Shown one piece after another: positions 1-29,611 of a stretch of DNA of 29,611 nt. The position numbers were made by a program, and so were the translations under genes. Below the pieces are notes generated by a model. The model had not been told where the DNA came from. It was given only the letters and a program-made list of their open reading frames with translations, and made no database searches. This DNA is from a virus, in IMG/VR virus record IMGVR_UViG_3300042528_000231, positions 1 to 29,611 of that record; one strand, 5' to 3'. Positions within the stretch are counted from its first letter, which is position 1; every line of letters begins with the position of its first letter.

Positions 1-469
1 CGAGCCATAGCAGCCAGTCGCCACGATGGCAGTCGGCTACGACCTGTTCAATTGTTTTATCGCCAGCCCAATCAATGGCGGTCTGGCAGGCTTCTAATGA
101 TTTAAGGTATTGATTAAAGGTTTTCATTGGTTGGGTTGGGGTTAAAAGTTTAATTAGTTTTTTAAGGCAGGCAAGTTCTGCTTCTTCGTAAGTGTCACAA
201 TGGTACACTAAAGAGGATTGAACAACGGGATTGTAATGGCCATCGTCGTACTCAATAAAGTGCCTTAAGCGGTGTTTTTCCCTGAACCATCTGAACGCCT
301 GTTGATAGAGGGGGGCAATACATTCGGCTTCATCCATGTCATGCCAAAAATTATCCTGCGTAAACCATAACAAGGTTTGCCTTTCATTATACCAACCAAA
401 ACAAAGTTCATCAAACCCAAGACATTTGAGTGCAAGGGCTTGTTCGTAGGGGATAAATTCTTTGTTCAT
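1..469 (-). CDS. Phage-associated protein of unknown function, 3' end outside window
   Basis: The frame is open from an ATG at 469 down to base 1 (156 residues seen) and runs out of the window, so it is C-terminally truncated by the window edge. It starts MNKEFIPYEQALALKCLGFD, with an aromatic-rich N-terminal half (residues about 20-60) resembling a small protein common in Bacteroidetes phages and prophages. Near the visible end is a Cys-containing helix followed by CHRGDWLLWL, a motif recurrent in small phage proteins of unknown role. It is the most distal gene of the minus-strand early operon. Its start codon overlaps the stop of a possible 21-codon frame upstream (ATGA). The leader has AACC repeats and no Shine-Dalgarno site. 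I do not assign a function. Confidence 0.75.
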   Translation of the reverse strand, partial: MNKEFIPYEQALALKCLGFDELCFGWYNERQTLLWFTQDNFWHDMDEAECIAPLYQQAFRWFREKHRLRHFIEYDDGHYNPVVQSSLVYHCDTYEEAELACLKKLIKLLTPTQPMKTFNQYLKSLEACQTAIDWAGDKTIEQVVADCHRGDWLLWL

Positions 470-531
470 AGTTGGGTTGGTTTAGTTTGGACATCATTGC
501 GACGCACTACATCAATTTGTTGCTTTTTCAT
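466..531 (-). CDS. Possible 21-residue peptide overlapping the next gene's start
   Basis: A short frame (MKKQQIDVVRRNDVQTKPTQ plus L) starts at ATG 531 and ends with TGA at 468-466, overlapping the ATG of the downstream gene as ATGA. It fills the gap between two operon genes exactly. Lys/Arg/Gln-rich, with no domain. It could be a real minigene, a translational-coupling leader, or chance. Confidence 0.25.
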   Translation of the reverse strand: MKKQQIDVVRRNDVQTKPTQL

Positions 532-559
532 AAGGTTTTTAGTTTAGGAGTTGAATGGG

Positions 560-1123
560 CTATTGCCCATCCAACTCATTTTTGATTGACTCGATACAAA
601 ACATACGACCAATTTTACGCATCACTTCAAGGCCGAAGGCGGAGAAATACTGCTTCTCATCGGGGAACTTTAAGCACCAAGAATCTAAAGTAGGCGACAC
701 CTGCCGCTCAATATGCTCCTCAATCGCCTCTTCAAAAGACTGCTGGGCTTCATCAACTCTCTTGCTGGCCATTTTCAGCTCTTTTAAAGCCTTTCTTTGC
801 TCAACTCTCCTCAATCTTACGCTTTCTTGGTCGATATGCCTAATCATATACACTTCGTGTAAAAAATGATTGGCCATTTCTTCAGTGGGAACACCACCAG
901 ACCATTGATAAATTGCCATCTTTTTCGGGCCTCTTTCAATTTCATTGATTAGCCCTAAAGTTATAAGGGATTTCTTGGTGTAATGAGTGTCAATCTTGTA
1001 GGCACGGAACTTGTCCCTAATCTCATTTCCGTTGATTTTACCGCCATTCTTTTGGGAGTGTAGGTACAAGTCAAAAATAAGAAGCTTGTACGTTTCGAGG
1101 TTAGATGCTTTTGGTGATTTCAT
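560..1123 (-). CDS. Hypothetical early phage protein, possible winged helix plus coiled coil
   Basis: 187 residues. The first 60 or so residues alternate predicted helices with KKSLITLGLINEIERG, reminiscent of a winged-helix domain in which a recognition helix is followed by a small wing. Residues about 100-145 are charged and heptad-like (RRVEQRKALKELKMASKRV) and could be a coiled coil. No catalytic motif is seen. It follows the ERF-associated gene by 12 bases in the same operon. Its leader carries three AACC/AAACCC blocks before the ATG, as other early genes here do. A hairpin (AGTTGAATGGGC with GCCCATCCAACT) covers the stop codon. The DNA-binding idea is inference only. Confidence 0.7.
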   Translation of the reverse strand: MKSPKASNLETYKLLIFDLYLHSQKNGGKINGNEIRDKFRAYKIDTHYTKKSLITLGLINEIERGPKKMAIYQWSGGVPTEEMANHFLHEVYMIRHIDQESVRLRRVEQRKALKELKMASKRVDEAQQSFEEAIEEHIERQVSPTLDSWCLKFPDEKQYFSAFGLEVMRKIGRMFCIESIKNELDGQ

Positions 1124-1135
1124 TTTTTTTTGGGT

Positions 1136-1591
1136 TTAAAGGTTTGAAGGGTTTTGAAAAGAAATAGATATACTTGATTTTGTCGTTTTTAGGGGCATTA
1201 CAGGCACGATCTCTCCTGTTTGTGGGTCTACTATGGCTGCCTTATCTCGAAGCTTAAAGGCTTGCTTTAAAAGGTCTTGTCGAGCCTTTAGCTGTTCGGT
1301 CAATCCTACGGCAACTTCATCTTTTGAGAAGTCGGGGGAGTCGTAACCATCCCTGAGTTCTATCTTCGCCCCGTAGGCAGTGAATGACTTTTCACCGTAT
1401 CTCGATGCCTGCTCACGGGCTAACTCTTCCGTTTGCGTGATGATAGCTTCCAGGGCTTTGATAACTGCTTTTGCCCGGATATGTACGGCAAAGGGGTCGA
1501 GGTCGCCATCGAGGACTGAGTGGACAACGGAGTTGGAGAAGCGTTCAATATCGGCCTTGGATATATCCTGCGAAATAAGTTCTCTATTCAT
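1136..1591 (-). CDS. ERF-associated phage protein of unknown function
   Basis: 151 residues. The central pattern (helical region, then ASRYGEKSFTAYGAKIELRD, then a charged helix with LKARQDLLKQAFKLRDKAA) matches the general layout of a small protein often found beside ERF or RecT annealing proteins in phages; this is from memory of such neighbourhoods, not a search. The C-terminus ends in a Ser/Thr-rich stretch. The start ATG overlaps the stop of the ERF gene by four bases (ATGA), so the two are probably translationally coupled and work together in recombination. No enzymatic motif is visible. Confidence 0.7.
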   Translation of the reverse strand: MNRELISQDISKADIERFSNSVVHSVLDGDLDPFAVHIRAKAVIKALEAIITQTEELAREQASRYGEKSFTAYGAKIELRDGYDSPDFSKDEVAVGLTEQLKARQDLLKQAFKLRDKAAIVDPQTGEIVPVMPLKTTKSSISISFQNPSNL

Positions 1592-2205
1592 TGGATGTTT
1601 TTAATAAGTTTATCGAGGGTGTTGATACATTCTACCGCCTCATTGAAAGTCAGGTGCTGAAACTTGCGCTCAGCGGATAGCGAGTATTTCTTAACAATAC
1701 CCGAAAGAGCATCAGGGGCTTTAATCTTAATTTCCCCCCACATGCCGTTCATTTCACCCACTTGAGATGGTGTCGCCATAACAGTTCCTTTCGGTGGCGG
1801 TGCAGGGGCTTGTACGGGGGCAGGTCTTTGTTGTGGTTGATTAGTCCTGCCTTGGGCTATATTGCCATCATCATCTTCGGCTTGTAGTGCAAGAAGGGAT
1901 TGAAGTGAATACCTGCGGAAGTAGGTGATTTCAGATCCCAGGTCCTGAGCCTTTAAGTTGCCTGAAAGTTTTAGGCATGAGGTCATCGTTTCACCGGATT
2001 CAACGTGAATGATTTGGGTGCATACCGAGTCGGAGTCAATCGGCTGAAGTATCATCAATCCGTGCTTAGCCATAATCGGTTCAACTTGCTCCAGGATTGA
2101 ATTAATGTCCGCATACTTCTTTTTGAAGAACGGGTTGTCCATGTCCTTTTTGATGGCAGGAAATTCGAGTTTGGCAGCATGAAGTGCCTTGAATAGTGAT
2201 TTCAT
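1588..2205 (-). CDS. erf: ERF-family single-strand DNA annealing protein
   Basis: 205 residues. ERF proteins (P22 Erf type) anneal complementary single strands and promote phage genome circularisation and recombination in the cytoplasm. The family hallmarks are clear: an N-terminal block with NPFFKKKYADINSIL (residues 24-38) and the conserved ITYFRRYSLQSLLALQAEDD block (93-112) followed by DGN. Residues about 116-140 form a Gln/Pro/Ala linker, and the C-terminal 60 residues are a separate helical piece (ALSGIVKKYSLSAERKFQ). Length is normal for the family. It sits mid-operon, coupled to the next gene by an ATGA overlap. Its leader reads AACCTCTTAAACCC before ATG, with no Shine-Dalgarno site. 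Confidence 0.93.
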   Translation of the reverse strand: MKSLFKALHAAKLEFPAIKKDMDNPFFKKKYADINSILEQVEPIMAKHGLMILQPIDSDSVCTQIIHVESGETMTSCLKLSGNLKAQDLGSEITYFRRYSLQSLLALQAEDDDGNIAQGRTNQPQQRPAPVQAPAPPPKGTVMATPSQVGEMNGMWGEIKIKAPDALSGIVKKYSLSAERKFQHLTFNEAVECINTLDKLIKNIQ

Positions 2206-2217
2206 TTGTTTTTGGGT

Positions 2218-2640
2218 TTAAGAGGTTTGTAAAGGTGAGGTAATAGAGTTCATAAATTCAACATAGGGCTTTAACTGTTCATTTGCGTCAGCGTAGATTT
2301 TTAGGCGTTCACGATACCTTTCGGTGTTGTAGTGAAGATCCAGCTTCATCAGGATGTCCCTAAGCATCGTCATACGAACTTCGCCAAGCATAGACAGTTG
2401 ATTTTGTTCGGCACGGGCAAGAACAGCCTTCATAACTGACAGCCTATACTTTTGCCGTGGTCGGTTAAGGTGATCCCATACCATCAGGTGTTTACAGGGG
2501 ACAGCGTCAGCAATGGCTTGGTAGTCGCCATGATAGATGTAGCCCCTGATTTCATCAATGGCTTCTTGCGGCATAGGCCAGTGCGCTCTGGTCATCGTTT
2601 GGATGAACTTGCGTGTTAGTTTTTGGTATTGTAAGCTCAT
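2218..2640 (-). CDS. Hypothetical early phage protein
   Basis: 140 residues, mainly helical and Arg/Tyr/Met-rich, beginning MSLQYQKLTRKFIQTMTRAH. I see no recognisable domain, signal peptide or membrane segment. It lies 12 bases upstream of the ERF gene in the same operon and overlaps the preceding gene by four bases (ATGA), so it is a genuine member of the unit. A role in recombination or replication is suggested only by position. Confidence 0.7.
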   Translation of the reverse strand: MSLQYQKLTRKFIQTMTRAHWPMPQEAIDEIRGYIYHGDYQAIADAVPCKHLMVWDHLNRPRQKYRLSVMKAVLARAEQNQLSMLGEVRMTMLRDILMKLDLHYNTERYRERLKIYADANEQLKPYVEFMNSITSPLQTS

Positions 2641-2906
2641 TTGTAATAAAGTTTTTTAAGTTTTTCGGAGTCATTGTGCCTACCTCTTTTCTCGAGGTCA
2701 GCGCATAGTTGTTCGATGAAAGTTTCAGCCCATCCGGGCAGGTTGTTCTTCTGAACAGCCTCCATCAACAGTGCCTTGTGGATGGCATCACGGAAGTCGG
2801 CATTAGTGTAATTTTCAGATCCGGTAGACAGGCAGTCAGCCAGCTTGTCAAATTCCTCGGATAAATAGTTAACGGGAGAGTTCATAGGATAGAAATAGGT
2901 TTTCAA
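2637..2906 (-). CDS. Hypothetical small early protein
   Basis: 89 residues from ATG 2906. A second in-frame ATG at 2885 (MNSPVNYLSEEFDKLADCLS) would give 82 residues and reduce the overlap with the upstream gene from 38 to 17 bases; I cannot decide between them because no ribosome-binding site is visible. The protein is acidic in its N-terminal half and Lys-rich at the end (EKLKKLYYK). The gene overlaps its downstream neighbour by four bases. No domain recognised. Confidence 0.6.
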   Translation of the reverse strand: MKTYFYPMNSPVNYLSEEFDKLADCLSTGSENYTNADFRDAIHKALLMEAVQKNNLPGWAETFIEQLCADLEKRGRHNDSEKLKKLYYK

Positions 2907-3087
2907 AGGATGCGAAGTCTTGCGGGAGCCCTAATGTCTTGCATACGATTTTAGCCTCAAATAAAGAAACAAGGGCGTAGCTATGATAAGACACAAGGGT
3001 TTCTACAATCATCTCCCGTTCGGCTTCCCTAAGCTTGGATATTAGCGAATAAGCCTCAGGCGTCAGGCGTTGATAAAGGTTGTTCAT
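2869..3087 (-). CDS. Hypothetical small early protein
   Basis: 72 residues beginning MNNLYQRLTPEAYSLISKLR, predicted mostly helical, without catalytic or binding motifs. Its 3' end overlaps the next gene in a different frame. The leader before ATG 3087 has two AACC blocks (CTAACTAAACCAACTTACCC), as in other genes of this operon. Function unknown. Confidence 0.6.
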   Translation of the reverse strand: MNNLYQRLTPEAYSLISKLREAEREMIVETLVSYHSYALVSLFEAKIVCKTLGLPQDFASFENLFLSYELSR

Positions 3088-3099
3088 GGGTAAGTTGGT

Positions 3100-3378
3100 T
3101 TAGTTAGTTTTTTGGAAGTGTTCTTTGATGCGGCCAACGTGTTCATAATTCAGCGTCAGTGGCTTAATAATTTCGGAGTGGTCTAGCTCAAAGTTATCGT
3201 CAGCCCTCATTGCTAACGACTTAAAGTATTCATCAGCCATCCGGCTAATATGTTTCTCGATGTCTTCGAGCAGAGCCTCCTTGTAGATTGAGCCACAAGT
3301 GCGCTGAAAAATTGACTTAGCCTCACTCGGGTGCAAGGACAATTTTACGGTCAAATAGGTTGAATTTGGATTTTTCAT
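3100..3378 (-). CDS. Hypothetical small early protein
   Basis: 92 residues. A short beta-like start (STYLTVKLSLHPSE) is followed by helices with many acidic residues (LLEDIEKHISRMADEY). Twelve bases separate it from the next gene and 25 from the previous one. The leader TTTCAACCTTAAACTT precedes the ATG. No known domain; membership of the early operon is the only clue. Confidence 0.6.
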   Translation of the reverse strand: MKNPNSTYLTVKLSLHPSEAKSIFQRTCGSIYKEALLEDIEKHISRMADEYFKSLAMRADDNFELDHSEIIKPLTLNYEHVGRIKEHFQKTN

Positions 3379-3403
3379 AAGTTTAAGGTTGAAATTAAAA
3401 AGA

Positions 3404-3625
3404 TTAACAAAAATATGATATCACTGCATCCCATTCTGGGTGTTGTTCAGCCCAAAGACGATAGAGGTCGTCATTGGAGTATTCCTCACTGAGTCGAGCC
3501 GGTAGGTCTGAGATGGTAACATTGTACCTTTGGTTCGGATAGTTGCCAGTTCGGTAGATCGTCGCGTTCACTATATCGCAACAATCTGTTGGCAATGAAA
3601 TTGGGGTGTGTTCTACGATTGTCAT
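3404..3625 (-). CDS. Hypothetical small early protein
   Basis: 73 residues with two vicinal Cys (PTDCCDIVNATIYRTGNYP) and a Tyr/Trp-rich C-terminal half (YRLWAEQHPEWDAVISYF). No domain recognised. The leader CAACCCTCTAAACCCCCAAA before the ATG is nearly identical to that of the small membrane-protein gene just upstream (3638-3784), so the two leaders are repeats. Confidence 0.6.
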   Translation of the reverse strand: MTIVEHTPISLPTDCCDIVNATIYRTGNYPNQRYNVTISDLPARLSEEYSNDDLYRLWAEQHPEWDAVISYFC

Positions 3626-3637
3626 TGTTTTGGGGGT

Positions 3638-3784
3638 TTAGAGGGTTGAGAAAAAGAGGTTACGGATAATCAGGGCGATAATCATCAGCGTTAAAACGTT
3701 GAAGATTATACGGGTGTAATAGTCAATAATGCGGGCAGCATTTGCGTAGAAGTAGTCAAAAGCTTCTTTTAGGCGGGTTTTCAT
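3638..3784 (-). CDS. 48-residue single-pass membrane protein
   Basis: A short frame from ATG 3784 to TAA 3640-3638. The N-terminal 25 residues are amphipathic and basic (MKTRLKEAFDYFYANAARII), followed by a hydrophobic stretch of about 17 residues (FNVLTLMIIALII), then Arg-Asn and a short aromatic tail. This suits one membrane helix with a positively charged cytoplasmic N-terminus. It fits exactly between two operon genes and has the same AACCCTCTAAACCCCC leader, which supports it being real. It might be a small inner-membrane effector such as superinfection exclusion or a lysis modulator; that is inference. Confidence 0.6.
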   Translation of the reverse strand: MKTRLKEAFDYFYANAARIIDYYTRIIFNVLTLMIIALIIRNLFFSTL

Positions 3785-3797
3785 AGGGTTTGGGGGT

Positions 3798-4025
3798 TTA
3801 GAGGGTTGAATAAGAAGGGGTTAAGAAATAGGGGTAGATATCATCAGCCATAAAGGTTGAAGAACCAGCATCAATAGCATCATAATAGAGGTAATCTTCG
3901 CAGAAATCGAAGAATCGCTTTTGTTCGTCAGTGGTCAATTCTTGAAATTTCCCGCGAGCAAACTTATGGTTGCCGTTCTCCTTCGCCTGGATAATCGACT
4001 CAAATAAATCGTGGTAATCAGTCAT
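3798..4025 (-). CDS. Hypothetical small acidic protein, first gene of the leftward operon
   Basis: 75 residues, acidic and rich in Tyr/Phe/Asp (FFDFCEDYLYYDAIDAGSST). It is the promoter-proximal gene of the minus-strand early operon; the -7 box lies about 40 bases upstream of ATG 4025. First genes of phage early operons often encode host-takeover or anti-defence proteins, and acidity would fit a DNA-mimic or inhibitor, but nothing in the sequence proves this. The leader has AACCTTTCTAAACC before the ATG. Confidence 0.6.
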   Translation of the reverse strand: MTDYHDLFESIIQAKENGNHKFARGKFQELTTDEQKRFFDFCEDYLYYDAIDAGSSTFMADDIYPYFLTPSYSTL

Positions 4026-4065
4026 AGTAATTTGGTTTAGAAAGGTTAGTAATTAATCAACAGGC

Positions 4066-4120
4066 CAAAGGTATGCATAAATTTTCAATCCGCAACCACT
4101 TTTGAAAAAAATATTTTAAG
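4066..4120 (-). promoter_or_regulatory. Leftward early promoter, Bacteroidetes type
   Basis: On the minus strand TACCTTTG (4073-4066) is preceded at exactly 19 bases by TTG (4095-4093). Just upstream is the AT-rich block AAAATATTTTTTTCAAAAG (4117-4099), nearly the same as in the two rightward early promoters. It drives the 4025-to-1 operon. The TCGTCA array begins about 13 bases further upstream. Confidence 0.8.
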
Positions 4121-4132
4121 TTTTTTTTGAAA

Positions 4133-4237
4133 TCGTCATCAGTCGTCAGGAAACGCACTTTTTGGTAGTCGTCGTCATCAATCGTCATCAGTCGTCATCA
4201 GTCGTCATCAGTCGTCATCAGTCGTCATCAGTCGTCA
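4133..4237 (+). repeat. TCGTCA direct-repeat array 1
   Basis: Nine copies of TCGTCA, all in one orientation, start at 4133, 4143, 4172, 4182, 4192, 4202, 4212, 4222 and 4232. The last seven have an exact 10-base period (unit TCGTCATCAG with one TCGTCATCAA), close to one DNA helical turn. The array lies between the divergent early promoters. The phasing suggests cooperative binding of a protein on one helix face, as operator or replication iterons. The rest of this gene-free stretch (4238-4328) has one AGGAACCA motif at 4307-4314 and nothing else recognisable. Confidence 0.9.
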
Positions 4238-4328
4238 GCTCGTGTATGTATGCGGGTGCGGGTGGTACCTGGATCTGAACCTGAATCAAATATGATGAAA
4301 TGATATAGGAACCAACAAAAAAAAACTT

Positions 4329-4379
4329 AAAAATATTTTTCAAAAAGTATTGTTTATTCAAAACTTATTCATACCTTTG
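4329..4379 (+). promoter_or_regulatory. Rightward early promoter P1
   Basis: AAAAATATTTTTCAAAAAG (4329-4347), TTG (4350-4352), 19 bases, TACCTTTG (4372-4379). This is the Bacteroidetes -33/-7 arrangement with an AT-rich block just upstream. The leader that follows (TGTTCTTTTCTTTAAACC, then TTTAAACCC) leads into the RadC-domain gene at 4421. Confidence 0.85.
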
Positions 4380-4420
4380 TCCTGTTCTTTTCTTTAAACC
4401 TTTTTTAAACCCTTATTATT

Positions 4421-4864
4421 ATGTATTCAAAACAAAAAAAGATCATCAGTGTAGTTTGCGACTCAGGTATTAAAATTGAGTCAGAACAAATTAAAAACAG
4501 TGCAATGAGCGCGGATTTAGCTCGAAAAATGTACGATGATGATATAGACGTAGTAGAATCATTTTATATAATGATCCTCAGTAAATCTAACAAATTAAAA
4601 CATTGGGCTAAAATTTCACAAGGCGGAGTATCCTCAACTGTTGTGGACATTAAGGTTATATGTAAACATGTTATAGACTGTTTGGGATCGTCTGTTATTA
4701 TCGTTCATAACCATCCTTCGGGTTCTTTGCAGCCGTCGGAACCAGATAAACGAATAACAGAAAAAGTAAAAAAGGCTTTAGAAATATTCGACGTTACATT
4801 ATTAGACCATCTAATTTTAACTGAAGATAATTATTTTTCTTTTGCCGATAACGGATTAATTTAA
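4421..4864 (+). CDS. radC: RadC-like JAB/JAMM-domain protein
   Basis: 147 residues, only the C-terminal MPN/JAMM part of RadC-type proteins. The metal-binding signature is complete: Glu46 in VESFYIMIL, then IIVHNHPSGSLQPSEPD with His96, His98, Ser100 and Asp109. The fold normally binds zinc and can act as an isopeptidase; for RadC proteins the biochemical role is unsettled, despite the old repair name. The helix-hairpin-helix region of full-length RadC is absent, as in many RadC copies on phages, plasmids and conjugative elements, where they often sit near anti-restriction genes. It is the first gene of the rightward early unit behind promoter P1, with a leader of repeated AAACCC blocks and ATTATTATG at the start. 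Confidence 0.88.
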   Translation: MYSKQKKIISVVCDSGIKIESEQIKNSAMSADLARKMYDDDIDVVESFYIMILSKSNKLKHWAKISQGGVSSTVVDIKVICKHVIDCLGSSVIIVHNHPSGSLQPSEPDKRITEKVKKALEIFDVTLLDHLILTEDNYFSFADNGLI

Positions 4865-4903
4865 CTTTTTAACCCTTTTAAACCCTTTTAAACCCTTATT
4901 ATT

Positions 4904-5398
4904 ATGAAAACTAAACAAATTAAAATCTTCAGCTTTGAAGAATTAACAAATTCCGCAAAGGATCGCGCATTAAATCAATTTCGATATGTGAATGTCGAGT
5001 ATTTTGATTGGTACCATAGTATTTATGATGAGGCCAAAATGATTGGCATTAAAATAACCGGCTTTGATCTTGATAGGGGATCTTATTGTAGCGGTAAATT
5101 TTTAAGCAACCATTGTAGTATTGATGTAGCTAACAAAATAATGGAGGAACACGGCAAAGACTGTGAAACCTACAAAATAGCTGATAAGTTTTTACAGGAT
5201 TATAATAATTTATCCGAAAATGATGGAGTTACCGAGCTTGATGATAAATTTTTAAACAATATCTTGGAAGAGTATTTAACTCTACTGAAAAATGAATTTG
5301 AGTATCATACCAGCGACGACGCGATATCCGAATGGATTATAAATAATGATATTGTTTTCGACGAATCTGGTGAGGAAATAAAACATGAATTAATTTAA
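4904..5398 (+). CDS. Phage protein of the family often labelled 'antitoxin of TA stability system'
   Basis: 164 residues, acidic. It begins IKIFSFEELTNSAKDRAL and contains EAKMIGIKITGFDLDRGSYC. This layout (an Asn/Ala-rich helix, a YFDWYHSIYDEAK helix, then a GFDLDRGSYxxGKF strand) is typical of a widespread phage and plasmid protein that databases often label as antitoxin of a toxin-antitoxin stability system, a label with little experimental support that I recall rather than searched. It follows the RadC gene after a spacer made of three AACCCTTTT-like blocks. A terminator inside the second TCGTCA array lies 80 bases downstream and probably ends this transcript. Confidence 0.7.
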   Translation: MKTKQIKIFSFEELTNSAKDRALNQFRYVNVEYFDWYHSIYDEAKMIGIKITGFDLDRGSYCSGKFLSNHCSIDVANKIMEEHGKDCETYKIADKFLQDYNNLSENDGVTELDDKFLNNILEEYLTLLKNEFEYHTSDDAISEWIINNDIVFDESGEEIKHELI

Positions 5399-5456
5399 CA
5401 TTTCAACTACTGCTGAACTGCTTATTTGCCCTGTTCTTTCTGAATATAATCTTTAG

Positions 5457-5642
5457 TCGTCAGTCGTCATCAGTCGTCAAAATAGGGCTTAATTGCCCTA
5501 TTTTTTTTTGTCGTCAATCGTCAATAATCGTCAATCGTCAATAATCGTCAATCGTCAATAATCGTCAGTCGTCAATAATCGTCAGTCGTCAATAATCGTC
5601 AGTCGTCAACGGTCGTCAGTCGTCAACGGTCGTCAGTCGTCA
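5457..5642 (+). repeat. TCGTCA direct-repeat array 2
   Basis: Nineteen copies of TCGTCA in one orientation. Three (5457, 5464, 5474) precede a terminator. From 5511 to 5637, sixteen copies alternate at steps of exactly 7 and 10 bases, giving eight composite 17-base units. The spacer in the composite changes from ATAA to ACGG toward the right, and the single linker base from A to G, showing expansion by unit duplication. The array precedes promoter P2 just as array 1 precedes P1. Likely a multi-site binding region (operator or iteron). Confidence 0.92.
5481..5509 (+). terminator. Rho-independent terminator inside array 2
   Basis: AATAGGGC (5481-5488), loop TTAATT, GCCCTATT (5495-5502), then a run of T to 5509. 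It lies downstream of the 4421-5398 genes and between the third and fourth TCGTCA copies of the array, so transcription stops within the array. Confidence 0.88.
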
Positions 5643-5643
5643 A

Positions 5644-5729
5644 AACAGGAACCAGGAACCAGGGACGGAAACAGGAACCAGCCGGAAAAATAGGGATCCA
5701 AACAGGAACCAGCGGAAAAATTAGGGCTG
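5644..5729 (+). repeat. GGAACCAG-type repeats upstream of P2
   Basis: Four GGAACCAG copies at 5648, 5655, 5674 and 5705. The last two belong to a near-tandem 31-base unit, AACAGGAACCAGC(C)GGAAAAATAGGG-like. A related AGGAACCA is at 4307-4314 upstream of P1, and inverted relatives are at 7185-7231. This is a second repeat family beside the TCGTCA arrays, probably regulatory. Confidence 0.75.
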
Positions 5730-5739
5730 AAAAAAAACT

Positions 5740-5790
5740 AAAAATATTTTTCAAAAAGTTTTGCAATTTCAAAACAAGCCCGTATATTTG
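5740..5790 (+). promoter_or_regulatory. Rightward early promoter P2
   Basis: AAAAATATTTTTCAAAAAG (5740-5758), TTG (5761-5763), 19 bases, TATATTTG (5783-5790). The upstream block is identical to that in P1, and the leader (TGTTCTTTTTCTTTTAACC, then TTTAAACCC) also matches P1. It drives 5834-6998. Together with the repeats and terminator it fills the gene-free stretch 5399-5833. Confidence 0.85.
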
Positions 5791-5833
5791 TCATGTTCTT
5801 TTTCTTTTAACCTTTTTAAACCCTTTTAACCCT

Positions 5834-6013
5834 ATGAAAAATTACCTCCAAAAACAGGAAGCCCTAAGGGCTTTAAACGTCGACCATGTGACCCCGTGCG
5901 GGTCGTATTTAATCTCTTGCATCCTATGGAATCAGCGTGTAAAACGGATTTATACAGGATATAGCCGGAACCAGGCGATCCAATTATTTAAACAGTTTAT
6001 TTATTCTATTTAA
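5834..6013 (+). CDS. 59-residue basic phage protein of unknown function
   Basis: A short frame from ATG 5834 to TAA 6011-6013, directly behind promoter P2 and its AAACCC leader. It reads MKNYLQKQEALRALNVDHVT at the start and ends with VKRIYTGYSRNQAIQLFKQF before YSI. The C-terminal TGYSRNQAIQLF pattern is like that of small proteins common in Bacteroidetes phages and integrated elements. Basic, with two Cys and no membrane segment. It is followed by a spacer AACCC-TTTCTTTTTTT-AACCC before the next gene, a spacer repeated after the next gene too. Confidence 0.7.
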   Translation: MKNYLQKQEALRALNVDHVTPCGSYLISCILWNQRVKRIYTGYSRNQAIQLFKQFIYSI

Positions 6014-6039
6014 CCCTTTCTTTTTTTAACCCTTTTACT

Positions 6040-6333
6040 ATGTATTGTACTCCTTTATTAAAGACCGCTTATTATTTCCGATCGCCTATTTTGTCGTTTT
6101 ATGATCTGGACCCGGAGCAACGAAAAGAATATCCGGAGGATGAATTTGGCGACTGTATGTTTGTTTTCGACGACCTACGAAACGACCTACTTTTGTTGGA
6201 TAACTTTTTAAAACCCGATCGTCCCGGCCGTTTCCATGGGATATTTGCTCAAAGTTATTTTTCCGCTTATTTCATCTATCTATCATCTTGCAATACCGCC
6301 GCAACTGTAGTATATAAATATTATCCTTTTTAA
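6040..6333 (+). CDS. Hypothetical phage protein
   Basis: 97 residues, rich in Tyr, Phe and Leu, beginning MYCTPLLKTAYYFRSPILSF and with an acidic middle (DLDPEQRKEYPEDEFGDCMF). It is not clearly transmembrane: the hydrophobic runs are short and broken by charges. Second gene behind promoter P2. Its intercistronic leaders on both sides (TAACCCTTTCTTTTTTTAAC) are near-perfect copies of each other. Function unknown. Confidence 0.6.
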   Translation: MYCTPLLKTAYYFRSPILSFYDLDPEQRKEYPEDEFGDCMFVFDDLRNDLLLLDNFLKPDRPGRFHGIFAQSYFSAYFIYLSSCNTAATVVYKYYPF

Positions 6334-6368
6334 CCCTTTCTTTTTTTAACCCTTAAATTTTCAACCTT

Positions 6369-6998
6369 ATGAAAAACTTTAATTTCCTCCCCTCGTCACA
6401 CGTCGAAGAGATCAAAGACTATCCGTTTGGAAGGCACCGCACAACAGGCACCGCGTTTTTAGAGTTCAACCCTAACAAGGGCTTCCGATTTGTTCGACAG
6501 TTGAAGGATCCGAAGACAGGGCGATTTTGTGCGCCTAAAAAATCAACATATTATGAAATAGCCTTGCCGATCATAGACGAAAACGGATATTTCAATTTCA
6601 CTAACTTTGATTTGAATCGCAAAATTCAAGAGCTACCACGCATATACAACCTAATAGCCGACCAGTGGCACCTATGGACAAATGATCAACAGGATTATAT
6701 TTTGCGCATGGTTTTAATGTATTCTAAGGTAGCTATCCGCGCAGCCTACGAATATAGCGGATTAAACCCCTCAAATAATGTTGAACTTTCGGAGGTCCTC
6801 CCAATCTTTGAAACTGTCATAAAAAGAGCAAAAGAGGGGCTCAATGGATCCAATGGAAACCCGCTGAGGAACTGCAGCCCGAATATAGAATTATATCAAA
6901 GTCTACTAAAGAGAGTGCCGGAAAATTACAGCCCTTTTAAGGTGACGCACTACAAACACAATTTAAACACGGGTAAATTTGAAGAGGTACCCGGCTAA
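6369..6998 (+). CDS. Hypothetical early phage protein
   Basis: 209 residues, last gene of the P2 unit. It starts MKNFNFLPSSHVEEIKDYPF and has a basic N-terminal part with RQLKDPKTGRFCAPKKSTYY, a helical middle (DQQDYILRMVLMYSKVAIRA) and a polar C-terminal tail ending KFEEVPG. The N-terminal segment could bind nucleic acid, but no known motif supports this. A strong terminator with a TTCG loop follows 26 bases after the stop. Function unknown. Confidence 0.65.
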   Translation: MKNFNFLPSSHVEEIKDYPFGRHRTTGTAFLEFNPNKGFRFVRQLKDPKTGRFCAPKKSTYYEIALPIIDENGYFNFTNFDLNRKIQELPRIYNLIADQWHLWTNDQQDYILRMVLMYSKVAIRAAYEYSGLNPSNNVELSEVLPIFETVIKRAKEGLNGSNGNPLRNCSPNIELYQSLLKRVPENYSPFKVTHYKHNLNTGKFEEVPG

Positions 6999-7024
6999 AA
7001 AAAATAGTTAGCAGCAAATTTTAT

Positions 7025-7047
7025 GAGGGCTTCGGCCCTCTTTTTTT
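7025..7047 (+). terminator. Rho-independent terminator with TTCG tetraloop
   Basis: GAGGGC (7025-7030), TTCG loop, GCCCTC (7035-7040), then T to 7047. It ends the P2 transcript (5834-6998). TTCG with a C-G closing pair is an exceptionally stable loop. Confidence 0.9.
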
Positions 7048-7608
7048 GTGCTTTGTTTTTTCTATCTGTTTAGGTGAAAAGGGGAGGAAATGAAGCCAGG
7101 GGAGGAGGGACATTCCACCAGGCGCACAAAGCAAAAATATTTCCGAAATTTCAGAAATACTGATCCGGCCGCGGTTATGTTGTTTGGTTCCTTTTCCGGC
7201 TGCTGGCATACTTTTCCCGGCTGCTGGTTCCGGCCTTTGCTTAATTCAGGTACCCGCGCAGAAGTGGAGGAGGACTCCCTATTTCCCCCATATTCACTGC
7301 CAGACCCCACACAACACAAGTTGAAACAATCAAACAAGTTCATTTTCGTTCATTTTTCAAAAATTCCAAAAAATCTCCCATTGGATATTTTATGAATATA
7401 TTTAGAGTGATGATATATGAAATATAATATATATATTATGATGACTAATATATCTGAGTTTACGAAGATATATTAGTATGAATAATATATTTATTATATT
7501 GAATATAGAAGAACGATAAATATATGAATAAAATATCCTTATATAGGGGCAAGAAAAAAAACAACTTTTCAATTTCGTGTTTATTTGCAAAACCGCTATT
7601 TTTGGCTC
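7048..7608 (+). other. Gene-free stretch with dispersed repeats and AT-rich hairpins
   Basis: No convincing gene: the frames here have unphage-like composition and overlap on both strands. The left part holds a near-palindrome ATTTCCGAAATTTCAGAAAT (7139-7158), and two CGGCTGCTGG copies with inverted GGAACCA relatives (7185-7191 and 7225-7231). From about 7381 to 7555 the DNA is very AT-rich with a 16-base palindrome ATAATATATATATTAT (7424-7439) and a longer hairpin at 7444-7477. It separates the early region from the stand-alone glycosyltransferase gene and may be an insertion boundary or control region. Confidence 0.6.
7444..7477. repeat. 12-base perfect inverted repeat
   Basis: ACTAATATATCT (7444-7455) and AGATATATTAGT (7466-7477) are exact reverse complements around the 10-base loop GAGTTTACGA. 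There is no T-run, so it is not a simple terminator. It could be an operator, a recombination site or a structured leader of the glycosyltransferase gene that starts 130 bases later. Confidence 0.75.
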
Positions 7609-8673
7609 ATGGTTGTATGTTTACTTTATACTTCTACCAACACGGGTTCGGCATTTTATAGGTTAGAGATGCCTCATACTCGTATGATTGAGGTTTCCCC
7701 TAATATTTCGGTGGTTTCTACCGATAATGTAGACCTTTTAACTCCGCAGGAGCTTTCCATTATAGACCTTTTTATTGTTTCGAGGAGTTTTGCCTCGAAT
7801 ATAGACGAGATGAAAACTCGACTTGCCCTAATGAAGTCATTTGGCGCTGGCGTTATACTCGATATTGACGACTACTGGCATTTAGGAACTGGGCATAGCT
7901 TTTATAGGCACTATTTAGACAACAATCTGCCTCAGCTCGTAGCAGCGCATATAAGACATTCTGATGCCGTTATTGCCACAACTACCTATTTGGCAAAAGA
8001 GTGTCTTAAATTGAATAAAAACGTTGAAATACTGCCTAATATACCTTACCCTCATCTGTTTGAGCAGTTCGAATCGAAATCCGTTGATAAACCCCTCTTT
8101 TCGGTGGGGTACTTCGGGGCTGCTCAGCACGAGGAGGATGTGGAGATACTCCGCATTTCGATGGGCAAACTTGCCCATGACCAGGATTTGGATGGCAGGT
8201 ACAACCTCTACTTAGCGGGATGGAACGATAATCCTGTTTATAAAGCCTATGAGAATATTTTTAGCTCTAACCTCTATAACATAAATTACAAGAGAATAGC
8301 TGCTGCCGACATATATTCTTACATCGGTGGCTACAACTTCGTTGATGTTTCCTTAGCACCTTTAAGAAAGACCAAGTTTAACTCCTACAAGTCTGAACTC
8401 AAAGTATCTGAGGCTGCCATTATGGGTAAAGCCATTATTGCCTCTGACATCCCAATGTATGCCGACTGTATTGAGGATGGTGTTCACGGGTTTCTCATCC
8501 CTGAGCATAAGCACTCTTTATGGTACAAGAGGATTAGGCAGCTCATAAACGAGCCTGGGCTTGCACAGGAACTCGCATCCAATCTGAAGGCTCGGATGGC
8601 TGAATACCTAAATGCTAAGCAAAACGAAAATAAAAGAATAAATATGTATAAAAGTTTTTCGAGAAAGAAATAG
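7609..8673 (+). CDS. GT4-like (GT-B fold) glycosyltransferase
   Basis: 354 residues from ATG 7609; the frame is open to a TTG at 7585, but the protein proper begins at VVCLLYTSTNTGSAFYRLEM, typical of the first strand and donor loop of this family. ILDIDDYWHLGTGHSFYRHY lies near residue 85, and the C-terminal half has the GT-B signature SELKVSEAAIMGKAIIASDI, followed by DGVHGFLIP, where the EX7E-type acidic residues contact the sugar nucleotide. It should transfer a sugar from a nucleotide donor to a glycan or protein in the cytoplasm; donor and acceptor cannot be read. It stands alone between terminators at 7025-7047 and 8727-8759, so it looks like an independently acquired unit (a moron). 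Confidence 0.85.
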   Translation: MVVCLLYTSTNTGSAFYRLEMPHTRMIEVSPNISVVSTDNVDLLTPQELSIIDLFIVSRSFASNIDEMKTRLALMKSFGAGVILDIDDYWHLGTGHSFYRHYLDNNLPQLVAAHIRHSDAVIATTTYLAKECLKLNKNVEILPNIPYPHLFEQFESKSVDKPLFSVGYFGAAQHEEDVEILRISMGKLAHDQDLDGRYNLYLAGWNDNPVYKAYENIFSSNLYNINYKRIAAADIYSYIGGYNFVDVSLAPLRKTKFNSYKSELKVSEAAIMGKAIIASDIPMYADCIEDGVHGFLIPEHKHSLWYKRIRQLINEPGLAQELASNLKARMAEYLNAKQNENKRINMYKSFSRKK

Positions 8674-8676
8674 CCT

Positions 8677-8684
8677 TATATTTG
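8677..8684 (+). promoter_or_regulatory. Candidate -7 box behind the glycosyltransferase gene
   Basis: TATATTTG three bases after the TAG stop of the glycosyltransferase gene. There is no TTG at the 19-base spacing (TTT instead), so strength is uncertain. A transcript from here would run straight into the terminator at 8727-8759. Confidence 0.45.
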
Positions 8685-8687
8685 CAG

Positions 8688-8759
8688 GTAGTCTCACTTG
8701 GGTTGTGAGAGTTTAGGTGTTTAGAGAATAGGGGGAGCGCATACCCCCTATTTTTTTTT
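8688..8759 (+). ncRNA. Candidate short structured RNA or attenuated leader
   Basis: Between a -7 box (8677-8684) and an intrinsic terminator there is no open frame but two hairpins: TCTCAC (8692-8697) with GTGAGA (8705-8710) around TTGGGTT, and the terminator stem. This is the layout of a roughly 70-base phage small RNA. Alternatively it is merely the 3' end of the glycosyltransferase mRNA. Confidence 0.3.
8727..8759 (+). terminator. Rho-independent terminator
   Basis: AATAGGGGG (8727-8735), loop AGCGCATA, CCCCCTATT (8744-8752), T-run to 8759. It ends the glycosyltransferase transcript and lies 15 bases before the next gene. Confidence 0.9.
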
Positions 8760-8774
8760 CTAAACAAAACCACT

Positions 8775-8981
8775 ATGGCAACAGAATTTCCCAACCAAAC
8801 ATTCCGACTGAGTCTTGACCACTACGGAAAGCGGATTACCATCGAACTCGACCACTGCGATGTTACTGCCGATGAACTCGTAGAAACCTTCTATCAGTTA
8901 GCGATGGCTGCTGAATTTCCTTCTAAGTCCGTATGCGAGGCTATGCACTTTGTATCCGATGAACGGAGCGCATCGGAATAA
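8775..8981 (+). CDS. Hypothetical small phage protein
   Basis: 68 residues, acidic. The N-terminal half looks like two beta strands (TFRLSLDHYGKRITIELDHC) followed by a helix with ADELVETFYQLAMAAEF, a compact alpha/beta layout seen in short Bacteroidetes phage proteins of unknown role. It begins 15 bases after a terminator, so transcription must either read through or start in that short gap. It precedes the holin-like gene, whose -7 box follows this stop codon. Function unknown. Confidence 0.65.
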   Translation: MATEFPNQTFRLSLDHYGKRITIELDHCDVTADELVETFYQLAMAAEFPSKSVCEAMHFVSDERSASE

Positions 8982-8985
8982 TCCT

Positions 8986-8993
8986 TACATTTG
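8986..8993 (+). promoter_or_regulatory. Candidate -7 box for the holin/methyltransferase unit
   Basis: TACATTTG lies 19 bases before ATG 9013, with an ACAACAACCTT leader between them. No TTG is found at the standard -33 distance. A very similar ACAACAACCT leader follows the -7 box of the metallophosphoesterase gene on the other strand. Confidence 0.5.
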
Positions 8994-9012
8994 ACTATTA
9001 AACAACAACCTT

Positions 9013-9189
9013 ATGAAAAACTTAACTCTTGAACAGTGGCTTGGTATAGTTAGACACCTTTTCTCGGCTTTCGGTGCTGTCTTAACGACTAAGGGGTGGA
9101 CTACCGATGACCAGGTGCAGGAACTAACGGGAGCAGTCCTCGTTGCTATATCCATCTTTTGGTCTATCTACTCGAAGGATAAGGCTTAA
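9013..9189 (+). CDS. Holin-like small membrane protein (Pam3-gp28 type)
   Basis: 58 residues. The pattern of LEQWLGIVRHLFSAFGAVLT, then a short polar turn with DDQVQELTG, then AVLVAISIFWSIYSKDKA matches the two-helix phage holin family typified by Pam3 gp28: two membrane helices, short loop, basic C-terminus. Holins accumulate in the inner membrane and time lysis by opening holes or depolarising it. The stop codon overlaps the start of the DNA methyltransferase by one base (TAATG), so the two are coupled. The matching endolysin (amidase at 11303-11716) is on the opposite strand and some 2 kb away. Family identification is from pattern memory. Confidence 0.7.
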   Translation: MKNLTLEQWLGIVRHLFSAFGAVLTTKGWTTDDQVQELTGAVLVAISIFWSIYSKDKA

Positions 9190-10355
9190 TGATTAAACTA
9201 CATCACGGCGATTGCCTTGACGTGCTGCGAACGCTACCCGACTGCAGTGTCGATGCTGTCGTTACTGACCCGCCTTACGGCCTGTCGTTCATGGGGAAGA
9301 AGTGGGACTATGACGTGCCGAGCCAAGAGATTTGGGCTGAGTGCCTTCGGGTATTAAAGCATGGCGGCCACCTTCTTGCGTTTGCGGGAACAAGAACGCA
9401 GCACCGAATGGCTGTAAGGATTGAGGATGCTGGATTTGAGATTCGGGATATGATTGCTTGGGTGTATGGTTCGGGATTTCCGAAGTCGCACGATGTAAGC
9501 AAGGCGATTGACAAGGCGGCTGAAGCGGAGCGGGAGGTTGTGCAAACAATCCCCGACAGATGGGCGGGCAAGGGGCAAGTGTTTCAACGCGCCAATCAGC
9601 AAGAAGCAGAATTAGTGAACATCACTGCTCCCGCCACCGAAGCCGCAAAGCAGTGGCAAGGCTGGGGGACTGCACTCAAACCCGCACTTGAGCCGATTAC
9701 GGTGGCTCGCAAGCCCTTGATTGGCACGGTAGCGGAGAACGTTCTGCAACACGGCACAGGGGCGATAAATGTGGATGGGGGAAGGGTGGCGTTTGTGTCT
9801 GATGCAGACAGGAGAGAATCAACCGCGAAGAATCAACACGCTGACTTTGGGACACAACCAATGACCAACAATAATGTATATGGTGATTATTCAATGATTC
9901 AGCCCGCCAATTACAACCCTCCTGGCCGCTGGCCCGCCAACTTCATTCACGATGGAAGCGAGGAGGTGGTGGGGTTGTTTCCTGACACAAAGAGTGGGTT
10001 TATGCGCGGCGGTGAGAAGGCGAGCAAAGGATTGGGTATGTTTGGAGGCGGTCAATCAAACGCAGATACTTACGGCGATTCAGGCTCAGCCGCGCGCTTC
10101 TTCTACTGCGCCAAGGCAAGCAAACGCGACAGGGATGAGGGCAACAACCATCCAACGGTCAAGCCCACCGACCTGATGCGATACCTCTGCCGACTTGTAA
10201 CCCCGCCAAACGGGACAGTCCTCGACCCGTTCATGGGTTCGGGAAGCACAGGTAAAGCGGCTGCACTGGAGGGATTTAGCTTCATCGGCATTGAACGCGA
10301 GGCCGAGTATGTAACAATAGCACAGGCACGCATCAACCACGTCACCAATGACTGA
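9189..10355 (+). CDS. DNA methyltransferase, beta class (N6-adenine or N4-cytosine)
   Basis: 388 residues. The order of motifs is that of beta-class amino-methyltransferases: catalytic DPPY (residues 27-30) in DAVVTDPPYGLSFMGKKWD, a middle region of about 250 residues holding the target-recognition part, then NNHPTVKPTDLMRYL and the SAM-binding DPFMGSGSTGKAA (346-358). The DPPY tetrad favours adenine-N6 methylation but does not exclude cytosine-N4. No restriction endonuclease is adjacent, so it is an orphan that probably protects phage DNA from host restriction. Its composition differs from the neighbours: a hand count of 9541-9600 gives 35 of 60 G+C, against 25 of 60 at 16261-16320, which suggests recent transfer. 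Confidence 0.93.
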   Translation: MIKLHHGDCLDVLRTLPDCSVDAVVTDPPYGLSFMGKKWDYDVPSQEIWAECLRVLKHGGHLLAFAGTRTQHRMAVRIEDAGFEIRDMIAWVYGSGFPKSHDVSKAIDKAAEAEREVVQTIPDRWAGKGQVFQRANQQEAELVNITAPATEAAKQWQGWGTALKPALEPITVARKPLIGTVAENVLQHGTGAINVDGGRVAFVSDADRRESTAKNQHADFGTQPMTNNNVYGDYSMIQPANYNPPGRWPANFIHDGSEEVVGLFPDTKSGFMRGGEKASKGLGMFGGGQSNADTYGDSGSAARFFYCAKASKRDRDEGNNHPTVKPTDLMRYLCRLVTPPNGTVLDPFMGSGSTGKAAALEGFSFIGIEREAEYVTIAQARINHVTND

Positions 10356-10539
10356 CGCAATCACCGAAGCCGTTGTTGCCCAACTTAGGACAAGAGCGAA
10401 AAAGGGCAAGTTGAAGTACGGCACGACCATGGAGCGCGATGACCTGACGCTGATGCAGTGGCTGCAACACTTGCAGGAGGAGTTGATGGATGCGGCTGTC
10501 TACGTGGAGAAGTTGAAGGGGGAGATTGAGAAGAGATGA
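10348..10539 (+). CDS. Small phage protein with EELMDA motif, possibly MazG-like
   Basis: 63 residues overlapping the methyltransferase end by eight bases. The sequence has KKGKLKYGTTMERDDLTLMQ, then WLQHLQEELMDAAVYVEKL. The EELMDA segment resembles the EExxD helix of MazG-type nucleotide pyrophosphohydrolases, but the protein is too short to contain the full metal site, so the link is weak. It shares the high G+C of the methyltransferase gene and probably arrived with it. Confidence 0.65.
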   Translation: MTDAITEAVVAQLRTRAKKGKLKYGTTMERDDLTLMQWLQHLQEELMDAAVYVEKLKGEIEKR

Positions 10540-10541
10540 TG

Positions 10542-10549
10542 TATATTTG
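10542..10549 (+). promoter_or_regulatory. Candidate -7 box
   Basis: TATATTTG two bases after the preceding stop codon and 21 bases before ATG 10571. No TTG at the expected -33 distance. It supports ATG 10571 over an upstream start as the beginning of the next gene. Confidence 0.45.
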
Positions 10550-10570
10550 ATTAACCTAAACCAAAATAAA

Positions 10571-10912
10571 ATGGCTTATATTTATCATAAAATTAATCCT
10601 CTTTCTTTATCCGAAGTAAAAGAACTAATTGGTGAGGTGGATGTGGAAAAGAATATGCAGTATGAAAGAAAAGTGCAAAATCCTTATTCATCAGATAGTT
10701 TATTGCATACAGGTTTTAATAAAGGCTTTGAACTTGGTTACAACCAAGCCCTTGAAGATAACAAGGAAAAGAAGTACACAGAGAAGGATATTGATAAAGC
10801 ATATTGGGCAGGTATGCAATTTGTGGGAGAAGATAAAGGAAGTCTTGGTGAGTTTATCCAATCCCTCCAAACCCAAATAGAAAACGCAGAAGTGCGGGAG
10901 ATTACAGGTTAA
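10571..10912 (+). CDS. Hypothetical phage protein
   Basis: 113 residues from ATG 10571. The frame is open further upstream, but that part overlaps the -7 box and reads as a chance extension. Features: a N-terminal beta-like MAYIYHKINPLSL, a middle with LLHTGFNKGFELGYNQALED, and a helical tail. The GFxxGFxxGYxxAL spacing is seen in other small phage proteins, where the aromatic-glycine pattern packs a helix; the meaning is unknown. Base composition returns to the AT-rich phage average. It converges with the minus-strand lysis operon, separated by a stem-loop. Confidence 0.65.
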   Translation: MAYIYHKINPLSLSEVKELIGEVDVEKNMQYERKVQNPYSSDSLLHTGFNKGFELGYNQALEDNKEKKYTEKDIDKAYWAGMQFVGEDKGSLGEFIQSLQTQIENAEVREITG

Positions 10913-10922
10913 AGTCCTGACT

Positions 10923-10956
10923 AAAATGTCCAGTTTATTGACAAAAAAACTGGACA
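10923..10956 (-). terminator. Stem-loop terminator between convergent units
   Basis: TGTCCAGTTT (10927-10936) and AAACTGGACA (10947-10956) are exact reverse complements. On the minus strand the stem is followed by TTTT, so it best serves the leftward unit 12634-10972; on the plus strand there is no T-run. Confidence 0.6.
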
Positions 10957-10971
10957 AAACAACCGAGTAGC

Positions 10972-11337
10972 TTAAGCGGGTTTTACCCTCTTACCCATAC
11001 CAACCTTAGCCTTCTCCCTTTTTTTGGCCGCCAGCTTCTTCTTTCCTATCTCTCCTGCTGTTTTTGGAGTGTCTTTGGACACCTTCTTCGTTGGTCGGCA
11101 GTATTCATTCTTTCCCCCTGCTCCGCAGGGCTTTCCTGTGCGGGTGTCCACCCATTTTTCTGCCTCCCACCGCTTCAACGATGTACCTGCCTCGCCCTTT
11201 CTTACTGAACCGCTTTCTTTTCGGCATTTGGCAATAGCCTGAGATGCCCTTGCTGATGGGAAAACTTTGTACGAGGCCTTAACCTTGCGATAGCACGCAT
11301 CTTTAACCGACACTGGCGTATTCTTTTTTAGCATCAA
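10972..11337 (-). CDS. Basic Cys-containing phage protein (DUF5872-like)
   Basis: 121 residues, strongly basic. Two recognisable pieces: SYKVFPSARASQAIAKCRKE (residues about 22-41), a motif that recurs in virus and phage proteins as a [W/F]PSAxASxAIxxCRK pattern, and EKWVDTRTGKPCGAGGKNEY followed by CRPTKKVSKDTPKT, which matches the DUF5872 pattern as I remember it. The tail is Lys/Ala-rich (KKKLAAKKREKAKVG), as in DNA-binding proteins. It starts inside the 3' end of the amidase gene (35-base overlap), the last gene of the lysis-side operon. Possible roles are DNA compaction or a virion-associated protein; unproven. Confidence 0.7.
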   Translation of the reverse strand: MMLKKNTPVSVKDACYRKVKASYKVFPSARASQAIAKCRKESGSVRKGEAGTSLKRWEAEKWVDTRTGKPCGAGGKNEYCRPTKKVSKDTPKTAGEIGKKKLAAKKREKAKVGMGKRVKPA

Positions 11338-11716
11338 ACGATGGGCAGGCTTTATTCACCCCCGAAAAATCCCTATGCCCTTGGATTATTGCTGTGGGGT
11401 ACTTTTTCTTCCAACTATGTAGCACTTGAAGGAGGGCTTCCTTCTGACCGCCCGTTCTATTATCGAGTGGATTAAGCCTCGAATCGACACCTCCGATATA
11501 ACTAACATGAAGTGAAACAGAATTATGCCCAGCGACCCCGTTACATACCGTTTCATCCGAAGCCAATGTGATAACCTCCCCATTTGGTTTTACAATTTTA
11601 TGATAGCCAGGCGATTTCCATTTTAATTGCTCTTTCCAATACTTAACAATAGCTTCAACGGAAGCCGCCTGAGGCGTTGCCGTGCAGTGAACGACTATGT
11701 ATTTGATATTTCTCAT
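11303..11716 (-). CDS. N-acetylmuramoyl-L-alanine amidase (endolysin, T7 lysozyme type)
   Basis: 137 residues, all of it a single Amidase_2/PGRP-type domain with no cell-wall-binding part. Zinc ligands are visible: His10 in YIVVHCTATP, His114 in IIQGHRDFSG, and Cys124 in NKACPSF. The tyrosine of SPGYHKIVKPNG near residue 38 corresponds to the catalytic tyrosine of T7 lysozyme, and GVAGHNSVSLHVSYIGG is the conserved central block. The enzyme cuts the amide bond between N-acetylmuramic acid and the stem peptide at the end of infection. No signal peptide, so release would depend on the holin-like protein at 9013-9189. A -7 box lies 17 bases upstream. Confidence 0.93.
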   Translation of the reverse strand: MRNIKYIVVHCTATPQAASVEAIVKYWKEQLKWKSPGYHKIVKPNGEVITLASDETVCNGVAGHNSVSLHVSYIGGVDSRLNPLDNRTGGQKEALLQVLHSWKKKYPTAIIQGHRDFSGVNKACPSFDAKKEYASVG

Positions 11717-11732
11717 TTTGCTTATTATGGGA

Positions 11733-11740
11733 CAAAATTA
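11733..11740 (-). promoter_or_regulatory. Candidate -7 box for the amidase gene
   Basis: On the minus strand TAATTTTG, 16 bases before the amidase ATG at 11716, in the short gap after the metallophosphoesterase gene. No TTG at the standard distance upstream. Confidence 0.45.
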
Positions 11741-11755
11741 AATATTATTCACCTT

Positions 11756-12634
11756 CTATTGAGTGCTCGTAGTCGTAAACCGAGCATCTATAATACGATT
11801 ATCAACGCCATCCATCCTCATCTTACAGTATTTCAGCTTCATCCAGTATCCACCGAGCGGCTTCGGCGGCCTGCCTCTCTCAACGTGAAAGCCACCCACT
11901 CCTCCCTGATACTCTTCCTTGTATGTCGCTGTACGAATTTGGTGTAGAGGCCGTTGTTTAATCAGATAGTCTTTCCTGTTTAGGTATGTAACCATGTTGA
12001 TATGATGATACAACTCGTGAACGTGCCCCTGCCAAGTACAGTCATAACCTTCTACCATCGCCATAATCCTTTGGTCTTGAATAACCCCTTTTGTTACTGA
12101 ACCGCCTCCGCCCGAGCCGTGATAGTAGTACATAGCGAAACGGTTGTAATGCTTCGCAACTGTGCCGTTACGGAATCCAAACAAGATTGCCCCGCCGTAT
12201 CCTCCAATCTGAACATTGGTCTTGCACTCGTGATTGAGTAGGGTTATAAACATCTGTAAGGCATCGAACTCTACGTTTTTGATAACCCCCGTTTCGTGGT
12301 TTCCATATCCGATGAGGATAATATTCTTAGCATATGGCTTAAACCATTCAACAGCACTATTGACAACCGCTTGGAGGTAGTTGCCCACATTATGCTCGGG
12401 TCTTATGTCGTTCTTGTTCCTGCGAGGGTCTCCACGCCCCTGCATCAAACAAAAGAAGTCCCCATTTACAATAATCCCTGCCCCACGTTCTACTGCCTCA
12501 TCGAGGTGTTTTTTGAGTAAGCTTCTATCACAGTGTGGATTGTCCCAGTGCAGGTCGCTAATAAGCAAGAACTCTGCTTCTCTCCCTTCCAAGTCAACGG
12601 TATGTACGTTGGCTGAATGTCGGGTTATATTCAT
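11756..12634 (-). CDS. Calcineurin-like metallophosphoesterase
   Basis: 292 residues from ATG 12634; an upstream ATG at 12670 is rejected because a -7 box TATATTTG lies between the two. All metal-binding motifs of the family are present: SDLHWD (Asp27, His29), NGDFF (Asp59), GYGNHE (Asn112, His113), YYYHGSG (His172) and WQGHVHE (His204, His206). These bind two metals and hydrolyse phosphomonoesters or diesters. Some phage members act on DNA ends or nucleotides; the substrate here cannot be read. The Gly-rich run after His172 and the C-terminal GRPPKPLGGYWMKLKYCKMR are lineage features. Divergent from the small terminase gene. Confidence 0.92.
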   Translation of the reverse strand: MNITRHSANVHTVDLEGREAEFLLISDLHWDNPHCDRSLLKKHLDEAVERGAGIIVNGDFFCLMQGRGDPRRNKNDIRPEHNVGNYLQAVVNSAVEWFKPYAKNIILIGYGNHETGVIKNVEFDALQMFITLLNHECKTNVQIGGYGGAILFGFRNGTVAKHYNRFAMYYYHGSGGGGSVTKGVIQDQRIMAMVEGYDCTWQGHVHELYHHINMVTYLNRKDYLIKQRPLHQIRTATYKEEYQGGVGGFHVERGRPPKPLGGYWMKLKYCKMRMDGVDNRIIDARFTTTSTQ

Positions 12635-12656
12635 TTTAGGTTGTTGCGAGTACTCA

Positions 12657-12664
12657 CAAATATA
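12657..12664 (-). promoter_or_regulatory. Candidate -7 box for the metallophosphoesterase gene
   Basis: On the minus strand TATATTTG, followed by a leader ending CAACAACCTAAA before ATG 12634. It decides the start codon. It lies back-to-back with the terminase -7 box 39 bases away. Confidence 0.55.
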
Positions 12665-12702
12665 CACCACTAAAATTTAGTCGATTTTAAGGGTTCACCC
12701 CT

Positions 12703-12710
12703 TAACTTTG
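12703..12710 (+). promoter_or_regulatory. Candidate -7 box for the terminase/tail unit
   Basis: TAACTTTG only four bases before ATG 12715. With a Bacteroidetes start point a few bases past the box, the mRNA would begin at or next to the AUG (leaderless). No TTG at the -33 distance. Confidence 0.5.
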
Positions 12711-12714
12711 CGCT

Positions 12715-13056
12715 ATGTCGGATACCGAAATTAAGAAAAGGCTTCCGTTCATTCCTCTGAACAAGCCCGAGGGGCAGGTTAAGCCTGCGGATCTTAGGAG
12801 GAGTAACGTTAGAAAGATACTTGAAACCGAACTCTCGAAGGAGATTAACGGCATAACCCGTGCCGAAGGCTTAGTTGCCCGCCTCGTTACTATGGGGATC
12901 CAGGGAAATCTACGAGCCATTGAGTTGATTATGGCTTATATGTATGGCAAGCCACAAGCACAGGTTCAGGAATCCGACTCCAAGCCATTTGTCTTAGAGC
13001 TTACGGAAGGAGAAAAAGACGAAACTGAAAACCAGGAATCTAATGAAACTAACTAA
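12715..13056 (+). CDS. terS: Probable terminase small subunit
   Basis: 113 residues. Position immediately upstream of and overlapping the large terminase gene is the main argument. The sequence supports it loosely: AEGLVARLVTMGIQGNLRAI followed by ELIMAYMYGKPQAQ resembles the C-terminal helical segment of small terminase-like proteins that pair a helical core with a GKP(Q/K) turn. The N-terminal 40 residues are basic and could contact DNA; the tail is acidic (EGEKDETENQESNE). Small terminases recognise the packaging site and regulate the large subunit. Its 3' end overlaps the large-subunit start by 14 bases. Confidence 0.7.
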   Translation: MSDTEIKKRLPFIPLNKPEGQVKPADLRRSNVRKILETELSKEINGITRAEGLVARLVTMGIQGNLRAIELIMAYMYGKPQAQVQESDSKPFVLELTEGEKDETENQESNETN

Positions 13057-14383
13057 AAAACAAACGGAGGCCTATAGGATGGCACTATCTGGAGAGAAGC
13101 AGTTCATTCTCTTCGGTGGTGCCATCCGATGACGAGGGGGTAAAACTTATTGGCTTCTTCTAACCTTCATATCTCTTTGCTCTAAATACCCTAAGTCAAG
13201 ATGGTGTATTGTACGAGCCTCTCGCCCTACTTTAGAACGCACAACACTCATAACGCTAAACTCAATACTAAATGATGGGCTGAGGCCTTACATATCAAAC
13301 TACGATAAGCAGTCTTTAATATTGACCTTTAGCAATGGCTCTGAACTCATCTTTATGGGCGAGAACTACGACACCGATAAAGACTTAGATAGGTTTAAGG
13401 GCTTGGAGATAAACGGAGGCGGCATTGATGAGATTAACGAGTGCCAGGAGGCTACCCTTTACAAGATGCTTGAACGCTCGGGCTCATGGAACAACGCTGA
13501 AGGTCGCCCTCCTATTGTAGTATTGGGAACGTGCAACCCTGCGAATAATTGGGTGAAGGAGGAGGTTTATGACAGGTGGATTAAGGGCACTCTCCCTGAA
13601 ACCTGGGCATACATTCCATCAAAGATTACGGATAACCCATACATCCCTGATGACTACCTAAACTCACTGAAGGCCAATATGCCTGAATATGAGTACCTGC
13701 GTTTCGTTGAGGGCGACTGGGAGGTTCAGGAAAAGCCTGAAAACCCATTTTTCACGGCATTTGAGCCAAAAGATCATGAGGATAAGGGCGCGTTTTTCAA
13801 CCCGAACCTGCCGATTTTATTTGCCTTCGACTTCAACTTACAGCCGTTTGCTGGCATTGTTGCCCACAAGTGGAAGGATGACAATGGCGAACACTTCCAC
13901 ATAGTCGATGAGTTCTCCGTTCCCGATGGCTCTATACCAAAGATGATAGACACGATTAAGGAGAGATATGAGCCATACCTTCCGATGTGTCAGATAACGG
14001 GCGATGCTATGGGCAAGAGGGGCGATTTATCTCAGAGGGATAATGCTAACTACTATGAGCAGTTAGCTCGTGGGCTTAAACTATCGGGGAAGCAAATCCG
14101 CGTTCAGGACAACCCTAAGCACGAGAACTCCCGTGCCGAGTGCAACTACATTCTAAGGCACTACCCTGACTTCAAGGTGAATCCTAAGAGCTGCCCCAAC
14201 ACTTCGAGGGACTTGAGGATGCTCAAATGCGATGCTATGGGGAATATAATTAAAAGGAATAGGAATATTATAACTCAGCTAGCCGATCACGGAGATTGCG
14301 TGCGCTACATATGCCACACCTTCTTGGGGGAGTGGTATATTTACCACCTGAAAAAAAGCGGATATAAAAACATACCATTATGA
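13043..14383 (+). CDS. terL: Terminase large subunit, interrupted by an in-frame TGA in Walker A
   Basis: 447 codons from ATG 13043 to TGA 14381-14383. It is the ATP-driven packaging motor and nuclease. Walker A lies at codons 24-33, Walker B with catalytic Glu at 129-130 (GGGIDEINE), the coupling motif at VVLGTCNPANNW. The RNase H-like nuclease acidic residues are Asp263 (LFAFDFNLQ), Asp321 (CQITGDAMG) and Asp418 (ADHGDCVRY). Codon 30 (13130-13132) is TGA: the reading is FGGAIR, stop, RGGKTYW. The rest of the frame is intact over 416 codons, with normal length and all motifs. Removing six bases would give a canonical FGGAIRGGKT. The gene may be a recent mutant, a sequencing error, or decoded by stop bypass. 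The next gene overlaps by ATGA. Confidence 0.88.
13127..13135 (+). other. CGA-TGA-CGA stop-bypass candidate site in terL
   Basis: Codons 29-31 of the terminase frame are CGA, TGA, CGA. A peptidyl-tRNA-Arg leaving the first CGA and landing on the second would skip six bases including the stop and yield exactly the canonical P-loop. The base after the stop is C, a context that is poorly terminated in E. coli. It could equally be a plain nonsense insertion. Confidence 0.4.
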
Positions 14384-14718
14384 GCTGTCTTGAATGTACA
14401 AACTGCCCCTCCATAGGCTCTTACGACATTTGTTGTGCCGAAATAACTGTTGCTGAGGGGCTCACACCTGCTACCGACTATCTTGTTCGCATCCTCGACC
14501 TTACACTGAACCGCTATACCCAACAAACGGTTACTGCGAGTGGATTGGGTGAGCTGACGATTGCTATTGACCAATATACATTCTCACCGAATAGAACCTA
14601 CGAGGTTACTGTTCATGCTGATGAAACCTGCAATGTTGATGACGACTTGGAGTTTGGACAACTAGGAACTGGCGATGATGTTGATTGCGTATCCTTTACA
14701 CTATTTTATGCTGATTGA
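14380..14718 (+). CDS. Hypothetical Cys-rich, probably structural, phage protein
   Basis: 112 residues. The N-terminus carries six Cys in 19 residues (MSCLECTNCPSIGSYDICC), followed by a beta-rich domain with LTPATDYLVRILDLTLNRYT and FSPNRTYEVTVHADE, reminiscent of a fibronectin III or similar beta sandwich. Two later virion-protein candidates (20828-22237 and 22316-22897) have comparable Cys clusters. It overlaps the terminase stop by four bases and the next gene by 11. No signal peptide. Probably a small structural or tail-completion protein; uncertain. Confidence 0.65.
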   Translation: MSCLECTNCPSIGSYDICCAEITVAEGLTPATDYLVRILDLTLNRYTQQTVTASGLGELTIAIDQYTFSPNRTYEVTVHADETCNVDDDLEFGQLGTGDDVDCVSFTLFYAD

Positions 14719-15001
14719 ACGAGCCGTAGTAGTTAGCCTACTCATTGTAGCCACCCATATTTCAATGGAGGATGGGATGATTCTGAATAGATTCAGGGCA
14801 TTTTTAGCAAGGCTAATCCCCGAATGTAGCATTTGGAGTAAGCCTATATACAACTGTGTCGGGTGTATGGCCTCTATTTGGGGGGTAGTCTATTACGCTC
14901 TGACCGCCCTACTGCCCTGCTTTGAATTTAACTTTGTGGAAATGTCGATTGTGTGTATAATGTGCATACCTTTGAACTTCATTTTCATAAAGTTATCATG
15001 A
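14708..15001 (+). CDS. Phage membrane protein with Cys-x2-CMASIWG motif
   Basis: 97 residues from ATG 14708 (an earlier ATG at 14675 lies deeper in the preceding gene). Three hydrophobic segments can be seen: residues about 5-20 (RAVVVSLLIVATHIS), about 52-72 (ASIWGVVYYALTALL) and 77-95 (VEMSIVCIMCIPLNFIFI). Between the first two lies a basic loop and YNCVGCMASIWG, a Cys pair motif found in small Bacteroidetes phage membrane proteins and reminiscent of DUF1360. Its gene lies between terminase and tail genes, unusual for a membrane protein. It overlaps the next gene by ATGA. Confidence 0.7.
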   Translation: MLIERAVVVSLLIVATHISMEDGMILNRFRAFLARLIPECSIWSKPIYNCVGCMASIWGVVYYALTALLPCFEFNFVEMSIVCIMCIPLNFIFIKLS

Positions 15002-15657
15002 TAGCAGAACTGCTCTACAAGTGGTTTCCAAAACAATTTAATCAGCTTGTTTGGGATTCTACTTACAAGCCAAAGAAGAACCAAGGGTTGAAGTATGCCT
15101 TCACCTGTGAGGGGCATAGGTACTACATCTATGAAAGCCTTTTTGAGATGCCCGTTGAGAGGATTGGCAGGGCGCAAGACTTTGTTTTGCAGTTGCAGAG
15201 GATGGTGAGTGATGTTGAACTCGATAGGTTCATTGAGGCGATGGAGGGTGCGCTGTTTGAGTCGACAAGTGGGGAGAAGTTGAAAGGTCTATCGAAAATC
15301 GGATTTTTAATAGGCGAGATGAAAGAGCGCAAGAAGCTGCTTCTTCACCCCGAAATTATGATGGAGTTATCTGGGTGTATGCTCATTAGAGAAGATCAAG
15401 ATCCGGGTGAATGGGATGCCGAATTTGAACAGAAGAAGATCGAAATATTTAGAAAAAACTACAAAGGCAAGGGGTTATATGATTTTTTCGTTTTAGGCGG
15501 GTTGAATCAATTCTTTCCCAATTTCAGCTCTTTCGAAAAAGACTGGGAAACATATTGGGAGATGGCACAAGCCCGCCTCAAAGTCCTAAACAAGACAGTG
15601 GAATCCTTTCCCTCGGCAGGCAACTCTATGATCAGGACAAGGAGTTCCGTGAAATAA
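14998..15657 (+). CDS. Probable tail assembly chaperone (gpG-like), frameshift donor
   Basis: 219 residues from ATG 14998, coupled to the previous gene by ATGA. It lies in the position of lambda gpG, just before the tape measure. The protein is helical, with FVLQLQRMVSDVELDRFIEA, a CMLIREDQDPGEWDAEFEQK segment and a C-terminal region LYDFFVLGGLNQFFP, patterns that fit chaperones seen before tape measure genes in Bacteroidetes phages. A TTTTTTC slippery heptamer at 15483-15489 would divert part of translation into the -1 frame (15489-15848). The short and frameshifted products would correspond to gpG and gpGT, which keep the tape measure soluble during tail assembly. Confidence 0.7.
   Translation: MIAELLYKWFPKQFNQLVWDSTYKPKKNQGLKYAFTCEGHRYYIYESLFEMPVERIGRAQDFVLQLQRMVSDVELDRFIEAMEGALFESTSGEKLKGLSKIGFLIGEMKERKKLLLHPEIMMELSGCMLIREDQDPGEWDAEFEQKKIEIFRKNYKGKGLYDFFVLGGLNQFFPNFSSFEKDWETYWEMAQARLKVLNKTVESFPSAGNSMIRTRSSVK
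15483..15489 (+). promoter_or_regulatory. Probable -1 ribosomal frameshift site (T TTT TTC)
   Basis: In the gpG-like frame the codons are GAT TTT TTC, so the heptamer T-TTT-TTC fits the X-XXY-YYZ rule. The -1 frame opens exactly here: its last stop is TGA at 15480-15482. A stem-loop follows at 15514-15550 (TTTCCCA with TGGGAAA, enclosing TCTTT-CGAA-AAAGA), at a rather long spacing of 24 bases. Confidence 0.6.
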
Positions 15658-15848
15658 TTATATTCTGTGCGGAAGGGGATGTGGCGAGGTACAATGCCTA
15701 TATGAAATCCTCTATTGAAAAAACTCTAACTTTGCTTGAGTTTAACCAAGAAAGGCGAAAGCGAGAGCTTGAGTCGATAGAAAAGCATGGCAAGAATACA
15801 AATCGAGTACACGGCAAACATAAGCCAGCTACAAGCAAGTCTAGATAA
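15489..15848 (+). CDS. gpT-like frameshift extension of the tail chaperone
   Basis: Open -1 frame of 119 residues relative to the preceding gene, with no ATG until well inside its conserved-looking part, which argues for entry by frameshift. The region after about 15600 looks like genuine protein (QLYDQDKEFREIIIFCAEGD, then charged helices with LEFNQERRKRELESI) and ends in a basic tail. It overlaps the tape measure start by 62 bases, as gpT does in several phages. An internal start (TTG 15555) cannot be excluded. The exact junction is inferred. Confidence 0.55.
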   Translation, partial: RFRRVESILSQFQLFRKRLGNILGDGTSPPQSPKQDSGILSLGRQLYDQDKEFREIIIFCAEGDVARYNAYMKSSIEKTLTLLEFNQERRKRELESIEKHGKNTNRVHGKHKPATSKSR

Positions 15849-18800
15849 AATTATAGACAAGAATAGGCAGATAGCTACGACTGCAAGGCAGGCATCTTTA
15901 GCTATGGGCAATATAACTCAGTCTATTGCAGGTGCTAGTGGTGCTATGCAGAATTTAGCATCTTCTATGAGGGGTGCAACGGCAGGGATGACTGCGGGGA
16001 TAAGAAATCTCAACACGCAACTTAATCAGCTACAAAGGCAGACAAGTGGGCTGAATAGCACGATGAGTTCACTTTCCTCGAATATGTCGAGGATTGGGTC
16101 TGCGGCTCAGGCTTCAAGGGGGTCGGTTGGTGGCCTTGCATCTGTACTAAGTAGTATTCGTGGATATGTTGCCGGTGCTTTTGCTGTATCGTCTATTGTT
16201 TCCTTTGGGAAAGAAGTTGTTGATTTGACGGCAAAAATAGAGCTGCTTCAATCAAGGCTAGCCTTTATTTATGGAGGAACTGGGCCTGGAGAAAATGCAT
16301 TTATAAGGATTTCTAGCGCAATTAAAAAGCTTGGCCTTGAGTTTGGACCGACAATGGAACAGGCCACTGCCTTCAGTATTGCTTCCCAACAGGCGGGCTA
16401 TACGACTACTGAAACGGAAAAAATGTTTATAAGCTTTGCATCATCATTAAGGGCTGCTGGTTCAAGCTCTCTTCAGGTTCAGAGGTCTTTCTATGCCCTT
16501 CAGCAAATGATGTCTAAGGGCGTTGTTTCTGCGGAGGAGTTGAACAGGCAGATGGGCGAGTCTTTGCCTGGTGCGGCTATGCTTATGTTCAAGGCTTACA
16601 AAAATCTACACCCAGAGCTTGTCAAAAATTTTGAGGATTTCCGTAAGCTGCAAAAGGAGGGGAAGATATTAACTCAGGATGTATTGACAGAGTTTGTCCG
16701 AGTTGTTGAGCAGGAGTTTGCCCCTGCACTTGCGGGCAAGACCAACTCACTATCTGCAAGCCTAAATAGGCTTTCGCAAGTTTTTTCTGAGTTCAAAATA
16801 ATAATATTCCCACAAGAATCGGCCAACGCCTTTATTAAAGGCCTTACTGAACTTATAGATGATATAAACACTGTTCTTAGCTCTGAAAAACTATCCCGCC
16901 TTCAAAAGTTTCAGACACTATTTGGTTTTGATAGCGACCAAATTCATGAACTACGGGGAATAGCGTATAGGGAGAGAAGTGCTAAGGAGGCGACTGCTCT
17001 TTCTACTCAGGCAAGGGTTGAAAAAGAAATGAAGGCCTTCAACAAACTTAATTTAAAGCAGAAGCAAGATGTCGCTATTGCTCTTGACGAGGAGATAACC
17101 AAATACAAAACCTATGTAGACTTAATATCAAAATCTCAAGAAGCTCTCAAAAACTTTGACAACAATGCGTATGTTTTGGCACGATCAGGGATGCAAAAAC
17201 TCGATGGCGTTACTTTATTTGGCAAAAATATTCAGGGGGATTCTTCAACCGTGCAGGAACAAATTTTTTCAATAGCCCAAGAGGTTAGTAGAAATATGAC
17301 TATGGCGTTAGCTTCAGCTGGAGATGACGAACCCAAAGAAGGCAAGACATTAAGGGAGCTGGCTCTTGAATCAGAAATAAATAGAGTAAAGGCATTGATA
17401 GCTATTGAAAAAACTGCAATAGAAGTTTTTAACCATAATTCAGGCATTAAGTTTGATACGACTAAAAACTTAATGGAGTTGAACATAGAACTAATAACCC
17501 TTGAGGAGGAAATTAAGAATCTACGCCAAAAGGGTAGCCAAGAGGAGCTTAATGCAGCAGAAAGAAACTTAGAGATTGTTAAGGAAAACATAAAGTTTAT
17601 GGAAGAAGAGCAAAAGCTGCTCTTATACCAAATGGAACTTGAAAAAAATTTAATTGAGGAGCGTCTTGCTAATGCAACGAGTGGTTCAATAGAGGAATAC
17701 AGAATCCGGGAGGAGTTGATGATTAAAACTGCTGATATAGAAAAGAAAAAAGTGCAGAACAATGCAGAGGCAGTTAAGAAAATAACAGCTCAGACCAATG
17801 CTGAAATCAAAAATATGTATGATGGCCTTAAAAAAAGGATCAAGGAATTTTTGAGTGATACGGAAGAAATGATTGCTGCCCCATTCCGAACTAAAAGAGA
17901 GCAGGAAATTGCAGATATAAACAAGAAGTTTGACCAACAAATTCAAGCGGTCACGGAACAGTATCAGCTTGGCACGCTGTTCCCTGACCAAAGAAGAGAT
18001 GGGCGGACACCAGAGGAGGGACTTTCAAATGTTCTTAAATACATAGACTTATTAGATAGACTTAACAAGGCAAGAAAAAAGGCTCTTTCTGAAGTAGAGG
18101 GGGGTGAAAATATTCTGGGGCTTTCAGACGAAGACCTCCAAAAGCTGCAAAAGGCACTCCAGGTAGCCATCGACTTATTTCAAGATTACTATGATGCTCG
18201 CACCGAGATAGCCAAAAACGCCATTGAAAAAGAGCAGGCACTGTTAGACAAAAAGTTCAAGGCTGGTCTTATCCGTGAGAATGAGTACAACGAGGAAACC
18301 AAAAAGAATAAAGAGGAGATGGCTAAGCTTGACAGGGATGCCGCAAGGTTTGGCGTTCTAATCAACACTGCCCAAGCCATTGTGAAGCTATACACCGACT
18401 TCGATGCCATTACTGCAACTATATTAGCCGCAGGTGTCGTTGCCGTTGGTGCAACTCAGCTTTCAGCCATTAACTCCGCCCCACTTCCTGAGTTCCACGA
18501 GGGGGGCTTGGATATTAAGAAGAACGACAACAAAAAGCCTAACAGGGGGCTGAAAAGTGGGGAGTTCTATGCTAAGCTTTTAGAGGGTGAGTCGGTGATG
18601 ACTCGTGAGGAAACGACTAAGTACAAAGATGTGCTGAAGGCTATCCGTGAGGACTCTCTGCCCTCGCAGATTATGAGGGGCTATGCTGCACCCGCCTATC
18701 ATCGTTCTATGGATGAGCCGTACCGAATGGCTAAGGAGCAGACTTCGCTTGAACTGGCTTTTCAGAACGCTGAATTGGTTGATGCCATACGCAGGAATGG

Positions 18801-18894
18801 GGCTGTTGCTATTAAGAACCCCGATGAGATTGCCGATGCCATTGTTTCAAAGAGTTCCTACACCAAAATAACTAACAGGAGGAGAATAAGATGA
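15787..18894 (+). CDS. Tail tape measure protein
   Basis: 1035 residues. Residues about 130-330 form the tape measure domain, with FGKEVVDLTAKIELLQSRLA near 140 and LNRQMGESLPGAAMLMFKAY at 252. Long stretches at 390-720 are charged heptad-like helices (such as ERNLEIVKENIKFMEEEQKL). Near 856-900 is a hydrophobic segment (AITATILAAGVVAVGATQL), and the end has FHEGG and LLEGESVMTREET, usual for Bacteroidetes phage tape measures. At about 0.15 nm per residue it predicts a tail near 155 nm, consistent with a siphovirus; no contractile sheath gene is seen. It starts inside the frameshift extension and overlaps the next gene by ATGA. Confidence 0.93.
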   Translation: MARIQIEYTANISQLQASLDKIIDKNRQIATTARQASLAMGNITQSIAGASGAMQNLASSMRGATAGMTAGIRNLNTQLNQLQRQTSGLNSTMSSLSSNMSRIGSAAQASRGSVGGLASVLSSIRGYVAGAFAVSSIVSFGKEVVDLTAKIELLQSRLAFIYGGTGPGENAFIRISSAIKKLGLEFGPTMEQATAFSIASQQAGYTTTETEKMFISFASSLRAAGSSSLQVQRSFYALQQMMSKGVVSAEELNRQMGESLPGAAMLMFKAYKNLHPELVKNFEDFRKLQKEGKILTQDVLTEFVRVVEQEFAPALAGKTNSLSASLNRLSQVFSEFKIIIFPQESANAFIKGLTELIDDINTVLSSEKLSRLQKFQTLFGFDSDQIHELRGIAYRERSAKEATALSTQARVEKEMKAFNKLNLKQKQDVAIALDEEITKYKTYVDLISKSQEALKNFDNNAYVLARSGMQKLDGVTLFGKNIQGDSSTVQEQIFSIAQEVSRNMTMALASAGDDEPKEGKTLRELALESEINRVKALIAIEKTAIEVFNHNSGIKFDTTKNLMELNIELITLEEEIKNLRQKGSQEELNAAERNLEIVKENIKFMEEEQKLLLYQMELEKNLIEERLANATSGSIEEYRIREELMIKTADIEKKKVQNNAEAVKKITAQTNAEIKNMYDGLKKRIKEFLSDTEEMIAAPFRTKREQEIADINKKFDQQIQAVTEQYQLGTLFPDQRRDGRTPEEGLSNVLKYIDLLDRLNKARKKALSEVEGGENILGLSDEDLQKLQKALQVAIDLFQDYYDARTEIAKNAIEKEQALLDKKFKAGLIRENEYNEETKKNKEEMAKLDRDAARFGVLINTAQAIVKLYTDFDAITATILAAGVVAVGATQLSAINSAPLPEFHEGGLDIKKNDNKKPNRGLKSGEFYAKLLEGESVMTREETTKYKDVLKAIREDSLPSQIMRGYAAPAYHRSMDEPYRMAKEQTSLELAFQNAELVDAIRRNGAVAIKNPDEIADAIVSKSSYTKITNRRRIR

Positions 18895-20831
18895 GTTTTC
18901 AGGTCTATGTGAACAATATTGCCATAAGCGATGAGCCTATGGGCTTAACGGAGGCTACCGTTAAGATTATGCGTGATGAGCAGTTCTCTGGCATAGTTAG
19001 TAACATTGTTAGCGACCTTTCCTTTTGGGGCGATGGCTATGACATCATTTACGGCCTGTTTCAAAGCACTACGGGATGTTTGGACATTCCGATAAGGATT
19101 GAGCAAACGGATTGCTTAGGATTCATCTTTGAGGGCATAATCTTTCTTGCAGACGTAGAGTTAGACATAAGCAGGTGCATAGCGAAGTGTACGCTCTCCG
19201 ACAACTCTCTTTCTTCGCTGATAGGCAGGAATTATGATGTTCAAGTTCCTGTTCACTCAAATGTTAGCTTAAATGGAACTCCGCTAACTGGCATTGGTGA
19301 GCTGTTGTTCAACCCAAACTATGCGGCAGGTGGAACGGGATGGCCATGGCCTCCTAATGAAAACCCGTTAAACCCAGAGGGTGTTGATGGGGCGTTTAAG
19401 TGGTTTGGCATTTTAGAGCTTTATGAGTATATCTCTAAATACTTTCTGAATGATAACACTTTTACGGTTTCGGACTTAAATGGATACCTAACCAACTCCG
19501 CAACATATTTTGAGCCCGACCATTGGACAATACAAATAGACCCAGTAGTTACTTATTCGGGTACGGGAACTCCAACTTGCGATGTTAGTTATAACGATGC
19601 CTTTGGCAATCAAATAACCAGAACCATAAATCTATTCCCGTGCGACCCTTCATTTGGATATAGCCCACTTAGGACTTTAACCAATATAAGAGAGGGTATT
19701 CAAGAGTATTTCTTGATAACGAGCTTAAATCCTTTTGACGGTGAGTGGCAGGATAACTATTGCAATAGGGCTATGGCAGTTGGGGATATAACTTATCCAG
19801 GAGGCCCTGCTGCCCGAAGAATTATGGATGTTTACTTCCCTTGGGATGCAGGCAATTTAACTGTTGGTAACTTTCAGAATATAACTACGGGTGCGATTAC
19901 GATAACTAAAGTAAACGCTTACAATTACGGGCCATACTATGCAAGGCTAACTTCGGGCAAAATATTGAAGAACTGGGCTAATCCCGCATCATCGGTAATG
20001 GATGGTTCTTTTGCTCGTGGCGCACAAATTAACGTTTCGTTTGCAGACCTTATGTCTGGATTTGGCAAGTTGTTCAACTTAGGTATCAAGTTTGGGATTA
20101 CGGGAACGGGCGACTACACGATGACTATTGGCAAGGAGAGCGACCTGTATGAAACGACAGAGGCTTTCGCCATTGATATGCCATACGAGGTTATGCTCGT
20201 AAAAGATAATAAGTTTGGCATTTCTTCATTGAAGGTAGGGAAAACCAATACTAACCCATCATTTAATGCGGGTATTCAAGAGGAAGTGAGCTATGTGAGT
20301 AATGTATGTAGTGAGCAGGATTTCGATGCATCAATAGGGCTTCAGATACCAACGGTTGAAAACCTTGTAACCTTAGATGGAATTATAAGCCTAACCGATG
20401 ACCAGCTTTATGTAGCGGAGAAAGACCCCGTTCAGTACAATAATGCCATTGTTGGCAACTATTACAAGATAGCCTCCCATTTAGCCACTTATGTACGGAG
20501 AGACCCGAGTATTTCATTTTGCCCAAAATTATATATTGGCGATATGGTCGCAGGTATTGTGAACCACCCCGAAATAGCGAGGGCATACGTTCACAGGTCA
20601 GGTGATGGCTTTTCTTGGAACGGGAACTTTATCCCCAACAATAGTGGCCCGAAGATTAGGAATAGAGTTACATTTGAATCCCCTATAACCGTTGAGCAGT
20701 TTAATCTCATTCAGGCCAATCCATATCAGAAGATACGCTTTGGCGCGGGTCTTTACGAAACGGGGTGGGTGATGAGCCTTGAATACAACATTACTTCGGG
20801 AATGACTAAATTTGAACTTTTAACAGAATGA
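18891..20831 (+). CDS. Large tail protein (distal/minor tail), unclassified
   Basis: 646 residues, directly after the tape measure and coupled to it (ATGA overlap). The content is largely beta, rich in Asn, Gly, Tyr and Thr, with no signal peptide or coiled coil, e.g. AISDEPMGLTEATVKIMRDE at the start and NPYQKIRFGAGLYETGWVMS near the end. Position suggests a tail-tip or distal-tail protein forming the baseplate hub. I recognise no specific domain, though the N-terminal 120 residues (ligand of the tube end) and the C-terminal ring-like strand pattern would be worth a structural search. It is coupled to the next gene by another ATGA overlap. Confidence 0.75.
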   Translation: MSFQVYVNNIAISDEPMGLTEATVKIMRDEQFSGIVSNIVSDLSFWGDGYDIIYGLFQSTTGCLDIPIRIEQTDCLGFIFEGIIFLADVELDISRCIAKCTLSDNSLSSLIGRNYDVQVPVHSNVSLNGTPLTGIGELLFNPNYAAGGTGWPWPPNENPLNPEGVDGAFKWFGILELYEYISKYFLNDNTFTVSDLNGYLTNSATYFEPDHWTIQIDPVVTYSGTGTPTCDVSYNDAFGNQITRTINLFPCDPSFGYSPLRTLTNIREGIQEYFLITSLNPFDGEWQDNYCNRAMAVGDITYPGGPAARRIMDVYFPWDAGNLTVGNFQNITTGAITITKVNAYNYGPYYARLTSGKILKNWANPASSVMDGSFARGAQINVSFADLMSGFGKLFNLGIKFGITGTGDYTMTIGKESDLYETTEAFAIDMPYEVMLVKDNKFGISSLKVGKTNTNPSFNAGIQEEVSYVSNVCSEQDFDASIGLQIPTVENLVTLDGIISLTDDQLYVAEKDPVQYNNAIVGNYYKIASHLATYVRRDPSISFCPKLYIGDMVAGIVNHPEIARAYVHRSGDGFSWNGNFIPNNSGPKIRNRVTFESPITVEQFNLIQANPYQKIRFGAGLYETGWVMSLEYNITSGMTKFELLTE

Positions 20832-22237
20832 GCATACAAGCCGTACCTAATCAGCCCTTAGACTGGCAACTCCTTCCTCTTGCTGAGTCGGATTGCCCTG
20901 ACTGCCCTCCTGCCGACTATTGCAGCCCGATGCTATTCATCCAAGAGGATGATGGCTCAGGCAACAAGTATTACACTTCCGAGGAAATGAGCTATCAGAT
21001 AATAGTCCCGATAGACACGGCTTGCCCAAATGAGTTAAGTGGGATTGAAGAAAAGTCATCTGAAAATGCAACATGGTTTTTGAATGATGATGGTAGTGTT
21101 CGTGTAGACTTTGGGTATGATGGTTGTGATTCAGAGCCAGTGGCTGAGATAGCTTTTGATGCAATCCCCACTACCGAAGGATGCCCTCTTATTTTTGACT
21201 TCTGCTTAAATTGGGACACGGAGTGCGACCAATTCTTTACATATCCAATCTACATTCCTGTTGAAATATCTGGGGCTACAACTCCACTGACTCAAAAAAC
21301 AATAACAATAGCATCCCGACCCGACCCTGCCAGTGGCTATTGCGGAAACCTTGTTTTTGACAACATAACCGACACTACCATTTCGCTAAATATCAATGCG
21401 ACTAATATCACTCCGCTTGTAGACTGCGACCCAGACCCCGAAGTTCAAGACTGCTGTTGTACTTCATTGATTACATTCTACATTAGAACGGGTTGCGGAT
21501 TTAAGCCCAATGGTGCTTCACCTGTCGGAGAGGTTATTGATACTGATGCGGTTTTTAACCAAACCTATTACAGTGTTGATACATACGATGCTCAGAACTA
21601 TGTGATAAGCGGAGGGTTTCAAATAACTGAAATATGGGCAGTCCCAACAACAGGGCAACTATACTCGTGGAATGACTATCGAGCCAAGTGTATGAACATA
21701 TATCTTGGATTTGATAGCAACTGTTGTAGCGAAAATATTTGTGATGCGAGCTTCATATCCACCTGTATTAAACCGATAACTGACCCTTGCGGAACGGTAA
21801 AGGTTACATACTACCAAGATGTAACCTCTGACTCCGATTCACTTGGGTTTGGCTTCATCTACCCTGCCGCCAACACTCCTTCTTCTACATTCAAGCAATA
21901 TATGCGGTTTAAGGCCAATGTAAGGGATGCTAAGTATGATGGGGCAATGGTGTCGTATCAGGATTCTTTAGGGCGCAAAAGGGTTGTTTATGCCGAAAGG
22001 AGGAAGTCTCTAAGCCTGAACACCGACCTGCTCCCCGAATTTGTCCACGATGCCTTGAGTTTAGCTTGTAGGCACGACAATTTCTTCCTTGAAGATGAGT
22101 TGTTCGGAGTTAATGACAACTTCTTCACACGCTCTACGGACTATTCCCCGACTTATGTGCGTATGAGTAGGCTTGCGCCCGTTAAATTGGAGGTTGAGGC
22201 TAAAACTCAGGACCTAAAAAAGAATATGTGCATTTAG
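20828..22237 (+). CDS. Cys-rich tail protein, possible tail tip or fibre component
   Basis: 469 residues with 22 Cys, many in pairs or triplets (ESDCPDCPPADYC near the start, VQDCCCTSL near 210, SNCCSENICDASFISTC near 300). The rest is beta-rich and acidic, with Thr/Asp-rich strands typical of adhesin-like tail tips; the last 100 residues become mixed (RKRVVYAERRKSLSLNTDLL). It directly follows another tail gene with an ATGA overlap, so it is part of the tail module. Such Cys density in a cytoplasmically folded virion protein is unusual and suggests metal binding or disulphides formed after release. No signal peptide. Confidence 0.7.
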   Translation: MSIQAVPNQPLDWQLLPLAESDCPDCPPADYCSPMLFIQEDDGSGNKYYTSEEMSYQIIVPIDTACPNELSGIEEKSSENATWFLNDDGSVRVDFGYDGCDSEPVAEIAFDAIPTTEGCPLIFDFCLNWDTECDQFFTYPIYIPVEISGATTPLTQKTITIASRPDPASGYCGNLVFDNITDTTISLNINATNITPLVDCDPDPEVQDCCCTSLITFYIRTGCGFKPNGASPVGEVIDTDAVFNQTYYSVDTYDAQNYVISGGFQITEIWAVPTTGQLYSWNDYRAKCMNIYLGFDSNCCSENICDASFISTCIKPITDPCGTVKVTYYQDVTSDSDSLGFGFIYPAANTPSSTFKQYMRFKANVRDAKYDGAMVSYQDSLGRKRVVYAERRKSLSLNTDLLPEFVHDALSLACRHDNFFLEDELFGVNDNFFTRSTDYSPTYVRMSRLAPVKLEVEAKTQDLKKNMCI

Positions 22238-22245
22238 TATATTTG
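22238..22245 (+). promoter_or_regulatory. Candidate -7 box for the 22316 gene
   Basis: TATATTTG begins at the base after the preceding stop codon, 70 bases before ATG 22316. The leader has a small stem (TGGC with GCCA). A separate promoter and a following terminator suggest this small structural gene is expressed at a higher level on its own. Confidence 0.5.
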
Positions 22246-22315
22246 CACTGTTGTCGTGATGTTGTGGCGGGAACTTGCCATATAAAAGTTCATAGACCCT
22301 TTCAATTATAAAAAA

Positions 22316-22897
22316 ATGGCTTTTTGCTCAATAGGATGCTCCGAGTTGCCCCCACACGAAATTGTGGATTGCGGAGCTTATAAACTTGGCGGTATTTCCG
22401 CTGCTGCTATCGTCTTTTGCGATGCTGAACTTCCTGCGACTGCTGCGGATTGGAGTACCGATACTTGGTACGAAGATACCGTTACTGCCGAACAGCTATT
22501 CCGTATTGCTGGTATTAAGGGGACTGTTGCATCTCCTGCTGCCGTTGAAGTACCCAATCCGATTGCTTGTGGCCCTGAGAACATTCTCGTAGGCTTTAAC
22601 TGGACTTGCACTTGGCAGGATGCCAATGCTACGGGTTATAGTTCAACAGGTCCTTCTAATGGAAACACTCAGTTCTACTGCGACCTGAACACTCAGACCA
22701 CTTATTTGATTCTGTACTTGTGCGGAAGCGATGAAGTGATGGTGATTACAAATCCCACGAACTACCGTGCGGCTTTGATGGTTCCAGATAATGACCGTGC
22801 GTTGCAGATGTTTGAGGTAACGGCTTCTGCCTACATCCCCGTAGGAGATTGTATTCAGAAGTACCCTGCGCCTCCAACTTTCTTCTCCACTCTTTAA
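22316..22897 (+). CDS. Probable abundant structural (tail) protein
   Basis: 193 residues, beginning MAFCSIGCSELPPHEIVDCG: three Cys in the first 19 residues, echoing the N-terminus of the 14380 gene. The body is beta-rich, low in charge and Ala/Thr/Asn-rich, as in major virion proteins. It is monocistronic: a -7 box and 70-base leader upstream, and a strong terminator just after the stop, consistent with a protein made in quantity, such as a tail tube or head-tail decoration protein. I see no signature that fixes which. Confidence 0.65.
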   Translation: MAFCSIGCSELPPHEIVDCGAYKLGGISAAAIVFCDAELPATAADWSTDTWYEDTVTAEQLFRIAGIKGTVASPAAVEVPNPIACGPENILVGFNWTCTWQDANATGYSSTGPSNGNTQFYCDLNTQTTYLILYLCGSDEVMVITNPTNYRAALMVPDNDRALQMFEVTASAYIPVGDCIQKYPAPPTFFSTL

Positions 22898-22917
22898 TCT
22901 TAGAGTTTGGTAACATT

Positions 22918-22945
22918 AAGAGCTGCCTTATGGCGGCTCTTTTTG
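22918..22945 (+). terminator. Rho-independent terminator after the structural gene
   Basis: AAGAGCTGCC (22918-22927), loop TTAT, GGCGGCTCTT (22932-22941) with one T-G pair, then T. It separates the structural genes from the glycosyltransferase cassette. Confidence 0.88.
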
Positions 22946-22947
22946 TT

Positions 22948-22955
22948 TACTTTTG
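22948..22955 (+). promoter_or_regulatory. Candidate -7 box of the glycan-modification cassette
   Basis: TACTTTTG immediately after the terminator and five bases before ATG 22961, so a leaderless transcript is predicted, as for the terminase unit. No TTG at the -33 spacing. Confidence 0.5.
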
Positions 22956-22960
22956 TCCCT

Positions 22961-23899
22961 ATGAGTACAGCAATCGTTCTTATGGCCTTCGGTAAGAAGG
23001 AATACTATCAGATGGCCTATAATATGGCCTTATCTATCCGAAGGTTTAATAGCTACATCCCGATTCACCTCATCCACGATGATAAGTACAGCCTCCCTGA
23101 CCACAAGTCTTGGGTTTTCAGCATAAGAACCCCTATTGACGAAAGGGATTTATACCAAAATGGGGTGTTCAGTCCTGGTATGGCTAAGCTAAACATAGAC
23201 AGGTATTTAGTCCACAATGTGAACATATACCTCGATGTAGATGGAATTTGCCTTCGCCCATTAGACGAAATAATTAACAAGGCTAATGCCCTAAAAGAAT
23301 GTTTTTATGCTCAGAAGGCACAGGGATTTAGAGGTCAGGATGTTATTCCTATGGGCAACTATAAAAGGGATGGGAATGAGTTCCCTGAAATGCAGTGGGC
23401 AACCTTAGAAAAGATATGGGAATACCACGAAATAAGTGAAGATGCCCTTGTGCCAGCTATAAACTCCTCTTTCCTTGTTCTAAGAAAGGGAGATGACCTC
23501 AATAGATTTTATGAGCAGGCAAGAGAAAATGCTAGAAATGGCGTTCCTTTGAGCGAGTTGTCTATGCCCTGGGGGAATACATATCCCGATGAACTTGCCC
23601 TTAATGTAGCCTGTGGGCAGTTTGGCATAAACCCTGACTTTGGGGGGTATCCGATAATGTTTGCTCACCAGTCTGTGCCCAAAGAGGTGATATATGATGC
23701 TGAAAAAAATCACTGGTTTTTAGGGCTTTATGGAGGCAGGGGGTTCACCTCGGCTGCTATGTGGGAGTTTGCCGACAAAAAGTTAATGGATTACCACAGG
23801 CATATGGGGCTAACGCATGAGTACAAGTGGCATAAAATGTCGGTTGCTAAACACGCCAATAAATCAAGATTGTTAGCAGAAGGGAGGCCGCCAAGATAA
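22961..23899 (+). CDS. GT-A fold glycosyltransferase with DVD motif (cassette gene 1)
   Basis: 312 residues from ATG 22961; an upstream open extension to 22907 runs across a terminator and is rejected. The N-terminus (STAIVLMAFGKKEYYQMAYN) is a nucleotide-sugar binding strand-helix, and NIYLDVDGICLRPLDEI has the DxD metal motif at 92-94. PAINSSFLVLRKG and the later GGRGFTSAAMWEFA are consistent with acceptor-side motifs. The layout resembles GT8-type or related nucleotide-diphosphosugar transferases, but I cannot name the family. It starts a run of six genes with short gaps and overlaps. Confidence 0.78.
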   Translation: MSTAIVLMAFGKKEYYQMAYNMALSIRRFNSYIPIHLIHDDKYSLPDHKSWVFSIRTPIDERDLYQNGVFSPGMAKLNIDRYLVHNVNIYLDVDGICLRPLDEIINKANALKECFYAQKAQGFRGQDVIPMGNYKRDGNEFPEMQWATLEKIWEYHEISEDALVPAINSSFLVLRKGDDLNRFYEQARENARNGVPLSELSMPWGNTYPDELALNVACGQFGINPDFGGYPIMFAHQSVPKEVIYDAEKNHWFLGLYGGRGFTSAAMWEFADKKLMDYHRHMGLTHEYKWHKMSVAKHANKSRLLAEGRPPR

Positions 23900-23901
23900 C
23901 T

Positions 23902-24540
23902 ATGATTTCATTTATTACAAGCTGTAAGGGAAGGCTTCACCACTTAAAGCAGTGTCTGCCAACATGGACTTCTCAAAATGGATTTGAGATAGAGGTTGTC
24001 GTTGTTGATTATGACGACCCTGACAATTCGTTTGACTATGTTCTTAACTTAGGAAACCCGATGGTTAGGGCTGTTAAAGCCCATGATGAAAGCGGGTTCT
24101 TTAATCTTAGCAAGGCTAGAAATATTGGCGCATTAAACGCAGATGACAGGGCTGATATATTTTTTTTCATAGATGCTGATGCTATGCTTACTAATAACAA
24201 CTTCTTAAAAAACCATATTGGGGATGTGTTAGTTGGTGGCAGTTTTTTGAATGGCTGGGGGTATGGAGATGGGACAGGATGCTGTTTAATATGGAAAGAG
24301 CTATTTACGAGAGCAAAAGGGTATAATGAAAATGTTGATGGATGGGGCTTTGAGGACATTGATTTTTACTATCGGGTAGAACGAATGGGATTTCATCAAA
24401 AGCCTTTTATCTGCTGCATTGAAACTATAAAACATTCTGATGACGATAGGGTAGCTTATTACCAAAACAAAGATTTGCAGTACACTAATCTTCAAAACAT
24501 TGACAGAACAAAAAGAAATTTTATTAGTCGCATTGAATAA
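23902..24540 (+). CDS. GT2/GT27-like glycosyltransferase with GWGFEDID motif (cassette gene 2)
   Basis: 212 residues, two bases after gene 1. GT-A architecture: strand MISFITSCKGRLHHLKQCLP, then NLSKARNIGALNADDRADIF, DAD metal motif at 91-93 (FFIDADAML), and the acceptor-side catalytic motif GWGFEDIDFYYR (147-158) that is characteristic of polypeptide-GalNAc and beta-1,4-galactosyl transferase-type domains (GT27/GT7 C-terminal). It therefore probably adds a hexose or N-acetylhexosamine. The C-terminus overlaps the start of the next gene. Short for a full two-domain enzyme, but complete for the catalytic fold. Confidence 0.85.
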   Translation: MISFITSCKGRLHHLKQCLPTWTSQNGFEIEVVVVDYDDPDNSFDYVLNLGNPMVRAVKAHDESGFFNLSKARNIGALNADDRADIFFFIDADAMLTNNNFLKNHIGDVLVGGSFLNGWGYGDGTGCCLIWKELFTRAKGYNENVDGWGFEDIDFYYRVERMGFHQKPFICCIETIKHSDDDRVAYYQNKDLQYTNLQNIDRTKRNFISRIE

Positions 24541-25396
24541 GCCAACTAAAATACGGGTGATAACCAACTGGACAGATAGTTTCTCTATCCACGACAGGAT
24601 TATTGACCAATTTATGACGGCAAAACACTTCAAGGACAATGTAGAGTTCGTTGTTGATGACTCTTACGAATGGCTTGTGGTTTTTAATTCAAAGGGGAAC
24701 TTCGATATTAAAGTGCCCAAAGAAAGGGTTATTGGCTTTATTCAAGAGCCTCCTGACCACAACTTCTTTGATAGGAATATCGGCTCATATTGTTCGGTTG
24801 TTTACACCTGTGCAGAGCCTTATGCATACGGCATAGAGGGCAATCTTGTGGGCTTCCCGATGGGGATGTTCTATCACCTCAATGGAGAGCTTGAGGAGTT
24901 TATGACCGCCCCAAAAAAGGCAGCGCGGATAAGCATGATAACCTCCAACATATCGGGTGGCTTTTACGAATACCGCATACGCTTAGCTCGTGAGCTTGCC
25001 CAAACGGGATGGTGTTCGGTGTATGGCAGGGGGTTAAACTTCAAGGGCGTTAAGGGGGAGTTATCCAACAAGGCTACGGGGCTTTTGCCGTTTCAATTTT
25101 CGGTCTGCATTGAGAACGGCATTTGGGATGATTACATATCGGACAAGATTATAGATGCAGTTCTATGCTCCTGCGTACCTATTTATGTAGGGGCGAGGAA
25201 TATTAAACAGCACGTTCCGTTTGCGATTAGTTTAGAAAACTTTAGGAATCCTAAGTATGCCGTAAAGGAGATAGAGCATATCTTGCAGTCCACTAACTAT
25301 GATGACTTCATTCAGCCGATAAAAGCCTGGAAAAAGAAGTATATGAGTAAACATAATATATACGAGAAAATAAAGGAAACAATACTAAACAACTGA
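24533..25396 (+). CDS. GT10-like fucosyltransferase (cassette gene 3)
   Basis: 287 residues if started at TTG 24533, just before the first strand KIRVITNWTDSF; TTG 24500 would add 11 residues, and no ATG fits. The C-terminal block FQFSVCIENGIWDDYISDKI then DAVLCSCVPIYVGA matches the GDP-fucose binding alpha1 motif of GT10 alpha-1,3/1,4-fucosyltransferases (pattern FxxxxENxxxxDYxTEKxxxAxxxxxVPIYxG). Here the conserved Thr-Glu-Lys is Ser-Asp-Lys. RVIGFIQEPP is a typical upstream GT10-like segment. It should transfer fucose or a related 6-deoxysugar, if the host makes GDP-fucose. Overlaps gene 2 by eight bases. Confidence 0.83.
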   Translation: MNKPTKIRVITNWTDSFSIHDRIIDQFMTAKHFKDNVEFVVDDSYEWLVVFNSKGNFDIKVPKERVIGFIQEPPDHNFFDRNIGSYCSVVYTCAEPYAYGIEGNLVGFPMGMFYHLNGELEEFMTAPKKAARISMITSNISGGFYEYRIRLARELAQTGWCSVYGRGLNFKGVKGELSNKATGLLPFQFSVCIENGIWDDYISDKIIDAVLCSCVPIYVGARNIKQHVPFAISLENFRNPKYAVKEIEHILQSTNYDDFIQPIKAWKKKYMSKHNIYEKIKETILNN

Positions 25397-25399
25397 TTT

Positions 25400-25918
25400 A
25401 TGCACCAGCAACAGGTAGATTTCATAAACGTGGTAAAGGCAGCCTTCCCCGAAATGTTTAAGGGTAAGACAGTTATTGACGTGGGAAGCCAGGATATAAA
25501 TGGCAGTAATTTGCAGTTTTTTGAGGACTGCGAATATCTTGGGATGGATATTGGTGAGGGGAAAAATGTAGATGTTGTAGCATACATTCACGAGTGGATT
25601 GAAAAAACCAAAAAAAGGTTTGATGTGGTTATCTCTGGGGAAATGCTAGAACACGATAAGTATTGGGAACAGAGCATTAAGGCTATGTATAAAGCTTGTA
25701 AGCCAGGGGGACTTATTGTAATTACCTGCGCTGCACCTGGCCGCCCTGAGCATGGCACAAAAAAATCAGAAGGATGGAACTCTCCATTTACAACCGACTA
25801 TTATAGAAATATTTCTAAGGAAGATTTAGAGTCTGCGTTAGAAGGGCTGCCGTTTGAAAGGTGTGAGGCATCTCATCAGGGCTGGGACTTATACTTTTGG
25901 GGAGTTAAGGCCAAGTGA
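25400..25918 (+). CDS. SAM-dependent methyltransferase (cassette gene 4)
   Basis: 172 residues, class I Rossmann fold: motif I KTVIDVGSQDINGS (24-36), acidic residue at the end of strand 2 (YLGMDIGEG, Asp50), motif FDVVISGEMLEHDKYW (74-89) and CKPGGLIVITCAAPGRPEHG (100-119). It resembles Methyltransf_11-type small-molecule enzymes, not DNA methyltransferases, since no NPPY-type motif exists. Placed among glycosyltransferases, it probably methylates a sugar or the glycosylated acceptor. Its stop TGA overlaps the next gene's ATG (TGATG). Confidence 0.87.
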   Translation: MHQQQVDFINVVKAAFPEMFKGKTVIDVGSQDINGSNLQFFEDCEYLGMDIGEGKNVDVVAYIHEWIEKTKKRFDVVISGEMLEHDKYWEQSIKAMYKACKPGGLIVITCAAPGRPEHGTKKSEGWNSPFTTDYYRNISKEDLESALEGLPFERCEASHQGWDLYFWGVKAK

Positions 25919-26670
25919 TGTATATTGGCATAACCACCTTCAAGGAAAGGTTTGAATCCCATTTCATTCCTCTTATGAAAGATTTGAGTGGGTTTAATGT
26001 GATAGTTGCCGTAAATGCGTCTAGCAAAACGGGGTTAGACAATGAATATCGCAGGAAGATGCTTTCCTTTTTGTCTGAACACGACAATGTAAGCCCAATT
26101 TTCTATCAAGAGATGAGGGGATTGGCAAAAATGTGGAATGACCTTGTAGTACATTGCCCAACCTCTCATATCCTTCTATTAAATGATGATGTTCGTATAA
26201 GCAATCCAACGATTCTTATGGACTCTTTATATCAAGTGTCCATAACTAAGTCTAATTTTTTTACTATTAACGGCTCTTTCTCTCATTTCGTTATTGCCAA
26301 ACACACCCTTGCAGAGCTAAACTGGTTTGATGAAAGGTTTTTGGGATTTGGTGAAGAAGATGGGGATATAATTTATAGGCATATAGAGACATACGGATTC
26401 TTCCCGCTATCAATAACATCTTCGCACATACATAATTTAAGCAGCGATGTTAGAGATGAGGGAGTTAAGCCTGGTATAGCTAAATACAGTCTTTTTAATA
26501 GGTGTTTTGCTGGGTTTTATGAGTGCGATATACCTAACCTGCCAAAAAAATATGCTCCCAATGAAGATGGAATATCGGGGATGTTTAGCTCTAAAATGAA
26601 AATACAAATAAATAGTCCAATTCAATATCCACACGAAACATTTTTCAATGAGTTCAAAAAACACCTATGA
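25918..26670 (+). CDS. GT-A glycosyltransferase (cassette gene 5)
   Basis: 250 residues from ATG 25918 (a GTG three bases earlier is less likely). The N-terminal strand MYIGITTFKERFESHFIPLM, metal motif HILLLNDDVRIS (Asp90, Asp91) and FDERFLGFGEEDGDIIYR (137-154) form the GT2-like catalytic set; the last is the acceptor-side EED motif equivalent to that in gene 2. The C-terminal 70 residues (LFNRCFAGFYECDIPNLPKK) are an extra piece of unknown role. Overlaps its neighbours by one and four bases, so it is translationally coupled on both sides. Confidence 0.83.
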   Translation: MYIGITTFKERFESHFIPLMKDLSGFNVIVAVNASSKTGLDNEYRRKMLSFLSEHDNVSPIFYQEMRGLAKMWNDLVVHCPTSHILLLNDDVRISNPTILMDSLYQVSITKSNFFTINGSFSHFVIAKHTLAELNWFDERFLGFGEEDGDIIYRHIETYGFFPLSITSSHIHNLSSDVRDEGVKPGIAKYSLFNRCFAGFYECDIPNLPKKYAPNEDGISGMFSSKMKIQINSPIQYPHETFFNEFKKHL

Positions 26671-27281
26671 AGCAACCTATTGAGTACATTAAAGAGTGCT
26701 TAGAGTCCGTTGAGGAAAGTCTGATAATCGAAATAAACGCAAGGGATGGCTCGGTTACGAGGAAGCTTGCCGAGATACCTGGTTCAGAGGTTCATGCCTT
26801 CGAGCCGTTGGCAGAAGGCACAATACCGAACCTACCCACCAATGTTCAGATGAACTATTGTGCTGTTACGGATAAGGATTCGAGGATGACGATGTGGAGG
26901 CCGACAAAGGGTGAGCGTTATGCCTACAACACTACGACAACTTATGAGGGCTCTATGCCTCCGAGTGTTACATACAGGCATATGGTTGAAGTGCCTACCC
27001 GAAGTCTTGACAGCTATCTTCTGCATAAGCAGTTCACCTACATTGACCTATTGTGGATTGATTGGTACAATGCGGAGCTGACCTTGCTCAAAAACATCCT
27101 GCCTCATACGTCTAATACCAGCTTAATCTTTGTTCGTTGGGGAAATCTGATAGATTTAAATGGGAAGCCTGTTTGCAGGAGGATACTTGATTTGTTGGGC
27201 GATGATTGGAATATATTAGGACTGTGGGATGCTGACATACTGCTCTATAACTGCCGTTTTGTTACTCCAAAGGAAAGTTAA
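26667..27281 (+). CDS. FkbM-like methyltransferase, divergent (cassette gene 6)
   Basis: 204 residues. The FkbM-type motif I is recognisable as SLIIEINARDGSVTRKLAEI with Glu22 and Asp27, followed by SEVHAFEPLAEG (the FEP motif at 45-47), NYCAVTDKDSRMTMW (conserved Ala-x-x-Asp segment), VEVPTRSLDSYL and FTYIDLLWIDWYNAELTLLK. The last is normally L-K-I-D-V-E/Q-G-x-E in the family; here it is WIDWYNAE, so the catalytic surroundings are changed. FkbM enzymes O-methylate sugars or small molecules; this one may have lost activity or changed its substrate. Last gene of the cassette, with a -7 box downstream. Confidence 0.78.
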   Translation: MKQPIEYIKECLESVEESLIIEINARDGSVTRKLAEIPGSEVHAFEPLAEGTIPNLPTNVQMNYCAVTDKDSRMTMWRPTKGERYAYNTTTTYEGSMPPSVTYRHMVEVPTRSLDSYLLHKQFTYIDLLWIDWYNAELTLLKNILPHTSNTSLIFVRWGNLIDLNGKPVCRRILDLLGDDWNILGLWDADILLYNCRFVTPKES

Positions 27282-27290
27282 GGAAAGTAT

Positions 27291-27298
27291 TACCTTTG
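27291..27298 (+). promoter_or_regulatory. Candidate -7 box for the portal unit
   Basis: TACCTTTG, identical to the -7 box of P1, 19 bases before ATG 27318 of a minigene and 54 before the portal gene. No TTG at the standard -33 spacing. The leader includes AACCTTATTACT before the ATG, like the leaders of early genes. Confidence 0.5.
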
Positions 27299-27317
27299 TA
27301 CGATAAACCTTATTACT

Positions 27318-27356
27318 ATGTGCAAGTGTAGAGGAAGAAGAGGGGGGAGTAAATGA
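27318..27356 (+). CDS. Possible 12-residue leader peptide upstream of the portal gene
   Basis: MCKCRGRRGGSK, stop TGA overlapping the portal ATG (ATGA). It has two Cys and four Arg/Lys, and the start codon context (TTATTACTATG) is like that of real genes here. It may couple translation to the portal gene or be a true micropeptide. Too short to classify. Confidence 0.35.
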   Translation: MCKCRGRRGGSK

Positions 27357-29221
27357 CCCTCGAAAAGGCTACCGAGCTGTTGGCGCATATCTCGAAAGAG
27401 TATGCTATTTACGAGGTCAAGAAACGCTCGGATAAGTTCTATGTGCCTGACTTTTACCCAACATATCGGGCTTGTGTCGATATGGCTGCTCGTCTAAAGG
27501 TACATTCGGACTACGATGCCTTCCCCGAAAAGCTACTCAAAGAGAAAGCCCCTAATGAGCTTCCGCACGAGTTCAACTATCGTAAGCAGATTTATAGGCC
27601 GATTACTGTTCCATACTTCCACAAGGCGGTAAACGTTGCTGGCAGGGTTTGGAACAGGCAGAACTATGAAATACGCTTTGGCAATATTGAGCAGGAGCGT
27701 TACTTCAATGAGGACTACCCTCGCTTTGGCAGTATTGAAACCTACTTTCAGCAGATAGTAACCTTCGTTACGCTGACCGACCCCAACGCTGTGTTGGGCA
27801 TTATGCCCGTAGGCTTGGAGTATTTTGAGGATGGAACGTTCAACGACACTATCGAGGTTAAGCCAACGGCATATTGCTTCAAGAGTAAGAAGGTGTGGGG
27901 ATGGAAGGATGAAGAGTATGCTATCATCCGTGCAGAGCATAGTTCAAAGGTTCACTTAGGCTCGGAGAAGAAAGAGGTTGAGGATGGCCTTGTGTTCTAC
28001 ATCTTCGATAAGAATGAGATTCTGATAGCCACTCAGGTAGGCAAAAAGAGCGACTACACCTTTGACATTGAGTTGTACTACCGACACAATATGGGTGTTC
28101 TTCCCTGCGTAAGACTTGGCGGTATTTCGGTTCAAGAGGATGGGGATTACTACTACCATTCTTTTTACACCCCTGCTATCCCTGCATTAGACCAAGCCGT
28201 TAATGATTTCTCCACCTTGCAGATGAGTAAGTTTTCTCATGCCTTCTTGCAGAAGTGGGAGTATGTAGATGAGTGCGACAAGTGTAATGGGTCTGGGCAG
28301 GTCGAAGAGGCATTGGGCTTTGAGGATAAGGTTGCTATTGCCTGCTCAAATTGTGGGGGCACGGGAACTCGAAGGATGTTTGGTCCACTATCCGTATATC
28401 AGGTTCAAGCACCGAATAGGTTTACTACCGAGACTGAAACCAAGATTCAGATACCGCCCGCTGGCTTCATTGACGTAAAACACGAAATCCTTGACTTCTT
28501 AAACAAACAGGTCATTACTAATATTCAGATGGCTTTCGAGCTTTTGAGCATTGATGTAATGAACAATGAGAAGATTTCGGGTAGGGAAACGGCTACGGGT
28601 AAGGCTATTGACCGTGAGGAGTTGTATAGCTTCCTGTTAAGTTTTTCGGGTGTTGTATTCTCTGACTTTCAGTTCGCTATCAATATGATTGGCAGGATGC
28701 GTTATGGCGACTCTTGGCAACAGCCTGCTATGCGCTACCCTCAGAACTTTGAGATGAGGACTGATGCAGAGCTAACCACTGAGATTAAGAACGCCCCTTC
28801 GTTTTCAAGGGCTATGTTGGCTCAGCAGTATTTGGACACTCGCTTTCCTATTGAGGAGGTTAAGAGTGCTATTATGAAGCTATCAGTCAAGGTTGACCCG
28901 TACTTCAATTTGGATGCTAAGGAGGTTATGATGCTATCCGCGTCTGGCATTATTGAGAAGTGGGAGGCTATTATGCACTTTAAGGTTGAGTCTATCATCC
29001 GTGATTTAGTCTATGAGAATGAGGGATTCCTGAACTTAGAATACTTAGAGCAAAAGAAAAAGATAGAGGATGTGGCAAAATCGCTCGTTCCAAAGGAAAA
29101 GGGCTTAACTTTGCCAAATCTAAACACAATAAATGGACTTCGAGGAAATAATTCAAGAGTTGGACTCCCTCCCACAGGAGATCCAGACGATAAACCAGGC
29201 GACGGAAGACAGCCTATATGA
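27353..29221 (+). CDS. Probable portal protein with an inserted DnaJ-like zinc cluster
   Basis: 622 residues, size usual for portals. The call rests on position before a head gene, on a long alpha/beta body with YRKQIYRPITVPYFHKAVNV and SGRETATGKAIDREELYSFL (a portal-like stem and crown helix region), and on no better alternative. Unusual is a C-x2-C-N-G-S-G ... C-x2-C-G-G-T-G-T pair: Cys308/Cys311 and Cys331/Cys334, the DnaJ CxxCxGxG zinc repeat. The C-terminal end is Lys/Pro/Gly-rich. The downstream gene starts inside its 3' end (89-base overlap). Confidence 0.65.
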   Translation: MTLEKATELLAHISKEYAIYEVKKRSDKFYVPDFYPTYRACVDMAARLKVHSDYDAFPEKLLKEKAPNELPHEFNYRKQIYRPITVPYFHKAVNVAGRVWNRQNYEIRFGNIEQERYFNEDYPRFGSIETYFQQIVTFVTLTDPNAVLGIMPVGLEYFEDGTFNDTIEVKPTAYCFKSKKVWGWKDEEYAIIRAEHSSKVHLGSEKKEVEDGLVFYIFDKNEILIATQVGKKSDYTFDIELYYRHNMGVLPCVRLGGISVQEDGDYYYHSFYTPAIPALDQAVNDFSTLQMSKFSHAFLQKWEYVDECDKCNGSGQVEEALGFEDKVAIACSNCGGTGTRRMFGPLSVYQVQAPNRFTTETETKIQIPPAGFIDVKHEILDFLNKQVITNIQMAFELLSIDVMNNEKISGRETATGKAIDREELYSFLLSFSGVVFSDFQFAINMIGRMRYGDSWQQPAMRYPQNFEMRTDAELTTEIKNAPSFSRAMLAQQYLDTRFPIEEVKSAIMKLSVKVDPYFNLDAKEVMMLSASGIIEKWEAIMHFKVESIIRDLVYENEGFLNLEYLEQKKKIEDVAKSLVPKEKGLTLPNLNTINGLRGNNSRVGLPPTGDPDDKPGDGRQPI

Positions 29222-29611
29222 GGCTATTTTAGTCCTTTTATCGACCTTTAGCTTCACCGATGGGGATATAGACCAATCGGAAGAAAACTTCGCTAAGGTT
29301 GCGTCTTTAAGGCCAAGAATTGAACGTTTGGTCGCAGAGTCGGGATACTCTGATGCCATTGCCTTTTATCGGGACAGGTTAGCGCGTGTTCAACGCAAGA
29401 TTGACGAGATCGTAGGTACTTCCGATATACCTGACGAAACGATGACACCCCTTCGTGAGGGTGCTGATGCCGCAGAGACATCGGCTTTGGAGACTTTAAA
29501 TGGGGCAATGGGTGATGCCGTTTCTGACATTGTGAATACTATTGTATTCATGATGCTTGCTGGTTCCAGCAGGGCGGCATTGGAGGATGCTATTGAGCAG
29601 TCCGTTAAGGG
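29133..29611 (+). CDS. Probable head-morphogenesis protein, 3' end outside window
   Basis: 159 residues seen from ATG 29133; the frame is still open at the window edge. N-terminus MDFEEIIQELDSLPQEIQTI is helical and acidic, then VASLRPRIERLVAESGYSDA and IAFYRDRLARVQRKIDEIVG, and an Ala/Met-rich end (DIVNTIVFMMLAGSSRAALE). The position after a portal gene is where phages keep a Mu gpF/SPP1 gp7-type morphogenesis protein or a scaffold; the long helices fit either. The 89-base overlap with the portal gene is unusually long. Confidence 0.6.
   Translation, partial: MDFEEIIQELDSLPQEIQTINQATEDSLYEAILVLLSTFSFTDGDIDQSEENFAKVASLRPRIERLVAESGYSDAIAFYRDRLARVQRKIDEIVGTSDIPDETMTPLREGADAAETSALETLNGAMGDAVSDIVNTIVFMMLAGSSRAALEDAIEQSVK

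Follow-up and report, generated by a model that had tools for sequence, protein, structure and literature searches.

The window analyzed here is a virus record of 29,611 nucleotides (29.6 kb) with Erf, RadC, terminase, tape-measure, and portal-like genes. Two arrays in it hold 28 exact copies of the hexamer TCGTCA, all on the plus strand (positions 4133 to 4237 and 5457 to 5642; Table 1), and these clustered direct repeats lie beside AT-rich DNA. A recount bore out the coordinates, copy numbers, and single orientation that an earlier note had reported, as well as the perfect alternation of 7- and 10-bp steps in the last 16 copies of array 2. That note treated array 2 as a single row. All 19 of its copies do lie on the plus strand (5457 to 5642), with steps of 7, 10, and 37 followed by the alternation of 7 and 10, but a terminator-like hairpin splits them, giving the order three copies, hairpin, 16 copies, and next promoter. 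The three copies before the hairpin are also present in the relatives L010 and L011.

Table 1. Arrays, predicted control elements, and early genes of the window
Feature	Position	Strand	Description
Array 1	4133..4237	+	Nine exact TCGTCA with steps of 10 and 29 followed by six of 10; flanked by two divergent promoters
Array 2, part a	5457..5479	+	Three TCGTCA (steps 7, 10), before terminator
Terminator-like hairpin	5479..5509	+	Intrinsic type, 10 pairs (5479-5504) with T run; ends the 4421-5398 operon
Array 2, part b	5511..5642	+	Sixteen TCGTCA in strict 7/10 alternation, a 17-bp double unit
Leftward early promoter TTGCGGATTGAAAATTTATGCATACCTTTG	4066..4095	-	Bacteroidota type, -33 TTG / -7 TAnnTTTG; predicted
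Rightward early promoter 1	4350..4379	+	Precedes RadC-like gene; predicted
Rightward early promoter 2	5761..5790	+	Precedes ORF 5834-6013; predicted
RadC-like JAB-domain protein	4421..4864	+	First gene right of array 1; PF04002, E 4.8e-35
Erf-type ssDNA annealing protein	1588..2205	-	Leftward early operon; PF04404, phrog_2324
Small HTH-like protein, 140 aa	2218..2640	-	Leftward early operon; first candidate TCGTCA reader

Counted on both strands, TCGTCA occurs 45 times in the window (33 plus, 12 minus), against an expectation of 9.0 ± 2.8 and a maximum of 18 in 100 dinucleotide shuffles. Twenty-four steps between copies measure exactly 7 or 10, whereas the shuffles gave at most two such steps for any hexamer, and the next-best hexamers of the window by this measure are overlaps of TCGTCA itself. 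Tandem Repeats Finder also recovers the arrays, with repeat units of 10 bp and 17 bp, and identical 10-mers occur within array 1. Isolated copies inside the genes of the window are as frequent as codon usage predicts (12 observed, 12.4 ± 2.7 expected), and those in the relative G001 show a mild excess over the codon expectation (26 versus 15.7; p = 0.007). A coding repeat is ruled out by the intergenic position of the arrays and by step lengths that are not divisible by three. An Rfam search of the window matched no family, and a literature search on the TCGTCA repeat found no description of it.

The window contains exactly three matches to the pattern TTG-N19-TAnnTTTG; all three adjoin arrays, each behind an A-tract block. 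The earlier note saw three near-identical early promoters here. Three are indeed predicted, but with 56 to 69% ungapped identity over 85 bases they are better called similar. The arrays lie almost wholly outside predicted transcripts, beside all three promoters of this class, and array 1, being upstream of two divergent promoters, should be untranscribed. Arrays of the window clade stand 37 to 118 bp from the -33 boxes, not on them; in the window and L010, the copy nearest the leftward -33 box is 37 bp upstream of it, beyond the A-tract.

Several other features lie nearby or elsewhere in the window. Direct repeats (GGAACCAG / CAGGAACCAG) occupy positions 5648 to 5715, between array 2 and the promoter, and similar GGAACCAGG runs are found to the right of the arrays in L010, L011, L127, L128, and L169. 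An alternating purine-pyrimidine tract (GTGTGCGTGCG...) adjoins array 1 in the window (4238 to 4263), L006 (9330 to 9420), L010, and L035, and its length is very different between relatives within the window clade. In the structural region, a run of glycosyltransferase- and methyltransferase-like genes (22907 to 27281) varies in make-up between relatives.

Pattern scans and four protein alignments gathered about 160 distinct contigs. The earlier note had proposed looking for the arrays in related phages, and they recur there: a first tally counted 34 distinct arrays with 355 exact TCGTCA copies, spread over several lineages of related phages that are uncultured and unclassified and probably infect Bacteroidota. 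A search of INPHARED for isolated relatives found none close to the terminase or the array region. In every lineage examined, the position and orientation of the arrays with respect to the leftward early operon are unchanged, and counterparts of array 1 are so placed in L006, L010, L011, L318, L007, G001, and others. Some phages have one array and others two, each placed with a promoter. L127 and L128 repeat the layout of array 2 at their own second array, with a terminator first, then the array, then a promoter; in L143 a terminator is followed by an array.

A near-identical relative, L011, is 99.3% identical to the window over 5.5 kb on the left, yet it has 8 + 8 copies (16) where the window has 9 + 19 (28), with 5 copies at part b of array 2 instead of 16. 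Copy number thus changes fast, and the long row of the window is in part a recent expansion. L010 is also close, L006/L035 and L318 stand at an intermediate distance, and L365, L368, L372, and L376 form a further lineage with terminases 79 to 81% identical where covered. A distant and numerous clade (G001, G002, L007, L008, and L082 to L174) has about 67% nucleotide and 72% terminase identity. Many contigs (L084, L085, L095 to L097, L361) stop just short of the array position, which would be expected if repeats break assembly, so the absence of an array from short contigs is not evidence. The distant clade has two further repeat types. Inverted TGTCC...GGACA palindromes, likely operators of another, dimeric regulator, lie in several copies between the array and the rightward promoter (about 2707 to 2850 in G001 [L184], 6647 to 6780 in L125, and to the right of the array in L323, L354, L008, and G002). 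ATATAG/CTATAT repeats occur in 6 to 9 copies within 180 bp (L122 3757, L131 526, L151 157, and others).

The hexamer stays exact across lineages with less than 70% nucleotide identity, while the spacers differ. This agrees with the constant hexamer and variable spacers described in the earlier note: hexamers with one mismatch number about 22 against 355 exact copies, in a tally of 34 arrays that was seeded on exact copies and favors the hexamer somewhat, and the 5-nt spacer takes at least 17 forms. A de novo count of any hexamer at the same loci also returns TCGTCA, or its one-base rotation, as the dominant noncoding repeat. Steps in the 34 arrays are quantized at 7 (131), 11 (90), 10 (35), 18 (15), 28 (8), 17 (7), and 9 (7), with none of 8 or 12. 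The commonest single step is 7, and steps of 10 and 11 together (125) are about as common; steps of 7, 10 to 11, 14, 17 to 18, and 28 bp lie close to multiples of 3.5 bp. In nearly all relatives the 7 and 10/11 steps are interleaved within single arrays, which lends no support to the earlier proposal that the two spacing classes could bind a row of monomers and a row of dimers; some arrays are nearly 7-only or 11-only.

In relatives, copies also reach the core of the leftward promoter. In the distant clade, L007, L127, and L128 have two copies between -33 and -7 (TGACGATTGACGATATTAACTTTG). One copy lies 3 bp upstream of -33 in L125 and L354, also of that clade (TGACGATGGTTG...TAAnTTTG), with L008 having one at the corresponding place, and L006 and L035 have one directly after the -7 box (TACCTTTGCTGACGA). 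Copies thereby overlap the RNA polymerase footprint in L006, L035, L007, L127, L128, and others, but not in the window or L010. From their placement, such differently positioned, one-orientation copies over the polymerase footprint would have the look of a repressor site.

The arrays strictly accompany one gene, that of the small HTH-like protein. Among nonredundant Gp157 contigs that reach 5 kb or more upstream, 22 carry both the array and the gene, 17 carry neither, and 0 are discordant (Fisher p = 2e-11, shared ancestry ignored); since the contigs share ancestry, this table overstates their independence. Of the 25 array contigs that extend 3.6 kb or more to the left, all have the gene, and the apparently array-less contigs that carry it end before the array position. 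Further, the lineage of L365, L368, L372, and L376 was found by the DNA pattern alone and then proved to carry the gene. Other phages that have genes in common with the array-bearing ones lack arrays. Relatives with the same genes and missing or degenerate arrays, which the earlier note had named as the outcome that would count against function, did not appear among those that carry the HTH-like gene and are long enough.

The HTH-like family is very diverged. Its two main branches are linked by profile comparison (probability 81%, E 1.3e-5) and bridged by the L365/L368/L372/L376 lineage, which matches the window branch at 9e-21 and the distant branch at about 1e-3. The putative recognition helix is not conserved between the most distant branches (VWDHL / IYSHL / VRHCL), while the hexamer is identical. 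At the limits used, the protein encoded at 2218 to 2640 had no match in Pfam, PHROGs, or NCBIfam, and two AlphaFold predictions were of low confidence (45 and 50), so that the HTH assignment follows from sequence pattern only.

Early-region families common to the window clade and G001 comprise Gp157-like, DUF6291/replication-initiation-like, DnaB, and stand-alone DnaA domain IV proteins, two small proteins, a DUF5754 protein, and the HTH-like family. A natural recombinant, G028, separates some of these. It has a DnaA-domain-IV protein 97% identical to that of the array-bearing L323 and keeps two neighboring small genes, whereas its Gp157/DUF6291/DnaB block is that of array-less phages; it lacks the HTH-like gene, and its 30.4 kb contain no TCGTCA pair. 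Because G028 keeps the DnaA-domain-IV protein without an array, we set this protein aside as the determinant, which leaves the HTH-like protein or an alternative in the same block. Stand-alone DnaA domain IV proteins (PF08299) occur in the replication regions of L006 (1330 to 1782), L036 (5457 to 5909), L183 (11422 to 11943), and L185 (12298 to 12816), and recombination has carried the module into array-less phages (L343/G028). The DUF5754 protein, although conserved, belongs to a family that is found in Vibrio phages and cyanophages as well, and it was rejected as the binder. A double-HTH protein (L098 4271 to 4714) was likewise rejected, having no match in the window clade. This protein and its homologues, found in the distant clade only, have two tandem HTH-like segments, whose recognition-helix residues are conserved at about 25% overall identity.

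We consider it probable, from layout and gene content, that the arrays are multisite operators controlling the early promoters of a phage lineage of Bacteroidota type. The earlier note proposed a phage initiator or regulator; the regulator is the best reading, and the initiator or origin reading is weakened, as G001 shows no GC-skew turn and the DnaA-domain-IV protein is dissociated from the arrays. A phage-encoded DNA-binding protein would recognize each TCGTCA with one protomer (or one dimer), and tandem sites on one strand would let several protomers line up and together occupy the DNA beside the promoters, so that the divergent early promoters would be switched according to the level of the protein. 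Copies inside the leftward promoter core of relatives would block RNA polymerase directly, which makes repression, including self-repression of the operon, the likeliest sign of the effect. If the operator reading is right, there is about an even chance that the binder is the small HTH-like product of the leftward operon, the likeliest candidate, which would then repress its own operon.

A known parallel is Apl of coliphage 186, whose sites at pR-pL are direct repeats, spaced by one helical turn and situated between divergent early promoters; each site takes one protomer, filling is cooperative, and both promoters are repressed (PMC7498355). The TCGTCA arrays resemble it in having several same-orientation sites at early promoters. 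They differ from Apl and from recombination directionality factors of the Xis/Cox type in that the hexamer is exact instead of loose, steps of 7 occur as well, copies reach about 20, and neither an att site nor an integrase was found in the annotated parts of the TCGTCA phages. Unlike Xis/Cox proteins, the candidate at 2218 to 2640 matches no recombination directionality factor model in PHROGs, Pfam, or NCBIfam. The arrays could tentatively be taken further, as a new class of regulatory DNA in which an exact hexamer sits on an approximate one-third-turn lattice and protomers of the HTH-like family wrap around the DNA as a helical array able to accommodate either spacing, silencing early promoters or marking the genome for replication.

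A rather less likely reading is that the arrays are replication-origin iterons bound by a phage initiator (the DUF6291/DnaD-like, DnaA-domain-IV, or HTH-like protein), with the promoter overlap reflecting initiator autoregulation. The two readings are compatible, with the origin the less supported. Iteron origins, such as the lambda O sites and those of theta plasmids, are clusters of direct repeats that sometimes lie over the initiator's own promoter. The TCGTCA repeats do adjoin AT-rich tracts, upstream of an operon that encodes Erf, a replication-initiation-like protein (phrog_270), DnaB, and the DnaA-domain-IV protein (PF08299, E 5e-16 to 1e-22). Their unit, however, is 6 bp rather than about 17 to 22 bp, and the known initiator-like proteins of these phages do not clearly track the arrays: the DUF6291 protein occurs with and without arrays in different phage types, and G028 has no TCGTCA pair despite its nearly identical DnaA-domain-IV protein. 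The arrays are also always placed with a promoter, be there one or two of them. The GC-skew peak that the earlier note suggested looking for did not materialize; in G001, which is apparently complete (44 kb, 99-bp terminal repeat), the cumulative GC skew, a proxy for the replication start, has no extremum at the array, and the AT-skew minimum at that place tracks gene orientation and divergent transcription. Compared by eye, N(A/T)ATCGTCA shares as many as 7 of 9 positions with the DnaA box TTATCCACA, in phages that encode DnaA domain IV, but the 355 copies have the core TCGTCA and not the TCCACA of the consensus TTATNCACA, and two central positions differ throughout.

It is unlikely that a Bacteroidota host regulator reads the arrays, the phages having hosts rather than a binder in common. 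Such a regulator would explain how the hexamer stays unchanged despite strongly diverged phage HTH-like proteins. However, the arrays strictly co-occur with one phage gene and are absent from other gene-sharing phages, and 395 Bacteroidota genomes scanned with a stricter pattern contained no such array, which argues weakly against it.

We give still less credence to a partition, packaging, or DNA-condensation site, akin to a parS/parC-like centromere, in place of a promoter switch. A comparable layout is that of Omega/ParB of pSM19035, where parS consists of 7 to 10 contiguous, nonpalindromic 7-bp WATCACW heptads per site, lying over promoters, with one low-affinity site per protein dimer (PMC9499535). 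Those heptads come in both orientations at a 7-bp pitch only, whereas TCGTCA has one orientation and an additional 10/11 pitch, and its combined 10 and 11 steps, as frequent as those of 7, argue against a 7-bp-only centromere. The candidate proteins match no RHH family, and neither an RHH protein nor a ParA partner is among the families matched in the TCGTCA phages. In ParG/parH-OF of TP228 and in TubR/tubC, short spaced repeats beside the operon they repress act as both operator and centromere (PMC5016525); here, motif and spacing differ, and the proteins searched included no relative of ParF, ParA, ParM, or TubZ, although many small open reading frames match nothing. Because protein family and spacing do not fit, we place the TCGTCA system with neither 186 Apl nor pSM19035 Omega.

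Passive tandem expansion without function, the alternative raised in the earlier note, is highly improbable: array 2 does look locally expanded (8 copies in L011 versus 19), copy number differs between near-identical phages, and array 1 contains identical 10-mers, but motif and spacers do not drift alike, since the hexamer is exact where spacers diverge, the steps are quantized, and position and orientation are fixed.

If the arrays are indeed operators of the early promoters, they would define the early control element of a widespread, unstudied phage group that probably infects Bacteroidota, and would pair it with a candidate protein family for which no annotated match was found. The rule that steps measure 7 or 10/11 but never 8 or 12 would then place a sharp constraint on how a small protein lines up across the faces of the helix.
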